From positions 1 to 57,137 of the forward strand of contig NZ_AXAR01000011.1 in assembly GCF_000472905.1 (NCBI RefSeq): a DNA stretch of 57,137 bases, in the 5' to 3' direction. Position 1 is the stretch's first letter; each line of letters starts with the position of its first letter. Positions 1-57,137 of this stretch are shown here, piece after piece. Source of the DNA: Alicyclobacillus pomorum DSM 14955. GTDB taxonomy: Bacteria > Bacillota > Bacilli > Alicyclobacillales > Alicyclobacillaceae. The position numbers and the translations under genes were made by a program. Under the pieces are notes generated by a model that ran no database searches, was not told where the DNA came from, and saw nothing but the letters and a program-made list of their open reading frames with translations.

Positions 1-30
1 GACCGGAGTCTCCGCCCCGAGACAGCTCAA

Positions 31-417
31 CTATGTTACCACATTCCACTCATTCAAGTAAAGCGGAAATGTTTGGTTTTGCTGCCCTGCCGCTTCACTT
101 GTTCTCCAAGCGACGTCGACCAATATAGCACGAATCTCTCTTGGAGATCCACCGGAAATTGTTTCCGGCATTCGCACATAGTACGCCATACCTTGCTCAA
201 GGACTGGTGAGCTCTGACGTAGGCATCGCAACGGTTGCACAGTTGGCCTGTCATGCCAACACCAACGTGACGTGTCGGCACAGAAGGCCAACTGTCCATG
301 AAAACGGTCCATGAACTGGAACAAGATTGAACAGTCGTTCTCGTGAGGGATAAAGTAGAGGTCACACACTCTATATTTCTGTGCTGCAGGGACGAAGATC
401 AACACGATGAAGATCAA
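31..417 (-). CDS. unrecognised small open frame
   Basis: An open frame of up to 128 codons begins 15 bases after the stop of the upstream hydrolase gene and reads towards the window edge. I do not recognise the product. It would start at TTG without a convincing ribosome binding site, and a second frame of the same stretch (54-365) is also open and encodes CxxC and CxC pairs, so the real frame is uncertain. It may be the remnant of a gene rather than a working one. Confidence 0.2.
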   Translation of the reverse strand: MIFIVLIFVPAAQKYRVCDLYFIPHENDCSILFQFMDRFHGQLAFCADTSRWCWHDRPTVQPLRCLRQSSPVLEQGMAYYVRMPETISGGSPREIRAILVDVAWRTSEAAGQQNQTFPLYLNEWNVVT

Positions 418-432
418 AAATAGACCTGGGGT

Positions 433-1248
433 TCATTCACATCTCTTTTTGACGTCTTGACTGGACGATGACTGTTCGAATTTCAATCCATCAAGAAACT
501 CAAGGATCTTGCCATTGAACTCATCCGGTTGCTCCAGTTTTGCCATGTGTCCTGCGCAATGGAGAATGACCATTTGTGAGCTAGGGATAAGGTAGTGCAT
601 CATCACCTGCCCCCACAACGGCGTTAGCAGGTCGTAATCACTGGCAAGGATTAATGTGGGCACCTTGATTTGCGGCAACAGCTCGGTATTGTCAACTTGC
701 AAACAAGCTTCCAGCGTCTGACGATAGGTGCTTGCATTGAGCTCCATGGCATGTTGAAAGCGCTCGAGGGTCTCGCGCTTCCAATCGACCAGGCATGTAG
801 CCGCCGCCAGTGACATCCGCCACTCTGGTGGAAGGAAGTTGGCGCGCCACGTCCACAACTGGTAGAGCGGAGCCCGCATCAGCTGCGGAACGCAGAAAAA
901 GGTGTTGACCAGAATGAGAGACCGACAACGATCCGGTGCCATACGGTACATCTCTTGCGCGACGACACCACCCATCGACAATCCGCAAATGTGTGCGCTT
1001 TCAACTCCCAGAACGTCCAACAGTTCTAGGGTGTCCCGTGCAAATGCCTCAATTGAAACTTCTTCGGCAGGTGTTGACTGGCCATGACCCGGCAAATCGG
1101 GGATGATCAGATCATATGAATTGGCCAGCGCGTACTGGCAGACCCATGCTTCCTTTCGTTCGCCCAGGCCGTGAATCAAAACCAGCGGTTCTCCCGAGCC
1201 CATCCTGTCGCAACGGAGTGTCAACTTACGAAGTGTGGCAGTGTACAT
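433..1248 (-). CDS. alpha/beta-hydrolase fold protein
   Basis: Predicted cytosolic alpha/beta hydrolase of 271 residues. The oxyanion-loop motif HGLG lies at about 26-29, the strand-turn PDLPGHG at about 50-56, and the nucleophile elbow GLSMGG puts the catalytic serine at residue 91. An Asp (ASDYDLLTP) and the C-terminal GHMAKLEQP His complete the triad. Length and motif spacing are normal for the esterase, haloperoxidase-like and lactonase-like group, and the substrate cannot be told from sequence. I chose the ATG at 1248 rather than a GTG three codons upstream because GAGGTG sits six bases before it. It is transcribed alone or with the doubtful frame downstream. Confidence 0.85.
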   Translation of the reverse strand: MYTATLRKLTLRCDRMGSGEPLVLIHGLGERKEAWVCQYALANSYDLIIPDLPGHGQSTPAEEVSIEAFARDTLELLDVLGVESAHICGLSMGGVVAQEMYRMAPDRCRSLILVNTFFCVPQLMRAPLYQLWTWRANFLPPEWRMSLAAATCLVDWKRETLERFQHAMELNASTYRQTLEACLQVDNTELLPQIKVPTLILASDYDLLTPLWGQVMMHYLIPSSQMVILHCAGHMAKLEQPDEFNGKILEFLDGLKFEQSSSSQDVKKRCE

Positions 1249-1623
1249 GAAAAGCACCTCACTTCACAGGTGATGGAATATCCACAAAACAAGATCCGCC
1301 GACAAAGGGTCCACCTAACACCCTATTCTCTAAAACTATGTACTGGACGTTCTGGAATTGCTTGTCATTCCTGCGCGACGTTATCTCTTTTTGGTATGTG
1401 CTTGTAATGGGTTTGGTCTTGTAAGCCAACAGAAGGCTGGTTACACGAGGATATGGATTCCGCCAAGGAGTTGAATCGCGAGGATGCATGTATCAGCCTA
1501 GCGGCCGTGGAGACACATCCGGCCAAGTTCGTTGCGCGATGTACTCTACGCTCAGACCGTCATCATACTCGAGAGCCGTTGATGCAGAGAAAGGCACACT
1601 TTGGCTGAAATCATGACTCCGTC
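1249..1623. other. intergenic stretch without a recognised gene
   Basis: No open frame here has a ribosome binding site or recognisable product. It separates the hydrolase gene from the terminator of the small zinc-ribbon gene, both on the minus strand, so the hydrolase promoter must lie inside it, but I see no clear -35/-10 pair. Confidence 0.5.
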
Positions 1624-1664
1624 AAAAACCATAACCCCACCCTCTGCAGAGATGGCGTGGGGTT
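1624..1664 (-). terminator. intrinsic terminator of the 46-aa gene
   Basis: AACCCCAC (1633-1640) and GTGGGGTT (1657-1664) form a perfect eight-pair stem. On the minus strand it is followed within a few bases by a run of five T (A at 1624-1628). It lies downstream of the zinc-ribbon gene that ends at 1767. Confidence 0.6.
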
Positions 1665-1726
1665 CGGTTGAAGAACGTAACCGGAACTGCGAATTGCCGT
1701 ATTTGCATAGCTCTTGCAAGGGCAAG

Positions 1727-1748
1727 ATCCATCTGAAAGCAGATGGAT
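1727..1748. repeat. perfect 9-bp inverted repeat
   Basis: ATCCATCTG and CAGATGGAT are separated by a four-base AAAG loop, just beyond the stop codon of the 46-aa gene. There is no T tract on either side. It may act as an RNA-stabilising 3' hairpin or as a protein site. Confidence 0.45.
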
Positions 1749-1766
1749 TCGTTCAGTCTTAGCTGA

Positions 1767-1907
1767 TCATCCTTTCAGAGACTCAAGCCATTCGGCATAG
1801 CACGAGTCGCACAATGGTTCATCATGTTCTTCTTCGGTCTCATAAAAGGTCACATAGTGCGCCCTTTGGTCGATGTCATGCTCACAGTAATAACACTTGT
1901 CACCCAT
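1767..1907 (-). CDS. 46-aa zinc-ribbon-like protein
   Basis: A short gene encoding 46 residues, starting at ATG 1907 behind GGAGG (nine bases upstream). The product has two Cys pairs, CYYC at residues 5-8 and CDSC at 33-36, separated by an acidic, aromatic middle part. This treble-clef or zinc-ribbon-like spacing suggests binding of one zinc ion. No function is recognised. It stands alone between a possible terminator (1624-1664) and the MerR gene, which points the other way. A 12-bp palindrome, ACGAAATTTCGT (1938-1949), lies 31 bases upstream of its start and could be an operator. The codon pattern, ribosome binding site and paired cysteines make chance unlikely. Confidence 0.7.
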   Translation of the reverse strand: MGDKCYYCEHDIDQRAHYVTFYETEEEHDEPLCDSCYAEWLESLKG

Positions 1908-2187
1908 TTCCCTATGCCTCCTCACCGGATCATCCAGACGAAATTTCGTTTCTAATTTTCCAGGAGGACTGATTCCTTATCCCAAACAGTATCTGGAGAG
2001 AACGGATCAACATCACCTACACTGTCGCGCTTCAGGGTTTCTTACACACCGGATCCCGTTGTCCTTCACACCCCTTCACATGAAGCGTCGGCCATCGTCT
2101 CAGACGCGAATGAACGCTCCTTTGGGCACCTGAAATAGGTCTAGTGCAGTCCGGAAACCAGGTGTTTGCCCTTCTATAAAAATGGGA

Positions 2188-2218
2188 TTGACTTTGACGT
2201 TGCGTAAAGGTTTACAGT
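2188..2218 (+). promoter_or_regulatory. MerR-type promoter/operator of the TipAS regulator
   Basis: A -35 TTGACT (2188-2193) and a -10 TACAGT (2213-2218) are separated by 19 bp, the over-long spacer that MerR-family activators correct by twisting the DNA. The spacer contains GACGTTGCGTAAAGG, which resembles the ACGTTGCGT-type operator known for TipA, Mta and BltR promoters. It lies 22 bp upstream of the regulator's start, so autoregulation is likely. Confidence 0.8.
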
Positions 2219-2240
2219 TTCGTTGTCGGGAGGTGAACGC

Positions 2241-3005
2241 ATGGAATATACGGTGCAGAAGCTCGCCAAGCTGGCCGGGATTACTACCAGAACCCTTCGG
2301 TATTACGACGAGATTGGGCTGCTTAAGCCGGCAAGAATAAACTCCTCCGGATACAGGATCTATGGTCAGGCTGAAGTAGATAGGTTACAGCAAATCCTGT
2401 TTTACAGAGAGTTGGGAGTGGACCTGGAAACCATTAAACAAATTGTGACCGCCCCTTCATTCGACAGAGTGAAAGCCCTGAAGGAACACCGGGAGCAACT
2501 GCTTGCTAAGAAAAAACAGTTAGATTTGCTGATAACCAATGTTGACAAAACCATTGCGATGACAGAAGGGAGAATAACCATGACCGACAAGGAAAAGTTC
2601 GAGGGTTTTAAACAAAAGATGATTGATGACAACGAGAAACAGTATGGGGAAGAAATTCGCAAGAAGTATGGTGACGAAACCGTCAATAAGTCCAACGAAA
2701 AATTGTTGAACATGACGCCCGAGGAGTATGAAGAGGTTACGCACCTGGCGAATGAAGTGAAAGCCACTTTAGCTGAGGCTTTTAAAACCGGAGATCCCGC
2801 CAGTGATATTGCCCAAAAAGCGGCGGACCTTCATAAGCGATGGTTGACCTACTTTTGGTCTGAGTACAGTAAAGCAGCGCACGCGAGACTTGCCCAAATG
2901 TATGTGGATGATGAACGGTTTAAGGCCTATTACGATGAAAAGCAGCCGGGCACGGCACAATTTCTTCGGGATGCCATCCATATCTACACAGGATTCAGGA
3001 AGTAA
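2241..3005 (+). CDS. MerR-family regulator with TipAS ligand domain
   Basis: Ligand-sensing transcription activator of 254 residues. Residues 1-70 are a MerR winged helix-turn-helix (VQKLAKLAGITTRTLRYYDE, then GLLKPARINSSGYRIY). Residues 75-110 form the dimerising coiled coil, and about 135-250 match the TipAS antibiotic-recognition domain (EKYGDETVNKSNEKL region, FWSEYSKAAH, FRDAIHIYT-like end). The ATG at 2241 was chosen for the GGGAGGTG six bases upstream. The 19-bp-spacer promoter just upstream indicates that it controls itself. Relatives (TipA, Mta, SkgA) respond to bulky thiopeptides or other drugs. No separate target operon is adjacent, although the DMT exporter that converges on it is a possible partner. 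Confidence 0.9.
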   Translation: MEYTVQKLAKLAGITTRTLRYYDEIGLLKPARINSSGYRIYGQAEVDRLQQILFYRELGVDLETIKQIVTAPSFDRVKALKEHREQLLAKKKQLDLLITNVDKTIAMTEGRITMTDKEKFEGFKQKMIDDNEKQYGEEIRKKYGDETVNKSNEKLLNMTPEEYEEVTHLANEVKATLAEAFKTGDPASDIAQKAADLHKRWLTYFWSEYSKAAHARLAQMYVDDERFKAYYDEKQPGTAQFLRDAIHIYTGFRK

Positions 3006-3075
3006 GCGGCCCCTAATGTGTATACATGTGTTGGTGAAACTGTATTTGGTGCATGTAATTTTGGCTAGTGCAACA

Positions 3076-3102
3076 GGGCCCCCATTCACAAATGGGGGTC
3101 CC
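3076..3102. terminator. bidirectional hairpin between convergent genes
   Basis: GGGCCCCCATT pairs with AATGGGGG-t-CCC (one bulged base). The strong stem sits between the MerR gene and the convergent DMT gene. It lacks a clear T tract, so it may stop transcription only weakly or by stabilising 3' ends. Confidence 0.5.
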
Positions 3103-3210
3103 TGATTACACCGTCGTACGCGCTCAAAATTGGACTATTTATTATTTGTCAACTCATCCCGCTTATCCTTCATGTACGTTAGACTTGCTCACTTTGGGTA
3201 TCAATCGCCC

Positions 3211-4095
3211 TCACGGAATACTAGGTTCTGAAATAAACATACTAACAAAAATCAAAAGTGACCCCATAAATTCCATAGGCGTAAGCGTATCTCCCAATGC
3301 GAACCAAGCTATCAATGCCGCAAACACGGGTTCCATCGAAAAAATGATGGCAATTTGGGTCGACGATGTATATTTCTGAATCACATTTTGTTCCCAAAGT
3401 GCAAACGACGTTCCAAGTATCGCGTTAATCAGTACAGCCCATAAAACCGATGGTTGGAGCCACAGATGAACATTCCACAGTTCATCGGGGTGCTCGAACA
3501 TGCTACAAATAAAACAGCACAACGCGACGACCAAAATTTCAATCGTCGCAAGAAGCAATGCATGCACATCCGAGCCTGATTTCTCTACAAAGATGATTTG
3601 TAGTGCAATCAATGCGGAACAAAGCAGCGTCTCTATATCCCCTACGTTAAATCCATTGAAGTGAACCCCACTGATACATGCCAAACCAACTATGGCAACC
3701 AATGTACCTAGCCAAAGTCGAAACGTGGGCTTGGAGCGGAGAAGCGGTATTGAAAGGATGGGTATTAAAACGACATTTAATCCAGTTAAGAAACCGCTCA
3801 TCGCGGGAGTGATAGTCTGTAATCCCAGAGTTTGAAACGCATATCCCCCAAATAGAAGTACACCTAACAAAATGCCGATAATGATGGCTCGAGGATGAAA
3901 CGAATTAGGAACACGAGGCGATGCAAGAACGACGATGAACAATACGAGCCCCGCAATCAAGAAACGCATGGAAAGGAACGGGAACACATCTATACTGGCC
4001 AACGCGTCTTTCGTGAATGTAAATGTCGCTCCCCAGACAAACGCAATCAGAAGCAAAGTCATATTAGCGAACCATCGCCGTTGAAAAATGGCCAT
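3211..4095 (-). CDS. EamA/DMT-family transporter
   Basis: Integral membrane exporter of about 294 residues with the two-times-five-helix layout of the drug/metabolite transporter superfamily. The first EamA half begins with AFVWGATFTFTKDAL and the second with LLCSALIALQIIFVEK. The last helices (GDTLTPMEFMGSLLIFVSMF) match the EamA C-terminal signature. The ATG at 4095 is preferred over an upstream in-frame ATG because GGGAGGTG lies five bases before it. Substrates of this family include amino acids, metabolites and drugs, and none can be chosen here. It converges on the MerR gene. Confidence 0.88.
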   Translation of the reverse strand: MAIFQRRWFANMTLLLIAFVWGATFTFTKDALASIDVFPFLSMRFLIAGLVLFIVVLASPRVPNSFHPRAIIIGILLGVLLFGGYAFQTLGLQTITPAMSGFLTGLNVVLIPILSIPLLRSKPTFRLWLGTLVAIVGLACISGVHFNGFNVGDIETLLCSALIALQIIFVEKSGSDVHALLLATIEILVVALCCFICSMFEHPDELWNVHLWLQPSVLWAVLINAILGTSFALWEQNVIQKYTSSTQIAIIFSMEPVFAALIAWFALGDTLTPMEFMGSLLIFVSMFISEPSIP

Positions 4096-4233
4096 CACAA
4101 CACCTCCCTTGCCTGGCAGTGCACGAAACGCTTTGAGTTTTGACAAGGTCAGTCATTTTGCTGGTTGAACAAAGAGAATGGCATCTTGAACAAAGTTCTT
4201 CTAATGAAACAGCCTGTAGACGGTCACCACGCA

Positions 4234-4620
4234 TTACTTCTCGTACAGTTCCAAAGGTAGTTTGTCAGGGTCCTCGAAGAATGTAAATCGTTTGCCTGTT
4301 ACGGGGTCAATTCTAATGTCTTCGACATGCACACCCAGTGCCTGTAGTTCTGCGACGGCTTGGTCAATATCATCCACTTCAAACGCGAGGTGTCTCAGAC
4401 CTAACGCCTCTGGATAACTCGGACGTGGCGGGCGGTTTGGGAACGAGAAGAGTTCAATTTGATCTCCGTTCGTCATTCTCAAATCAAGTTTGTATGAATC
4501 TCTTTCTGGACGATATGTTTCCTTCATGATTTCAAAACCGAGAATTTTTGTATAAAATTCTTTGGATATTTCGTAATCGGAACAAATAATTGCCACATGA
4601 TGGATGCGATTTAGTTTCAT
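4234..4620 (-). CDS. VOC/glyoxalase-fold protein (GloA2-like)
   Basis: Small metalloenzyme-like protein of 128 residues with one complete vicinal-oxygen-chelate domain. The N-terminal HHVAIICSDYEISKEFYTKI gives a metal-binding His pair region and the first betaalphabetabetabeta unit. LRHLAFEVDDID (near 75-86) carries the second His, and ELYEK at the end supplies the usual final Glu ligand. This arrangement matches the Bacillus YwbC/GloA2-like lactoylglutathione lyase relatives. A clear AAAGGAGG lies seven bases before the ATG. The true substrate is unknown; detoxification of reactive aldehydes is the common guess. Confidence 0.85.
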   Translation of the reverse strand: MKLNRIHHVAIICSDYEISKEFYTKILGFEIMKETYRPERDSYKLDLRMTNGDQIELFSFPNRPPRPSYPEALGLRHLAFEVDDIDQAVAELQALGVHVEDIRIDPVTGKRFTFFEDPDKLPLELYEK

Positions 4621-4729
4621 TCAGAAAATCCTCCTTTGGAGTGAACCGACCAAGAATGTTTAGGGCTGTCCGTCATTCACAAGAGTCCATAGGAATAGGA
4701 ATAGCCGGAGTAACCTCCGACGATTCACC

Positions 4730-5095
4730 TTACGATTCTGTAGAGATTTGCCACCGGACACCAAAGGGATCTTCGAGGCGACCGAACGTCGTTCCCCAAA
4801 ACATGCGTTGGAACGGCATCAACACCTTCCCACCTTGTGAGAGGTTGTCAAACGCAACTTTAGCCTCTTCTTCGGATGCAAATTCTAATGTAAGATCCAT
4901 TCCGTTGCCTCGATCAACTGGCTGAGACCCATTGTCAGCCATATAAATTATTTGATTTCCGACCTTGAAAGTTAAATGCATCACGCGATCCTTATCTTCT
5001 TCTTTCGCTCCGGGCGCCTCTGCGAATGTTTTCACGTTGAGAATTTCCCCGTTCAATGTCTTCGCATAGAATTCTGCTTGTTTTCTCGCATCTTG
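4730..5095 (-). pseudogene. PhnB-type VOC protein lacking its start
   Basis: The minus strand encodes the body of a PhnB/3-demethylubiquinone-like VOC protein: DARKQAEFYAKTLNGEI, VMHLTFKVGNQIIYMAD, MDLTLEFASEEEAKVAFD and the ending GRLEDPFGVRWQIS. The family normally has about ten more N-terminal residues and an ATG. Here the coding match stops at about 5095, and the bases beyond belong, on the other strand, to an ABC transporter gene. The frame runs on to 5161 but with unrelated residues. I infer that the 5' end was lost in a deletion or rearrangement, so the gene is probably inactive. Confidence 0.65.
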
Positions 5096-5445
5096 GTATG
5101 GAAGAGGCGGAACGGCTCTGCGACAGGGTGGCCATGTTCCACCAAGGAGAAGTGATTGCACTTGATTCGCCGAAACGTCTGGTTACGCGGCTTGCGGCGG
5201 CCAATTATCTCTCGTTTGAATCGGAAGCGGCTGATATCGCGCTAATCCGAACGCTGCCAGGTGTAGAGCGCGTTGAACGGCACCTCGAGACCGTTCGCGT
5301 GTACAGCGCTTCTCTTCAGAATACAGCGTTGCACCTGTTTCAATTGGCGGATGAACATCAGTGGAAAATTGAAGCATTTCGGTTTGAGGTCTGCAGTCTT
5401 GACGACTTGTTTGTCTATCTCGTCGACAAGGAGTGTTCCGTATGA
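5094..5445 (+). pseudogene. ABC-exporter ATPase, C-terminal fragment
   Basis: About 117 codons encode the end of an ABC-type ATPase. MEEAERLCDRVAMFHQGEV is the segment that follows the H-loop, and the DUF4162-like tail runs to VCSLDDLFVYLVDKE. Walker A, the signature motif and Walker B are all missing, replaced at 5094 by the reverse strand of the VOC gene. Its stop overlaps the ATG of the permease remnant (ATGA at 5442-5445), which preserves the original operon order ATPase-permease. The fragment cannot bind ATP and is a relic. Confidence 0.75.
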
Positions 5446-5721
5446 TAGCGCTGGGACGCTTGGCATCGATGGAAGTGAAGCTATTCTTGCGTGAACCTCA
5501 TGTTGTTTCTCTCCGGCGCAACATTTCCACTCGAGATGATGCCAGGTTTCATTCAGCACATAGCTAAAGTATTGCCGCTCTACTACGTGATTGATTTGCT
5601 GCGACAAACATGGAACTTTTCTCCCATTTGGAAACACGGACTGGACGTCGCTGTGCTCGCTGGTATGTTTGTGGTATTCACGGGGCTTGCCGCGCGCTTC
5701 TTTCGTTGGAGCGCGGACTGA
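5442..5721 (+). pseudogene. ABC-2 permease with large internal deletion
   Basis: The gene starts normally at ATG 5442 (MIALGRLASMEVKLFLREP, a typical ABC-2 permease N terminus). After about 20 codons it jumps, out of frame, to the last 70 codons of such a permease (LFLSGATFPLEMMPG, then ALPLYYVIDLLRQ-like sequence and a final transmembrane helix ending at 5721). Roughly 150 residues are missing, so the product would not be a channel. Together with the ATPase fragment it marks a dead drug- or lantibiotic-exporter operon. Confidence 0.75.
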
Positions 5722-6078
5722 GTCAATCCTAAAGCTAGCCATCCGATGAGAGAGAAGAGACGGTCTTCCATGATGACCAGAGGTTTCCGTCTTGTGGATC
5801 TGTACAAGGCGATTCAGTACTGAAATCATGATCCGTCTTGCGTCCAGTGAAGACAAGAGACTGGGTCCGACCTCTACAGCCCAAGAAGCCACCTTCTCAG
5901 CGACTTCTGCGCCATGTGCCGCACGATTGAGTAATCCAGCTAAACACTTTCCTCATCGATGTGTTATGGACCATAATAACACCTGTGCAGGAGTTTGTGC
6001 TACTGAACAATCTGAAAACGAACTTCAGTCTTGATGCACACATGCAGCGTTGAGAACACACCCGGAGGTTGTGCAAAG
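5722..6078. other. non-coding or decayed stretch
   Basis: No gene with a start and ribosome binding site was found. The minus strand at about 5760-5945 has a protein-like frame (LAGLLNRAAHGAEVAEKVAS) without a start, possibly another gene relic beside the broken ABC operon. The nitroreductase promoter should lie at the right end. Confidence 0.35.
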
Positions 6079-6723
6079 ATGCAAACGACATTGAAACGTA
6101 GTGCAGATTTTTATCAAATTATCAAGGAACGTCGTTCCGTGCGATATTATGATCCTTCGGTCAAAATTCCGGATGAAGAAATCAAAGAGATGATTGGGGA
6201 AGCCATTCTCGCGCCAAACGGATACAATCTCAACGCGTGGCGGTTTCTCATCATTACCGATCAAGCACTGAAAGAAAAGCTGTACCCGATTGCCTACCAC
6301 CAGCAACAAGTGCTCGACGCTTCGGCAATCATTGCGGTGATGGGAGATTTGGAGGCATTCTGGCAAGGGGAACGAGTGTATCAAAGAGCGGTGGATGCAG
6401 GGTATATGACGGAAGAGGTAAAAAACTCAATCCTCAGTACGATAAAGAACTGGTTCGAATCCAAAACTCAGGAAGACTTGAAAAACACCTTAATGATTGA
6501 CGCGAGTCTTGCTTCCATGCAACTGATGCTTGCGGCGAAAGCAAGAGGATATGATACGGTTCCAATGTCCGGCTACGATGTGGAACAATTTCGTAAAGTG
6601 TTCAACATCCCTGACCGTTATGTCAACGTCATGTTGATTGCGCTGGGCAAAGCAGCGAAACCCGGGTATCCAACCGTACGGTTAGGCGTGGATGAAGTGG
6701 TGTTCTGGAACACGATGTCGTAA
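6079..6723 (+). CDS. nitroreductase-family FMN oxidoreductase
   Basis: Predicted FMN-dependent NAD(P)H oxidoreductase of 214 residues. The phosphate-binding start IIKERRSVRYYDPS (about 14-27), ILAPNGYNLNAWRFLII (about 49-65) and the C-terminal IALGKAAKPGYPTVR are the standard nitroreductase landmarks, and the length is usual. The ATG at 6079 has CGGAGG ten bases upstream. An earlier in-frame TTG at 6031 lacks such a site. Family members reduce nitroaromatics, quinones or flavins in the cytosol, and the physiological substrate is unknown. It is probably monocistronic, with a hairpin at 6791-6829 before the convergent DedA pair. Confidence 0.88.
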   Translation: MQTTLKRSADFYQIIKERRSVRYYDPSVKIPDEEIKEMIGEAILAPNGYNLNAWRFLIITDQALKEKLYPIAYHQQQVLDASAIIAVMGDLEAFWQGERVYQRAVDAGYMTEEVKNSILSTIKNWFESKTQEDLKNTLMIDASLASMQLMLAAKARGYDTVPMSGYDVEQFRKVFNIPDRYVNVMLIALGKAAKPGYPTVRLGVDEVVFWNTMS

Positions 6724-6790
6724 TTGGCCTACGATTGTCTCGCTCCACTCTTCCAAAAGACAAGTCCAATAGATACAGCTGGAACAGAAA

Positions 6791-6829
6791 ACGCCGGTGA
6801 ACCACGTGGACAATACGGGTTTCCGGCGT
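6791..6829. terminator. hairpin between convergent nitroreductase and DedA genes
   Basis: ACGCCGG (6791-6797) and CCGGCGT (6823-6829) form a perfect outer stem, with inner pairing of GAACC and GGGTT. It sits between two genes ending towards each other. No long T tract is present, so termination is likely but not certain. Confidence 0.45.
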
Positions 6830-6836
6830 ATCATGT

Positions 6837-7436
6837 TCAACATTTCTTTCGTGTGCGCCACATTTTAAGGCCCATTACCGTTGCAATCACGACAATCGCA
6901 ACGAGGACCAACGGAACAAGATATGGATGCAGCGTCTGTTGATATTGGCTCCATGCCACTTCAATATACTTTCCAACGATGATAAAGCAGCCCGCCCACA
7001 CCATGGCACTGACGGCGTTGTACAAGGTAAACAATCCAAAGGACATTTTGTTGATTCCGGCAAGGTACGGAATCAACACACGTATGCCTGCGATAAACTT
7101 GGCGAACAGAATCACAGACGTACGGTACTTTTCAAACGTTGCATTGGCCTTGTCTAGTCGCTCGTTGGTCAGTCCAACAAACCGTCCGTACCTCACGATG
7201 ACCGGTCGTCCCACAAATCTCCCTATCGCATATGCCACCGTTGAACCAGCGATGTTGCCTAGCCCCGCAGCCAACAGAAGAGGGATTAAGGAGAAACCTC
7301 CTCTCATCCACTCAATGCCGGAAAGCGTCAGAGTGGTCTCTGCTGGGAACGGGATTCCAACCATTTCGAAGAACAATATGACGAATACCCCGACGTATCC
7401 GAACTGGTGAATCCATGTTTCCAAACTGAAGTGCAC
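6837..7436 (-). CDS. DedA-family membrane protein (second of a pair)
   Basis: Polytopic inner-membrane protein of about 199 residues of the DedA/VTT family. It has the re-entrant start GYVGVFVILFFEMVGIPFPAE with the conserved acidic residue and ProPheProAlaGlu, and the central (F)AKFIAGIRVLIPYLAG with the invariant Gly-x-Arg. DedA proteins flip undecaprenyl phosphate or phosphatidylethanolamine and support envelope homeostasis. It begins at GTG 7436, immediately after the TAA of the upstream DedA gene, so translation is coupled. It is the second gene of the unit behind the putative ECF promoter at 8081-8107. Confidence 0.87.
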   Translation of the reverse strand: MHFSLETWIHQFGYVGVFVILFFEMVGIPFPAETTLTLSGIEWMRGGFSLIPLLLAAGLGNIAGSTVAYAIGRFVGRPVIVRYGRFVGLTNERLDKANATFEKYRTSVILFAKFIAGIRVLIPYLAGINKMSFGLFTLYNAVSAMVWAGCFIIVGKYIEVAWSQYQQTLHPYLVPLVLVAIVVIATVMGLKMWRTRKKC

Positions 7437-7437
7437 G

Positions 7438-8046
7438 TTATTGCCCCCTACCCACCATTTTCTTTCGGCGACGTATTTCAAAGGCGACAAGAATGATGAT
7501 AATCAGCAGCAGCGCCGCCACCGCATAGGTAAAGGGATGCATCACGTGTTTGACGTTTGCCCAATTCTGTCCCAGTTTGTATCCCGCATAGGCTAATGCC
7601 GCCACCCATGGTAACGACCCGATAGCGGTAAACACAGTGAATCGAATCACCGGCATTTTTGCGAATCCTGCTGGTAAGGATATGAATGTGCGAACACCAG
7701 GCAGGACCCGTCCAATCAGGACAGCCCATTCGCCCCGTTTTTCAAACCAACGCTCGGACATTTGAATATGCTTTTCTGATAGGTGAATCACACGTCCGTA
7801 ACGTTTCACCAAGGGCCGGCCGCCGACCTTTCCCACGTAATATGCGATGATAGAGCCCACGATATTCCCAAGTGTTCCGAAAAGAATGACCCACCATAGC
7901 TGCAAGTGCCCCGTCCAACTTAAATATCCACCAAATGGCATGATAATTTCACTCGGCAGTGGAATGCAGGCACTTTCGAGGATCATTGCGACGAATACAC
8001 CCAAGTACCCTAATGACTGAATCAAGTGAACAATTGTGTTTTCCAA
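7438..8046 (-). CDS. DedA-family membrane protein (first of a pair)
   Basis: DedA/VTT protein of 202 residues. GYLGVFVAMILESACIPLPSE at about 14-33 holds the membrane-embedded acidic residue and Pro-Leu-Pro. IGRVLPGVRTFISLPAGFAKM at about 110-130 is the conserved Arg motif, and the lysine/arginine-rich tail is cytosolic. It starts at TTG 8046 with GGGGTGG seven bases upstream; no ATG fits. Undecaprenyl-phosphate recycling is the best supported role for the family (UptA-type DedA proteins), which agrees with the divergent PAP2 phosphatase sharing its control region. The two tandem DedA genes are related but clearly diverged. Confidence 0.87.
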   Translation of the reverse strand: MENTIVHLIQSLGYLGVFVAMILESACIPLPSEIIMPFGGYLSWTGHLQLWWVILFGTLGNIVGSIIAYYVGKVGGRPLVKRYGRVIHLSEKHIQMSERWFEKRGEWAVLIGRVLPGVRTFISLPAGFAKMPVIRFTVFTAIGSLPWVAALAYAGYKLGQNWANVKHVMHPFTYAVAALLLIIIILVAFEIRRRKKMVGRGQ

Positions 8047-8080
8047 TAATGTGCCACCCCTCTTACGTGTCTCAATGAAA

Positions 8081-8107
8081 AGACCGTGACTCTCCTAAAA
8101 AAGTTCA
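8081..8107 (-). promoter_or_regulatory. putative ECF-sigma promoter of the dedA pair
   Basis: On the minus strand TGAAC (8107-8103) begins TGAACTTTTTT and is followed, exactly 18 bases later, by GTCT (8084-8081) in GGTCTTTTCAT. The same TGAAC-N18-GTCT geometry precedes the mreB-like and both MGDG-type glycosyltransferase genes. It resembles the GAACTT-N16-GTCTAA consensus of sigma-E-type ECF factors. The dedA start codon is 35 bases downstream. Confidence 0.65.
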
Positions 8108-8126
8108 TAGGCATCCATGAACTTTT
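8099..8126. repeat. 10-bp inverted repeat formed by two divergent -35 elements
   Basis: AAAAGTTCAT (8099-8108) and ATGAACTTTT (8117-8126) are perfect inverted copies eight bases apart, midway between the divergent dedA and PAP2 genes. Each arm is a TGAACTTTT box, so the repeat is best read as two back-to-back ECF -35 elements. An operator is the alternative. Confidence 0.6.
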
Positions 8127-8142
8127 GAGAAGTTAGGCGTCT
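8118..8142 (+). promoter_or_regulatory. possible ECF-type promoter of the PAP2 gene
   Basis: TGAACTTTT (8118-8126) is followed by CGTCTCC, with GTCT at 8139-8142. The gap is 16 bases instead of the 18 seen in four sister sites, so recognition by the same sigma factor is less certain. The PAP2 start is 44 bases downstream. Confidence 0.4.
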
Positions 8143-8185
8143 CCTTATATACGAGATAGAAAATTCAACGAGGAGTGTATAGTCA

Positions 8186-8791
8186 TTGAACGCATTTGAC
8201 GTAACCGTTTTTCATGCCGTTAACGGAATGGCAGGACACCATCCCATACTGGATGCCTTGATGCGTTTCTTCGCGCAGTATGCGCTTGAACTGTACGCCA
8301 TCCTGTTTGTGTTGGCATGGTTCCTGTTGCCAAAGCGGGACATTCAAGGACGCCACGCACTCATCATCTCGGGGTTGTCAGGCGTTCTGGCTCTGTTGAT
8401 CAATGTTGTCATCTCACATATTTGGTTCCGCTCACGACCTTTTGTCTCCTTACCAAAAGGTACGTTTACGCAACTCATTCCACACAGTGTGGACGCTTCG
8501 TTCCCGAGTGACCATGCATCGGGAAGTTTTGGCTTTGCTGCAGCCACTTGGGGAAAGTCAAACCGGTGGATTCGTTACTCGTTTACGGTTCTCGCTGTGG
8601 TGGTCGCTTTTTCGCGCATCTATGTAGGTGTGCACTGGCCAACAGACGTACTAGCGAGTTTCGTGGTCGGAACATTTGCTGGCCGGGTGATGTGGCGTTT
8701 CTCACAATTCCTGTACCCAATCACGAAGTTTCTTTGCGCTCTTTTCAAGTTTGGGCAAACATCCGTACAAACTGAAACGCATATGTCCTAA
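8186..8791 (+). CDS. PAP2 phosphatase, BcrC-like undecaprenyl-diphosphatase
   Basis: Membrane phosphatase of 201 residues. The three PAP2 motifs are all present: a basic SRPFVSLPKG segment (motif 1), PSDHASGS with the catalytic-helper His (motif 2) and SRIYVGVHWPTD with the nucleophilic His (motif 3), set among five or six hydrophobic helices. The most likely role is dephosphorylating undecaprenyl diphosphate outside the membrane, as BcrC does. The start is TTG 8186 with CGAGGAG ten bases before it. B. subtilis bcrC is under ECF sigma control, in line with the TGAACTTTT box upstream here. A paralog lies at 55919-56497. Confidence 0.88.
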   Translation: MNAFDVTVFHAVNGMAGHHPILDALMRFFAQYALELYAILFVLAWFLLPKRDIQGRHALIISGLSGVLALLINVVISHIWFRSRPFVSLPKGTFTQLIPHSVDASFPSDHASGSFGFAAATWGKSNRWIRYSFTVLAVVVAFSRIYVGVHWPTDVLASFVVGTFAGRVMWRFSQFLYPITKFLCALFKFGQTSVQTETHMS

Positions 8792-8799
8792 TAAGGGAA

Positions 8800-8820
8800 A
8801 GCCCTCGCTTGGCGAGGGCT
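8800..8820. terminator. terminator after the PAP2 gene
   Basis: AGCCCTCGC and GCGAGGGCT form a perfect nine-pair stem with a three-base loop, followed by CGTTTC. It separates the convergent PAP2 gene and sigma operon and could serve both. Confidence 0.7.
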
Positions 8821-8857
8821 CGTTTCTACAAGTATGAATATACCCTTGTGTCACCCA

Positions 8858-9697
8858 TCAGCGACGCTTCATCATTCTATACATTGAAGCCGTTACCGCA
8901 CCAATCCCAACCATCCACAGCACCACCATTAACAGGATTCCCACAATTGGTATGTTCATGAGAGCGACACAAGCACCCGCGCCAACAAGGGCGTTCAACC
9001 ACATGGGCTTACGCACCTTCGCATATGTGCATGCGAGATCTCCCAGCCAGGTGGACACAACAGCCAATCCCAACAGTCCCACAAAGGCGTACAGCAACAA
9101 CACAATCCCAGCGAGAGGGATTCCTACCTCTGTGATGGCAAGCAGTGCACACATGGAACATACCACTGCCGTAGTTAACAAACCGATGATTCCAGTTCTT
9201 CGCACCGAACTTTTGAGGATAGCGAGCGGTGTCGTCATGTGTCTGCCAGCAACAAACGTCAACAATACGGAAATGAACATAAACACAAGTCCCAGTGCTA
9301 GCATCATCGCCCACAGTAACAACATGCCTGTGATGCCAAAAAGGGTACCGCCCCAGAATGGGCTATGCAGCGACAGACGATAGATTCCTTCCGCAGTGGA
9401 CCCCGAATCTTGCGTCACCGTGCCGTTTAAATCCACAACAATTCCGGTGTGCGCTGCTGGTCCAATGTGGACATTCCCATCCATTACCACCAGAATTTCA
9501 GAAACATTCCCTAGAACGTTCACGTCGTGTTCTAAAACCAGAAGATCTTCGACCGTGGCACCCTTTGGGATGGTGGTTGTTTCCTTGCGGACAACGTTGT
9601 CTAAACGGCGTTCACCCGCAAAACTCATTGGCAGCATGGACAACGTGACCATCATCAAAATAAAGAATACCAAAGTGATTCGAGCGTATCTCTTCAT
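8858..9697 (-). CDS. polymer-forming (bactofilin-like) membrane protein
   Basis: Protein of 279 residues in three parts. A signal or anchor helix (ITLVFFILMMVTLSMLPMSFA) is followed by about 75 residues of short beta repeats (TIPKGATVEDLLVLEHDVNV, NVSEILVVMDGNVHIG) typical of polymer-forming/bactofilin-type beta helices. Four long hydrophobic helices make up the C-terminal two thirds. The ATG at 9697 overlaps the stop of the anti-sigma gene (ATGA), so it is the third gene of the sigma operon. Similar proteins are often coded next to ECF anti-sigma factors. I infer a role in sensing or responding to envelope stress, but no activity is known to me. Confidence 0.75.
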   Translation of the reverse strand: MKRYARITLVFFILMMVTLSMLPMSFAGERRLDNVVRKETTTIPKGATVEDLLVLEHDVNVLGNVSEILVVMDGNVHIGPAAHTGIVVDLNGTVTQDSGSTAEGIYRLSLHSPFWGGTLFGITGMLLLWAMMLALGLVFMFISVLLTFVAGRHMTTPLAILKSSVRRTGIIGLLTTAVVCSMCALLAITEVGIPLAGIVLLLYAFVGLLGLAVVSTWLGDLACTYAKVRKPMWLNALVGAGACVALMNIPIVGILLMVVLWMVGIGAVTASMYRMMKRR

Positions 9698-10197
9698 AAG
9701 ACAGCCTCTTTTTGAATGGAATGAAGCATCCTGCGAATGCCGACCAATGAAATTCCCAAAACCACGAACATGAATGCTCCTACTCCAACAATCCAAACGA
9801 GTTGAAGGACAGATGACATCATGAGCAGCCCATGCAGCATGGCTGCCAGCAGGCGAAACACCACGCGAACGAAGCGCCCAATCGGAGATATGATGAGTAG
9901 CATCATGCCAAAGAACGCAACTGCCATGCCTGCCAGGTATACCTCGAATAAGTGGCGTGTCTGCCTGCTCCCGCTCATCATCTCAAGGCGCTGTAGGACA
10001 GTCGCTTCGATGCCTTCGGGAACATAGAGGCTGTCGAGCAGGGCACGGACACTGCTGCCAACCGCTTGATAGCTCTCCACTACCGACATACATTCTTGGC
10101 ATTGGTTCAGATGACGTCGCGTGGCCTCCATCTCTTCAGGCACTAATTCTCCATCGATATAAGCAGAAAGACGTTCTTGTGGAATGTGATACTGCAC
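9694..10197 (-). CDS. anti-sigma factor with zinc-finger (ZAS) domain
   Basis: Membrane-anchored inhibitor of 167 residues for the adjacent sigma factor. The N-terminal RLSAYIDGELVPEEM, followed by H29-x3-C33-x2-C36 (RRHLNQCQEC), is the zinc-containing anti-sigma (RsiW-like, zf-HC2) signature. Two or three transmembrane helices occupy about 85-160. It starts with GTG at 10197, sharing one base with the sigma stop codon (TAGTG). In the known mechanism the cytosolic ZAS domain holds the sigma factor until envelope stress triggers proteolysis or a conformational change. Confidence 0.88.
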   Translation of the reverse strand: MQYHIPQERLSAYIDGELVPEEMEATRRHLNQCQECMSVVESYQAVGSSVRALLDSLYVPEGIEATVLQRLEMMSGSRQTRHLFEVYLAGMAVAFFGMMLLIISPIGRFVRVVFRLLAAMLHGLLMMSSVLQLVWIVGVGAFMFVVLGISLVGIRRMLHSIQKEAVL

Positions 10198-10733
10198 TAT
10201 GCGTCTCCCCTCTCGTCACTGAGTAACTGACGAAGTTTTGTACGAGCGTTAAACAATCGGGAGCGTACTGTACCCACTGGAACTTCAAGAATTCTAGCCA
10301 TTTCCTCATAATTGAATCCGTGTAATTCGCGCAGAACAATCACAGCACGATGTTCCGGACTTAATTGGTTCAGTGCATTCTCCACATCAATGCGTATCTG
10401 GGTGGAACGATACTCATCCCGTTGAACGTAACCGATGTTACCTTCAAGCGGAGCGGCACGAGACCGATTACTTTTTTCTACCCAGTTGAGCGCAGTTCGT
10501 ACGGCAGTACGTGCCAACCAGGTCGGGAATGTTTCTGGTTGGCGTAGTCCCTTCAATGATTGATAGACCTTGATGAATGTCTCTTGCGTCACGTCTTCCG
10601 CATCAGCGGCATTTCGAAGAATTCCGTACACCGTTCGGTAAACGAAGTTCCGATAATGAGTCACCAAAGTGGAGAAAGATTCGGATCGTCCGCTCATCGC
10701 TGCACGGATAAGGGCAACATCGGATTCATTCAA
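10197..10733 (-). CDS. ECF RNA polymerase sigma factor
   Basis: Group-4 sigma factor of 178 residues. The sigma-2 region holds FVYRTVYGILRNAADAEDVT and QETFIKVYQSL, with the conserved DAEDVTQETF core-binding and -10 recognition motif. The sigma-4 region (LSPEHRAVIVLRELHGFNYE, then IARIL-like helix VPVGTVRSRLFNAR) contacts the -35 element. The start is TTG 10733, eight bases after GAGGAGGTG; longer frames upstream have no better site. It is cotranscribed with its anti-sigma factor and the polymer-forming protein. Four TGAAC-N18-GTCT elements within 7 kb are its likely targets, by inference. No copy of that element precedes its own gene. Confidence 0.92.
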   Translation of the reverse strand: MNESDVALIRAAMSGRSESFSTLVTHYRNFVYRTVYGILRNAADAEDVTQETFIKVYQSLKGLRQPETFPTWLARTAVRTALNWVEKSNRSRAAPLEGNIGYVQRDEYRSTQIRIDVENALNQLSPEHRAVIVLRELHGFNYEEMARILEVPVGTVRSRLFNARTKLRQLLSDERGDA

Positions 10734-10940
10734 AGACGCCTCACCTCCTCGACGAATCCAGTATCCTCCGCCACACATGAGCAGAATTGACGAGCCCTCA
10801 AAAATCCCACGTGTACCCATTGGATACGTCGAGATTCAGTAACGGGCGAAAAAGACCTGAACGGTGTTCATTCCATTCTTTTTAGGCATTTTGAGATGAC
10901 GTAAACGCCATTATCGTTGCCAGTTTCTGCTCCCTTACTC

Positions 10941-10959
10941 CCCAGTCCACTTCACTGGG
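10941..10959 (-). terminator. hairpin at the end of the transglycosylase gene
   Basis: CCCAGT and ACTGGG form a six-pair stem that overlaps the transglycosylase stop codon (10952-10954). No T tract follows, so it is a weak candidate for ending the mreB-like operon. The remaining bases up to 10734 hold the promoter region of the sigma operon, where I find no convincing -35/-10 pair. Confidence 0.35.
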
Positions 10960-11728
10960 ATCCGTGTTTGAGTCGTATCGGTTCGGAGAGAATGCGAAGA
11001 GCGTCACTTGATGTGATAAACCCTGCATTTACCATGTTGCGAACCACCTTTCGTTGCCGCTCTTGTGCGAGGGGCAAGGAGTGGAATGGGTCATACGCAC
11101 TGGGCGCGTTGGGCAACCCGGCGAGCAGTGTTAGCTCTCCGTCGTTCAATTGCTGCGGTCGCATGCCAAAGTACGTTTCGGCGGCGTTGTAGAGCCCATA
11201 GGCATTGTGCCCAAAGTAAATGTCGTTGGTATATAGCGCAAAAATCTCCTCTTTCGAGAGCTGTTTGGTCAAGGCGATGGCATCGACTGCCTCGGTGACT
11301 TTACGCGACAGGGATTTATCTTGCGATAAGCCCAATGCATTTCGTACCAGCTGTTGCGTAATGGTGGATCCACCTTCCGCAAACTGTCCAGACTGTGCAT
11401 CAACAAAGGCGGATCGGAGAATGGCCTTTGGATCAATTCCTGGATTTGACATGAAGGTCTGGTCTTCTGTAGCCAGAATGGCATTGCGAAACAAGACGGG
11501 AATTTCTTCGTAAGTCAGCATGGTTGAATGCCGAACACGATTCTGTTGCGCCACAGCGTTTCTTACTTCCTGCCCCACAGGACACCCATCTTCCAGGTAA
11601 TATTCGATAGCAGTCATTCCTACTAGCGCTATGATTGCTGTTGTGACTATCTTTTTCAGTCGACGTTGAAATCGCGTCGCGACCTGTAGCTCTCTTGATT
11701 CACGACGGACACTTGCACCCACATTCAT
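10952..11728 (-). CDS. monofunctional peptidoglycan glycosyltransferase (GT51)
   Basis: Polymerises lipid II into glycan strands on the outer membrane face. This 258-residue protein has one N-terminal transmembrane helix (about 27-44) and a GT51 domain: catalytic Glu88 in ATEDQTF, the GGSTITQQLVRN motif at 119-130, the second Glu in LSKEEIFALYTNDIYFG, and the YFGxxAYG segment. No transpeptidase domain follows, so it is MtgA-like rather than a class A PBP. Unusually, the EDxxFxxH motif ends in Asn instead of His (EDQTFMSN). The ATG at 11728 lies six bases after GGGGGG. It is 41 bases behind the mreB-like gene and presumably cotranscribed with it from the promoter at 12880-12906. Confidence 0.87.
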   Translation of the reverse strand: MNVGASVRRESRELQVATRFQRRLKKIVTTAIIALVGMTAIEYYLEDGCPVGQEVRNAVAQQNRVRHSTMLTYEEIPVLFRNAILATEDQTFMSNPGIDPKAILRSAFVDAQSGQFAEGGSTITQQLVRNALGLSQDKSLSRKVTEAVDAIALTKQLSKEEIFALYTNDIYFGHNAYGLYNAAETYFGMRPQQLNDGELTLLAGLPNAPSAYDPFHSLPLAQERQRKVVRNMVNAGFITSSDALRILSEPIRLKHGSQ

Positions 11729-11769
11729 CAATATCCCCCCGCACTCAGTTTGTCTCATCCTCATCAGAC

Positions 11770-12792
11770 CTAAAAACTGAATTGTCGCTTGAGAAAGATA
11801 AACTGGTGCCGTTTGGTCTGCCTATCCCGTGCGACCATTTCTCCAGCGCCTATGATGGCACAGTCCAATGGATTGGCTGCCACTTCAACGCGCAGCTTGG
11901 TCTCCCGTTCGAGTGCCAACCGCACATTGTTCATCAGTGCTCCTCCTCCGGTCAAAACAATCCCTCTGCGGTAGATGTCCGCGGAAAGTTCCGGAGGGGA
12001 CTTTTCAAGAACGCTTTTTACCCCATTCACCAGTCGGTCTACGACGGGCTGCAGCGCCTGTATCACTTCCCCGTGGGACACTGTGATTGACTTGGGCAAC
12101 CCGCTTGCCAGGTCGCGTCCGTTAATGTTTGAAGACATGTCTTTATCCGTGTTCGTTGCACGCATTTTTACGTGTTCTGCCGTGTTTTCACCGACCGCAA
12201 TGTTGTATGCAAGCTTTAAATAGTCTGCAATACACTGATCCATATCGTCCCCGCCGATTCGGAGAGATGTTCCTGTAACAATTCCGCCTAGAGAGAGAAC
12301 CGCAATGTCCGTCCGTCCGCCCCCGATATGAACCACCATGCTGCCTGTCGGTTCATTCACTGGCAACCCTGCTCCAGCGGCAGCGCTTAACGCACCTTCC
12401 ACCAGACGTACGTGCTTGGCACCTGCTTGTATGGCCACATCGTGATACGCCTGCCTTTCCACGGGGGTCAGCCCCAATGGGATACACATGGTGAACCGTG
12501 GTTTCATGGAAAGTAGGTGACTTGGCTTGGCTCGATTGATAAAGTGCTCCAACATGACGCGCGCCGCTTCAAAGTCATGAATCACTCCACGTTGTATGGG
12601 TCTTATCACACGAATTGCCTCTGGTGCTTTGCCTATCATTTTTCTTGCTTGTTCGCCTGCTGATTCCAACTCACCCGTTCGTCTCAGTGCGACGACGGAC
12701 GGTTCTTGAAGCACAAGTCCTTTTCCCGGAAGGTACACTCGTGTGTTGGAAGTTCCAGAATCGATAGTCAGACTTGCCTGTTTTACAGCCAT
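11770..12792 (-). CDS. divergent MreB/Mbl-type bacterial actin
   Basis: Rod-shape actin homolog of 340 residues, the normal length. Matching MreB blocks are LTIDSGTSNTRVY (phosphate 1, Asp11 kept), QEPSVVAL, NEPTGSMVV, SLGGIVTGTSLRIGGDDMD, GRDLASGLPK, SPPELSADIYRRGIVLTGG and PLDCAIIGAG. The active-site core is changed. The usual IEEPxAAA reads VEGALSAAA (131-139), and the phosphate-2 motif DIGGGTTE reads HIGGGRTD (155-162), replacing the Asp needed for hydrolysis. Filament dynamics are therefore probably altered. The ATG at 12792 lies 12 bases after GGAGG, a long spacing. It is the first gene of an operon with a transglycosylase, behind a putative ECF promoter, and is likely a stress paralog rather than the housekeeping MreB. 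Confidence 0.85.
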   Translation of the reverse strand: MAVKQASLTIDSGTSNTRVYLPGKGLVLQEPSVVALRRTGELESAGEQARKMIGKAPEAIRVIRPIQRGVIHDFEAARVMLEHFINRAKPSHLLSMKPRFTMCIPLGLTPVERQAYHDVAIQAGAKHVRLVEGALSAAAGAGLPVNEPTGSMVVHIGGGRTDIAVLSLGGIVTGTSLRIGGDDMDQCIADYLKLAYNIAVGENTAEHVKMRATNTDKDMSSNINGRDLASGLPKSITVSHGEVIQALQPVVDRLVNGVKSVLEKSPPELSADIYRRGIVLTGGGALMNNVRLALERETKLRVEVAANPLDCAIIGAGEMVARDRQTKRHQFIFLKRQFSF

Positions 12793-12879
12793 CGCCGATG
12801 CGCGCCTCCATGGTAATATCCGGAGAACGAACATTTCTCCTTGTATTTGAGATGAGTCTTAAGATTGCATTCGTAATAT

Positions 12880-12906
12880 AGACCGAGATGCAACGTGAAA
12901 AGTTCA
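12880..12906 (-). promoter_or_regulatory. putative ECF-sigma promoter of the mreB-like operon
   Basis: On the minus strand TGAACTTTT starts at 12906 and GTCTATATTA at 12883. TGAAC and GTCT are exactly 18 bases apart, as in three other units of this block. It lies about 90 bases upstream of the mreB-like ATG. Confidence 0.7.
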
Positions 12907-13085
12907 TTTGTTCAGGATGAAAACGCAGAATCTTGCCGTGATGCGCTATGCCTAAGAACCACGCGCTATGATCACTGTACGAGCAACGTTGTGGCGGTTA
13001 CGATTGCCAGACGGATGAGGGGAATGTATACTTGCCACAGTGATGCGCGGTGGTTGACTTTGGTTCACAAGGTTGGGGGAATGAC

Positions 13086-13733
13086 GTGGTCACGCCTGAT
13101 GCTACAGCGTTTAAATCTAAGGTATGGACAATCTCCACACTCTTGGTTGTGGTTGTTGTGGTTACGTTATTTTTGTATTTGGACAGGCACGACGCGCTTT
13201 CTCAAGTGCTTCGCTCCTGGGGCGTGGTTGGTGTTATGGCCGCCATCTTGGTCATGGCCATGACATGTGTCACACCGCTACCTGCCGAAGGGCTACTTGT
13301 ACTTTACATGAAAATATATGGCGCTTGGTGGGGTGCCTTTTATTCGTGGATTGGAGCCATACTCAGTTCTCTCGTCGTCTTTGTTGCTGCACGGTATGTG
13401 GGGACGCCGATATTGCGGTCGGTGGTCACGCCTGACCGGTTTCATCAAGTGGACCGTTGGGTGAAGGAGAAAGGCACATCGGGTCTTTTGTTCGCGCGCC
13501 TCCTCCCACTCCCAGGATTCATCATCAGCTATGTCGTGGGAACCATACCTTCCGTACGATTATGGTCATACATATGGACAGGCGCCGTTTCCATCATGCC
13601 CTATTATATCGCTACCGCACTCATTTTTCTCGGTATATCACGTCGCTTGGTTTGGTGGCTGACACTCGGTAGCCTGGCCATCGTGATGTTCTGGGGTGTT
13701 ACGTACGTTGTAAAGAAAAGGTCCATCAAATGA
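13086..13733 (+). CDS. TVP38/DedA-like VTT-domain membrane protein
   Basis: Integral membrane protein of about 215 residues with the VTT (DedA/TMEM64/TVP38) fold. MTCVTPLPAEGLLVLYMKIYG is the re-entrant motif with Pro-Leu-Pro-Ala-Glu, and LLFARLLPLPGFIISYVVG is the conserved Arg hairpin; a basic tail follows. I chose GTG 13086 because GGGGGAA lies just upstream; the longer frame from 13050 has no site. Family members move or scramble lipids such as undecaprenyl phosphate. It stands alone on the plus strand between two minus-strand envelope operons, and no TGAAC-N18-GTCT element precedes it. Confidence 0.83.
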   Translation: MVTPDATAFKSKVWTISTLLVVVVVVTLFLYLDRHDALSQVLRSWGVVGVMAAILVMAMTCVTPLPAEGLLVLYMKIYGAWWGAFYSWIGAILSSLVVFVAARYVGTPILRSVVTPDRFHQVDRWVKEKGTSGLLFARLLPLPGFIISYVVGTIPSVRLWSYIWTGAVSIMPYYIATALIFLGISRRLVWWLTLGSLAIVMFWGVTYVVKKRSIK

Positions 13734-13741
13734 CGTGAGTT

Positions 13742-13766
13742 CGGGCGCGGCGACAACACGCGCCCG
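13742..13766. terminator. GC-rich hairpin between convergent genes
   Basis: CGGGCGCG and CGCGCCCG form a perfect eight-pair stem with a nine-base loop, between the VTT gene and the convergent glycosyltransferase gene. There is no strong T tract on either side. Confidence 0.55.
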
Positions 13767-13792
13767 CTGCTTGTCCCTCTCGTGATGCATCG

Positions 13793-14908
13793 TTACTTCA
13801 CCTGACTGTACTGTGGCGATTGCGTTGCGTGTTGGTGTACCTGACCAAGCACATATTCAGCAATCACGTCAGATGCATCAGGGTGTGCCAATGAAGCACA
13901 CACCTCTTTCATTCGCGCAATTTCACTCCAAAAAGTCCTGTTGGTCAGGATATCTATGAGATCCCTCTCGTTGCGAACCACTTTTCCCGCTCCCATTCGT
14001 TCGAGAAAGTCAGCGTTATCCGCTTCCTGCCCGGGTTGTGGACGATAAAAAATCATGGGACATTGTGAAACCAAGCACTCACTGACGGTGACGCCACCGG
14101 CTTTCACGACGGCGAGTGACGCTCCGCGAAATAACTCCGCGACATTGTCGACGTACGGTAAAGCACGCAGTCGCCGACATCCCGGAATCAACGTCTCAAT
14201 CCGACGGAGCATGGCAGTATTTCGACCGCACATCACGTACACGTCAACGGTGGGTAACTTCGTAAGTATGGTTTGTATCACGTTCTCCAAGTCTGGAAAT
14301 AGCCCACGTCCGCCTGTAGCGAACAGTATGTACGGGGTGTCGGGATGTGTCGGTGCGTTGTGATTCATCACAAATTGGTTGCGGATTGGGATTCCAGAAT
14401 CAATGATTTTCGCGCCACTTGAAACGAACGCTTCCATGTCCGATTTCATGGCAGAATGAGGGATAAAATATGCATCTACGTTCGGATGAAACCAATGGCT
14501 ATGCACGCTAAAGTCTGTTATCACTGCACCGATAAAGGGTTTGACATGCTGCCGAGGCACGAATTCTACCCCATGATCTGGAAATAACTGCAGCACGATG
14601 TCCGGTTGGTACAGTTTCAGGGCACGAACAAACGCCTTGCGGGAAAACAAGGAAAGCCATTTCCAAAGTACATGATTCGGACTTAAGTTCGCCGTTTTTC
14701 TATAAATGAACCCATACAACGCCGGGAAATACCGGGTCGTTACTTCATACAGCCACTGGTTCACCTTGGCAAGAAAGAGATTGGTATTTTCAAAACAGTC
14801 AACCTCAAAGACAGTGACGTCCCTCTGGATAAACGACTCGCGTAGAGCATTTGCCACCTGCCGATGCCCATCTCCAAAGCCCGCAGACAGCAGTAACACC
14901 CTCGTCAT
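13793..14908 (-). CDS. MGDG-synthase-like glycosyltransferase (GT28)
   Basis: Lipid-linked glycosyltransferase of about 371 residues in the MGDG-synthase/UgtP group. The N-terminal domain begins VLLLSAGFGDGH, which binds the acceptor lipid loop, and includes ITDFSVHSHW. The C-terminal GT28 domain holds FATGGRGLFPDLE and VVKAGGVTVSE, and then PGQEADNA for the UDP-sugar. Such enzymes add sugars to diacylglycerol. The reading frame stays open to an ATG at 15046, but homology starts at MTRVLLLSAG, so I place the start at 14908; neither start has a good ribosome binding site. The putative ECF promoter at 15107-15133 drives it. A second paralog lies at 16499-17668. Confidence 0.85.
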   Translation of the reverse strand: MTRVLLLSAGFGDGHRQVANALRESFIQRDVTVFEVDCFENTNLFLAKVNQWLYEVTTRYFPALYGFIYRKTANLSPNHVLWKWLSLFSRKAFVRALKLYQPDIVLQLFPDHGVEFVPRQHVKPFIGAVITDFSVHSHWFHPNVDAYFIPHSAMKSDMEAFVSSGAKIIDSGIPIRNQFVMNHNAPTHPDTPYILFATGGRGLFPDLENVIQTILTKLPTVDVYVMCGRNTAMLRRIETLIPGCRRLRALPYVDNVAELFRGASLAVVKAGGVTVSECLVSQCPMIFYRPQPGQEADNADFLERMGAGKVVRNERDLIDILTNRTFWSEIARMKEVCASLAHPDASDVIAEYVLGQVHQHATQSPQYSQVK

Positions 14909-15106
14909 TGGAATCCCAGCAAATATTGGATAGATGAATGACCAGCCGTCCGCAAGGAGATGACTTCTTTCAATGTACGACGGAACGGAAACAGCAAATC
15001 TGGACTCGCGAGTTGCAGCATGCAAAACACTCTCCGTTATTATCATGGGCTACATGTAGAGCACACAGTTTGAGCGACCATCGAAGGTCTGACACTATCA
15101 CTATAT

Positions 15107-15133
15107 AGACAAGAACAATATGAAAAAAGTTCA
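15107..15133 (-). promoter_or_regulatory. putative ECF-sigma promoter of the first glycosyltransferase
   Basis: TGAACTTTTTT (from 15133 on the minus strand) and GTCTATATAG (from 15110) show TGAAC and GTCT exactly 18 bases apart. The box is nearly identical to the site before the second glycosyltransferase gene. Confidence 0.7.
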
Positions 15134-15202
15134 CGCAGGAACAATTGGAACATGATACCAGATTGCTTCACTACGACGAGATGCGCCTTGCGTGTACATG
15201 TG

Positions 15203-15234
15203 ACGACGCCCACTGTATCTACGGCGGGCGTCGT
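15203..15234 (-). terminator. terminator after the deacetylase gene
   Basis: ACGACGCCC and GGGCGTCGT form a perfect nine-pair stem just downstream of the polysaccharide deacetylase stop. It separates this operon from the next promoter at 15107-15133. The T tract is weak. Confidence 0.6.
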
Positions 15235-15244
15235 GTAGACACTT

Positions 15245-15958
15245 CTACCAATCGGATACCTTTGAAAAATCATATCCCTGACTTCTGAGATGTTCAATGA
15301 GTTTAGGTAACATCTCAATCACTGCATTGGGCGCCCCATGTTCACTTCCGAACGTTTCATCGCTATCATGCAAGACGATAATGGCGCCAGGATGTAGCTT
15401 GCGTAGAATTCTATTCATCAGCGTTTCCCAGGTCGTTTTACGCCAATCCCCAACGATAACCGACCACGTAACCAGCTTGTGTTTGGTTTTGTGTAGCCAT
15501 GCAAGGACGACCCAATTACAAAGCCCCCACGTGGGGCGGTACAACGACGTCCTGATTCCGAAAACCTGATGCAGAGCTTGTGCTGAATCACGCAGTTGCT
15601 TCCGGCTGCGGCTGGGCAGCAGCAAGGGTACACAAGCATGCGTATATCCATGCACTTGTATCTCGTGTCCTTCTCGCATCATCCGGTGAATGATGTTGGG
15701 ATATTTCAGTGCCTTTTCTGCAATGACAAAGAACGTCGCTTTCACTCCTGCGTCTTTCAGAACATCAAGCACCCTTGGAGTATAGCGTGGATCCGGACCA
15801 TCATCAAAGGTCAAAGCGACGGACCGTGTTGCAGGTCCTCTCCAAACACAGTGCCAGTGGAATACGCGGACAAACACATTGGGCAGGATGGAATAGATGA
15901 CGAACAGCACGACAAGACAACATATGGTAATCCACAGAATTTGCACTGAAGTCAACAT
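15245..15958 (-). CDS. polysaccharide deacetylase-family membrane protein
   Basis: Predicted extracytoplasmic carbohydrate esterase 4 enzyme of 237 residues. One N-terminal transmembrane helix (about 7-28) anchors a NodB domain. ALTFDDGPDPRYT (about 48-60) supplies the catalytic and metal Asp, HGYTH (about 103-107) the two metal His, and RPTWG and VLHDSDE the later motifs. It probably removes N-acetyl groups from peptidoglycan or another wall glycan. Start choice is uncertain: ATG 15958 directly abuts AAAGAAGG, and TTG 15955 is the alternative. It is the last gene of the unit 17668-15245, six bases after the DUF212 gene. Confidence 0.83.
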   Translation of the reverse strand: MLTSVQILWITICCLVVLFVIYSILPNVFVRVFHWHCVWRGPATRSVALTFDDGPDPRYTPRVLDVLKDAGVKATFFVIAEKALKYPNIIHRMMREGHEIQVHGYTHACVPLLLPSRSRKQLRDSAQALHQVFGIRTSLYRPTWGLCNWVVLAWLHKTKHKLVTWSVIVGDWRKTTWETLMNRILRKLHPGAIIVLHDSDETFGSEHGAPNAVIEMLPKLIEHLRSQGYDFSKVSDW

Positions 15959-15964
15959 CCTTCT

Positions 15965-16447
15965 TTAAAAAATCATTGCTCCCTTCGCCTGAAGGCACAG
16001 AACAATGTGTGATACGAGGGCTATGACCACTCCAAGAAGAACGCCTCCAACCACCTCCGCCGGTGTGTGCCCCTGCCTTTGCCAATGACGAAACCGCCGG
16101 AATACGTGAGGTTTGATATCCACTCCGGCTTCGTGTAACTGGGCAATTAACTCGTGAAGAATCAGTGCGTGCTCCCCCGCTTGTCGTCGAACCCCGATTG
16201 CGTCATAGATTACCACGATGGACGAAACAAATGACACAGCAAACCAAGGTGAAGACCATCCATAAAAGAACAAGCAGCTCGTTGTCAGTGTACACATCAG
16301 CGCGGTGTGAGAACTCGGCATGCCACCGGTAACGAGAAACCGACTCCATTTCCATTCCTTATGATACCATCGATAAGCGATAACTTTGTATAACTGCGCA
16401 ACGACCATCGCCAATATGGAAGAAAACAATAGTACCTGACCATGCAA
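15965..16447 (-). CDS. divergent PAP2 (DUF212/YuiD-like) membrane protein
   Basis: Integral membrane protein of 160 residues in the DUF212 family. The motifs GGMPSSHTA (about 41-49), YDAIGVRRQAGEHA (about 81-94) and GHTPAEVVGGVLLG near the C terminus correspond to degenerate acid-phosphatase motifs, so phospholipid or polyprenyl phosphate binding is possible. Activity has not been settled for the family, to my knowledge. It starts at TTG 16447, about eight bases after GGGAGAG. It sits between an MGDG-type glycosyltransferase and a deacetylase in one operon, which supports an envelope-lipid role. Confidence 0.85.
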   Translation of the reverse strand: MHGQVLLFSSILAMVVAQLYKVIAYRWYHKEWKWSRFLVTGGMPSSHTALMCTLTTSCLFFYGWSSPWFAVSFVSSIVVIYDAIGVRRQAGEHALILHELIAQLHEAGVDIKPHVFRRFRHWQRQGHTPAEVVGGVLLGVVIALVSHIVLCLQAKGAMIF

Positions 16448-16498
16448 AACAGGTCTCTCCCTTACTTACGTTCAGCGATTTCCGACAGCCAACTGTAC

Positions 16499-17668
16499 CT
16501 ACTCACTCGCTGCAGGAATCCAGGTATGAATCGGAGTTTCTACATCCATCAATAACTCTGGGTGCAGTAAGAGTTGTGCGATACGGTTGGATGCTTTTGA
16601 AGTATCACGGTTTGCGGTGCCCAGATGGAACTTTGCTCTTTGTTCTCTCTCTGCGACAAATTCGGACATGATTCTTTCGGCGTCCGCCAAAGAATAAAAC
16701 AATTGCGCTGCGCCGCGTTTCACTGCGTAACAAGCATTTGCGTATTCTTGTCCAGGAATGGGACGAAACAACAGCATGGGGAGTCCCAGACTGAATGCTT
16801 CTGTCATGGTCAGTCCACCCGCTTTCGTAACCAGCATGTCCGCCATGGCCATCCACTGTTCGATGTTTGGCACGTACCCAAACACCCGCACGTTGTTGGA
16901 CTCTAAATCACGGAGTTGGTGATATAATCTTTGATTCTTTCCGCACACAATCACAAACTGCGCATCGACGCGCTTTGTGATACGTTCCCACATCGACGCT
17001 GTACCAATGATTCCTTCACCTCCCCCCATGACCAGAAATAAAGGCTTGTTTCCATCGATGCCGTTTTTGAGGCGCAGTTGCAGTCTTCGAGAGGGGTCAT
17101 CTCGAACTTCTTGCATTTCGTTGAACACCTTACGAATAGGTAGACCCGTTACATGGATTTTACGAGCGGGAACCCCCATACGTTGTAATTCTCGACCGAC
17201 TTCTTCGCATGCAACGCAATATAAATCGACATTTGGATGGACCCAATGTCCATGCACAGTATAATCTGTAATGACTTCCACATTTGGAACTGATGTCATC
17301 CCACGCGCGCGCAACTCAGAGACTATTCCTACTGACGTGGGATGCGTGCTACAGACCACATCAGGTTGGAATGACTGGAGAATCGACGATATCTTTCTTC
17401 TTCCTAGCCGAAATAATTGCCTCTCGACAAATGACTTGGACCGGTTTGTGGACAATGCATCGTACATCACGCCGTACAACCATGGAGCTTTCTTGAGCAC
17501 TTGTAAGAAGACGCGCGTCACAATCGGACGGACAGACGGATGAAGGAGTTTGACTAAATCGACCACCTTCACCACCGCTCCTCTTTCTTCCAACATTTCC
17601 TTTACGGCATGGCAAGCCTGGTTGTGTCCACTACCGAAGGACGCTGTAAACAGTAGTACTCTAGGCAT
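16499..17668 (-). CDS. MGDG-synthase-like glycosyltransferase (GT28), second copy
   Basis: Protein of 389 residues with the same two-domain layout as the copy at 13793. RVLLFTASFGSGHNQA opens the MGDG-synthase domain, VITDYTVHGHWVHPNVDLY lies near 140-158, and the donor side has FLVMGGGEGIIG and LVTKAGGLTMTEA, then RPIPGQEYANA. It probably glycosylates diacylglycerol or a related lipid at the inner membrane. CAGGAG lies three bases before the ATG, somewhat close. It is the first gene of a three-gene unit (glycosyltransferase, DUF212, deacetylase) behind the ECF-type promoter at 17792-17818. The two copies differ enough to suggest different acceptors or sugars. Confidence 0.87.
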   Translation of the reverse strand: MPRVLLFTASFGSGHNQACHAVKEMLEERGAVVKVVDLVKLLHPSVRPIVTRVFLQVLKKAPWLYGVMYDALSTNRSKSFVERQLFRLGRRKISSILQSFQPDVVCSTHPTSVGIVSELRARGMTSVPNVEVITDYTVHGHWVHPNVDLYCVACEEVGRELQRMGVPARKIHVTGLPIRKVFNEMQEVRDDPSRRLQLRLKNGIDGNKPLFLVMGGGEGIIGTASMWERITKRVDAQFVIVCGKNQRLYHQLRDLESNNVRVFGYVPNIEQWMAMADMLVTKAGGLTMTEAFSLGLPMLLFRPIPGQEYANACYAVKRGAAQLFYSLADAERIMSEFVAEREQRAKFHLGTANRDTSKASNRIAQLLLHPELLMDVETPIHTWIPAASE

Positions 17669-17791
17669 TTTCTCCTGCCTCCCAATCCGCTCCCAAATCG
17701 TCAGTATCTTTTCTATGTGAGCTATGATTCTCGGATCCGAAGCACATGGCTCCGGTATCCGCGATGGATACCAAGGTTCGACACATTATAT

Positions 17792-17818
17792 AGACAAGTG
17801 TGACGCATAAAAAGTTCA
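17792..17818 (-). promoter_or_regulatory. putative ECF-sigma promoter of the second glycosyltransferase operon
   Basis: TGAACTTTTT (from 17818, minus strand) and GTCTATATAA (from 17795) have TGAAC and GTCT 18 bases apart. With the sites at 8081, 12880 and 15107 it defines a shared element, TGAACTTTT-N14-GTCTATATA. Confidence 0.7.
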
Positions 17819-17927
17819 CATGCAATAAAATTACGAGCGTCTGAATCGTGGTGGATTGACCCAGCATGTCGTTGTCCTAGAGTAGACGAAGCGAGTTTCG
17901 GACTTTCTCGACAACCTGAATAACAAA

Positions 17928-17955
17928 GAGTGACAGGAGCATGCTCCTGTCACTC
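17928..17955 (-). terminator. perfect 28-bp palindromic terminator
   Basis: GAGTGACAGGAGCA is followed by its exact inverted complement, TGCTCCTGTCACTC. On the minus strand it is followed by TTTGTTATT, and it lies 12 bases beyond the stop of the SH3 protein gene. Confidence 0.75.
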
Positions 17956-17966
17956 GGTGACAATCT

Positions 17967-18542
17967 TTATATTGAAAATAGTTTACTCCACGTCAAAGGT
18001 CCGACGATGCCATCCACCGTGAGTCCATCGGCCTTTTGAAATGCGCGGACTGCATTCAGTGTGTTCGTACCAAAAATTCCATCTACGGTGCCAGAAGGAT
18101 AGCCTAGGCGGTTCAATTGATACTGAACTTCCTCCACAAAAGGTCCATGACTGCCATATCGAACCACACTTCCCGGATAACTTACCCATTTCAGTGCGCT
18201 GAAAGAAATCCACCCGTTATCCGCTGCATCAAAATACCACGCATTGGTACCGCCAACCATCTGCCCCTCCGTCACTTGCGTAAACCGTACCGTGTGGTTG
18301 CCTGGCAGAGTTTTTACGGTGGGATAAGGTGTTGCGGGTCCTGTTCGGACACGAGCTCCAACGGAGACGGTTTCACCACTATAGTTCCCGTTATAAGTGG
18401 AGCTATTTGTCGCTTGTTGGGGTGCAGTCTTTTCGGTTGTGATGGCTTCTGCGTGACCTTGAGTTGATGTCGCGGCAAACGCTGTCAGCGGGAAGCTGGT
18501 CAATGCACAAGCAGTGGCGAACGTCAGCAACTTTTTCCTCAT
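17967..18542 (-). CDS. secreted SH3b plus peptidoglycan-binding protein
   Basis: Exported wall-binding protein of 191 residues. A signal peptide (KKLLTFATACALTSFPLTAFA, cleaved near residue 24) is followed by a Thr/Ser-rich linker, a bacterial SH3 domain (about 60-120, with VGARVRTGPATPYPTVKTLP and NGWISFSALKWVS) and a PG_binding_1 domain at about 128-190 (EEVQYQLNRLGYPSGTVDG, NAVRAFQKADGL and VGPLTW). No catalytic domain is present, so it is probably a structural or targeting factor in the wall. GAGGAGG lies eight bases upstream of the ATG. It is monocistronic, between the cobalamin region and the envelope block, and ends in a perfect terminator. Confidence 0.88.
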   Translation of the reverse strand: MRKKLLTFATACALTSFPLTAFAATSTQGHAEAITTEKTAPQQATNSSTYNGNYSGETVSVGARVRTGPATPYPTVKTLPGNHTVRFTQVTEGQMVGGTNAWYFDAADNGWISFSALKWVSYPGSVVRYGSHGPFVEEVQYQLNRLGYPSGTVDGIFGTNTLNAVRAFQKADGLTVDGIVGPLTWSKLFSI

Positions 18543-18667
18543 GAATAACGCCTCCTCGGTCGCATCAAATCAGTGCCGGCGCGATTCTCGTTCACATCAG
18601 CGAATGATTTGCCATTCAACGGCACCAACTGATTAGACGGAGGAGCCGCGGTCAGTGTTTCACAGTT

Positions 18668-19198
18668 TCAAGGGATAGATGTCGTGTTCTCATCCCGCGC
18701 CAGGAAATTCAGCATTTCTTGCTGGAACCTGCTTGTTCCATGTTCCAAGTCCTGCTCCAAAATTTGGCGCAGCCTGGCCGCCGCAGCCGGATCCGTTCCT
18801 GAAGTGGAAATCGCGACTTGTAAGGCACCCAGACGGGTGCTGGCCGGCACCGTCAACGTACACGAGGCGGGATGGTCGACGACGTTCACCAACTTGCCAG
18901 CGTGCTCAGCTTCTTCCCAGACCACGCGATTGACCTGCCTGTCATTCGTCGCGGCAAAAACCAGCCAGGCATCAGAGACATCGCCTGGCGCGTATGGCCG
19001 ACGCACCCACTCTACTTGCCCCTCTTCGGCCCATCGTTGCACCTGCGACCGAACCTCCGGGCTGATGACCCGGACACAAGCCCCGCAATCCAACAGTTTC
19101 TTGATTTTTCGTTCTGCCACTTTGCCGCCGCCAACCACAACACACAGTCGATTGCGGAGATTCAAAAAAGCGGCATAATACGTCGGTGACTCTGTCAC
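18668..19198 (-). CDS. sirC: precorrin-2 dehydrogenase (SirC/Met8-like)
   Basis: NAD-dependent oxidation of precorrin-2 to sirohydrochlorin, the step shared by siroheme and early-cobalt cobalamin synthesis. The 176-residue protein has the Rossmann signature VVVGGGKVAERKIKKLLDCGA (about 20-40), LVFAATNDRQVNRVV (about 80-94) and NVVDHPASCTLTVPA (about 104-118), as in CysG-N and Met8. Length is close to stand-alone SirC; the C-terminal dimer region is short. It starts at GTG 19198, overlapping the hemD stop by four bases (GTGA), so both are coupled. It gives the substrate that CbiX needs upstream in the same cluster. Confidence 0.9.
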   Translation of the reverse strand: MTESPTYYAAFLNLRNRLCVVVGGGKVAERKIKKLLDCGACVRVISPEVRSQVQRWAEEGQVEWVRRPYAPGDVSDAWLVFAATNDRQVNRVVWEEAEHAGKLVNVVDHPASCTLTVPASTRLGALQVAISTSGTDPAAAARLRQILEQDLEHGTSRFQQEMLNFLARDENTTSIP

Positions 19199-20028
19199 AT
19201 ACGAGCCTCCTTTGTGGCGTTTGCGTCGCCCTCAGCGAAATATCGAGCAAGGGCAATCATCATACTCCCCATTCGTTCTTCTTTTGGCCAGACCACTTGT
19301 GTGATGCCTTCGGTCCGCAACGCCTCCGCTGTCACTTTTCCAACGGCCACAGGGATAACCCGTGAAAACGCCGCAACCAGTGCGTCTTTGCACTGTCGAC
19401 TGCGCGCGTATTCCATGAGGAATCGTACCTGGGGCGTGCTCGTAAACGTGACAGCGTCCACCTTCGCTTCGAGTATTTCCCGGAGGAGTACTTCAAGCGT
19501 AGCCGTTTCTGGAGGAACGTGTCGGTACGGCATGATCTCTGCCACGTAGGAAGCCCGATACCGCAGTACGTCAACCAGCTCTGGAGCAGGTTCTCCATGC
19601 AGTTGCAATGCCACAGTCTTGTTGGACAGCCCTGTGCGCTCCATCCCCGTCAACAGGCTGGCGGTTGTGCCGTCCTCATCACGGACTGTGGCATCAATGC
19701 CGATGGATTTGAGATACCGCGCTGTCTTGTACCCGCGTACAGCGATATGAGCCTGGCGCAACGCCGCCAGAAATTGTGTCTCTTGATGAGACGACTGCGC
19801 GCTTTGGTGCAACAGCTCCACGCCGATTCCCGTCGTGAAAATCATCCAATCAAACGGTTGACCGAGAAGTTTTTGCAATTCGCCTCGCACATGGTCTGGG
19901 TCTGCTTTGACAACCCCCTGAAGTGGCCGCAGAACAGCTGTGCCTCCCAGTTTTTCCACCAGTGTACGAAGTTCCTCCGTCTTTCGTGTCCCCGTGAGGA
20001 CGACCGTTTTCCCGTGCAACCCTTCCAC
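19195..20028 (-). CDS. hemD: uroporphyrinogen-III synthase
   Basis: Closes and rearranges hydroxymethylbilane into uroporphyrinogen III, the parent of heme, siroheme and cobalamin. The 277-residue protein shows the weakly conserved two-lobed HemD pattern: GKTVVLTGTRKTEELRTLVE at the start, DWMIFTTGIGVELL near 75-90, VDAVTFTSTPQVRFLMEYAR and IPVAVGKVTAEALRTEGI in the second half. I chose GTG 20028 because CGGAGGA lies seven bases upstream; the frame extends further without a good site. Its 3' end overlaps sirC. No hemA, hemC or hemB is nearby, so this copy may serve the corrinoid branch. Confidence 0.82.
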   Translation of the reverse strand: MEGLHGKTVVLTGTRKTEELRTLVEKLGGTAVLRPLQGVVKADPDHVRGELQKLLGQPFDWMIFTTGIGVELLHQSAQSSHQETQFLAALRQAHIAVRGYKTARYLKSIGIDATVRDEDGTTASLLTGMERTGLSNKTVALQLHGEPAPELVDVLRYRASYVAEIMPYRHVPPETATLEVLLREILEAKVDAVTFTSTPQVRFLMEYARSRQCKDALVAAFSRVIPVAVGKVTAEALRTEGITQVVWPKEERMGSMMIALARYFAEGDANATKEARM

Positions 20029-20140
20029 AGGACATTCCTCCGTTCTTCCCATTCGTTTGTGTCTCCAAGTCCTTCCCCATTGCACCGTGATGGCTTCTTC
20101 GGCATCATATACAACGAATATCTGAGGAGGGACTTGTCTG

Positions 20141-20800
20141 TTGAATCATCTGCTTTTTGTCCGACACGCCGTGACGGCGGATAACCTGGCATATCGATTT
20201 ATTGGCCGGCGGGATACCTCCTTGCATCCGCTCGGGTTTGAACAGGCGGAGTGTCTTGCAACCCGGCTTCAGACGCAACCGATATCGTACATCGTCTCCA
20301 GTCCACTCCAGCGGGCCTGGCAAACAGCGACAGCCATTGCGGACAAACAGGGAGCATGCCCCGTTCTCCAGGATGACCGCCTGGCCGAAATCGATCTCGG
20401 CATCATGGACGGTCTTTCCATGTTTACCGCGTATGAGCAATACAAAGAATTGATTGATCACGCATTGGACGAACACGTGTCGGATTTTGCATTCCCGGGT
20501 GGTGAGCGCCGAAGTCACGCACTTCGCAGGATGATGGCTGCCATTCAAGACATCGTGCAACGGCCGGGTACCGGCACCGTCTGCGTGGTGACACACGGAG
20601 CGATGCTTGGGCTGTGGCGCTGTCATCTGGAGAACCACCCGCTGGGCGCGTTTCAGAAATGGCAACCTAGCCACGCCAGCATTTCTGAAGTCGTCTTCCC
20701 TTCTACGGATTCGCCACAGGTAGTACGTTGGAGTGACACTGCACATCTACCCGAATCGCTCACTCGCTCTATCCAACAGGTCCGAGAACGTCTGCCATAA
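20141..20800 (+). CDS. histidine phosphatase, CobC-like
   Basis: Phosphoglycerate-mutase-fold phosphatase of 219 residues on the plus strand. The catalytic motif reads LLFVRHAVTADN (RHA in place of the usual RHG), a second motif is SPLQRAWQTA, and the His of VVTHGAMLGLW completes the site. By context it may dephosphorylate alpha-ribazole 5'-phosphate, like CobC, but a second candidate lies at 22934-23512, and family members act on many phosphoesters. The start is TTG 20141 with GAGGAGGG about nine bases before. It diverges from hemD and its last 54 bases overlap the end of cobD on the other strand. Confidence 0.8.
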   Translation: MNHLLFVRHAVTADNLAYRFIGRRDTSLHPLGFEQAECLATRLQTQPISYIVSSPLQRAWQTATAIADKQGACPVLQDDRLAEIDLGIMDGLSMFTAYEQYKELIDHALDEHVSDFAFPGGERRSHALRRMMAAIQDIVQRPGTGTVCVVTHGAMLGLWRCHLENHPLGAFQKWQPSHASISEVVFPSTDSPQVVRWSDTAHLPESLTRSIQQVRERLP

Positions 20801-21835
20801 CGTTCGATTTTCGGCTTCCGTCCGCAGCGCTATGCGGATATACGCAGGACCGAGGAAGCGAAATGACTCGCAGTTGCGTACATAGAGTCCGCGGCGACGC
20901 AGTTCTCTCTGAATCAACAGACTGAGATCCTCACTTTTCAACCGGATTAAAAAGAAGTTTACATCAAACGGAAACATTCGGATACGCGCATCGGCTCCCC
21001 ACGTGCTGTGCGCAAAGGCGTGCGCTTGTGCGAGCCACCGGTACGTTTGGACAAGCCACGACGGCTCCTGGTAAGCCGCCGCTACTGCGACTTGTGCCAG
21101 CGCATTGACGCTCCACCCGTCCCGGTTTGCGTTCACACGTTGCGCCATATCGGGATGCAGTACGGCGAACCCGAAACGCAGACCTGGAATAGCGAAAATT
21201 TTAGTAGCAGAGCGAATGGTGTGCCACCGCGGATTGTGCACAGATTCACACATTCCTGACTCTACTTCATCGCGCTCCATGAAGTCGAGGAACGATTCGT
21301 CCACCAGGACGTGTACCCCGCGTTTCGTCCAGGACCGGGCCGCGTCAAACCAACTGGATTTGGGAAAGTGGCGGCCCGAAGGGTTGTGTGGCGTATTGAT
21401 GACCACCATGTCGCCTTCCGAAACCCACTCCGACAATGCTGCCAGCGGCAGTGTAAACGCATCATCTTGTCTGAGTGTACAGTGCATAATGTGCGATCCG
21501 CATCGCCGCGCGATGGCTTCGTATTCCCCAAATGCCGGCTCCAAGATCCACGTCCGCTGTGGTTTGACTGTGCGGAAAACGAGCTCCATCACCTCTGATG
21601 CGCCGTTTCCACAGACCAGGCTTTCTGTCGGTACGTTGAAGCGCTCTGACAACACTTCCTTCACACGACGCTGTCGCTCGTCCGGGTAGTGTTGAATGAG
21701 CGGCAGTGCAGATTGGACGGCCTCTAGCACCGATGCCGGCGGTCCACACGGGTGAAGATTCGCGCTGAAATCCAGTATGGATTCTACCGGGATACCATCG
21801 CTTTCTGCATACGCATAGATTCTGCCCCCGTGCAC
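20747..21835 (-). CDS. cobD: threonine-phosphate decarboxylase (CobD-type PLP enzyme)
   Basis: Class I aminotransferase-fold protein of 362 residues that makes (R)-1-amino-2-propanol phosphate for the nucleotide loop. N-terminal VHGGRIYAYA, the LDFSANLHPCGPP strand typical of CobD, NTPHNPSGR (about 147-155), the VDESF loop and the PLP lysine Lys212 in RSATKIFAIPGLRFGF identify the family. HisC (histidinol-phosphate aminotransferase) is the close relative, but the FSANLHP start and the location favour CobD. GTG 21835 was chosen for AAGGAGGAGG four bases upstream. It follows cbiB after a 127-base gap, and its 3' end overlaps the convergent phosphatase gene. Confidence 0.85.
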   Translation of the reverse strand: MHGGRIYAYAESDGIPVESILDFSANLHPCGPPASVLEAVQSALPLIQHYPDERQRRVKEVLSERFNVPTESLVCGNGASEVMELVFRTVKPQRTWILEPAFGEYEAIARRCGSHIMHCTLRQDDAFTLPLAALSEWVSEGDMVVINTPHNPSGRHFPKSSWFDAARSWTKRGVHVLVDESFLDFMERDEVESGMCESVHNPRWHTIRSATKIFAIPGLRFGFAVLHPDMAQRVNANRDGWSVNALAQVAVAAAYQEPSWLVQTYRWLAQAHAFAHSTWGADARIRMFPFDVNFFLIRLKSEDLSLLIQRELRRRGLYVRNCESFRFLGPAYIRIALRTEAENRTLWQTFSDLLDRASERFG

Positions 21836-21962
21836 AGAACCTCCTCCTTCTTTATGGTCGCACTGTGAATCTGGGTGACTGCCGTGAGCCACACGCACAT
21901 GTCAAGGTCGTGCCTGTGCGGTGTTTTGGTGTGGGCATGATTGCGAAACAGGGCGGCGTTCA

Positions 21963-22937
21963 TTAGAAATCCGTGATGAAGAACCATATCGCGCCGCCTC
22001 CCAGCGTGACGAGAGACAACAGGATCCATGCGGTGTCGTTGACCACCTCGACGGCCTCCGGAATGCACTCGCTCACCAGGGGTTTCACCGCGTCTCCCAG
22101 ATGGGCCCGAAATGAAGGGATACCCCCGTACAGATTCCAGCCGCCGAGTTGGATGGATAAACCACCTGCCATCATGGCCTCTGGCAAGCCACTGTTCGGG
22201 CTCGGGTGTTTGTGTGCGTCACGGCGCATGACTCGCCAAGAGGACAGGGCAGGACGATGACGCACGCAGAGCGCCAGATACATCAGACATACCGTGACGC
22301 GTGCCGGGACGTAGTTGAGGACGTCGTCCAACCGGGCGGAGCCCCAGCCGAAATGCTGAAACCGCTCGTTCTTGTACCCAACCATGGCGTCAAGAGTGTT
22401 GGCGGCACGGTAAAACATGGCCAGGGGCGCTCCACCCAGGGCCGCGAACAGAACCGGCGCGACGATGGCATCCACGATGTTCTCGGCCAGTGTCTCCACG
22501 GTGGCCCGCACCACATCCGTCTCTGACATAGTCTCTGTGTCTCGTCCGACAATCATCCCCACCGCACGTTGTCCTGCGTCGAGGCCGTTGCTGGAAAGCG
22601 CCTGGTACACGTCCTTGCCAGCTTGCGCCAGCCCCTTCCAAGCGATGGTTGTGGAGATGAGCCAGATGTTGACGAAAGTTCCAAAGGCCGGAGATACCTG
22701 CCGGGCTGCCCACCCAATGAAGGCGGTCACCAGTGCCGCCCCGCACGTCGTCGTCAACGTCAGTGCCACGCCTCGCCAGCGCAATCCGCTGGCGGACCCC
22801 CTAGCCCAGTGATTTACCCGTCGCTCAAACGTGCGGATATATTTGCCCATGATGACGACAGGATGAGGCAGCCAGGTGGGATCTCCAACAACCCGGTCGA
22901 CCAAGAGCGCCAACGCAGCGGCGAACAGTCCGTTCAA
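21963..22937 (-). CDS. cbiB: adenosylcobinamide-phosphate synthase
   Basis: Membrane enzyme (324 residues) that attaches aminopropanol phosphate to adenosylcobyric acid. Typical CbiB blocks are LLVDRVVGDPTWLPHPVVIMG (about 11-31), GRDTETMSETDVVRATVETLAENIVDAIVAP split over about 130-160, FYRAANTLDAMVGYKNERF near 175-193, and NSGLPEAMMAGGLSIQLGG in the last third. Several hydrophobic helices are visible. The start is TTG 22937 after GGGAGG, and it overlaps the preceding phosphatase stop by four bases (TTGA). Its partner CobD is encoded directly downstream, so the two aminopropanol steps are grouped. Confidence 0.93.
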   Translation of the reverse strand: MNGLFAAALALLVDRVVGDPTWLPHPVVIMGKYIRTFERRVNHWARGSASGLRWRGVALTLTTTCGAALVTAFIGWAARQVSPAFGTFVNIWLISTTIAWKGLAQAGKDVYQALSSNGLDAGQRAVGMIVGRDTETMSETDVVRATVETLAENIVDAIVAPVLFAALGGAPLAMFYRAANTLDAMVGYKNERFQHFGWGSARLDDVLNYVPARVTVCLMYLALCVRHRPALSSWRVMRRDAHKHPSPNSGLPEAMMAGGLSIQLGGWNLYGGIPSFRAHLGDAVKPLVSECIPEAVEVVNDTAWILLSLVTLGGGAIWFFITDF

Positions 22938-23512
22938 CTAGACGCCTCCCTTAAATGAACCTCCTGAAGCGCAAGGACCAGTGTGGAACGCGCAAGCGAA
23001 AAGCAGGAAAGGTTGTCTGCGTTCTCATGTTCCAACCCAGTCTGGAGGAGTGCGTGCATCGCCTTGAGCCAACCGCCGTGCACAACCACAATCGCTTCAT
23101 CCGTTTCCGCGGCAATCATCCGGAGCGCTTCCACAACGCGAGATTTCACTCGATGCCAAGGTTCCACGCCGTCCCCTTGAAGTAGTTCTTCGCGTTCCAC
23201 CAGAACCTTCTTGGGGAGGTCGGTCAATCGTTGACCCTGGTAGTTCCCATAGTGTCTTTCCGTGAGGAGATCCAGTTCACGAATCGGCAACTTTGCGTGG
23301 CCCTTGGCCCACCCCCTCGCGATGATGGCGGCTGTCGCTCGAGCGCGAGCCAGTGGGCTGGTCCAGATCAACTGAGCGGCAGGACAGGGATGCTGCGCCA
23401 CGAATTGCTCGACATACCGCCGCCCTGTCTCAGATAACGGTATGTCCAAAGTGCCTTGAATACGACCTTCCCGATTCCAAACGGTTTGACCGTGACGAAG
23501 GAACGTCAGCAT
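22934..23512 (-). CDS. cobC: histidine phosphatase, probable alpha-ribazole phosphatase
   Basis: Protein of 192 residues with the full phosphoglycerate-mutase signature FLRHGQTVWN at residues 4-13, WTSPLARARATA (about 50-61), a Glu in RELDLLTERHYG, and VVVHGGWLKAM supplying the second catalytic His. The intact RHG motif and a place inside the corrin operon between cbiP and cbiB make it the stronger of two CobC candidates here. CobC removes phosphate from alpha-ribazole 5'-phosphate or adenosylcobalamin 5'-phosphate. It overlaps cbiP by seven bases at its start (AGGGAG lies inside cbiP) and cbiB by four at its end. Confidence 0.85.
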   Translation of the reverse strand: MLTFLRHGQTVWNREGRIQGTLDIPLSETGRRYVEQFVAQHPCPAAQLIWTSPLARARATAAIIARGWAKGHAKLPIRELDLLTERHYGNYQGQRLTDLPKKVLVEREELLQGDGVEPWHRVKSRVVEALRMIAAETDEAIVVVHGGWLKAMHALLQTGLEHENADNLSCFSLARSTLVLALQEVHLREASS

Positions 23513-25059
23513 GTCGAGTGGCTCCCTGTAGCGCGCGGTGGGTGTCCAATCATCCGGTACACCGCATCCATTTCCAAGTGCTCCCGCACGACGGTTGCGA
23601 GTCTGTCAAAAGCTTGGGCGCGAGTACTCGCCATTGACAACGCGGAGGACACGGGGGGTGAGATGCCAAAGCGTTCGCGAACCTGGTTCAGCCAGGCCTG
23701 GCGAAACGCATCGTTGTCAAAAATCCCGTGCAGGTAGGTTCCCATCACCGTTCCATCGGCGTTGACCGCGCCGTCTGGCCGCGTCACATCGTCCGTGGTT
23801 TGACGGACAGTGGCGAATGGTTGATATCCTGAGAGGCCAAGGCTTTGACCCATGTGAATTTCATATCCTGACACGGGGATGGGGGCAAACGCCCCTTCCA
23901 GATGGCCTTGCACGAGCACCGTGGTTTTTTCATGCTCCAAGGTCGTCACCACCGGAAGCCAGTCAAGTCCTTTACATACCGGAATACTCGATTCGTGGCC
24001 TTTCGGGTCCCGGACTTCCTTGCCCAGCATCTGGTAGCCGCCACACACGCCGAATACTACGGCTCCTTCTGCACGACGCTGAGCGAGGACGTCAACGAAT
24101 CCTGTTTCCCGAAGCCACTGCAAGTCTTCCATGGTGTTCTTGGTACCGGGAAGAAGCACGGCATGCGCCGCACCGACGTCTTCCGGCCGCCGGCAGAAGT
24201 AGGCGTGGACGCCTGGCTCGAGGAACAGGGGATCGAAGTCCGTAAAGTTTGAGATGTGTGGAAGTTGGATGACCGCAATCCGAACTGCCTCCCGGTCCGG
24301 CGCGTCCGATGACGCAGAGCGATACCGCCTTTCATCCAGGGCCACGGAATCTTCCTCTTCAATGCCCAAGTCCCGAAGATGTGGAATGACACCGAGCACC
24401 GGCACGTCGGTGAGTTCTTCCAGCAGCCGAACACCGTCGTCAAACAGGCTGCGGTCACCGCGAAACTTGTTTACAATCACGCCTCGAATCCGCGCACGCT
24501 CGCGCGCCGACAACAATTGCAAGGTCCCGACAACGGCAGCGAAGATGCCGCCGCGCTCAATGTCTGCGACCAACAGCACGTCGGCGTCCGCAAGTTCAGC
24601 GGTGCGCATGTTGGCAATGTCCCGGGATTTCAAATTCATTTCGACTGGGCTTCCTGCGCCTTCGATGACCAGCACGTCGTAGCGCGCTGCCAGGTACTCA
24701 TAACTCTCCACCACGGCATCCCAGATTTCGCCGGTTCGTTCCTGAAAGTACGCCCGTGCGGATGTCGTCTCGTAGACTCGGCCCTGAAGCACCACCTGCG
24801 ACTTGTCGAGGCTGGTCGGTTTCAATAGTACTGGGTTCATGTGCTCATTGGCGGCAATGCCGCAAGCGGCCGCCTGGACCGCCTGGGCGCGGCCAATTTC
24901 TCGACCTGTCGGTGTCACCGCAGAGTTGAGCGACATATTTTGTGCCTTGAAAGGAGCCACTCTGTAGCCATCCTGGACGAGAATGCGACAGAGGGCGGTG
25001 CATAAGACACTCTTTCCTACGTTTGAAGCTGTCCCCATTACCATGAGGCTCTTGGCCAC
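23506..25059 (-). CDS. cbiP: adenosylcobyric acid synthase (CobQ/CbiP)
   Basis: Amidates the b, d, e and g side chains of adenosylcobyrinic acid a,c-diamide using glutamine and ATP. The 517-residue protein has an N-terminal dethiobiotin-synthetase-like domain (VMGTASNVGKSVLCTALCR, residues 7-25, a P-loop; FKAQNMSLNSAVT; VIEGAGSPVEMNL) and a C-terminal class I-like glutaminase domain with the nucleophile Cys in VFGVCGGYQMLG and a conserved His in MGTYLHGIFDN. Length is normal. It starts at GTG 25059, six bases after a GGGGGGAG site. It is preceded by the NiCoT gene (30-base gap) and coupled to the cobC-like gene. Confidence 0.95.
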   Translation of the reverse strand: MAKSLMVMGTASNVGKSVLCTALCRILVQDGYRVAPFKAQNMSLNSAVTPTGREIGRAQAVQAAACGIAANEHMNPVLLKPTSLDKSQVVLQGRVYETTSARAYFQERTGEIWDAVVESYEYLAARYDVLVIEGAGSPVEMNLKSRDIANMRTAELADADVLLVADIERGGIFAAVVGTLQLLSARERARIRGVIVNKFRGDRSLFDDGVRLLEELTDVPVLGVIPHLRDLGIEEEDSVALDERRYRSASSDAPDREAVRIAVIQLPHISNFTDFDPLFLEPGVHAYFCRRPEDVGAAHAVLLPGTKNTMEDLQWLRETGFVDVLAQRRAEGAVVFGVCGGYQMLGKEVRDPKGHESSIPVCKGLDWLPVVTTLEHEKTTVLVQGHLEGAFAPIPVSGYEIHMGQSLGLSGYQPFATVRQTTDDVTRPDGAVNADGTVMGTYLHGIFDNDAFRQAWLNQVRERFGISPPVSSALSMASTRAQAFDRLATVVREHLEMDAVYRMIGHPPRATGSHSTC

Positions 25060-25089
25060 GGCGACTCCCCCCTTTTTTTACCAGGACAA

Positions 25090-26085
25090 CTACAGCGAGT
25101 CATCGACTCGGATGATGGTGCTTCGTTTCCAGGCCAACACCAGAAAACTCACGAGAAACAGGCCAACGATGCCCACGCCGAGCATCTCAAAGTCAATTCG
25201 ATTCGCAAAGTCTACCACCGGTGCGTTGCCAAATATGTAACGGCCGTCCAATTGAATCCATTCAATGGTCCCGACGAAAAATGCCACCACGACGGACAGG
25301 CCGGTCACGATGGCGTTGTAGATGTGGCGGGCGTGTTCCGTCCGCTGCACCCATTCATACGTGTACAACATGAGAACACCGTCTGCCGCATCGAGCAGAC
25401 TCATGCCGGCCGTAAAGGCCAGTGGAAATACCAAGACGTAGACGGCAGGTACGCCACTGGCCGCAGATGTCGCGGACATGGCGAGCAGTGCCACTTCGGA
25501 TGCTGTTTCAAATCCGAGGCCGAAGAGCAGGCCCACGAAAAACATCTGACGACTCGACCGCACGGAAGCAAACAAGCGATGAAATAACCGAGTGACCAGT
25601 CCACCGTGGGAATGTACTGGAACGGACGACCCACCCTTGAAACGCCTTCCCAACAGTGTATAAACCGATTGAACAAACGGGCGAAGGTTGAATCCGCCAA
25701 TCAAGTATAGGTAACTGGCAGATATCACAGTACCGACAGCACTCAGCCACTCACTCACGTGAGCGCTTCCGGTCAGCTTGTGAACCGACAAGACGGTCAA
25801 CAGCGTGAGTGCAAACACAATAGACGAGTGGCCCAGGGAAAAGAACAGTCCAATTCCCGCCGGCCGCTTGCCTTCCCCCACCAGTTTGCGGGTGGTGTTG
25901 TCGATGGCCGCAATATGATCCGCGTCCATGGCATGGCGCAAGCCAAACGTGTAGGCCACAAGACCGAGGGAAAACAGGACGCTGGAATGAGCAAGCGCTG
26001 CGACAAGGCCGAGCAACGTCGCCACCTGCAACACGATGACCCATGCAACGACCCACATCAGGTTTCGCCTTTCCACCCGAACCAT
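25090..26085 (-). CDS. NiCoT-family nickel/cobalt transporter
   Basis: High-affinity Co2+ or Ni2+ permease of 331 residues with eight hydrophobic helices. The NiCoT signature H-x4-D-H lies at 51-57 (GLRHAMDADHIAAIDNTTR), and FFSLGHSSIVF and GLGFETASEVALLA are the other two family motifs. A loop with HSHGG may bind metal. The ATG at 26085 shares one base with the cbiA stop (TAATG); the frame could be extended upstream but only across cbiA. Its place in a riboswitch-controlled corrin operon points to cobalt as the substrate. Confidence 0.92.
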   Translation of the reverse strand: MVRVERRNLMWVVAWVIVLQVATLLGLVAALAHSSVLFSLGLVAYTFGLRHAMDADHIAAIDNTTRKLVGEGKRPAGIGLFFSLGHSSIVFALTLLTVLSVHKLTGSAHVSEWLSAVGTVISASYLYLIGGFNLRPFVQSVYTLLGRRFKGGSSVPVHSHGGLVTRLFHRLFASVRSSRQMFFVGLLFGLGFETASEVALLAMSATSAASGVPAVYVLVFPLAFTAGMSLLDAADGVLMLYTYEWVQRTEHARHIYNAIVTGLSVVVAFFVGTIEWIQLDGRYIFGNAPVVDFANRIDFEMLGVGIVGLFLVSFLVLAWKRSTIIRVDDSL

Positions 26086-27491
26086 TACGTTGTCACCCGC
26101 CTTGTCTTGTGCTGGTCTTTGTACTGCTTGCAGGCTACGACAAAGCGCTCTGCGATACGTGGATTCGATGCAAAGTGCAAGTGGGTATACCCGGCCAACA
26201 CGTTGGCTTGTGCGTACCCTTCCAACTTTCTCCCGCGCAACCCTTCCGTCTCGTACGCATACGGCCAATGTTCCGGATTGTGATACGAGGCCGTTGAGTA
26301 ATGGAACTCATGGCCACGGGCGTGCTCTCCCTCCCGGAGCAACAGCGTGTCCCGGATGGCCGTCACTTCCCGGTAACCAAGTGCCGCCAATCGGGATTGC
26401 ATCGCGACGGAGGCCGGAACGATGCCTGCCATCGGATGTGTTTCACCCTGTTTATCGGTAAGTGATTCGGTCAGGTACATGAAACCGCCGCACTCGGCAA
26501 AGACCGGCATCCCATCCGCTACTGCGTGGCGCAGACTGTCTTTCATGGCCGTGCACCGACTGAGCGTTGCCGCGAATTCCTCAGGGAACCCGCCACCAAT
26601 ATATACCCCGTCTGCGTCCTCAGGGATGGGTTCGCCGTCGAGCGGACGGAATTCTGCAAGCCGTGCACCGTACCATTCGAGAAGTTCGAGATTTTCCGGG
26701 TAGTAAAAGTTGAAGGCTCGGTCGCGGGCCACGGCAATCGTCGTTACGGGTTGATGTTGTTCGCCGACGAACAACGTCGGTTCTGGTACTTCCCACGGTG
26801 CCGCCTGGGAGGCGAGTTGCAACACGCGTTCCACATCCACGGTCGCCTCCACGGCATCCGCCAGGGTGTCGAACAAGTTGTTCATTTCGCCGCGTTCGAG
26901 GGCCGGAATGAGCCCCAAGTGCCGCTCGGGAATCTGCAGCGTCTCCTGCTTTGTGAGATACCCCACAACCGGCACCCGGCAGACCTGTTCGATGGCCGCC
27001 TTGACCAGTTCGTAATGGCCGTGGCTTCCGACGCGATTGACGATAACGCCGACAACTTGCACCTTCGGATCTAGCTGCTGAAATCCCAGTACAACTGCTG
27101 CGGCGCTGCGAGCCATGCTCGCGACATTGACGACGAGAAGGACTGGCGCCCGCAACAGCCGACTCACCTCCGCGGTGCTGCCCGTGTTGGTGAGTGGGTC
27201 CTTTCCGTCGTACATCCCCATGACACCTTCAATCACGGAGACATCCGCACCCTCACTCCCGCGGTGAAACACTTCTCGGACGACGCCAGGTTCCATCATC
27301 CAGGTGTCGAGATTTCGGGAAGGTCGCCCGGTCAACACCGTGTGATAACTAGGGTCTATGTAATCCGGGCCGACTTTAAATCCCTGCACGCTCAGGTTCC
27401 GCTTTCGTAAAGCGGCCATGAGCCCCAGGGTGACGGTGGTTTTACCGGCCCCGCTATTTGTTCCAGCGATGACTATGCGTGCTCGATTCAT
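26085..27491 (-). CDS. cbiA: cobyrinate a,c-diamide synthase (CbiA)
   Basis: Glutamine-dependent amidation of the a and c carboxylates of cobyrinate (468 residues). The synthetase half has VIAGTNSGAGKTTVTLGLMA (P-loop, about 5-24), KVGPDYIDPSYH (about 38-49) and VIEGVMGMYDG (about 82-92). The glutaminase half has the nucleophile Cys in FAECGGFMYLTE and the His region of GHEFHYST. The ATG at 27491 overlaps the cbiG stop by one base (TGATG), with AAAGGGG upstream. The open frame extends 92 codons further but lacks homology. Order and overlaps show tight coupling in the operon. Confidence 0.95.
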   Translation of the reverse strand: MNRARIVIAGTNSGAGKTTVTLGLMAALRKRNLSVQGFKVGPDYIDPSYHTVLTGRPSRNLDTWMMEPGVVREVFHRGSEGADVSVIEGVMGMYDGKDPLTNTGSTAEVSRLLRAPVLLVVNVASMARSAAAVVLGFQQLDPKVQVVGVIVNRVGSHGHYELVKAAIEQVCRVPVVGYLTKQETLQIPERHLGLIPALERGEMNNLFDTLADAVEATVDVERVLQLASQAAPWEVPEPTLFVGEQHQPVTTIAVARDRAFNFYYPENLELLEWYGARLAEFRPLDGEPIPEDADGVYIGGGFPEEFAATLSRCTAMKDSLRHAVADGMPVFAECGGFMYLTESLTDKQGETHPMAGIVPASVAMQSRLAALGYREVTAIRDTLLLREGEHARGHEFHYSTASYHNPEHWPYAYETEGLRGRKLEGYAQANVLAGYTHLHFASNPRIAERFVVACKQYKDQHKTRRVTT

Positions 27492-28654
27492 CAAGAGGTC
27501 CCCTTTCCAGTGTGCAAGACCGTTTTGTTCACTCCGGGCGATAAGGCAGGCACCTGACGCCCTGACGCCCTGTGGGGGACGATGCAGACCGACACGGTGA
27601 CGTTGCCGCTTCGCACTTTTTCCACGACCCAGTCCTCTGCACCTGACGAGAGGCGCGCTGCGGGCTCGCTGACACCGTATGCTCCGACGTACTGAAAGAC
27701 GGTTTCCGAGGGGTTCGGAATGTCGACCGCATTGAGTTCTTCCGCGGTGTACGTCACCAGCGGCCAATGGTACTTTTCACAAACCGCAAGCAGACCGGCT
27801 TCATCCGCTTTGCGGTCAATGGTGGCGACGTTGCGAACGCTCTTGATGGACAACCCAGCAGATGTCAGCGTGTCTTCGATGACCGATTCAATCTCTTCGG
27901 CCGTCGTTCCCCGGTTGCAGCCCACACCGAGGACGATGACTTTGGGGCGGTACAACACCCCTCTCGTCAGGAGTCGCCGTGACTCCTCCTCGGTGAGCAA
28001 ACGAGGTGTGATGACGAGTGCTGCATCAAACGACTGCTTCAAAGATTCTTCCACACTGTGAAACACGGAAAAATGACTGGGCATGGGTTTTTGATATGGC
28101 CACCAGTCCACTTCTCCGGCTTCCTGGATGATGTGAATGCGCTCCTCGTTCACGACCGCGGCACTGACTGCTGTGACCTTCTCGAAGTTTTCAATCTCCC
28201 AGCCAAAGGCCCTCCCGAGCAAATCAACGGCAATGGTTTGTCCAACGTCTGACGCTGTGGTGATGACCGGGCGCGCGCCAAGCGCTTGTGCCACTCGATA
28301 CGTTAAGTCGTTGGCACCTCCGAGATGCCCGGACAGCACGCTGATGACGTGTTCTGCGCGGTCGTCCACGACAACCACCGCAGGGTCTGTCTTCTTGTCG
28401 CGAAGCAGTGGGGCAATGAGGCGAACCATGGCGCCAAGGGAAAAGATGCCGATGAGCCCGCTGTATCCGGAAAAAAGAGCCGGGACGTGATTCACGACCG
28501 AGTCGGCAAAAAGGGTGATTCCCCGCGAGGATTCGTCCCCTTGGGCAAATTTTTCTGGGTAGTAAACATCCACAACCGGCAGCTGCTCCTGAATTCGTCG
28601 CGCAATGGCCGTGCCGTGTTTGGTGATGGCCACGACCGCATACGGCTTAGTCAT
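27491..28654 (-). CDS. cbiG: cobalt-precorrin-5A hydrolase (CbiG)
   Basis: Opens the delta-lactone of cobalt-precorrin-5A and releases acetaldehyde, a step specific to the anaerobic pathway. The 387-residue protein has the N-terminal part (YAVVAITKHGTAIARRI, IGIFSLGAMVRLIAPLL, VSVLSGHLGGANDLTYRVA-type segment and the TTASDVG motif) and the C-terminal CobE-like domain (VLGVGCNRGTTAEEIES, ATIDRKADEAGLL, YGVSEPAARLSSG). All usual blocks are intact. The ATG at 28654 overlaps cbiF by eight bases. Confidence 0.94.
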   Translation of the reverse strand: MTKPYAVVAITKHGTAIARRIQEQLPVVDVYYPEKFAQGDESSRGITLFADSVVNHVPALFSGYSGLIGIFSLGAMVRLIAPLLRDKKTDPAVVVVDDRAEHVISVLSGHLGGANDLTYRVAQALGARPVITTASDVGQTIAVDLLGRAFGWEIENFEKVTAVSAAVVNEERIHIIQEAGEVDWWPYQKPMPSHFSVFHSVEESLKQSFDAALVITPRLLTEEESRRLLTRGVLYRPKVIVLGVGCNRGTTAEEIESVIEDTLTSAGLSIKSVRNVATIDRKADEAGLLAVCEKYHWPLVTYTAEELNAVDIPNPSETVFQYVGAYGVSEPAARLSSGAEDWVVEKVRSGNVTVSVCIVPHRASGRQVPALSPGVNKTVLHTGKGTS

Positions 28655-29441
28655 GAACCGTCACACCCTTTCGGTATCGGTGCGTAAACGACTTGTCATA
28701 GAGCTTGGACTTGTGTTCCCCTCGTTCCGGGAGTGTTGGGTCAAGCGCCCAACCCGCGAGAATCATGGCGTGGCTCGAGATGTGCTCGTCCCCCATGGCG
28801 CGGACGAGCCCGTCCAGTGTGGTGCGAACCACTTTTTGATCCGGCCAAGTTGCCTTTTGCACCACTGCGACGGGGGTATCCGGGGACCAGCCAGCCATGA
28901 GAAACTCATCGACAGCTTTCTTCGCCAACGTCGCACTCAGATACAGCGCCACGGTGCTGTGGTGCCGTGCGAGGTCCCGCAGTTGTTCGCCTTCTGGCAT
29001 CGGCGTTCGACCGCCCATTCGCGTTAATATCACCGTTTGCGTCAGGTCTGGCACAGTCAGTTCGGCGCCGACCACGGCAGCGGCGGCGAAGACCGAGCTG
29101 ACGCCAGGCACAATCTCATAGGCGACGCCTGCGCGACGAAGTAGTGCCATTTGCTCGAGGATGGCCCCAAATACCGAAGGATCTCCTGTATGTACGCGGG
29201 CTACACTCTGCCCCTGCCTCACGGCCTCCACCATGATGTCTACCATGTCTTCCAGGACCATGCCCGCGCTCCTGTGAACGACGGCGCTCTTGCCTACCAT
29301 TTCCATCAGTTCATCCCGGACGAGACTATCTGTGTAAATCACGACATCCGCCTGTTGCAAGATCCGCATGCCTTTGACGGTAATCAGTTCGGGATCTCCG
29401 GGACCTGCACCTACAATGTACACTTTTGCCTCCAGGCTCAT
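28647..29441 (-). CDS. cbiF: cobalt-precorrin-4 C11-methyltransferase (CbiF)
   Basis: S-adenosylmethionine-dependent C11 methylation of cobalt-precorrin-4. The 264-residue protein begins with the tetrapyrrole-methylase motif VYIVGAGPGDPELITVKG (7-24) and has VARVHTGDPSVFGA (about 79-92), VVPGVSS-like EIVPGVSSVFAAAAV and TRMGGRTPMPEGE, which is specific to CbiF/CobM. It starts at ATG 29441 with GGTGAGG upstream, overlapping the cbiL stop by four bases (ATGA). Confidence 0.95.
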   Translation of the reverse strand: MSLEAKVYIVGAGPGDPELITVKGMRILQQADVVIYTDSLVRDELMEMVGKSAVVHRSAGMVLEDMVDIMVEAVRQGQSVARVHTGDPSVFGAILEQMALLRRAGVAYEIVPGVSSVFAAAAVVGAELTVPDLTQTVILTRMGGRTPMPEGEQLRDLARHHSTVALYLSATLAKKAVDEFLMAGWSPDTPVAVVQKATWPDQKVVRTTLDGLVRAMGDEHISSHAMILAGWALDPTLPERGEHKSKLYDKSFTHRYRKGVTVHD

Positions 29442-30151
29442 TTCCTCACCACCATCAGCGTCAAGTAGTTTAACGATGCGCCCTGCAGCTCACGCACATT
29501 GTGCCAGACGCGCTCACCCGACGAAGTGACTTTCGTACACACCATCGCTTTGTCCGTGAGCTGTAAGTCTGCGAGGAGGGCAATCATGTCATCCAGCACT
29601 TTGGCGACTTTCAAAAACACCACGCAGTCATGTGTCAACAGTGCTTCGCGCATCGCAGCCATGTCACTGTGTGCCGGAACAATCGCAACGACTTCATCCC
29701 CATCCGCCAGCGGAACGCCAAGGCGGCTTGCAGCCGCGTTCACCGAGGATACGCCTGGAACAGAAACCACCTGTACGTCCGGGTGGTGTCGGCGCATCAG
29801 GCGACTCATGTGAATAAAGGTGCTGTAGAGCATGGGATCGCCTTCAGTCACAAAGACCACATCCTGTCCTTGCGAGAGATAGTTCCACACCTTCTCCACG
29901 GTTTCCGTCCAATATCTTTGCAGGACTTCTTCGTCTTTGGTCATGGGAAAGACAAGTCCGAGCATGGTCTTTTCCGCCGGATTTACGTACAGCTCGACAA
30001 TTTCCATGGCGTAGCTCTTCCCACCCATTCGCTTTTTGGGATAGGCGATGACCGGTGAGGTGTGCAGCAGACGGTACGCCTTGACCGTCACCAGTTCCGG
30101 ATCTCCTGGGCCTACGCCAACGCCATATAATGTGCCTAGATTAACGGTCAT
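29438..30151 (-). CDS. cbiL: cobalt-precorrin-2 C20-methyltransferase (CbiL)
   Basis: First committed methylation after cobalt insertion. The 237-residue protein carries LYGVGVGPGDPELVTVKAYR (about 8-27), the CbiL-specific VIAYPKK stretch, VVFVTEGDPMLYSTFIH (about 92-108) and VVSVPGVSSVNAAASRLGV. It starts at ATG 30151, about nine bases after GAGGAGG, which lies within the end of cbiET; the two genes overlap by 11 bases. Confidence 0.94.
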   Translation of the reverse strand: MTVNLGTLYGVGVGPGDPELVTVKAYRLLHTSPVIAYPKKRMGGKSYAMEIVELYVNPAEKTMLGLVFPMTKDEEVLQRYWTETVEKVWNYLSQGQDVVFVTEGDPMLYSTFIHMSRLMRRHHPDVQVVSVPGVSSVNAAASRLGVPLADGDEVVAIVPAHSDMAAMREALLTHDCVVFLKVAKVLDDMIALLADLQLTDKAMVCTKVTSSGERVWHNVRELQGASLNYLTLMVVRK

Positions 30152-31394
30152 TCGCTGGTTCCTCCTCTGTGACGCTGCGCCACGCTGTGACCAGGTACAC
30201 GGGGTTCATGCCTTCAAACCGGGTCAAATGCAAGATTGGCTTACTTCGTGCGGTCTGGACCAGCGTGACGGAGACGGTGAACCCGAGGCGCAGCAGCGTT
30301 TGCTGTGCTTCGTAGAGGGTTTCAATGGTGGCGGCGTTGACCACAATTCTCCCGTCCTTCCGCAACCGCTCTGCACAGACGGTCAGCAACTCCACCAACT
30401 CTCCGCCACTGCCACCAATGAACACGGCGTCGGGATCTGGGAAGGTATCCAACCCTTCGGGCGCTTTTGCGTGGATGGCCACGAAATCCGTGCGGAATTT
30501 CACCTGGTTTTCGCGCAGGTTTTCCAAATCTCCCTCGTTTTTTTCCACGGCGAACACTTGCAGTCCCGGCGTGGACAGTATGGCTTCGATGGAAACAGAG
30601 CCTGTGCAGGCCCCGATGTCCCAAAGGACGCCCCCCGGTTTCAGTTTCAAGTCGGACAGGCTCAGCACACGCACTTCCCGCTTCGTGATGAGACCTCTGT
30701 CCGGCCTCCGTTGTGAAAACGCACTGTCATCCATGCCCAGCGTGAATACAGGTACCTGTGCGTCTGGACGTTGCTTGAGGATGACCACGTTCAACGGGGC
30801 AAACTCGGCATCTACAAGTTGTTCCAACGTGTACCATCCGGAGCGCTCTTCCGGACTGCCCAGGTGCTCCGCCACAAAGGCATGGTATTCGGTCATGGCA
30901 AAGCGTTGGAGATACCGCGCGATGGCCGATGGTGTGTTGACATCGTCCGTCAACAGTGCCGCGACCGGGGCGCCGTGCAATTGTTGCGCCAGCCCTAGCA
31001 TTGGTTTGCCGTGCAGGCTGATGACCTTTGCGTCTTGCCAGCTCTCACCGGCCCGGGCAAAAGCCAGTTGTACCGAGCTGAGGTGCGGAATGATTTCTAC
31101 CGAGTCAGGGCCCAGTTTGCGGACAAGCGTCCGTCCGATGCCAAAAAACAGCGGATCGCCACTGGCTAATACGGCGACGGTCCGGTGGGCTGCGTCCGCT
31201 TCAATCTCCGCTAGGGTCTCTCGAAGCGGACTGCGAATGACGCGTCGTTCTCCCGCAAAGTCGGGAAAAAACCCGAGTTGCCGTTCCCCGCCATAGAGAA
31301 CGGACGCATTGTACACGCGTTCCAACACGTGGGAAGAGAGACCGCGCGCGCCGTCGTCTCCGATTCCCACGACCAAAATTCGTTTATCGTTCAA
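30141..31394 (-). CDS. cbiET: fused cobalt-precorrin-7 C5-/C15-methyltransferase (CbiET)
   Basis: Bifunctional fusion of 417 residues. The N-terminal CbiE half (1-210; ILVVGIGDDGARGLSSHVLE, VLASGDPLFFGIGRTLVRK, then IIPHLSSVQLAFAR) methylates C5. The C-terminal CbiT half (about 220-400; LWDIGACTGSVSIEAIL, the AdoMet-binding motif; AVEKNEGDLENLREN; DAVFIGGSGGEL) methylates C15 and decarboxylates the C12 acetate. Fusion is common (CobL, CbiET of B. megaterium). It starts at TTG 31394 after GGGAGG and overlaps cbiD by 11 bases. Confidence 0.95.
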   Translation of the reverse strand: MNDKRILVVGIGDDGARGLSSHVLERVYNASVLYGGERQLGFFPDFAGERRVIRSPLRETLAEIEADAAHRTVAVLASGDPLFFGIGRTLVRKLGPDSVEIIPHLSSVQLAFARAGESWQDAKVISLHGKPMLGLAQQLHGAPVAALLTDDVNTPSAIARYLQRFAMTEYHAFVAEHLGSPEERSGWYTLEQLVDAEFAPLNVVILKQRPDAQVPVFTLGMDDSAFSQRRPDRGLITKREVRVLSLSDLKLKPGGVLWDIGACTGSVSIEAILSTPGLQVFAVEKNEGDLENLRENQVKFRTDFVAIHAKAPEGLDTFPDPDAVFIGGSGGELVELLTVCAERLRKDGRIVVNAATIETLYEAQQTLLRLGFTVSVTLVQTARSKPILHLTRFEGMNPVYLVTAWRSVTEEEPANDR

Positions 31395-32487
31395 GCTTTG
31401 CGCCTCCCAAGTAGTCGCCCTTTAACGTCGTCAAGTGCGTGGCGATGCGCATACCTCCACCCACATGGGTCAGGACTTGTTCACAGCACGCCACAGCCAA
31501 CTCCTCAAAAAACGCTGGGAATCCCCATTCGACCATCCAATCGCCGACCTGGCTGGCCGTGTTGGCTGTCACAATCTGCTTCAGGTTTGCTTCCGGCACC
31601 CCCACCCGACGAGCCACATCGGCGAGAAACGAGAAGTCTACCGGTGCGCTCTTGGCATGCACCATCATGACGCCTTGTGCAACTTTTGAAAATTTCCCCA
31701 TCATCCCGACGAATCGAATTTCGTTCATGCCTGCGCGTTTTGCTTGCTTCGCAGAAAACCCGACGAAGTCACCCATTTCGACAAACGCTTCCATGGGTAA
31801 CTCGGGGAACAGTTTCATGGCGTACTTTTCACTCCGTCCCCCGGTCGTCAGAACGACCGTCCGAATCCCTAGCTCTCGCGCAACATTCATGGCGTACGCA
31901 ATACTTGCTTTGTACGCCGCGGTGGAAAACGGAACCACAATGCCTCGCGTGCCTAAAATGGAAATGCCTCCGACAATGCCGAGTCGACCATTCAACGTCT
32001 TCTTCGCGATGTCTTCGCCGTCCGGAACCGAAATCACCACTTTCACGCCGCGTTCGATGTTGTGCTCCGCAAGGACGGCTTCCACGGTGGACTGAATCAT
32101 CTGCCGCGGGACGGGATTGATAGCGGCCATGCCAACGGGGATGGGGAGGCCTGGTTTCGTCACACGGCCAACGCCAATGCCGCCGTCAATCTCCACCCCA
32201 GGTTCATTCGACCACGACACGGTTGCGATAATCTTGGCGCCGTGGGTGGCGTCTGGATCGTCACCGCCATCCTTGATGGTCGCGGCCTGTGCCTCTCCTG
32301 GTCCATAGTGCACGTCTTGCAGCTGAAACGTCACCCATTCGCCCGCAGGAATCCAGATGGTGGTTTCCGTCACAAGCCGTTGGTGAATGAGTGCCAACAG
32401 TGCACCCTTGGTGCAGGCGGTCGCACAAGCTCCGGTGGTGTACCCATGCCGCAGCGGCCCTTCGGGCACCTCCAGCATCTCACCCAC
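31384..32487 (-). CDS. cbiD: cobalt-precorrin-5B C1-methyltransferase (CbiD)
   Basis: AdoMet-dependent C1 methylation in the anaerobic pathway. The 367-residue protein has LRHGYTTGACATACTKGALL (12-31), DGGDDPDATHGAKIIA, GVGRVTKPGLPIPVGMAAINP split near 105-125, and GILGTRGIV-type GGISILGTRGIVVPFS. These are diagnostic for CbiD, which has no aerobic-pathway equivalent. It starts at GTG 32487 (ATG three codons later is possible), seven bases after the cbiC stop. Confidence 0.95.
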   Translation of the reverse strand: MGEMLEVPEGPLRHGYTTGACATACTKGALLALIHQRLVTETTIWIPAGEWVTFQLQDVHYGPGEAQAATIKDGGDDPDATHGAKIIATVSWSNEPGVEIDGGIGVGRVTKPGLPIPVGMAAINPVPRQMIQSTVEAVLAEHNIERGVKVVISVPDGEDIAKKTLNGRLGIVGGISILGTRGIVVPFSTAAYKASIAYAMNVARELGIRTVVLTTGGRSEKYAMKLFPELPMEAFVEMGDFVGFSAKQAKRAGMNEIRFVGMMGKFSKVAQGVMMVHAKSAPVDFSFLADVARRVGVPEANLKQIVTANTASQVGDWMVEWGFPAFFEELAVACCEQVLTHVGGGMRIATHLTTLKGDYLGGAKLER

Positions 32488-32493
32488 GCGCCA

Positions 32494-33150
32494 TCACCCA
32501 CCCAGCGCTTGATTCGCGAGCAGGGACAGCGCGTTCACAATGGCCACAGCGACCGGGCTCCCGCCCTTGCGTCCGCGGTTTGTAATGAAAGGGACGTCCA
32601 ATTTGAGCAACTCTTCCTTGGATTCTGCTGCTGATACAAAACCAACGGGAACGCCGACGATGAGGCTGGGCCTGGCCACGCCCTCTTTCACCAGTCGGAT
32701 CAGTTCCAACAGTGCGGTTGGTGCATTCCCAATGGCGAAGATTGCACCCGGATGCGCTTCGCAGGCCTTGCGGACCGAGATGATGGCGCGCGTCGTGTTC
32801 AGCGCTTTCGCTTCGCGGGCTACATCCGGATCGGAAATGTAGACGTGAACGTCGCCGCCAAACTTGGCAATCCGCGGCTTGCTGATGCCAACCTGCACCA
32901 TCTGGACGTCGGCGACAATGGAGCGGCCTTGGCGGATGGCGCGAACGCCGGCTTGTACAGCTTCTGGATGAAACACGAGGCTCCGCCCAAGTTCAAAATC
33001 TGCGGACGCATGAATCACTCGCTGAACAACGGGAAACTGCTCGTCTGTAAACGGGTGGGGCCCCAACTCTTCTGTGATGATGGAGAAACTCTTTGTCTCA
33101 ATTTCCTGAGGTTGCGTGGTCAGCGGCTGAAATTCAGTGCCAAAATTCAC
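32494..33150 (-). CDS. cbiC: cobalt-precorrin-8 methylmutase (CbiC)
   Basis: Moves the methyl group from C11 to C12 to give cobyrinate. The 218-residue protein contains RVIHASADFELGRSLVF (about 46-62, with the catalytic His in IHA), RSIVADVQMVQVGISK, IFAIGNAPTALLELIRL and IVGVPVGFVSAAESKE, and ends NRGRKGGSPVAVAIVNAL. All match CbiC/CobH. GTG 33150 has GAGGAGG nine bases upstream. It is followed directly by cbiD. Confidence 0.95.
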   Translation of the reverse strand: MNFGTEFQPLTTQPQEIETKSFSIITEELGPHPFTDEQFPVVQRVIHASADFELGRSLVFHPEAVQAGVRAIRQGRSIVADVQMVQVGISKPRIAKFGGDVHVYISDPDVAREAKALNTTRAIISVRKACEAHPGAIFAIGNAPTALLELIRLVKEGVARPSLIVGVPVGFVSAAESKEELLKLDVPFITNRGRKGGSPVAVAIVNALSLLANQALGG

Positions 33151-33185
33151 GGGATCAGGCCTCCTCTACCCTTATACGGATCCAT

Positions 33186-33956
33186 CTATCGTCTGTAGCG
33201 CTTGGCGATTTCCTCGAGCACGTCCTCCACCGTGGAAAAACTCGTGCCAAAGTCCAACTGAGGCCGTCCGATGACAATCACTTCAATGCCCATCGCCAGC
33301 GCCGCTTCCACTTTTTCATCCACAGCACCCGGACCGCCGCTTTCCTTGGTAATCATCAACGTGGTTCCGTAGTGCCGATATAACGCTTCGTTTAAGGCCC
33401 TCGAAAACGGCCCCTGCATGGCGATGATGTTCTTCTGTTCGAGCCCAAGTTCGACGCATTTTTCCATGTTGTCCGCGCGAGGCAGCATTCTGGCAACGAG
33501 ACGGATGTCCGGGTCTCCCAGTAGCTTTTCGGCAAAAATGTGCAACGTCTTACTCCCCGTCGTCAGCATGATGCTGCCCTTCTTTTGCGCGGCAAGCTCC
33601 GCAGCCTCTTCATATGAGTCCACGTACGTCAATTGCTCTCGCTCACCAAATTCCTGACGGGAACGCTCGTAGCGAATGTAGGGAATTCCACACTGCTCCG
33701 CTGCAGCCATGGCCGTGCGGTGTGCCTCCTCAGCGAACGGGTGACTGGCATCCACCAGCAGAGTCGCTCGGATGTCTCTCAACAAGGACACCATGTCCGC
33801 GACGTCCAATCGCCCGAAGCGCGCGTTCAACCCGACTTCTCGCAACACGTGTGCCGCATTCTCTGTCACAACACTCGCGAGCAGAGGATATCCCGACCGA
33901 TGAATGGCGAGCGCCAATTCACGCGCATCGCTGGTACCTGCCATAAAGAAAATCAA
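33186..33956 (-). CDS. cbiJ: cobalt-precorrin-6A reductase (CbiJ/CobK)
   Basis: NADPH- or NADH-dependent reduction of the corrin macrocycle. The 256-residue protein starts with FFMAGTSDARELALAI (about 3-18), then ATLLVDASHPFAEEAHRTA (about 63-81), RYERSR and MLTTGSKTLHIF, and has ITKESGGPGAVDEKVEAAL near the end, all typical of CobK/CbiJ. I chose TTG 33956 because AGGAGG lies eight bases before it; an ATG 27 bases further upstream has no site and would overlap cbiH. Confidence 0.9.
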   Translation of the reverse strand: MIFFMAGTSDARELALAIHRSGYPLLASVVTENAAHVLREVGLNARFGRLDVADMVSLLRDIRATLLVDASHPFAEEAHRTAMAAAEQCGIPYIRYERSRQEFGEREQLTYVDSYEEAAELAAQKKGSIMLTTGSKTLHIFAEKLLGDPDIRLVARMLPRADNMEKCVELGLEQKNIIAMQGPFSRALNEALYRHYGTTLMITKESGGPGAVDEKVEAALAMGIEVIVIGRPQLDFGTSFSTVEDVLEEIAKRYRR

Positions 33957-33970
33957 GTGTCGTGCCTCCT

Positions 33971-35644
33971 TCATCCGCCGCATACGGTGTCCGCCACAAC
34001 TACCTGCGGTTTTTCCTGGTGGACAAAGCCCTCAATCTGTCCGACGCGAGCGAAAAATTTATGGAATCGCTCGCCGGGAAACGCGTGTTCGCGATACTGG
34101 TTGACAATCCGTTCCAACAAGTCCGGCATTTGTTCGGCAGGAATGCCTTCGGCCACGCGTTGACCAGGTGCGGCGTTGCGCCCCGTCGTCTTTCCACCAA
34201 GAAACAGGTCAAACTTGCCCTTTCTAAAGACGAGTCCGATGTCTTCGTTCACAGCGCCGTAGCAGGCCATGGCACAGCCGTTGAAACCAATGCGCAACTC
34301 CTTTTCGACCGGGAGCCCAGCGAGACGCCGCGATATCTCCTCGGCACAGGGGATACCATCAAACTTTTCACCGTCGCAGAAATCGCAAGCTTTGACTTTG
34401 ACGACGTTGCCAACAGGCAGAACGGTGAAACCTGCGTTACGCAGACAATCCACGACGTGCGCCGGGTCCTCGGTATGTGTTCGGAGAATCAGCTGATGCG
34501 CGGTCGTGTACTCGAGTTCACCTTCCTCTCCTGCAAGCTCTGCGAGGAGCATGAGTTGCGCCGGACTAAACTTTTTGTTCGCAACGCCGGGACTGACTGC
34601 GACTTCTAAGATTTTCGCCAGAGACGTAGGCATCCGCGTCGATGCGTCCATGTGTGCGTCATTGTTTGGTGGGGCTTGTCCCGTGCCGTCCAGGCATGCC
34701 AGTGCCGCGTCCGCCCACTCTCGTGGAGACTTCTCTCGTGCGAGAGGTTTCTCAGTCGCTTCGACCGGAGTGGTCTCCTCTCTCCCATTCGCAGGACGCC
34801 ACGATTCCCCGGTGATGGCATTCAAAGACCACGGTTCATTTTCCGGCCTGAGCCGTTCACCTGGGCGCAATCGCTGCTCTACAGCATCGAGCGTGTACTT
34901 TCGCTGATATCCACGCGGGGTGATCATCAAGTCGCCGTGATAAAACGTCGAAGCGTTGCCAATGAGAACGGTGGTCAACATGCCGATATCGTGATTGAGC
35001 ATGTCCTCCAGCGTTGTCCGCACCACTTGCTGTCTGTCCCGATAGGCACTCTTGACGAGACCCACGGGCGTTTTCGGATGTCGGTACTTGAGGAGAATGC
35101 GCTGCGTCTCCACAATCTGCCGTGTGCGCCGACCACTCTTCGGGTTATACAATGCAATGACGAAATCGGCTGCAGCCGCAGCTTCGATGCGCTTTTCAAT
35201 CACGGACCAAGGCGTCAGGTGATCTGACAAGCTGATGGTACATGCATCATGCATGACCGGCGCGCCCAACAAGGCTGCACACGAATGGATGGCAGAAATG
35301 CCAGGGACGACTTCAACCGATGGATTATCGCCGTTGTGCCATCCACGTTCAATCAGTACTTCATAGACGAGGCCCGCCATTCCGTAGACCCCGGCATCGC
35401 CGCTCGAAATCACAGCGACGACCTTGCCTTCCAGCGCGAGATCAACCGCCTTTTGAGCTCGGCTGACTTCTTCCGTCATGCCGGTACGGACGATGTCCTG
35501 ATGGGTCAGGAGGTCTCGAATCAGGTCGACGTAGGTGTTGTACCCAATGATGACCTGGCTCTCCTGAATGGCCTCCCGCGCGCGCACTGTGATATGTTCA
35601 AAACTTCCCGGACCAAACCCAATGATTAGAATTTTCCCATCCAT
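33971..35644 (-). CDS. cbiH60: cobalt-factor III C17-methyltransferase with Fe-S domain (CbiH60)
   Basis: Ring-contracting C17 methyltransferase of 557 residues. Residues 1-245 are CbiH/CobJ (ILIIGFGPGSFEHITVRAR, VISSGDAGVYGMAGLVYE, VVPGISAIHSCAALLG, ALYNPKSGRRT). After a 75-residue linker, about 335-545 resembles a nitrite/sulfite reductase half domain with possible 4Fe-4S ligands Cys420, Cys423, Cys433 and the pair Cys457-x3-Cys461 (GCAMAC). This is the CbiH60 form described in B. megaterium, where an iron-sulfur centre is present. The ATG at 35644 follows GCGAGGG. Most bacteria have only the first domain. Confidence 0.93.
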   Translation of the reverse strand: MDGKILIIGFGPGSFEHITVRAREAIQESQVIIGYNTYVDLIRDLLTHQDIVRTGMTEEVSRAQKAVDLALEGKVVAVISSGDAGVYGMAGLVYEVLIERGWHNGDNPSVEVVPGISAIHSCAALLGAPVMHDACTISLSDHLTPWSVIEKRIEAAAAADFVIALYNPKSGRRTRQIVETQRILLKYRHPKTPVGLVKSAYRDRQQVVRTTLEDMLNHDIGMLTTVLIGNASTFYHGDLMITPRGYQRKYTLDAVEQRLRPGERLRPENEPWSLNAITGESWRPANGREETTPVEATEKPLAREKSPREWADAALACLDGTGQAPPNNDAHMDASTRMPTSLAKILEVAVSPGVANKKFSPAQLMLLAELAGEEGELEYTTAHQLILRTHTEDPAHVVDCLRNAGFTVLPVGNVVKVKACDFCDGEKFDGIPCAEEISRRLAGLPVEKELRIGFNGCAMACYGAVNEDIGLVFRKGKFDLFLGGKTTGRNAAPGQRVAEGIPAEQMPDLLERIVNQYREHAFPGERFHKFFARVGQIEGFVHQEKPQVVVADTVCGG

Positions 35645-35761
35645 GTTTATCCCTCGCTTCGCGACCCGAACGGTGCCCACCGGACACCGGGGACTGCGTC
35701 GGTCTAAACGGCCCACACCGTGGACCCGTCCCATCGCTTCGTGTGCCGAACATGTTTGTTT

Positions 35762-36520
35762 CTACAGTGACAACGCCATGTCCGGTTCAAACCAGTGCAG
35801 CTTTTCGTGGAGTTGGACGACGTCCCCTACCACAATCACAGCCGGCGGTTTTACTTCGTTTTTCGCCACCGCGGCAGCGATGGTTGCGAGTGTGCCAACA
35901 ACCACTTCCTGACGAGCGGTGGTTCCCCAACTCACCACAGCAACTGGCGTATCGGGCGCCCGGCCATACGAAATCAACTTGTCCGTGATTTCTGGCAGGT
36001 GTCCCATGCCCATGAGGATGACCAAGGTCTGGCTGGAAAGCGCCAGCACCTCCCACGGAGTTCCTCGGGAGTGAAGGCATTCGTGTCCAGTGACCACGTG
36101 AAACCCGGAAGCAAGCGTTCTGTGTGTCAGGGGAATGCCAGCGTATGCCGGCGCTGCGATAGCAGAACTGATGCCTGGGACGATTTCAAACGGAATTCCT
36201 CTTGCAGCAAGTGCTTCCGCTTCTTCGGCTCCGCGACCGTATACGAACGGATCTCCTCCCTTCAATCGGGAAACGGTCTGACCGCACAGTGCTTTCTCCA
36301 CCAGCAGGTCCTCAATCTCCGCCTGCGGCAGAGTGTGGTTGTGTGCTTCCTTCCCAACGTAAACCCGATCCGCGTGTTTTGGGATAAACGCCAGAATTTC
36401 TGGGGATACCAGGCGGTCGTACACAACGACATCCGATTGTTCCAGGCAGTCCTTGGCTTTCAACGTAAGCAAACCGGGGTCCCCAGGCCCCGCACCGATG
36501 AGAAACACGCGCCCCGTCAT
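35762..36520 (-). CDS. cobA: uroporphyrinogen-III C-methyltransferase (SUMT)
   Basis: Methylates uroporphyrinogen III at C2 and C7 to precorrin-2, the entry to corrin and siroheme synthesis. The 252-residue protein is a single-domain SUMT: VFLIGAGPGDPGLLTLKAKD (5-24), VVVYDRLVSPEIL, VSRLKGGDPFVYGRGAEEAE and VPGISSAIAAPAYAGIPLTHR are invariant family blocks. AGGAGGGG lies five bases before the ATG. The gene sits 14 bases after cbiX. Its product then needs SirC (18668) before CbiX can insert cobalt. Confidence 0.96.
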   Translation of the reverse strand: MTGRVFLIGAGPGDPGLLTLKAKDCLEQSDVVVYDRLVSPEILAFIPKHADRVYVGKEAHNHTLPQAEIEDLLVEKALCGQTVSRLKGGDPFVYGRGAEEAEALAARGIPFEIVPGISSAIAAPAYAGIPLTHRTLASGFHVVTGHECLHSRGTPWEVLALSSQTLVILMGMGHLPEITDKLISYGRAPDTPVAVVSWGTTARQEVVVGTLATIAAAVAKNEVKPPAVIVVGDVVQLHEKLHWFEPDMALSL

Positions 36521-36534
36521 GACATCCCCTCCTG

Positions 36535-37449
36535 TTATCCGCGAGACCCAACTTCGGGTTGATGGACATAAGAATGATGGTGACCTTGCTCATGTGGATG
36601 TTCCTGATGGTGCTCGTGATGGTGGGAATGGTCATGAGCGTGTTCATGGGCCGCCAACTTGCGGTATTTACACAAGTCGCAATTCATGAAGGCGTGTCCA
36701 CGTCGAGCTTCCTCCCGACGGTCCAGAACAATGTCCACCAGGCGGCGGTGCATTCCGAAATAGTCCGCCATGTACATGGGTACGGTGGGGTAGTCAGAGT
36801 GCATTTCTCGTAAAACACTTTGCATTCGTTTGATGAGGACGCCCGTGAACAGAAAATAGGGCACGACGACCACGCGCTTGGCACCCAGTGACACCGCACG
36901 GTGGATTCCGTCTGGGAGTTTCGGGAACGTGATCCCGGTGAAACATACTTCTACGGTCAGTACCCCTGTGCGCTCCCATAATTGCCGCGCAATCTTGTAC
37001 AAGTCACCGTTCGCGTCTGGATCACTGCTGCCACGACCCATCAGCACAATCGCCGTTTGATGGATTTCGTCTTTTGCAAAGGACTGTGTCTGTTCGTGAA
37101 AACGGGTAAGGAGCAAGTCAATCATTTGTTCGTGGAGTCCAATATTTCGCCCATAGATAATCTCAACATTCCGGTATTTCTGTCGAGCTGCGTCGAGGCA
37201 CGCTGGGATTTCCAGTTTGACATGCGAGGCAGCAAGCAGAATCACGGGGACAACCACAATTCGGTTTGCACCTTGTTGGACACACGCGTCGATACCATCT
37301 GGAATCGTGGGGGTTGCTAATTCCAGGAAACAGGCTTCAAAATGTTGTTCCGGCGAGGCACGGCGAATTTCATTGACAAAATTGATAAATTCCTGATTTC
37401 CGTCGGCGTCGCGGCTTCCGTGGCCAATCAATAGCGTGATCTCTTTCAT
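36535..37449 (-). CDS. cbiX: sirohydrochlorin cobaltochelatase, long form (CbiX)
   Basis: Inserts Co2+ into sirohydrochlorin. The 304-residue protein has two chelatase halves: LLIGHGSRDADGNQEF (6-21) and the partner VLMGRGSSDPDANGD (about 133-147), with PVILLAASHVKLEIP carrying a metal-binding His. The C-terminal tail holds MNCDLCKYR (the MxCxxC iron-sulfur motif) and a His-rich stretch (HEHAHDHSHHHEHH and so on), both known from B. megaterium CbiX. GGAGG lies six bases before the ATG but can pair with an upstream CCTCCT (37470-37475), suggesting translational control. It is first in the operon, behind the cobalamin riboswitch. Confidence 0.95.
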   Translation of the reverse strand: MKEITLLIGHGSRDADGNQEFINFVNEIRRASPEQHFEACFLELATPTIPDGIDACVQQGANRIVVVPVILLAASHVKLEIPACLDAARQKYRNVEIIYGRNIGLHEQMIDLLLTRFHEQTQSFAKDEIHQTAIVLMGRGSSDPDANGDLYKIARQLWERTGVLTVEVCFTGITFPKLPDGIHRAVSLGAKRVVVVPYFLFTGVLIKRMQSVLREMHSDYPTVPMYMADYFGMHRRLVDIVLDRREEARRGHAFMNCDLCKYRKLAAHEHAHDHSHHHEHHQEHPHEQGHHHSYVHQPEVGSRG

Positions 37450-37454
37450 CTGTA

Positions 37455-37475
37455 CCTCCTAATCCTGGTAGGAGG
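37455..37475 (-). promoter_or_regulatory. hairpin that can mask the cbiX ribosome binding site
   Basis: On the minus strand CCTCCT (37475-37470) pairs perfectly with AGGAGG (37460-37455), the cbiX Shine-Dalgarno sequence, across a nine-base loop. It lies between the riboswitch terminator and the start codon, so read-through RNA could still be translationally limited. Confidence 0.5.
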
Positions 37476-37498
37476 AAGGGTTGGGGGCAACGTCCAAC

Positions 37499-37530
37499 AA
37501 AAAAGGCACTCTTTTCGGTAAAAGAGTGCC
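37499..37530 (-). terminator. riboswitch-controlled intrinsic terminator
   Basis: GGCACTCTTTT and AAAAGAGTGCC form an 11-pair stem with a four-base loop, followed on the minus strand by TTTTTT. It lies between the cobalamin aptamer and cbiX, as expected for transcription attenuation of the corrin operon. Confidence 0.9.
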
Positions 37531-37614
37531 TGTACACGACATGAGTCGCCCACAAACACCTCCCTATCGACCGTAGGTTCCAGGTAGTGGTCCAATTCAA
37601 CGGTGGATTTGGAC

Positions 37615-37840
37615 AGCACTCCAGTGGTGTTTCACAGAAAAGGCTGGTCTCCTGGCTCGGGGTCACAGCCGTCCATTCCCTTCCCAAGCAGATGCTCAGT
37701 GGATATGAATGGTGGCTCACCCTTACAGTGGCGGGACCGCACCGGACTTGCACCGGTTTCCCATTTCAGTTCACCTCAGGACAGAAGCGATGTACCATCG
37801 CCCCGTTTTCAATCGTCCTGAGGGGAACACCTTTCCTGCA
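37615..37840 (-). promoter_or_regulatory. cobalamin (B12) riboswitch
   Basis: The minus strand carries the aptamer core in order: AAAGGTGTTCCCCTCAG, GGGAAACCGGTGCAAGTCC, CCCGCCACTGTAAGGGTGAG, the GCTTGGGAAGG-type segment, and the B12 box with CCCGAGCCAGGAGACCAGCC. The closing stem pairs GGTGTT at the 5' end with AACACC near 37627. When bound to adenosylcobalamin it should favour the terminator at 37499-37530 and shut off the operon cbiX to cobD. Confidence 0.93.
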
Positions 37841-38063
37841 TTGAGCAATTTGCAATATGCCACGAGCGTGGTTTCGCACGACGAGATGTCGATGTTTTGC
37901 AAATCGCTGGAAATATGAAATTGTGACAACGAGTCTTACAAAACAAGCATGCTTTCATGATAGTCCAAGTCCTATCAAAAATTCAACTCAAACTCGTGAA
38001 TGGATGGTCCATTTGTGGTTTTGTACGCCATTCAATCTTGAACGACACCGCGATGCTCTGGGG

Positions 38064-39086
38064 TCAATCGAACATGGTACGCTGTGCGTGCGGAAGACAG
38101 ATAGCGTCGAACAGAACCAAAAATAGCGCATGCGCCCATCCAAGCGGGGTGTTTTCATTGGGAGTATTGCGCTCCGGAATGTACAGTTCAGGGATTTCCG
38201 TGTTCGACGGCATGACTTGTGTCGTTCGAATCAAATACTCAAGCGCTTTTTCTCGATTGCCGAACTGAGCGTGACACAGGCCTAACCACGGTAAGCCCAT
38301 GCACCACTCCGCTTCCTGCCCACCCTCTGCATAGTACTTGTCTCCGTGGTAGCGAATGACGCCCCTTTGACGAACCAATTGATCCTCGACTTGGGTCACG
38401 ACTAGACGCGCTACCGATTCGGGCAGTAATCGGTACGGATATACGAGACTCAGTAACGCAAGGTCCGTCGCTTTGGTGGCGCTTTCTCGCGGTACGAGTT
38501 CGTACAGGGCCCTCAATCCACATTGGATGAGTTTCCACTCCACATCGAAATACGGTTGGATGGCCAAAAGTCCGGCCGTGCACGCACCGATGCTACTCGC
38601 GTGCCGTTCACGATGTTCCTCCCACATGCCGTTGTCTTCGTCATTCCAAAATTCAAGGGTTCGCAGATATTGAATCAGAAGGGATACAATGCGTCTGTCC
38701 GCTTCGTTCCGCAACATCGGTTTTCCACGTCGAAATCCCTGGCCAATTCCAAACAAGAAAGCCCCAATCGCGTCATTCTGGGCATTGCCCCACGGCTCTG
38801 CAATTTCCTCTAAGGTATCCGCTGAATACCGCGGATGAATGTACTCGAATGCGTCGATAGGACGCTGTTGTGCATGGTAAGACAATTTCCACTCGTATAC
38901 CTGAAGAATGTCCAACATGCCGTGGTATATTTTTTCAAAACGTCCATTGTCACGATGGAGTTCAGACAGAGCAATGTAGCAATTATCTCGAATCCAGACA
39001 TAGTGATACCTGTTTGAAGGGCTTGCTACATAGAGGCCGTTCGCTCGCTGTAAGGTATCTAAAGCACGCTGCACCTGGTCTCGCAT
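38064..39086 (-). CDS. GH15-family glucanase/glucoamylase-like protein
   Basis: Cytosolic alpha-glucan hydrolase candidate of 340 residues, with no signal peptide. An (alpha/alpha)6-barrel pattern of GH15 is visible: YHYVWIRDNCYIALSELHR (about 27-45), AEPWGNAQNDAIGAFLFG (about 94-111), FWNDEDNGMWEEHRERHASS (the WEE pair includes the likely catalytic acid), EAEWCMGLPWLGLCHAQFG and NTPLGWAHALFLV. It is about half the length of bacterial glucoamylases that carry an extra N-terminal beta domain. GAGGGAGGG lies upstream of the ATG but inside a terminator-like hairpin (39089-39132). It is last in the operon with a GH57-GT4 fusion, so glycogen-like storage or trimming is likely. Confidence 0.8.
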   Translation of the reverse strand: MRDQVQRALDTLQRANGLYVASPSNRYHYVWIRDNCYIALSELHRDNGRFEKIYHGMLDILQVYEWKLSYHAQQRPIDAFEYIHPRYSADTLEEIAEPWGNAQNDAIGAFLFGIGQGFRRGKPMLRNEADRRIVSLLIQYLRTLEFWNDEDNGMWEEHRERHASSIGACTAGLLAIQPYFDVEWKLIQCGLRALYELVPRESATKATDLALLSLVYPYRLLPESVARLVVTQVEDQLVRQRGVIRYHGDKYYAEGGQEAEWCMGLPWLGLCHAQFGNREKALEYLIRTTQVMPSNTEIPELYIPERNTPNENTPLGWAHALFLVLFDAICLPHAQRTMFD

Positions 39087-39088
39087 AG

Positions 39089-39132
39089 AAAAAACCCTCC
39101 CTCTTCACCAGTCTAAGGTGAGGTCGGGAAGG
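39089..39132 (-). terminator. attenuator-like hairpin overlapping the GH15 ribosome binding site
   Basis: On the minus strand CTTCCC and TCACC pair with GGTGA and GGGAGG, followed at once by TTTTTT and then CTATG, where ATG is the GH15 start. The 3' arm contains the Shine-Dalgarno sequence. It may end transcripts of the upstream gene and limit GH15 expression. Confidence 0.55.
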
Positions 39133-39152
39133 TCGTGACCAATTTGGGCTTG

Positions 39153-39897
39153 TTACAGTGCAGGGGCGATGTCGACCGGTAATTTCACTTTCACACGGCC
39201 GTGAATCATGTCAAGTTGTGCTTGGTAGTACTGCTGCAACGTGCCTACATCAGACCAGTATCCTTGTGCTTCGTATCCGTAAATGGGAACACCTTTTTCT
39301 ACAAGCAGAGGGAACAGATCTGAACCAAAATCAAAGGGCTGATTCGCCGGGATATTCTCAAATATCTCTGGCTCCAAAATATAAATTCCCGTGTTTACCA
39401 AGTACCTGTTCCCATCTATCCACGTCTGTGGTTTTTCAACGAACTGTGCAATTCGTCCGTAGTCATCGAGATCTACCGTACCATATCCAAGGGGGCATTG
39501 AACCCTCGTGAGCAGGATTGTGGCCAACCCGCCGTGTCGGCGGTGGTCTTCCAGAGCCTGTGACAAGTTAAAATCCGTGAGTCCATCTCCACTCATCACA
39601 ATGAACGTTTCGTTGAGCCTCTCCTCGAGCAGCTTGACTCCACCTGCCGTACCCAAGGGAACCGACTCCTGCTGATATCCGATGTGGACGCCCCACTTCT
39701 CGCCATTTCTAAAATAGTTTTCAATGACATCAGCCATGTAGCAAACCGTCATTGTGATGTCTGTAAACCCATGTTCTGCAAGGAGCTCCACAATGTACTC
39801 CATGGTTGGACGGTCCACGAGTTGAAGCATCGGCTTTGGCAAGCGTTTCGTCAGCGGGTGAAGCCGGCTTTCCTCCTGCCATAATCACGGCTTTCAT
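39153..39897 (-). pseudogene. sugar-nucleotide transferase with frameshift in its signature
   Basis: The body (from about 39860 to the stop at 39153) is a NDP-sugar pyrophosphorylase: LPKPMLQLVDRPTMEYIVEL, ESVPLGTAGGVKLL, FIVMSGDGLTDFNL, FVEKP, NTGIYILEPEIF and GYWSDVGT. The expected start MKAVIMAGG is present at ATG 39897, behind GGGG. The next codons (39870-39876) then shift frame, so GG-x-G-x-R-L-x-PLT is split into MAGGK in one frame and SRLHPLTKRLPKPM in another. A loss of two or five bases fits. This breaks the nucleotide-binding loop. Either the gene is dead, the sequence has an error, or an internal start gives a shortened product. Confidence 0.75.
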
Positions 39898-40065
39898 GTC
39901 TCAATCCCCTTTGTCTGTGCATTAACATAAAAATGTAGTGATGTGGCAGTATATAAACTTTCAAAATCGAGTATGACAACTCGTATCGGGTTTCATTGAT
40001 TTTTATTGAAACTTCTTTCTCTCACTAGATTCGGTTCCTCCTTGGCCTCTGATTGCCCGTACTTG

Positions 40066-42867
40066 TCACCTCAGCACTGGCAAAAGTATGCGCTCGTAGC
40101 TCTCGATGGTCTTTCCGGCAATGTGGCGCCAGTCAAAGCGAGACAAGTCCTGTTCCGCAACCTGAGCCAGTTTTCTACCGAATTCTCGGTCTCGTAGCAA
40201 TCTTCGAATTTGCGTGGAAAGAGATTGCGCGTCATTTGGAAGTGTTGTCAGTCCGTTATGCTCGTGGCGAACGATGTCTGAGAGTCCTCCGACGTCGGCG
40301 GCAACCACCGGCGTGTTTGCTGCCATCGCTTCCAAGGCAACAATGCCAAAAGGTTCGTACAAGCTTGGGAAGACTGCCATATCAGCCACGCGCAACAATC
40401 GATTGCGTGTCGCATCATCCAAGAATCCGGCAAACTCAACCCGGTCGGAAATGCCGAGCTGCTGTGCCTGGAGTGTGAGATGGTCCAGCATGGGCCCCTT
40501 GCCCACGATGACAAATTTCACGTCGGGAAACTCGTCTAAAATCGCAGGTGCTGCTGAGAGTAATAGGTGCACCCCTTTTTCACGCACAAGTCGGCCCAGG
40601 AAGAGTACCATCGGTTCTGATTCTTTCGCGTACGGCGCTTTGCTCAGCACTTCACCTGTTTCGGTAACCTGTAACAGGTGCTTGTCGACACCGTTTGGGA
40701 GACTATCAATCTTATCTGGAGGAAGTGTAAAGACCTTCTCCACCTCGTGCTTCATGTACGTACTGCATACAATCACGCGCTCTGCTTCGTACGTCAGCTC
40801 CCATTCGCGTTGGTGAATATGACGCTGCACATCCGTGTAAATCCCGTGATTGCGCCCGTGCTCAGTGGCGTGTATCGTGGCGATTAATGGGATGCGGTAC
40901 AGATCTTTCAATACTTTTGCCACGTCGCAGACGAGCCAATCGTGCGCATGGATGATGTCAAACGACAGCCCTTCGTGATCTATCAAGCTCCGGCATTGGT
41001 CTAGCATCATGAGGTTCAATTGCAACACGAAGTGAATAAATTCTCCTCCATCGGGCTGCTGGACTTGCACTCGATGGACATGGACCCCTTCCACCCTTTC
41101 ATGGAGTGGATAATTCCCGATGGCTGTCGTCACCACGTGAACTTCGCAGCCCTGATGTACCAAGTGTCTGGACAAGTCATATACGTGTCGTGCCAGTCCC
41201 CCCACGGTCATTGGGGGGAATTCCCACGACAGCAGAAGAACACGCAACTTCGGAGAACCCTGGTTGGAGATGTCATCGCGGCAACTCTGCAAGGACTGAT
41301 AATGGTCGTAATGTACGTGTGGGAAGAGATTGTCGATGAGTTCCAGGTCGGTCAGGTACGCTTCGTCGACGCAATGCTCACGCACCATGTGCGCTAGCGT
41401 CCGAAAGCGATTCACGTGATGTTTGGTCCGTTTCACGGCGTAATCCACCATCGTTTTGGTGTCCATGATGAACGCCCAGTCGCTGCTTTGAGCTAACATC
41501 AGCTCGCGCGCAGCTTGATTTAACGCTCGGCGAACCAGTGCGGACGGGGCCGGATACGTATCTGCCAGTTGAATCATTTGTTGCTCGCAGTCATGCAGCG
41601 CAGGGTAAATCCAATCGTTCGCCCCGTTCAGCCATACGTCGCCATATCCGTCTCTCCCCCACGTCGACATAGATAGTGCGCAAGACTGAAAGTCTTGGTA
41701 TAACGCCAAGTATTCTGAGGGCGTAATCGTCTTGAGGGTTGTTTGGTCATAGTGCAATTTCCGGAGGAGCATGTCGATGAATACGGGTCCTTCGTACCAC
41801 CAGTGACCGAACAACTCCGCGTCATAAGGCGCTGTGATGATGGGAACGCGGCCCATCATCCCCTTGATGGATTCCACTTGGCGTTGCCGATGAAACATAA
41901 AATGTCCTGCATGTACGGCCGCCTTGTCACGCGCCCGGTTGAAATCGTACAAAGCTTTGTCTTCGGTTTTTCCCGTGATTCTGTAGTATTTGATTCCCGT
42001 ATTTACCCGTATGCCGTTTGGATGAATGTACGGACCTATGTAGTTCTCATCCAAATCATGGCCGATGTCACGGTAATATTCCCGGTAGTCAAAGTCCCCG
42101 GGATACCCGGATTCGCTGCTCCAGACTTGCTGGGACGACGCTGCATCGCGCGCAAACACAGCGATGCCTTCAGGAGTCAGAACGGGTGCAAACGTGCCAA
42201 AGACGGGGCGAGGATTTGCGGAGGCCAGCCCGTGTGTGTCTGTGAAAAAATAACGAATGCCAAACTCCTTGAGCCAACGGTCGACGCGGGGAGTGTACGC
42301 GCATTCTGGTAACCACATCCCCGCCGGGCTTGTCCCAAAGTGTTCGCGAAACACTTCGACTGCGGTTGCAATCTGCGCTCGCAACGCTTCATCGGTTTCA
42401 ATAAACGGAAGAAATGCATGTGTGGCTGTGCTTGTGATGAGTTCCACTTTCCCGGCCCTTTGGAGCTGAGCAAATGCAGGTACAAGGTTACCTTGGCAGG
42501 CTTCAAAGAAATCCAGTATGTCTCGAAATCTTGTCAGGTATGCGTGCGCAAGGGCGTTTAAGTGTGGATGTGTTTTCGTGCGCACGACTTCGGATTCAGC
42601 CAGGGAGATGAGTTTGCACATATGGTTCTGGAATCTCGACTGCACCAGGGAATCCGTCAGCATGGATATGAGCGGAGGAGACAAGGAAATCGTCACCCGA
42701 AAATCGACCCCGTCATGAAGCAGTCGATGAAAGACTTGCAAGAGAGGGATGTACGTCTCCGAAATGGCTTCAAACAACCAGCGTTCTTCCAAGAGGTCAT
42801 CTCGTTCGGGATGACGAACGAAAGGCAGATGCGCATGCAAGACTAAATTTAAATATCCATCGGGCAT
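40066..42867 (-). CDS. GH57 branching-enzyme domain fused to GT4 glucan synthase
   Basis: Bifunctional alpha-glucan enzyme of 933 residues. Residues 1-525 are GH57 with a DUF1957-like C-terminal helical part: LHAHLPFVRHP (10-20), nucleophile Glu188 in MWLPECAY, and acid Asp349 in TAPYDAELFGHWWYEG, the pattern of 1,4-alpha-glucan branching enzymes. Residues 540-933 are a GT4 transferase (LLLSWEFPPMTVGGLARHV, IHAHDW, LFLGRLVREKGVHLLL, FPSLYEPFGIVALEAMA with the E-x7-E pair). AGGAGG lies six bases before the ATG, and the gene overlaps DUF4912 by 19 bases. I infer synthesis and branching of an intracellular glycogen-like glucan. Confidence 0.92.
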   Translation of the reverse strand: MPDGYLNLVLHAHLPFVRHPERDDLLEERWLFEAISETYIPLLQVFHRLLHDGVDFRVTISLSPPLISMLTDSLVQSRFQNHMCKLISLAESEVVRTKTHPHLNALAHAYLTRFRDILDFFEACQGNLVPAFAQLQRAGKVELITSTATHAFLPFIETDEALRAQIATAVEVFREHFGTSPAGMWLPECAYTPRVDRWLKEFGIRYFFTDTHGLASANPRPVFGTFAPVLTPEGIAVFARDAASSQQVWSSESGYPGDFDYREYYRDIGHDLDENYIGPYIHPNGIRVNTGIKYYRITGKTEDKALYDFNRARDKAAVHAGHFMFHRQRQVESIKGMMGRVPIITAPYDAELFGHWWYEGPVFIDMLLRKLHYDQTTLKTITPSEYLALYQDFQSCALSMSTWGRDGYGDVWLNGANDWIYPALHDCEQQMIQLADTYPAPSALVRRALNQAARELMLAQSSDWAFIMDTKTMVDYAVKRTKHHVNRFRTLAHMVREHCVDEAYLTDLELIDNLFPHVHYDHYQSLQSCRDDISNQGSPKLRVLLLSWEFPPMTVGGLARHVYDLSRHLVHQGCEVHVVTTAIGNYPLHERVEGVHVHRVQVQQPDGGEFIHFVLQLNLMMLDQCRSLIDHEGLSFDIIHAHDWLVCDVAKVLKDLYRIPLIATIHATEHGRNHGIYTDVQRHIHQREWELTYEAERVIVCSTYMKHEVEKVFTLPPDKIDSLPNGVDKHLLQVTETGEVLSKAPYAKESEPMVLFLGRLVREKGVHLLLSAAPAILDEFPDVKFVIVGKGPMLDHLTLQAQQLGISDRVEFAGFLDDATRNRLLRVADMAVFPSLYEPFGIVALEAMAANTPVVAADVGGLSDIVRHEHNGLTTLPNDAQSLSTQIRRLLRDREFGRKLAQVAEQDLSRFDWRHIAGKTIESYERILLPVLR

Positions 42868-43376
42868 ACGTTGTCCTCCTCTCGCTCGACCATGTGGTAC
42901 CCGTCAAATTCGGATTCATAAGGGTGTCGTTGTGAGGTTTGCAGTGGTAATTCCATCGGGACAAATTTGATATGTGGCTGGAATGCGTCCGTTTTCGCGG
43001 GCGGAAGTGTTACGACATTCGAACGCAGTACGGAAAACAAACGGTCATGGATTGTTGTGGTCGCCAGAACAACAACGTAGTTTCGATGGGGCTGCAAGTC
43101 ATGAAAGTACCAATTGTCCGCCTCTGGGTGCACACGGCATCGCGCTGTCATGGGAGCGTTGTATCCATCAAACCAACAATGTGTTACGTCGTAAACACAT
43201 AGATAAAGCGGAAGTTCTTCCCAACGAGAGCAGAAGTGCCGACTAATCATCGCCTTGCGGAGAGGGTCCACTTCCCAATAGGCAAACAACGTACGCGGAT
43301 CCTTTGCCATGCCCACAATACGACTTTTCCCTGTAGAACGAACCCATTGCTCATCAAATCGCGTTGCCGTGTTCAT
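42849..43376 (-). CDS. DUF4912-domain protein
   Basis: Protein of 175 residues matching the DUF4912 pattern: RIVGMAKDPRTLFAYWEVDP (about 19-38), LYLCVYDVT, then WYFHDLQPHRNYVVVLA, a beta-rich fold resembling carbohydrate-binding immunoglobulin-like domains. No catalytic motif is seen. DUF4912 genes commonly neighbour GH57 and GT4 genes, as here, which suggests a glucan-binding accessory role. The ATG at 43376 is chosen over a GTG three codons earlier because AGGTGG precedes it. It opens the minus-strand glucan operon. Confidence 0.82.
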   Translation of the reverse strand: MNTATRFDEQWVRSTGKSRIVGMAKDPRTLFAYWEVDPLRKAMISRHFCSRWEELPLYLCVYDVTHCWFDGYNAPMTARCRVHPEADNWYFHDLQPHRNYVVVLATTTIHDRLFSVLRSNVVTLPPAKTDAFQPHIKFVPMELPLQTSQRHPYESEFDGYHMVEREEDNVCPMDI

Positions 43377-43970
43377 AGGTTCCACCTCGTGCCATGTCGA
43401 AGCAACATTCGTTGTCTATGAGTTGCTCCTGTAGGAGTCGAGTCATAACATAGATATTCAGCTTTTTGCCTCAACATGCACGAACTTTCCCTATATTCAC
43501 TTGGAAATTTCTATGTTGGTGTATTGCAACATCGCGACGAACCACTCTCGTGGAATTTTCCAAATCGCTCCTGAAAGCCTCACAGTGGACCGTCGCTGAT
43601 TGACTCCGTTGGGGCATAGTAGAAGAGAAGGTAAGGGCATCTTGTGTGCAATCAGCGAGCACGTGAGGTGTCGATTGTGTTTCGGATAAATCTTTAATCT
43701 GAGGACCGTAATCTGGTGACGAGGAGTACGCCGAGTGGCCGAACCGGAGAAAGCAAACATGGAGAATGAAGAAACGCTGAAAGAAACGCTGAAAGAAACG
43801 CTGAAAGAAACGCTGTACTGCCCCATCTGAAACTTTCCACTGAGCGGAGAAACGCGTGGATGCACGCCGTTTTGCAGCAACCGCAGATACAAAGGCGTGT
43901 GCGGAGATCCGACTTCGTAATGTTGTGCGCTGAGAATTCGCGCCATCACAACAATTTCTCCACATTTTCT
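43377..43970. other. intergenic region upstream of the glucan operon
   Basis: No gene with a ribosome binding site is seen; open frames here run through a 12-bp microsatellite and look fortuitous. The promoter of the glucan operon should lie near 43380-43450. Confidence 0.5.
43771..43814 (+). repeat. 12-bp tandem repeat (about 3.7 copies)
   Basis: The unit GAAAGAAACGCT is repeated without mismatch: a partial copy at 43771-43778, then three full copies to 43814. It is outside any credible gene and could vary in copy number. Confidence 0.85.
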
Positions 43971-44136
43971 ATGCAACTTTTCCACATCTTGCTTGTACAC
44001 TGTGTTTGCGGGTAAGGCAACACAATTGGTTACCACCGTTACTGGCGCGGCCGGGGCCAGTAACCTGCAACCCAACAAGCTCCATTACACGCAGCACTCC
44101 TGCGTGACGCTCACTGATCTGAGCGTCTCTTTTTTC
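43971..44136 (+). ncRNA. structured RNA element, copy 1
   Basis: Candidate small RNA. A promoter-like TCTATGCAACTTTTCCA and a -10-like TACACT (43996-44001) are followed by about 130 bases containing a stem of GTTACTGG with CCAGTAAC (44038-44065). It ends in an intrinsic terminator, GACGCTC/GAGCGTC (44106-44127) plus a T run to 44135. A second copy 234 bases away matches it over the whole length at roughly two thirds identity, with paired changes in the central stem. No known riboswitch or RNA class was recognised. A regulatory leader peptide is an alternative reading. Confidence 0.5.
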
Positions 44137-44201
44137 AATTCCACCCCCGGTAAATAGGCCACTACCACTGTTCACACCATAACCACAAACCCTACACACC
44201 T

Positions 44202-44372
44202 TCTATACAGCTTTTTCAAATCTCCCTTGTATACTAGGCTCGTAGGCAGGGCGACATAAGGGGTCGCCAGCGTCACTGACGAAGGAGGGGCCAGTGGCAT
44301 CCGACCTAGTATTCAACTTCATTGTGCATACCCATGTGTGACGCTCGCTGATGTGAGGTGGGCGTCTCTTTT
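44202..44372 (+). ncRNA. structured RNA element, copy 2
   Basis: Second copy of the element. TCTATACAGCTTTTTCA and a good -10, TATACT (44230-44235), are followed by the conserved blocks GGCAGGGCGACATAAGGGG and GGGGCCAGT, and a stem of GTCACTG (44272-44278) with CAGTGGC (44292-44298). A terminator GACGCTC/GGGCGTC (44340-44366) with a TCTTTT tail closes it. Inside lies GAAGGAGG followed by GTG at 44294, opening a 15-codon frame (MASDLVFNFIVHTHV), so this copy could encode a small peptide. The frame has no start in copy 1. Confidence 0.5.
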
Positions 44373-44410
44373 CAATTCATACCCAATCAACCACTGACTG
44401 CGTTTTGCCC

Positions 44411-44498
44411 CAAAAGTCACTAACGCAGGTCGGCCCAGCAATTCTTCACTCTATACCTTACCCCCACAACACGCTTACTGATGTGAGTGTATTTTTTG
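44411..44498 (+). ncRNA. structured RNA element, degenerate copy 3
   Basis: A decayed copy. GTCACTAACGCAGG and CGGCCCAGC (44416-44439) align with the central stem of copy 2, and ACGCTTACTGATGTGAGTGT plus TTTTTT (44471-44497) aligns with its terminator. The promoter part is unrecognisable, and the copy abuts the IS256 remnant. Confidence 0.4.
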
Positions 44499-44506
44499 TC
44501 TCTGCT

Positions 44507-44840
44507 TGGAATATGTGGTTTGACGATGCGACCGCTGTGCTTGAGTTACCGGAACGCTATCGCAGACGGCTCCGGACAACCAATAGTGTCGAGCGACTCA
44601 ACGAGGAGATTCGACGCCGGGAGCGCGTCATTCGCATCTTCGCAAACTCGTGCGTTGGTGTTGCGTCTGTTGGGAGCTTTACTGATGGAGATGGATGACA
44701 AGTGGGCGACGGGACACTGCTACCTAGACATGCAGGATTACTGGGTGTGGCGTGCGTCCAAGGCTTCCGTCGTTAAGCAACTCGCTTGAGCGCACTACCG
44801 AGGAGGGAAAGTACACACAAATATGGACGTGATCATAACG
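44507..44840 (+). mobile_element. IS256-family transposase remnant
   Basis: Only the C-terminal 90 or so codons of an IS256-type transposase remain. LPERYRRRLRTTNSVERLNE and EIRRRERVIRIFANS are in one frame. After a one-base shift near 44643, ALVLRLLGALLMEMDDKWAT and LDMQDYWVW follow in another, ending at 44789. The sequence at about 44809-44835 (GTACACACAAATATGGACGT) resembles the terminal inverted repeat of this family. The N-terminal DDE residues are lost, so it cannot move by itself. It marks past insertion in this accessory stretch. Confidence 0.8.
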
Positions 44841-44957
44841 AACGTACGATGGCATTCCAAAAGAATATGAACCTGTTATATTGCCAAAGATTAATCCAAT
44901 CTCGGAGACACTTTTCCTTGGGGAAAATGACTACCGAATGTACCTTCGCGAACATGT

Positions 44958-44981
44958 CGGAGGGGTACAGTTACCCCTCCG
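44958..44981. terminator. terminator of the 109-aa gene
   Basis: CGGAGGGGTA and TACCCCTCCG form a perfect ten-pair stem with loop CAGT, just beyond the stop of the minus-strand gene at 44999. There is no clear T tract, but the stem is very stable. Confidence 0.6.
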
Positions 44982-44998
44982 ATATACCGGTGTTCTGT

Positions 44999-45328
44999 TT
45001 ATTTCGGAGCATATTTTTTCAGTGTCTTTACGGTTTCTTTATCTACATTCTTACCGTATTTTTGAATCAATTCATCAGCATTCGATCCGTTCCTTATTGC
45101 ATCCTTATACGCATCCATAAATTTCTGGATACGTTGTTCGGGCACCGAAAGGCCCAACTTGTCGATATACTTTCTAGCAAGTTGTTCCACTTGCGATGGG
45201 CTTTTCCACTGATTGGGATTGACTTTTTTAACCTCATCGAGAATCTCAAAAGCTGTTCCTTCTTTACCCGCAAGATTTCGCTTCAGCGCATTTAATGCAG
45301 ACGACTTTTTTACGGACTTCCTTGGCAT
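44999..45328 (-). CDS. small basic helical protein, possibly SpoVIF-like
   Basis: Protein of 109 residues, starting at ATG 45328 behind GGAGGTGGG. The first 25 residues are basic (PRKSVKKSSALNALKRNLAG). The rest is predicted helical: AFEILDEVKKVNPNQWKSPS, QVEQLARKYIDKLGL, then VPEQRIQKFMDAYKDAIRNG. The QVEQLA...VPE..I..FM pattern faintly recalls the sporulation protein SpoVIF (YjcC) and its relatives, but I am not confident. It is intact, has its own terminator and lies between an IS remnant and a broken gene, with no operon partner. Confidence 0.65.
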   Translation of the reverse strand: MPRKSVKKSSALNALKRNLAGKEGTAFEILDEVKKVNPNQWKSPSQVEQLARKYIDKLGLSVPEQRIQKFMDAYKDAIRNGSNADELIQKYGKNVDKETVKTLKKYAPK

Positions 45329-46039
45329 AGAAATATCCCACCTCCATTCTCCGTCGTATCTGCTTCGTTCGTGTTTCTACCTTTTGCCCCATCATTGATT
45401 GCTCAATATGCAGGGGTTATCGCCATCAACTCCTTAAACCAAAGTTAATATAGGGTATGGCGGGAAGTTCAGTCGTGAGACGGCTTGTATCATAGAAATG
45501 CACGGCTTGTACGCCCTTATTAGACAAACTATAAAACGTCCCCCGTATAGAGGGACGTTTTATTGGAAGGTGAATGTACGATGGTGGCTTTGTGGTTCAT
45601 CGATGGGTAATTTTAATATATGCCACCACAGTTAAAAAACAACGGCTTGTACCTATCAAGAAATGAGATAAGACAGTCGTCCATTCCGATTCTAACTATG
45701 ATACATGCCAATCTGTGGGACCGACTGAATCTAGGTAGACAACCAACGTACATAGTTGTCCACCTAGATGGCACCACCTAAGTACAAATCCGACTAAGAT
45801 CACATTTGCAGCACAATACAGTGTCTTGTGGGAAATCCCAGGCTCACCAGCTTCCTGGCTAGCCACTTTTTAGACTAGCTTTACCTTTTTCCCTCAATTC
45901 TCTTAGAAAAGCATTAATATTATTGTAATTATTGTACATGGACCTATGCTCTAATTACTTCAATGATCCAAAGCTTGCCGTCAGTATCACCCCCATATCT
46001 ATGCCAATCTTCTGGGCCAGCTTGGAATCGTCAAATCGT
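45329..46039. other. region without a recognised gene
   Basis: Besides the terminator at 45534-45560 I find only very short open frames. Base composition is more AT-rich than in the flanking operons. The part at 45440-45535 before the terminator could be a short transcript, but nothing else supports this. Confidence 0.4.
45534..45560 (+). terminator. orphan intrinsic terminator
   Basis: AAACGTCCC and GGGACGTTT form a nine-pair stem, followed by TATT on the plus strand and AT-rich sequence on the minus. No gene ends at it on either side, so it may close an unannotated small RNA. Confidence 0.55.
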
Positions 46040-46422
46040 TTACAAATATCGTATCCGAGTCTCTTGCTGAATCGTTTGGATTTGTTGGTTGTTCCATTCA
46101 AGTGATTTCTTAAGTGCCTCATCCACTGTAAGAGCTTTTCCGTTGCTGCGCTTGTTTGTAATAATCCACCCAGGAATAGAGTCTCCAGCAAACACGCACC
46201 AGAATGCACTCTAGCCCTTTACAAATGAGGGGTACTTTACGTCCCATCAGACTGTAGATAAAGTCCCCGTTCATCCTCGGGTCCCTTTTGTGCGGCAGAA
46301 TTATGATGTTGCGGCCTGGTATCTCGCTCTCCCTGTACTCTGATAAATGCTTTCGTCGATGCATTTCCACGCACACATTTTGACGTTCGCAGGTATCCCA
46401 GGCTATACAGGTGTCTTGGCAC
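46040..46422 (-). pseudogene. frameshifted gene of unknown function
   Basis: Two protein-like frames join at about 46210. Upstream RNIIILPHKRDPRMNGDFIY and SLMGRKVPLICKGLE read in one frame. Downstream AFWCVFAGDSIPGWIITNKR and ALTVDEALKKSLEWNNQQIQ read in another, to the stop at 46040. A single base change would fuse them into one protein of about 120 residues. I do not recognise the family. No ribosome binding site was found. Confidence 0.45.
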
Positions 46423-46484
46423 TTCCCGTAGTAAGGATTTTACTTACTAGATAACGTGAGCTTCTGGGCGCGCAGGACGTTAAA

Positions 46485-46511
46485 GAACCTCGGTTCGTTG
46501 AACCAAGGTTC
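46485..46511. terminator. bidirectional terminator of the small-ORF operon
   Basis: GAACCTcGGTTC and GAACCaAGGTTC form a 12-pair stem with one mismatch and a three-base loop, flanked by TTCTTT on the plus side and TTTAA on the minus side. It lies downstream of the minus-strand small ORFs ending at 46580. Confidence 0.65.
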
Positions 46512-46579
46512 TTCTTTGAAAAAAACCACTCCATATTTTGTCCTTTATAGTTCTGTGGCGGTTTGAAGTCACACCTTTT

Positions 46580-46753
46580 CTATAGATATGGAAACGGCAT
46601 CACGGATACAATCACGTATTTGGATGATTCGTCCTTACTTCCGAATACCTCTAGTCCATTCAGATCGAGGTTCAACTGTCGCTCGTTGACCTCACACTCT
46701 CCGTATTCATTCGATCCGAGGTCAATAAACACCCGTTTCATTTTTGGAAGCAT
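46580..46753 (-). CDS. 57-aa small protein of unknown function
   Basis: An open frame of 57 codons: MLPKMKRVFIDLGSNEYGEC, then EVNERQLNLDLNGLEVFG, ending in SSKYVIVSVMPFPYL. The composition is that of a small globular protein with alternating strands; there is no membrane segment. AAGG directly precedes ATG 46753 and GGAGG lies 12 bases before; ATG five codons later is an alternative start. It follows two other small ORFs on the same strand, and the terminator at 46485-46511 comes next. I do not recognise it. Confidence 0.5.
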   Translation of the reverse strand: MLPKMKRVFIDLGSNEYGECEVNERQLNLDLNGLEVFGSKDESSKYVIVSVMPFPYL

Positions 46754-46792
46754 CCTTCACCAGTGCACCTCCACATCTAATTTTGACCGACT

Positions 46793-46903
46793 CTACATGA
46801 TATGTGGTCGCCTCCTATTGGTGAGCAGATCCTCGAATTTCCCATTAACATCGATCCCATCAGGGATCAAACCGCTGAGGGGCAGTTCCAAAGGGTTAGT
46901 CAA
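46793..46903 (-). CDS. 36-aa small ORF coupled to the Cys-repeat peptide
   Basis: A frame starting at TTG 46903 overlaps the stop of the preceding gene by four bases (TTGA) and encodes MTNPLELPLSGLIPDGIDVN followed by GKFEDLLTNRRRPHIM. A second TTG (46891) would have GGAGG 11 bases upstream. Neither start is ideal. The sequence looks coding (acidic and hydrophobic alternation), but the function is unknown. Confidence 0.35.
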   Translation of the reverse strand: MTNPLELPLSGLIPDGIDVNGKFEDLLTNRRRPHIM

Positions 46904-47172
46904 CCTCCGTTGGAATAGCCCCGCACTTTTATTGCTGATTGCTCGTTGCCAGTTCTTCCACTATACGCATGCCTATGTGGGGTTCGCCGATTGACTGTGG
47001 TTACACCCTCGAAATAGTGATACCTGAAACAGCGGAAGCATTCGAAACATCGGAAACAGCGAAAGCATCTACCTCCGAAAAACTGAGCCTGCACAGTATC
47101 ATCCGAAGTCGCTTTGCTCGCCTTGAAGTTGTCAACGTTGAATTTGTTGAGTTCTTTCTTGAAATCATTCAT
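46900..47172 (-). CDS. peptide with five Cys-Phe-Arg/Glu repeats, RiPP-precursor-like
   Basis: A 90-residue product starting at ATG 47172, eight bases after GGAGG. The first 33 residues form a polar leader-like part (MNDFKKELNKFNVDNF, then ATSDDTVQAQFFGG) ending in Gly-Gly. Residues 36-50 read CFRCFRCFECFRCFR, with Cys at 36, 39, 42, 45 and 48, and a 40-residue basic tail follows. The leader start M-N-x-F-x-x-E-L recalls heterocycloanthracin-type bacteriocin precursors as I remember them. No modification enzyme is in the window. The repeats also read as an ordinary peptide in another frame, so a frameshifted gene is the alternative. Confidence 0.5.
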   Translation of the reverse strand: MNDFKKELNKFNVDNFKASKATSDDTVQAQFFGGRCFRCFRCFECFRCFRYHYFEGVTTVNRRTPHRHAYSGRTGNEQSAIKVRGYSNGG

Positions 47173-47322
47173 CTTTGCCACCTCCGGTTATAAAACGAAT
47201 AGGTTGCACCAGCACATTGAAAAACAGACGAAGTTCATAAGGACTTAATTTACGGTCCGATTAACCCGATTGCTTAGTAAGCAGCACCATGTCCGCCTGC
47301 ATATCCGCCGCCATCGGCGCTT

Positions 47323-47835
47323 TTAGCACTGACTGTCACCGTGTGGTGGCGGAAGGATGTACTGTCTGGAAGTTCCTGCGTTGTTCAAACGGTTTATTGC
47401 GGCTGCTGCTTTAATGGCGTTCCCGATTTCCTCGTAACTCGTACAACGGCAGATGTGCGACTCCAGCCATTCCTGATCATGTGGTCGTCAATCTCATTTT
47501 GCTGTTGAAGCATTGCATGCGCGTTCATGATGAATCCCGGAGTGCAATACCCACACTGAAATGAATAGCATTGTGCAAACGCACGTTGAATTGGCGTATC
47601 TCTTAGTCCTTCAATGGTCGGTACACATTGACCGACCGCTTCGACCGCTAACATGATACATGATTTGTATGGCCAATCGTTTACAGTAACCGGTGCATGC
47701 CCCGCAGTCTCCGTTCTCACAACCTGGTTTGGTTCCGGTTAAGCCTAGGTTTACCCGTAGTACATCGACAACGTATCTGCTGTGCGAATGACCACCATCC
47801 TGTCTTCGCCGTTCCCTCCTCTTTCAGGTGATTAG
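47323..47835 (-). pseudogene. CoxS/xanthine dehydrogenase 2Fe-2S subunit, multiply frameshifted
   Basis: Pieces of a molybdenum-hydroxylase small subunit lie in three frames: [20 protein letters not shown] and DCGACT (first 2Fe-2S cluster), then [20 protein letters not shown] and FQCGYCTPGFIMNAHAML, then EWLESHICRCTSYEEIGNAI (second cluster, C-R-C). At least three indels are needed: near 47781, at 47694 (an extra G) and near 47478. The Cys ligands are intact, so decay is recent. No large or FAD subunit is nearby. Confidence 0.8.
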
Positions 47836-47920
47836 TGCACGTTATAAACGCGGCAGTATAGCACGTTGTCAGCGCGATGTGTCGAAGTGTGCGGGGTGAT
47901 AGGACGTTTGGCACAGGACA

Positions 47921-47969
47921 CAAAAACAGCCATTGCGTCGACGAAGTACTCCTTCGTAGACACAATGGC
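47921..47969 (-). terminator. long imperfect hairpin after the GT4 gene
   Basis: GCCATTG, GTC and ACGAAG pair with CTTCGT, GAC and CAATGGC, with two symmetric one-base mismatches, giving a 16-pair stem. On the minus strand it is followed by TGTTTTTG. It lies 89 bases after the glycosyltransferase stop and probably terminates that transcript. Confidence 0.65.
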
Positions 47970-48057
47970 TTGTTACTTGTCCATACACCCGCTAACGGTA
48001 AAGGCCGGTAACAGGTACAGGGTGGCTTTTGTTGCGAGATTTGGGGAATGGTGCGTA

Positions 48058-49218
48058 CTAATGATTCATACAAAGTTGGACCATCTCGTCCACTCTGTGT
48101 CTCCACGTATTCTGTAATGCGATGTTTTGGCGCGCTTTTGTCAGCGCCTCTGACGGACTGTCGCATTCAGACAGTGCTTGTTCAAAGGCGCGTACAATCC
48201 CACTTCCGTCCTTCACGGCGTAAACATAGGGAACCATGTCATCTGGAATGGGTACGCCGCTGGTTACAATGGGCTTGCCAACCGCCAAGTACTCGTACAG
48301 TTTCAGTGGATTCGATGCCGCACTGGCATCGTTCAGCTTCCGCGGCAGAAGCAAGATGTCCATCTGATGTAGGACATCCGGCAGTTCGTCATAGTCCACC
48401 GTTCCCATGTAATGGACGTTTGGCTCGGAAAACGCATCTTCGTAAGCTTGCTCTGTCGCCGAACTACCAAAATGCCCGATGCGCCCCATAAAATAAAAAC
48501 TGACATGGGGAAAAGAACGCGCTAAGGTTTGGATCGACTGAAAGTCAATCCAGTGATTCAGCGTTCCCGCAAATCCCACACGCACGGTGGACTGGGGCTC
48601 ATCAAACTCAATCGGTCGTCGCCCGGTTGGGTTCATAAACCGATCCGCATCGACGCCGTTGGGCAGAACATGCACGGCGGCAACCTGTAATTCTTCAACG
48701 GATTTCCGTTGTAGATGTTTCGACACGGTGGTCACCACAGAGGCCTGTGCAGCGAGTTGTCGCCAGCTGGATAAGACTCTGTCTCGCTGAAATCCGTACG
48801 GGAACGACAATACATCATCCACGACATCAAACACGAGGTGTTTCGGTCCCAGGCGTTGTATGAGCGGCTGGAACTGAGGTGTCCAGTTGGTGACATAGAC
48901 AATGGTTTCGTCGCGCCAAGCACTCCCCCACCTGTTTCGGAGTACTTGATCCAACCTTCTGGCTTGCCACTTCAACCCAGTTCGGAACAAGTCGAGTTTT
49001 GACGGGATGGGTAAGGGAGGCACGAGTATATCAGTCTGCCCCTCCTGCTGGACAGTCCAGTTGACAACTGTGCCATCCAAAGTACGCCAACTCGAAAAAG
49101 GCTTGGGAGGCTCAACATATGCCTTCGGCCCAACGAAAGCTTGGGTCATTTGGCGCGAAGTGTCTGAAAATCCTGGTGTGCGGTACTGGGACATGCCAAA
49201 CGTAATCCATCGCTTCAT
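48058..49218 (-). CDS. glycosyltransferase, GT4/GT1-like
   Basis: Predicted GT-B glycosyltransferase of 386 residues. LVFDVVDDVLSFPYGF (about 130-145), VVTTVSKHLQRKS, HVLPNGVDADRFMNP (about 185-199) and VRVGFAGTLNHWIDFQSI mark the linker and donor domain, and the segment DASAASNPLKLYEYLAVGKP carries the nucleotide-sugar-binding E-x-x-A-x-G pattern. The acceptor is unknown; capsule or teichoic acid-like glycans are typical. The ATG at 49218 has AAGGATGG upstream and is preferred over an in-frame start 15 codons earlier. It stands alone, with a terminator at 47921-47969. Confidence 0.85.
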   Translation of the reverse strand: MKRWITFGMSQYRTPGFSDTSRQMTQAFVGPKAYVEPPKPFSSWRTLDGTVVNWTVQQEGQTDILVPPLPIPSKLDLFRTGLKWQARRLDQVLRNRWGSAWRDETIVYVTNWTPQFQPLIQRLGPKHLVFDVVDDVLSFPYGFQRDRVLSSWRQLAAQASVVTTVSKHLQRKSVEELQVAAVHVLPNGVDADRFMNPTGRRPIEFDEPQSTVRVGFAGTLNHWIDFQSIQTLARSFPHVSFYFMGRIGHFGSSATEQAYEDAFSEPNVHYMGTVDYDELPDVLHQMDILLLPRKLNDASAASNPLKLYEYLAVGKPIVTSGVPIPDDMVPYVYAVKDGSGIVRAFEQALSECDSPSEALTKARQNIALQNTWRHRVDEMVQLCMNH

Positions 49219-49522
49219 TCGCGTGCCATCCTTTATCAAAAAGTGTCTCCTCACGAAGCCCATTGTTGCCTATGAGCACACGGCTACACCGCGACATCTA
49301 TCGTGCTGAACGATTCAAGCGGTGTTCTGCCAATCGCTCGCCTTTTGGAGGCTAATACAGGTTTCTGTGAAACAGGTGATAATTCATTAGAATTTGATGA
49401 AAAATTCATTAGAATATCATGAAAGACATCTGTGATGACAGATTGCCCCACTCTGTTGTCGTCATGCGGCATACAGAGATTCCCTTATGTATTCCAAATA
49501 ACGGTCACCGCACTTGTATATT
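49219..49522. other. promoter region with tandem repeat
   Basis: No gene was found. This is the upstream region of the glycosyltransferase and the 3' flank of the MFS gene. It contains the 22-bp tandem repeat listed separately. Confidence 0.5.
49381..49424. repeat. 22-bp direct repeat, two adjacent copies
   Basis: AATTCATTAGAATTTGATGA plus AA is followed immediately by AATTCATTAGAATATCATGA plus AA, with two mismatches. It lies 160-205 bases upstream of the glycosyltransferase start. Adjacent AT-rich direct copies two helical turns apart could bind a regulator. Confidence 0.7.
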
Positions 49523-50665
49523 TCACTTCAATGACCGTTTCCACCAGACTGCGAAATACACAGCCAACAGAGCCATCAAGCTACCGGACAGTAGGAAAGG
49601 CCCTGTGGGGCCGATATATTGCCACGACAACGCCCCCACCAATGGCCCCAGTGCGGTTCCGGAGTCTTCGATGGACGTAAAGAGGCCGACAGCGCGCGTA
49701 TGAAGCCAATGCGGAACCGCCTCCATAAAGAGCGCATTCCACGCGGGAAACACGACGCCAAAACTGACGCCAAACATGACCCCAGGAATAAAAGCTTGCC
49801 CCCACGTGTGGCTGATGGCCAGAGCGACAATACTGCAGGACGACGTGAAAAAAGCAGCACACAACAATGGCAGGCGCCCAAGTTTGTCCGACACTTTCCC
49901 AAACGGAATCAGGAGGCAAACCGTCATGACGCCGATTCCAATGAGTAACAAGGCGTATTGCTCGGGATGTAAGTGTAACGACTTTACGGCGAACAATGCC
50001 AGATATGGTGACACTGTGCCAATGATCAAGGTTTGGATGAGCATCGGCGGGAGAAAGATCTTCACCTTACGTGACAAAATACGAACCAGTTGAACCTCGC
50101 GTCGCAACGAAGGTGTGGCGTCCCTGCCACTTGGTTGAATCAGCCATGTACAGGCAAACACCACCAAGGAGGCAAAGACCAAAACGACTTTGATAATGGG
50201 TCGGTGGTGCAGTAGCACGTTTGGCAGAAACATGCCCACTCCAGTTCCTGTCATCCACGGCACAAACGCTTTCGCCAACGATTCTCCTTTGGCCCCTTCA
50301 GTTTGGCGGCCATAGTGTGACAGTGCAGCTGGCCAGATGGACGCAGCCCCAAACCCAAACAACACGGAAGCCATCCATAACGATGTAGCATTGTGGACAA
50401 ACAATAACGTCACCACAGATACGACGGATACCGCACTTCCACATCTCAACAACAGTCGTGCGTATCCGCGTGCAGCCGCAATGCCATAGCACAACTTTGT
50501 CGCCGCGTCAGCGGCGAATTGACAACTTGTACAAAAGCCGACCCAGCCGATGGGGACGTGATCAACGTGAGGGACAATCAGAGGAACCCACACGTAAAAC
50601 AACGCGGCACGTACAAATTCGTTACAGAATAAAACGCTTGTCCACGCCCATACGCTTCGTTCCAT
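49523..50665 (-). CDS. MFS transporter
   Basis: Major facilitator superfamily protein of 380 residues with 11-12 predicted helices. Motif A-like loops are YGIAAARGYARLLLRCG in the first half and FGKVSDKLGRLPLLC in the second half (the D-x-x-G-R-x-P form). GFGAASIWPAALSHYGRQTE lies near helix 4, and SIEDSGTALGPLVGA near helix 11. The substrate is unknown; multidrug or sugar efflux types are similar. The ATG at 50665 is preferred because AAAGGGGG precedes it. It is separated from the upstream gene by the terminator at 50727-50758. Confidence 0.88.
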   Translation of the reverse strand: MERSVWAWTSVLFCNEFVRAALFYVWVPLIVPHVDHVPIGWVGFCTSCQFAADAATKLCYGIAAARGYARLLLRCGSAVSVVSVVTLLFVHNATSLWMASVLFGFGAASIWPAALSHYGRQTEGAKGESLAKAFVPWMTGTGVGMFLPNVLLHHRPIIKVVLVFASLVVFACTWLIQPSGRDATPSLRREVQLVRILSRKVKIFLPPMLIQTLIIGTVSPYLALFAVKSLHLHPEQYALLLIGIGVMTVCLLIPFGKVSDKLGRLPLLCAAFFTSSCSIVALAISHTWGQAFIPGVMFGVSFGVVFPAWNALFMEAVPHWLHTRAVGLFTSIEDSGTALGPLVGALSWQYIGPTGPFLLSGSLMALLAVYFAVWWKRSLK

Positions 50666-50726
50666 CGTCAGCCCCCTTTTGGTATTATCGTGTGCCGTAT
50701 GACCCGCTGTAACTCTCGTGCATAAC

Positions 50727-50758
50727 AAGAAAAGAGCCCCTTTATATGCGGGGTCTCT
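50727..50758 (-). terminator. terminator of the anchored-protein operon
   Basis: AGAGCCCC (50733-50740) and GGGGTCTCT (50750-50758) form a stem that on the minus strand is followed by TTTTCTTG. It ends the unit 52562-50809. Confidence 0.75.
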
Positions 50759-50808
50759 CCATGATGTCCGGCTGGATAGTCACGGTATACACGCACGCGT
50801 TTCACCAC

Positions 50809-51549
50809 TTACTTCACGCGATGCATCGGTCGGTTCACATGATAAAGTAACCCATTTTTGTACAATCTATCATTCTTATATACCCACACGTTTCCAGCCG
50901 CATCGTGCAACGTCATGACGTCCAATTTATCGTCATACTGGATACTCGTGATCTTGACCTCAGGTAGCGGTAAAGACGCCACGCCCGACACCGCATCGTA
51001 TTTGTACACTTCATCCCACGTACCGTGCCGGAGTTCGATGTACAAGTACTCGAGGTACGGTGAGAAGTACGTCTTTGTAACCGTGCGGCTGTGTCCAACC
51101 CACTCGTGAATGAGGACGGGTTTGGACTGCCCAGACTGCAATAGATACACGTCGAGATAGGCGTTCTGAACAAAATACAAGAGCGTTCCCGAATCTCCCA
51201 GCCACTCTAAATAGGTGATGTCTCCTGTTACACTCTGTTGAAACTGTGTGCCACTGGCATCCGCCACGACAAGCCGGTGATCTGCTGTGGCATAGGCCAG
51301 CTCTTGACTGTCTGAACTATACGCGTGCATCACCGCATCACGTGGCAACGCAGGTTTTTTCATCTTCGTGGCCGTGGCCGTGTCTACGGAATTGTTCTGG
51401 GTGTCAGAGGGGCCGAGGTAAGCGTTCACGCGGCTTAAAAATGCAAATTGCCCGCACGTGAGAACCAGTAAGGCACCGAGCCATAGGCCAATTTTCGCGC
51501 GCATTCTGAGCGCCTTTTTCGGCTTGACCTGCTTGCGATGTTTCTTCAC
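50809..51549 (-). CDS. membrane-anchored beta-propeller-like protein
   Basis: Protein of 246 residues with a basic cytosolic start (MKKHRKQVKPKKALRMRAK), one transmembrane helix (about 20-42) and an outer beta-rich domain whose repeats (MHAYSSDSQELAYATADHRL, ITYLEWLGDSGTLLYFV, YFSPYLEYLYIEL, DEVYKYDAVSGVASL) resemble WD40 or TolB-like blades. The chain is too short for a full propeller by itself. The function is unknown. The start is GTG 51549, overlapping the preceding stop by four bases (GTGA), so it is coupled to the phosphodiester glycosidase gene. Confidence 0.7.
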   Translation of the reverse strand: MKKHRKQVKPKKALRMRAKIGLWLGALLVLTCGQFAFLSRVNAYLGPSDTQNNSVDTATATKMKKPALPRDAVMHAYSSDSQELAYATADHRLVVADASGTQFQQSVTGDITYLEWLGDSGTLLYFVQNAYLDVYLLQSGQSKPVLIHEWVGHSRTVTKTYFSPYLEYLYIELRHGTWDEVYKYDAVSGVASLPLPEVKITSIQYDDKLDVMTLHDAAGNVWVYKNDRLYKNGLLYHVNRPMHRVK

Positions 51550-52562
51550 CTCGTCCCCTCCCCATCCACTACGAAGCTGGTTGCGACGTACCTTTCGCCG
51601 AGCGGGTTGGAAGGCGCGACGAGAAATTTACCATTGTAATATAGCTCCGAACTGTAGCCGCCATCTAGGTTTGCGGCCACTTTCGCTCCATACTCCAGCA
51701 TCACTTCTTGGCAGTCCAACAGGCTAGCGCCGATGCCTCCGTCGCCTCGCCCAGACAAAGCCAGTAGCATGATAGAGCCATCCTGGCGTTGACCAATGGC
51801 GCTGCGCGGAGCGATGCCCCAGGACCCATCGGCTGAACTTAAATATGGTTTACTGTCCTTCACCAGTTGTGGGCCGTAGGACACGGCTTCCTCAATCCCG
51901 AGTTGCTGCAATTGGCTGTAGGTGTACTTACCGACAATCAGAGCACCGCTTTTTGTAATACCGATGACGGGTTGGGCGGCCTGTTTATCGCCACTGACGT
52001 ATTTCCCGCGGGAAATCGTCAGGCCCATCGGTTTCCCGCCTGTTCCGTGGCCCTGTCCATCAAAGAATCCGCCTCCGTTGATGCCCGCGACGGCGTGAGC
52101 GTCGTGAACCATGCTGGTGACCGTTTCACCAATGTTCCCCAGGTTTTTCGTGACCGCCACGTGAACACGCTTCGGGTCGTGGATAATCAACAGGCATCCC
52201 GTGTATTTGTCTGAATGGATGGGAATCACTTCGATTTGGTTGTCATGAATGTATGAGTAGTCGGCAACCTTCATCGGTCCGGTCGACATTTTATCGATGG
52301 ATACGGGCATATATTTGCGCAAAGTAGCCGCCGAAAAAAACGGTTTAATGACCCACGGGTGCGAACTGGTCAACACCGCGCCAATCACAGTGCGACGTAT
52401 GTTGTCAAATGGCCCGTACAACGCGATGGCCGCGGTCGAGCCGATAGTGTACACGAGAAACAGTCCGCAGTTCAAAGCAATACGTACACTCCGGGGGAGC
52501 CTTCGTCTCCGCTTTTTGCCATACGAAATCGAGATTTCAGGTTGCATCGATGCATTCAACAA
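51546..52562 (-). CDS. phosphodiester glycosidase (NAGPA-domain) protein
   Basis: Membrane-anchored extracellular protein of 338 residues. A basic N terminus and one helix (about 28-50) are followed by a NAGPA/DUF2233 domain: AVAGINGGGFFDGQGHGTGG (about 160-180), APRSAIGQRQDGSIMLLALS and KVAANLDGGYSSELYYNG (about 288-305) are its hallmark glycine-rich and Asp-containing motifs. Family members cleave N-acetylglucosamine phosphodiesters, in bacteria probably on wall or teichoic glycans. The start is TTG 52562 (a second TTG follows) after GGGGGGAG. It overlaps the downstream anchored protein gene. Confidence 0.87.
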   Translation of the reverse strand: MLNASMQPEISISYGKKRRRRLPRSVRIALNCGLFLVYTIGSTAAIALYGPFDNIRRTVIGAVLTSSHPWVIKPFFSAATLRKYMPVSIDKMSTGPMKVADYSYIHDNQIEVIPIHSDKYTGCLLIIHDPKRVHVAVTKNLGNIGETVTSMVHDAHAVAGINGGGFFDGQGHGTGGKPMGLTISRGKYVSGDKQAAQPVIGITKSGALIVGKYTYSQLQQLGIEEAVSYGPQLVKDSKPYLSSADGSWGIAPRSAIGQRQDGSIMLLALSGRGDGGIGASLLDCQEVMLEYGAKVAANLDGGYSSELYYNGKFLVAPSNPLGERYVATSFVVDGEGTR

Positions 52563-52688
52563 AGGTCTCCCCCCTTTCGCTCATGGAAAAGAAGCGGATG
52601 GAATCCATTAGGGTATCCATTCGCTCCATCAGCAAAGTGTCTAGCGAGTCTATCATAGCATTGTATACGAATTGTTGGAATTGGTACA

Positions 52689-53423
52689 TCACTTATGGAT
52701 AACAACTTTGGTGCCTTTTGGGATGTTTTCATAAATCCACTTTGCATCAGAGATGGTCAGGTGAAAGCAGCCATGTGAATCTTTGACGCCCAACTTTGCC
52801 GCGTCAGCAGCAATCACGTGTCTGTGGATGTCCATCGGGACAGTGTGAAATAGGTAATCTCCCCATCCTTTCCAGGACACCCAATACTCCGCGCCTTCCT
52901 TAAACCTGGGCGCGTAAAACCAAGTTCCCCGGTTCTGTACGTAATAGGTTCCGGTGGGGGTATACGTGTCCGGGCCGTCCAGTCCCGAAGACGTGATCAT
53001 CGTGTAGATGACCTGGTTGCCGCTCATGATGTGAATCCTTTGCGTGGATAGTGACGCATCAATCCATATGTTGTGGTAGCGCTTCAGGTTCGGATACGGC
53101 CCACCCGTTGGTGATGTCCAGTCAAACTTCGGCCCGACAGGGGTGTTGGGCGGCAGCAAATCTGCGGCATGCAGCTTTCGTGTGCTGTTCCACGAGGCAG
53201 GTTCAGCCTTTACAGAAGTTGTTGTTGGCGCAGATTTGCTGCTGGCGGCCGAGGTGGTTTTCACCACAGTCTGGCCGGCCGAAACCGTGGTTGGCTGGTG
53301 CGCAGTGCCCTTCGAATGAGCTTGAACGAAATAGTCTCCTCCCCCCAACACAAACAGGGAGATACCAGCAGTTGCAAGCAATGGCGTTTTGTACTTCTTC
53401 CACCTTGTTGCAAAGCTCATCAT
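52689..53423 (-). CDS. L,D-transpeptidase (YkuD) with membrane anchor
   Basis: Peptidoglycan cross-linking or anchoring enzyme of 244 residues. A transmembrane helix (about 13-34) and a Thr/Ser/Ala-rich linker to about residue 100 lead to a YkuD domain with NIWIDASLSTQRIHIMSGNQ, then GTYYVQNRG, the His of FHTVPMD and the catalytic site SHGCFHL (Cys219). ATG 53423 follows AAGGGAAACGATGG. A hairpin of AGGGTTG and CAACCCT (53475-53502) stands in its upstream region. It is transcribed in the same direction as the glycosidase gene, 126 bases before it, and may form an envelope operon with it. Confidence 0.9.
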   Translation of the reverse strand: MMSFATRWKKYKTPLLATAGISLFVLGGGDYFVQAHSKGTAHQPTTVSAGQTVVKTTSAASSKSAPTTTSVKAEPASWNSTRKLHAADLLPPNTPVGPKFDWTSPTGGPYPNLKRYHNIWIDASLSTQRIHIMSGNQVIYTMITSSGLDGPDTYTPTGTYYVQNRGTWFYAPRFKEGAEYWVSWKGWGDYLFHTVPMDIHRHVIAADAAKLGVKDSHGCFHLTISDAKWIYENIPKGTKVVIHK

Positions 53424-53690
53424 CCATCGTTTCCCTTCGTTCCATACTGCATCATGTGGTGTTGTTCACGGACGAGGGTTGACCCGCGACAGGGACAACC
53501 CTAGGTTATTCTATCACAATCCAACTGTAATAGATTCGGTATGGACACTGTGTTGGCAAAGGATCACGTAGGGAAACAGATGAGGGGCCGAGAGAGAAAG
53601 GCGCTTGTTGAACGAGGTATTGTCAAACAGCGAAGCAAGGCCGCATCGAACGACCTTGATCCCGCCTTCACCGTTTGCATGAACGGAAGA

Positions 53691-53840
53691 TCATGGGGCA
53701 ACTTCGTCCGCGCTGGCCATGCTTCGCAACGCCTTCTTGTCGACTTTGCCTAGAAGGTTCTTTGTAAGGTAGCTGACAAACCGAATGCCTCGCGGTTGCA
53801 CCGCGTGAGCTGTCCCAGATGCACGGTCTCTCACCTCCCT
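53691..53840 (-). pseudogene. C-terminal tail of an acyl-CoA synthetase
   Basis: The minus strand encodes VQPRGIRFVSYLTKNLLGKV followed by DKKALRSMASADEVAP and a stop at 53691. This is the A10 motif (P-K-N-x-x-G-K) of AMP-forming acyl-CoA ligases with its catalytic lysine. Nothing upstream matches the remaining 500 residues, so it is a gene relic left by a deletion. Confidence 0.7.
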
Positions 53841-53965
53841 CATGCGTCACCGACGTAGACACACCCATGTGTCAACAGGCGCGCCGTGCACACGCCTGCG
53901 TGCAGACGGTGCGTGACCAGACAGGGATTTTGTGGTTACAACGACCCGGCGCTCGGGAGCGTTGA

Positions 53966-54301
53966 TTACACAGAATCCGCACTCAGTACCGACTGTAGCC
54001 GCATCGCCAAACCCAAGTCTCCTTGTACGCGCAATTTTCCACTCATGAATGCGATGGTGCCGTTCAACTTTCCTTTCACCATGTCTTTGAAATCTGCGGC
54101 TGATAGTTCCAACGTGCAGTGAGCTGGAACGGTCTCGCCTTCGGCTACGGAAACACTGTCCGGCTTCAAAATGATTTGATAGACCCCCGCGTCGTCTCCG
54201 GTCAGATTGAATTGGTACACCGCATCCAGACCGCCGGTGCGACTGGAGTCCGCAGAGAGTGACTGATGAATTTTCTCGAAAATCTCTTTCGTGGTTGGCA
54301 T
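53966..54301 (-). CDS. SCP2 sterol-transfer-domain protein
   Basis: Single-domain protein of 111 residues with the SCP2 fold pattern: YQFNLTGDDAGVYQIILKPD (about 30-49), CTLELSAADFKDMVKGKLNG (about 62-81), then AFMSGKLRVQGDLGLAMRLQ. Such proteins bind fatty acids or other lipids in a hydrophobic cavity. GAGGAG lies about ten bases before ATG 54301. The neighbouring acyl-CoA synthetase relic suggests that a lipid-degradation operon once stood here. Confidence 0.87.
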   Translation of the reverse strand: MPTTKEIFEKIHQSLSADSSRTGGLDAVYQFNLTGDDAGVYQIILKPDSVSVAEGETVPAHCTLELSAADFKDMVKGKLNGTIAFMSGKLRVQGDLGLAMRLQSVLSADSV

Positions 54302-54468
54302 GGTCAAAGACTCCTCTCACATCGTGTCACACGTCTTTCCTTACTCCGACACAGTCTCGTCGCTCGTCGCGAATTGTATACTCATAGTGAATCTGCATTG
54401 GTCGTCAGGCTCGCGCGTTGTCACGCGGTCAAGCCGGGACTACCATGACAGGGCGAGGAGGAATGACT

Positions 54469-55677
54469 GTGCAGGAACGGTCCGTACGGATGAACTCGAC
54501 GCCCATATTGCCCGCACCCTGCTATCGCACGTTGATGCATACGGTCTCAGTCCACTTTGGCGACTTGCTGTCCACGTGGGACGCTTGGAGTGCAGCGACG
54601 GAGCGCTTTACAGCGGAGCAGCGCTCGCAAGGGCAAGCACTCCTCACCTTCTTGTTCGGTCATCTCTCTGAAGTCGCTGTGCAAGAATCTGCCTTCATTG
54701 AAGGTTTTCTTAAAACTGTATCCGGCTTAAAACCACCCTTGTCGGCGGCCGACGTCGTCCTCATGCTTTCGGACTTTGAAGAACTCTTGCTGTCGGTGGT
54801 CCGGGTAGAGCTTCCGGATGAGGACCAGGAACCTGTTTATCACTGGATTCATTCGCTTGCGGCGAAGCTGATTCAAGCCTATTTAGACGTCGCACTGCCC
54901 CCTACCCGCGACGCGCGTCGCACAACCATTGACAGTACAGTGTCAACTTCGTCAACTTCTTCAACTGCAGAGGAGACATTATTTGCGAAGTTGCTCACCT
55001 TCGATGAACATCTCCTGTCGGCGCACGAAGCCTCGGACGTATTTCACACAGTGGTTATCGACAGCTGTGGACTTGCAGGCTTCCACCGGAGTGCCCTGTT
55101 TCTGTACAATCCGTTGACGAGGACTGTGGAAGGCATCTACGCGCACAACATACAGTTGGAAGAGGTGCGGAGAATTCGGGAAAACGAACGTCGCATTCCG
55201 CTGTTGCCAGCCGTGCTGCAAATTCCGAAGCCCGTTTACATCGAGGACGTCACCCCTGTCTTGCCCACCCACTATGTCAAGCATTTCGGTTTGACTTCAT
55301 TACTCGTGTCCCCAGTACGTGGACCCCACGGTGAGCCTATCGGGCTATTGCTGGCCGACGAGGGCGGCCAACCGTTTACGGAGGACTCCACTCGAATGAA
55401 CCTCATGGAGCAGATGCTGAAACGCGTTGCCCTGGCTCTCGGTGTACATTTACAATCTCGGGCCAGACAAACCACCTCACGGCGTTCACTGACCGAACGC
55501 GAGTTAGACGTGCTCCGCCGGATTGCGGACGGCTGCGACACGAAATCGATTGCGGATCTGTTGCACATCAGCGAGTACACCGTGACCGAACACGTGACAT
55601 CCATTCTACGCAAGCTGAGCGCAAACAATCGAGCGTCCGCCGTAGCGAAGGCATTTCGTGCAGGCCTCATTCGGTAA
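54469..55677 (+). CDS. GAF-domain LuxR-type transcription regulator
   Basis: Regulator of 402 residues. A helical N-terminal domain (about 10-150) of unknown ligand and a Ser/Thr linker are followed by a GAF-like sensor (about 175-320, with SCGLAGFHRSALFLYNPLTR and VSPVRGPHGEPIGLLLADEG) and a C-terminal NarL/LuxR helix-turn-helix (RRSLTERELDVLRRIADGCD, SIADLLHISEYTVTEHVTSI, LRKLSANNRASAVAKAF). I chose GTG 54469 because AGGAGG is seven bases before it; the ATG at 54463 is too close. It diverges from the SCP2 gene, which it may control, since GAF-LuxR regulators are often beside lipid or aromatic degradation genes. Confidence 0.88.
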   Translation: MQERSVRMNSTPILPAPCYRTLMHTVSVHFGDLLSTWDAWSAATERFTAEQRSQGQALLTFLFGHLSEVAVQESAFIEGFLKTVSGLKPPLSAADVVLMLSDFEELLLSVVRVELPDEDQEPVYHWIHSLAAKLIQAYLDVALPPTRDARRTTIDSTVSTSSTSSTAEETLFAKLLTFDEHLLSAHEASDVFHTVVIDSCGLAGFHRSALFLYNPLTRTVEGIYAHNIQLEEVRRIRENERRIPLLPAVLQIPKPVYIEDVTPVLPTHYVKHFGLTSLLVSPVRGPHGEPIGLLLADEGGQPFTEDSTRMNLMEQMLKRVALALGVHLQSRARQTTSRRSLTERELDVLRRIADGCDTKSIADLLHISEYTVTEHVTSILRKLSANNRASAVAKAFRAGLIR

Positions 55678-55918
55678 CCGAGTTACGCGTTCCTCGGCGG
55701 GCGGATAGCGGACCACACGTTGGCAGCAGTGGGTGGCGCGCCGTTTCCTCCCTTCATCTGGCTGTGCAACGCCCTGGGCCCAAGGTGAGAGACCACCTTG
55801 TCAGAAAGTGTAGTCTTACCGGAGGCGCGGAGGTATCCCTCGAATGGAGGAATTTTTGGATGTGTCTTCCCCTATGAATCTGGGGGTCACCACGTACCAT
55901 GGTCTGATGTCTCCACTG

Positions 55919-56497
55919 TCAACGGACACCGAATCCAAATACTCGACAGATCCCTTTGGTGACAGGCTCAATCAGCGGGGACAGTCGCCACATGAACCGA
56001 CCCGCCAGAGTCCCGACAACCACCCCGCCAATCACGTCTGTTGGCCAGTGTACGCCGACATACAGCCTGGAAACCATGGTCAGGACGGCGACAATGGTGA
56101 ACGTCCAGCTCACCCATGATGCACTCTTCCCCCAACTTCCACTGGCAAATGCGAAGCTACCGGACGTGTGATCACTCGGGAACGAGGCGTCTGCAACGTG
56201 TGGAATGAGTTGGACGTAGCTACCCTTCGGTAAGACCACGAAGGGCCTCGGGCGTGCCCAAATGTGCCCAATCACTGCATTCATCAGTAGTGCGAGGACA
56301 CCTGCGCAAAACGAGACGACGAGGGCGTGCCGACGTTGTATATCTCGGCGTGGAAGCGTAAACCAAGCCACGAGAAACAGGGCCGCGTACAATTCCAGTG
56401 CGTATTGCGCAAAAAACGACATCACCTCGTCCATGACGGGGTGATGTCCGGCGAACTGATTAAACCAATGGAAGACATGTATGTCAAATGAATTCAT
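55919..56497 (-). CDS. PAP2 phosphatase, BcrC-like, second copy
   Basis: Membrane phosphatase of 192 residues, clearly a paralog of the one at 8186 (shared FFAQYALELYA, PSDHTSGSFAFA and SRLYVGVHWPTDVIGG). Motif 1 is ARPRPFVVLPKG. Probable substrate: undecaprenyl diphosphate. ATG 56497 overlaps the stop of the sensor kinase gene by four bases (ATGA), with GGGAGGAG upstream, so it belongs to that two-component operon and is likely induced by its own sensor, unlike the ECF-linked copy. No hairpin was noted in the 240 bases beyond its end. Confidence 0.9.
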   Translation of the reverse strand: MNSFDIHVFHWFNQFAGHHPVMDEVMSFFAQYALELYAALFLVAWFTLPRRDIQRRHALVVSFCAGVLALLMNAVIGHIWARPRPFVVLPKGSYVQLIPHVADASFPSDHTSGSFAFASGSWGKSASWVSWTFTIVAVLTMVSRLYVGVHWPTDVIGGVVVGTLAGRFMWRLSPLIEPVTKGICRVFGFGVR

Positions 56498-57137
56498 GGA
56501 TTGGCTCCTCCCGCGATTGGAAGAGAAACCGAGATGGATGTGCCTTGGTTCTCTTCGCTTTCAATGTCAATCATGCCGCCGTAATGTTCGACCAATTCCT
56601 TGACGATGGCGAGTCCGAGACCGTTGCCGCCCTGTTTACGCTCACGTGACTTGTCCGCCCGATAAAACCGCTCAAAGACGTGCGGTAAGTCTTCTTTCGG
56701 AATCCCGCAGCCTGTATCTGAAATCACGATGACCACCCAATCGTCGTCTTTGCGTGAGGTCTGGACAGTCACCATACCTTCTGCCGGGGTATACTTCAGC
56801 GCGTTACTGACGAGATTGGTGATCATCTGACGCAGATGATCCGCCGTCACTCGAATTTCCACATCCGCTTGCAGGTCTTTGTGCACCGTGATTTGAGGGT
56901 ATATGACAGACAATTGGTCTACCACATCCGCAACGACAGGGTCGACGAGGGTTCGCTGTTCAGCCTCATGACGGGAGGCCTCAAGGCCTGCCAGAAAGAG
57001 TAAGTCATCCGCGAGTTTTAGTAGACGCAGCGATTCCTTCTGTATGACCTGAATGGCACGGTCCAGTACGTTCGGATCTGTCTTCCCCCATCGAATCAGG
57101 AGGTTGGTATACCCGAGTATGGTGGTCAAAGGCGTGC
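56494..57137 (-). CDS. sensor histidine kinase, C-terminal part (cut by window edge)
   Basis: About 214 residues of a membrane sensor kinase. The frame enters from the right edge inside the H box (TPLTTILGYTNLL, with the phospho-acceptor His just outside). The HATPase domain follows: MITNLVSNALKYTP (N box), VIVISDTGCGIPKEDLPHVF (G1 and F boxes) and GGNGLGLAIVKELVEHYGG (G2 box). The partner response regulator is presumably further right. The 3' end is coupled to a PAP2 phosphatase gene, suggesting a cell-wall or antibiotic stress sensor of the type that controls undecaprenyl-phosphate recycling. Confidence 0.9.
   Translation of the reverse strand, partial: TPLTTILGYTNLLIRWGKTDPNVLDRAIQVIQKESLRLLKLADDLLFLAGLEASRHEAEQRTLVDPVVADVVDQLSVIYPQITVHKDLQADVEIRVTADHLRQMITNLVSNALKYTPAEGMVTVQTSRKDDDWVVIVISDTGCGIPKEDLPHVFERFYRADKSRERKQGGNGLGLAIVKELVEHYGGMIDIESEENQGTSISVSLPIAGGANP

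Follow-up and report, generated by a model that had tools for sequence, protein, structure and literature searches.

A predicted ECF sigma factor regulon centred on undecaprenyl phosphate recycling in Alicyclobacillus pomorum and related bacteria

In this work, we describe a group of genes in Alicyclobacillus pomorum DSM 14955 which, judging from sequence, likely constitute an ECF sigma factor regulon centred on undecaprenyl phosphate recycling. The regulon looks real because the same switch sequence is found, in related genomes, before the recycling genes and before the sigma gene itself. The DNA analysed, here called the window, is a stretch of 57,137 nucleotides of contig NZ_AXAR01000011.1.

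Results

Four minus-strand sites, in which TGAAC and GTCT are separated by exactly 18 bases, had been described in an earlier note on this DNA, and all four were recovered in place and with precisely that gap. They share TGAACTTTT, and in three of them the gap is followed by GTCTATAT. The first (8081–8107; TGAACTTTT, 18-base gap, GTCT) precedes a pair of dedA genes, the second (12880–12906) an mreB-like gene and a transglycosylase gene, possibly reading on into the sigma gene, the third (15107–15133) the gene for glycosyltransferase A, and the fourth (17792–17818) those for glycosyltransferase B, a DUF212 protein and a polysaccharide deacetylase. The targets were as the note had described them, except that it had overlooked a PAP2 (BcrC-type) gene and its site: this fifth site (8118–8142, plus strand; TGAACTTTT, 16-base gap, GTCT) ends 43 bases before the PAP2 gene, which is divergent from the dedA pair. 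Its gap is 2 bases below the consensus.

The arrangement TGAAC-N18-GTCT is seen four times in the window, against 0.3 expected (Poisson P 0.00027, 60 first-order Markov simulations), and TGAACTTTT-N12-15-GTCT five times, against 0.033 expected (P about 3e-10, first-order Markov simulations). Counts for the whole genome were obtained by pattern searches of the 3.4 Mb assembly, with the reversed pattern as control. In such a search, TGAACTT-N15-17-GTCTATA gave three matches, all within the window, and none for the control. The looser TGAACTT-N14-18-GTCT matched 19 times and its control 7 times. Five of the 19 matches belong to the window; of the 14 lying outside, 11 fall within open reading frames of at least 100 aa on either strand, two have no clear downstream gene, and one (L006) is located before an MscS-like gene.

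The ECF sigma factor (10197–10733, minus strand) is a protein of 178 aa, starting at a TTG codon behind AGGAGG. As is usual for ECF factors, it consists of sigma-70 regions 2 and 4 without the remainder, within about 180 aa, and it scores above the cut-offs of Pfam Sigma70_r2 (62.7 bits), Sigma70_r4_2 (59.4 bits) and TIGR02937 (101 bits, cut-off 42.9). The claim that it is the only gene of its kind in the window, accompanied by an anti-sigma gene, holds for the entire contig, where no other sigma match was found and the anti-sigma gene adjoins it. The whole genome contains 13 sigma-70-type matches over the cut-off, about four of which are ECF-type by our own reading of region 4; the string GTVRSRLFNAR occurs, among these 13 proteins, in the 10197–10733 product only. 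Among solved structures, region 4 is best matched by chain 2h27, which is region 4 of E. coli sigma-E, with 1or7 also matching, and the –35 recognition helix PVGTVRSR-F-AR is common to all three.

The adjoining gene (9694–10197, minus strand) encodes a membrane zinc-finger anti-sigma factor, with an H-x3-C-x2-C motif followed by three hydrophobic segments, which matches Pfam zf-HC2 with 35.6 bits (cut-off 22.2). Residues H29, C33 and C36 are nearly invariant across 17 sequences, and the hydropathy profile revealed no large external domain. The third gene of the operon, orf3 (8858–9700, minus strand), encodes a protein in which a signal sequence or initial membrane segment and about 100 aa are followed by several membrane segments. 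No Pfam family is matched by the window copy, and one of 17 family members weakly matches DUF7268; a single-sequence AlphaFold model was poor (mean pLDDT 54). In all 20 loci fetched, orf3 lies beside the sigma gene.

The dedA pair (minus strand) encodes a UptA-like protein (7438–8046; VTT_dom 95.9 bits, UptA model 175 bits) and a second DedA protein (6837–7490; VTT_dom 61 bits, UptA model 113.8 bits), both below the UptA cut-off of 250; the PAP2 phosphatase (8186–8791, plus strand) is of the BcrC, or undecaprenyl-diphosphate phosphatase, type (PAP2 70.7 bits; PRK11837 92.4, below the cut-off of 229). These proteins resemble UptA and BcrC in domain family, VTT_dom and PAP2 respectively, but fall below the curated equivalog cut-offs, so that their function is assigned by family only. 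The remaining targets are all on the minus strand. The MreB-like protein (11770–12834; MreB_Mbl 375 bits) exceeds the PRK13927 cut-off (387.6, cut-off 293) and is slightly under that of TIGR00904 (360.4 bits, cut-off 365.75); the adjacent gene (10952–11764) encodes a stand-alone peptidoglycan transglycosylase domain protein (Transgly 187 bits), whose TIGR02074 match covers the transglycosylase part only. Glycosyltransferases A (13793–15046, although the start may be 14908; MGDG_synth 86 bits; PRK13609 229 bits, below the cut-off of 500) and B (16499–17668; MGDG_synth 120 bits) are both UgtP/MGDG-synthase-like, and a paralogue that shares 70% identity with the latter, at another place in the genome, lacks the motif. 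The unit of glycosyltransferase B also includes a divergent PAP2 (DUF212) protein (15965–16447; PF02681 135.7 bits), whose gene adjoins the sigma operon in genomes G004 and G014, and ends with the polysaccharide deacetylase (15245–15958; PF01522 104.8 bits).

Conservation of the spacing was evaluated by searching the 350-base stretches before 29 sigma orthologues for TGAAC-N{k}-GTC, k ranging between 5 and 40; these orthologues belong to the same family as the source, probably the Alicyclobacillaceae. A gap of 18 was found in 25 of the 29 (in one case 277 bases away), and any other value in two at most. The window's own sigma gene, unlike most orthologues, has no direct TGAAC-N18-GTC upstream. 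Many ECF factors, but not all, activate their own gene from a target promoter that is conserved. Eleven of 15 PAP2 orthologues carry the site at k=18 and three at k=17, a 17- or 18-base version lying within about 100 bases in 13 of the 15; the 18-base version is found around the start of six of nine DedA genes located beside the sigma gene in relatives. The reading of the sites as sigma-E-type promoters, proposed in the earlier note, is supported by these results as well as by the region 4 match.

Relatives of the transglycosylase gene have a GTCT site, with a 17-base gap, in two of 28 anchored cases (G038 and G039, both of genus g15), and the motif is absent from all 29 relatives of glycosyltransferase B, so that these units are attributed mostly from the motifs of the window itself. 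Lineage-specific addition seems to account for the glycosyltransferase and mreB units; the conserved core, as read from sequence, is made up of sigma, PAP2 and DedA.

In 41 genomes, the strict form TGAACTTTTN{12,15}GTCTNTA gave 16 matches and its reversed control none, while TGAACTTTT-N13-14-GTCT gave 34 matches against 10 for the control. Among the 32 of these 34 that were examined, 21 precede PAP2, DedA, sigma or transglycosylase genes or the window's own units, three precede genes for other proteins (one polysaccharide-flippase-like, the other two unassigned) and eight are coding or ambiguous. This pattern is present in 21 of 30 genomes having a sigma orthologue and in none of the 11 without (Fisher p 5e-5), and the strict form also co-occurs with the sigma gene (p 0.018), p-values which overstate independence because the genomes are related; the reversed control has no bias toward sigma-bearing genomes (p 0.4). 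The TGAACCAAA form gave 15 matches, 14 of them in sigma-bearing genomes, and two control matches; its co-occurrence with sigma is not significant (10 of 30 versus one of 11 genomes, Fisher p 0.23). The relaxed pattern TGAACY-N16-17-GTCTRTA, with 40 matches against 28 for its reversed control, was dropped as evidence. Protein L100, considered YiiX-like by eye, matched no Pfam family, and this assignment was abandoned.

A scan of contigs gave at least 80 loci, mostly distant RpoE relatives; the 80 listed were screened by script. Among the matches listed, the locus of Shimazuella kribbensis comprises genes for PAP2, DedA, sigma, anti-sigma and orf3, with two divergent TGAACTTTT...GTCT sites (gaps of 17 and 18), and in Paenibacillus phytorum a VTT-PAP2 (DedA-PAP2) fusion gene is immediately followed by those for sigma, anti-sigma and orf3. 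No TGAAC...GTCT site was found at the Paenibacillus locus.

Discussion

According to the mechanism we propose, the zinc-finger anti-sigma factor would hold sigma at the membrane, with the polytopic orf3 product as its probable partner or sensor. Envelope disturbance, most likely a fall in free carrier lipid, would release sigma, which would then bind the TGAAC-N18-GTCT promoters and switch on the BcrC-type phosphatase and the DedA (UptA-type) proteins, putative carrier flippases by family, together with the MreB-like protein, the transglycosylase and the predicted glycolipid glycosyltransferases. In the source genome, transcription starting at the mreB promoter (12906) might run on into the sigma gene and so provide autoregulation; against this stands a weak hairpin (10878–10859) in the 219-base gap to be crossed. 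A further point against the mechanism is a sigma-70-like match (8075–8046) located between the dedA site and its gene.

Two reports on B. subtilis describe SigM as controlling bcrC, uptA, mreB and ponA and as responding to the undecaprenyl-phosphate pool (PMC11081497, PMC11898649). The system found here resembles SigM with YhdL-YhdK, as portrayed in the same reports, in combining an ECF sigma with a predicted two-protein membrane anti-sigma complex and in its targets, among which bcrC-type and uptA-type genes are assigned by motif. It differs in that the window's sigma factor reaches 76 bits against a SigM model cut-off of 199, being the best of four sub-cut-off matches in the genome, in the zf-HC2 type of its anti-sigma factor, and in its TGAAC-N18-GTCT motif, the motif of B. 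subtilis SigM being TGAAAC...CGTC. E. coli sigma-E and P. aeruginosa AlgU (ECF02) have a nearly identical –35-reading helix and a GAACTT...GTCT-like promoter consensus. However, the sigma factor remains well below the cut-off of the RpoE model TIGR02939 (116.1 bits, cut-off 236.15), its anti-sigma partner is below that of RseA_N (21.8 bits, cut-off 24), and the targets are carrier-lipid and wall genes.

There is an appreciable chance that the regulon is a general envelope-stress response of the sigma-E/SigW kind, to misfolding, detergents or antimicrobial peptides, with carrier recycling as one of its outputs rather than what is sensed. Both the –35 helix and the motif resemble those of sigma-E, zinc-finger anti-sigma factors are employed for a variety of signals, and glycolipid synthases and an MreB-like protein exceed what carrier recycling would involve. 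On the other hand, the core maintained across genera corresponds to PAP2 and DedA, the two recycling steps, fused in Paenibacillus, and the anti-sigma factor has, by hydropathy, no large external domain; both points argue against such a general response.

It is also conceivable, although improbable, that sigma, PAP2 and DedA form a true regulon while the mreB and glycosyltransferase sites are look-alike housekeeping promoters with GTCTATATAAT-like –10 boxes. TATAAT-like runs are indeed found within the –10 regions of these sites, and the motif is missing from the glycosyltransferase B relatives, but TGAACTTTT with the exact 18-base gap is present at all three places, the assembly contains no further copy of the 14-base pattern, and a sigma-70 scan gave no match at any of the three. 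That the repeats are operators, duplication relics or chance occurrences, as their clustering within 10 kb might suggest, is highly improbable, since they are directional, with fixed spacing and differing spacer sequences, lie upstream of genes, are rare genome-wide and are conserved in other genera.

A broader interpretation of the recycling regulon, which we advance tentatively and regard as less likely than not, is that the operon of sigma, zinc-finger anti-sigma and orf3 represents a second, independently built undecaprenyl-phosphate sensor, serving Bacillota that lack a canonical SigM, in which orf3 would define a new family of membrane sensors, and that stress-inducible wall-shape and glycolipid genes were recruited alongside in the source lineage. 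No paper on this sigma/PAP2/DedA system was found among the papers listed from the open-licence PMC literature. How bacteria sense a shortage of the carrier lipid for wall precursors has been addressed only recently, in B. subtilis (PMC11081497). A different anti-sigma type and promoter code, predicted to act on the same two recycling steps in several genera, would let the two solutions be compared directly. The code is precise enough for the core regulon to be recognised in genomes yet to be sequenced, and it singles out orf3 as a candidate sensor.

Candidate promoters in the window and the source genome

The four pairs of TGAAC and GTCT, 18 bases apart, which the earlier note had placed before four envelope units around the ECF sigma gene, are all exact (minus-strand sites at 8107, 12906, 15133 and 17818). 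A fifth site, at 8118-8142, has a 16-base gap and lies on the opposite strand, between the dedA pair (6837-8046, minus strand) and the PAP2 gene (8186-8791, plus strand). The TGAACTTTT form occurs five times, against 0.033 expected when the window is modelled as a first-order Markov chain. Motif-bearing units are the DedA pair, PAP2, the MreB-like and transglycosylase genes, and two UgtP-like glycosyltransferases (A, 13793-15046, and B, 16499-17668, both minus strand), the second unit also holding a DUF212 gene and a deacetylase. Next to the regulon lies a third DedA gene (13050-13733, plus strand), which is preceded by a sigma-70-like site at 13004-13032; no ECF motif was found upstream of it.

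In a pattern search of the whole source genome (3,398,558 bases, 36 contigs), TGAACTT-N15-17-GTCTATA matches three times, always within the window, and the reversed control gives none. A looser pattern, ending in GTCT alone, yields 19 matches against 7 for the reversed control, so most of the looser matches outside the window are probably background. Among the 14 looser matches outside the window, one (L006, TGAAC-N18-GTCT, G000:C2:104849-104875) lies 143 bases upstream of a mechanosensitive-channel-domain gene, a possible sixth target.

Conservation in relatives

Orthologues of the sigma gene (10197-10733, minus strand) are found in 30 of the 41 genomes of the family, source genome included; identity to the window protein is 44-56% in the other 29, and the next matches are far weaker. 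The family is probably Alicyclobacillaceae, since the squalene-hopene cyclase of one member, G002, aligns over 631 residues, with no visible difference, with PDB 1gsz, which we take to be the Alicyclobacillus acidocaldarius enzyme. The source genome's cyclase (G000:C12 46067-47522) matches in separate frames, and is perhaps a broken or mis-assembled gene.

Each spacing k from 5 to 40 in TGAAC-N{k}-GTC was scored over the 350 bases in front of sigma in the 29 orthologous loci: k=18 was found in 25, including one site 277 bases from its gene (L078) that may be due to chance, and every other k in two at most. In two of the four remaining loci (L076 and L092) sigma lies downstream of a DedA gene bearing the 18-base site; in the others (L088 and L065) TGAACCAAA is present with, by eye, a different -10. 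No such site was found upstream of the window sigma gene. This gene follows the mreB-like and transglycosylase genes on the same strand after 219 bases, so transcription from the 12906 candidate promoter might extend into it, although it would have to cross a weak hairpin in that gap.

The 17- or 18-base version lies within about 100 bases of 13 of 15 PAP2 genes, and the 18-base version precedes six of nine DedA genes beside sigma; judged by these sites, the motif link to PAP2 and DedA is conserved. The glycosyltransferase B site was seen in none of the 29 relatives, and a paralogue of that gene in the source genome with 70% identity (L190, G000:C19:8000-19727, beside a deacetylase-like gene) likewise lacks it. 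Among 28 anchored relatives two, G038 and G039 from genus g15, have a GTCT site before the transglycosylase. Glycosyltransferase and transglycosylase sites seem to have joined the regulon later.

Across the 41 genomes, strict TGAACTTTTN{12,15}GTCTNTA gives 16 matches in 12 genomes, and its reversed control none. Genes behind them were named from Pfam, from inspection of translations or from BLAST against the window proteins: 14 are PAP2, DedA, sigma, transglycosylase or the window's own units, and the other two encode an unassigned protein and a polysaccharide-flippase-like one (28.0 bits, cut-off 28.2). TGAACTTTTN{13,14}GTCT gives 34 matches against 10 reversed. It occurs in 21 of the 30 genomes with a sigma orthologue and 0 of the 11 without (Fisher p 5e-5), the strict form in 12 and 0 (p 0.018), values which overstate independence because the genomes are related; the reversed control gives p 0.4, and co-occurrence of the TGAACCAAA form with the sigma orthologue is not significant (10/30 versus 1/11, p 0.23). 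In three genomes (G005, G010 and G015) the motif lies upstream of apparently one common membrane-protein family (L182, L183 and L292).

The sigma factor and its cassette

The best PDB match of sigma region 4 is chain 2h27 (8e-11), region 4 of E. coli sigma-E, with which it shares PVGTVRSR-F-AR; across 23 aligned sequences, G154 to R159 and A163-R164 do not vary. GTVRSR is absent from the 12 other sigma-type proteins over cut-off in the source genome, the nearest being GTVRTR (L030). That this sigma factor recognizes the TGAAC...GTCT sites as promoters is very probable.

Sigma, anti-sigma (9694-10197) and orf3 (8858-9700), all on the minus strand, adjoin each other in the window and in all 20 fetched relatives. 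By simple hydropathy, the anti-sigma factor, which belongs to the zf-HC2 type, has two or three hydrophobic stretches and lacks a large external part. Orf3 begins with a membrane or signal segment, followed by about 100 residues and then by several membrane segments; the window copy matched no Pfam family, and one of 17 members weakly matched DUF7268. Beyond the family, Shimazuella kribbensis carries PAP2, DedA, sigma, anti-sigma, orf3 and a second PAP2; its TGAACTTTT...GTCT sites point in both directions. In Paenibacillus phytorum a VTT (DedA)-PAP2 fusion gene (L199 4647-5942, both domains over cut-off) lies directly upstream of sigma, anti-sigma and orf3; no TGAAC...GTCT site was found at this locus. 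These are two among 80 matches listed, the other 78 being mostly distant RpoE relatives.

Relation to known systems

The window sigma does not reach the curated RpoE model, and scores 76 bits with the curated SigM model, whose cut-off of 199 no protein of the source genome passes. The motif-bearing genes overlap strongly with the targets of B. subtilis SigM, which include bcrC, uptA, mreB and ponA; SigM, with YhdL-YhdK, is there described as responding to the free undecaprenyl-phosphate pool (PMC11081497, PMC11898649), and bcrC as also controlled by other alternative sigma factors (PMC5723303). That the carrier lipid is the direct signal of the window system is a tentative and rather unlikely proposal; carrier-lipid recycling is somewhat favored as the regulon's function. 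The description that fits the system best is an envelope regulon under an ECF sigma factor, with the recycling of carrier lipid at its centre.
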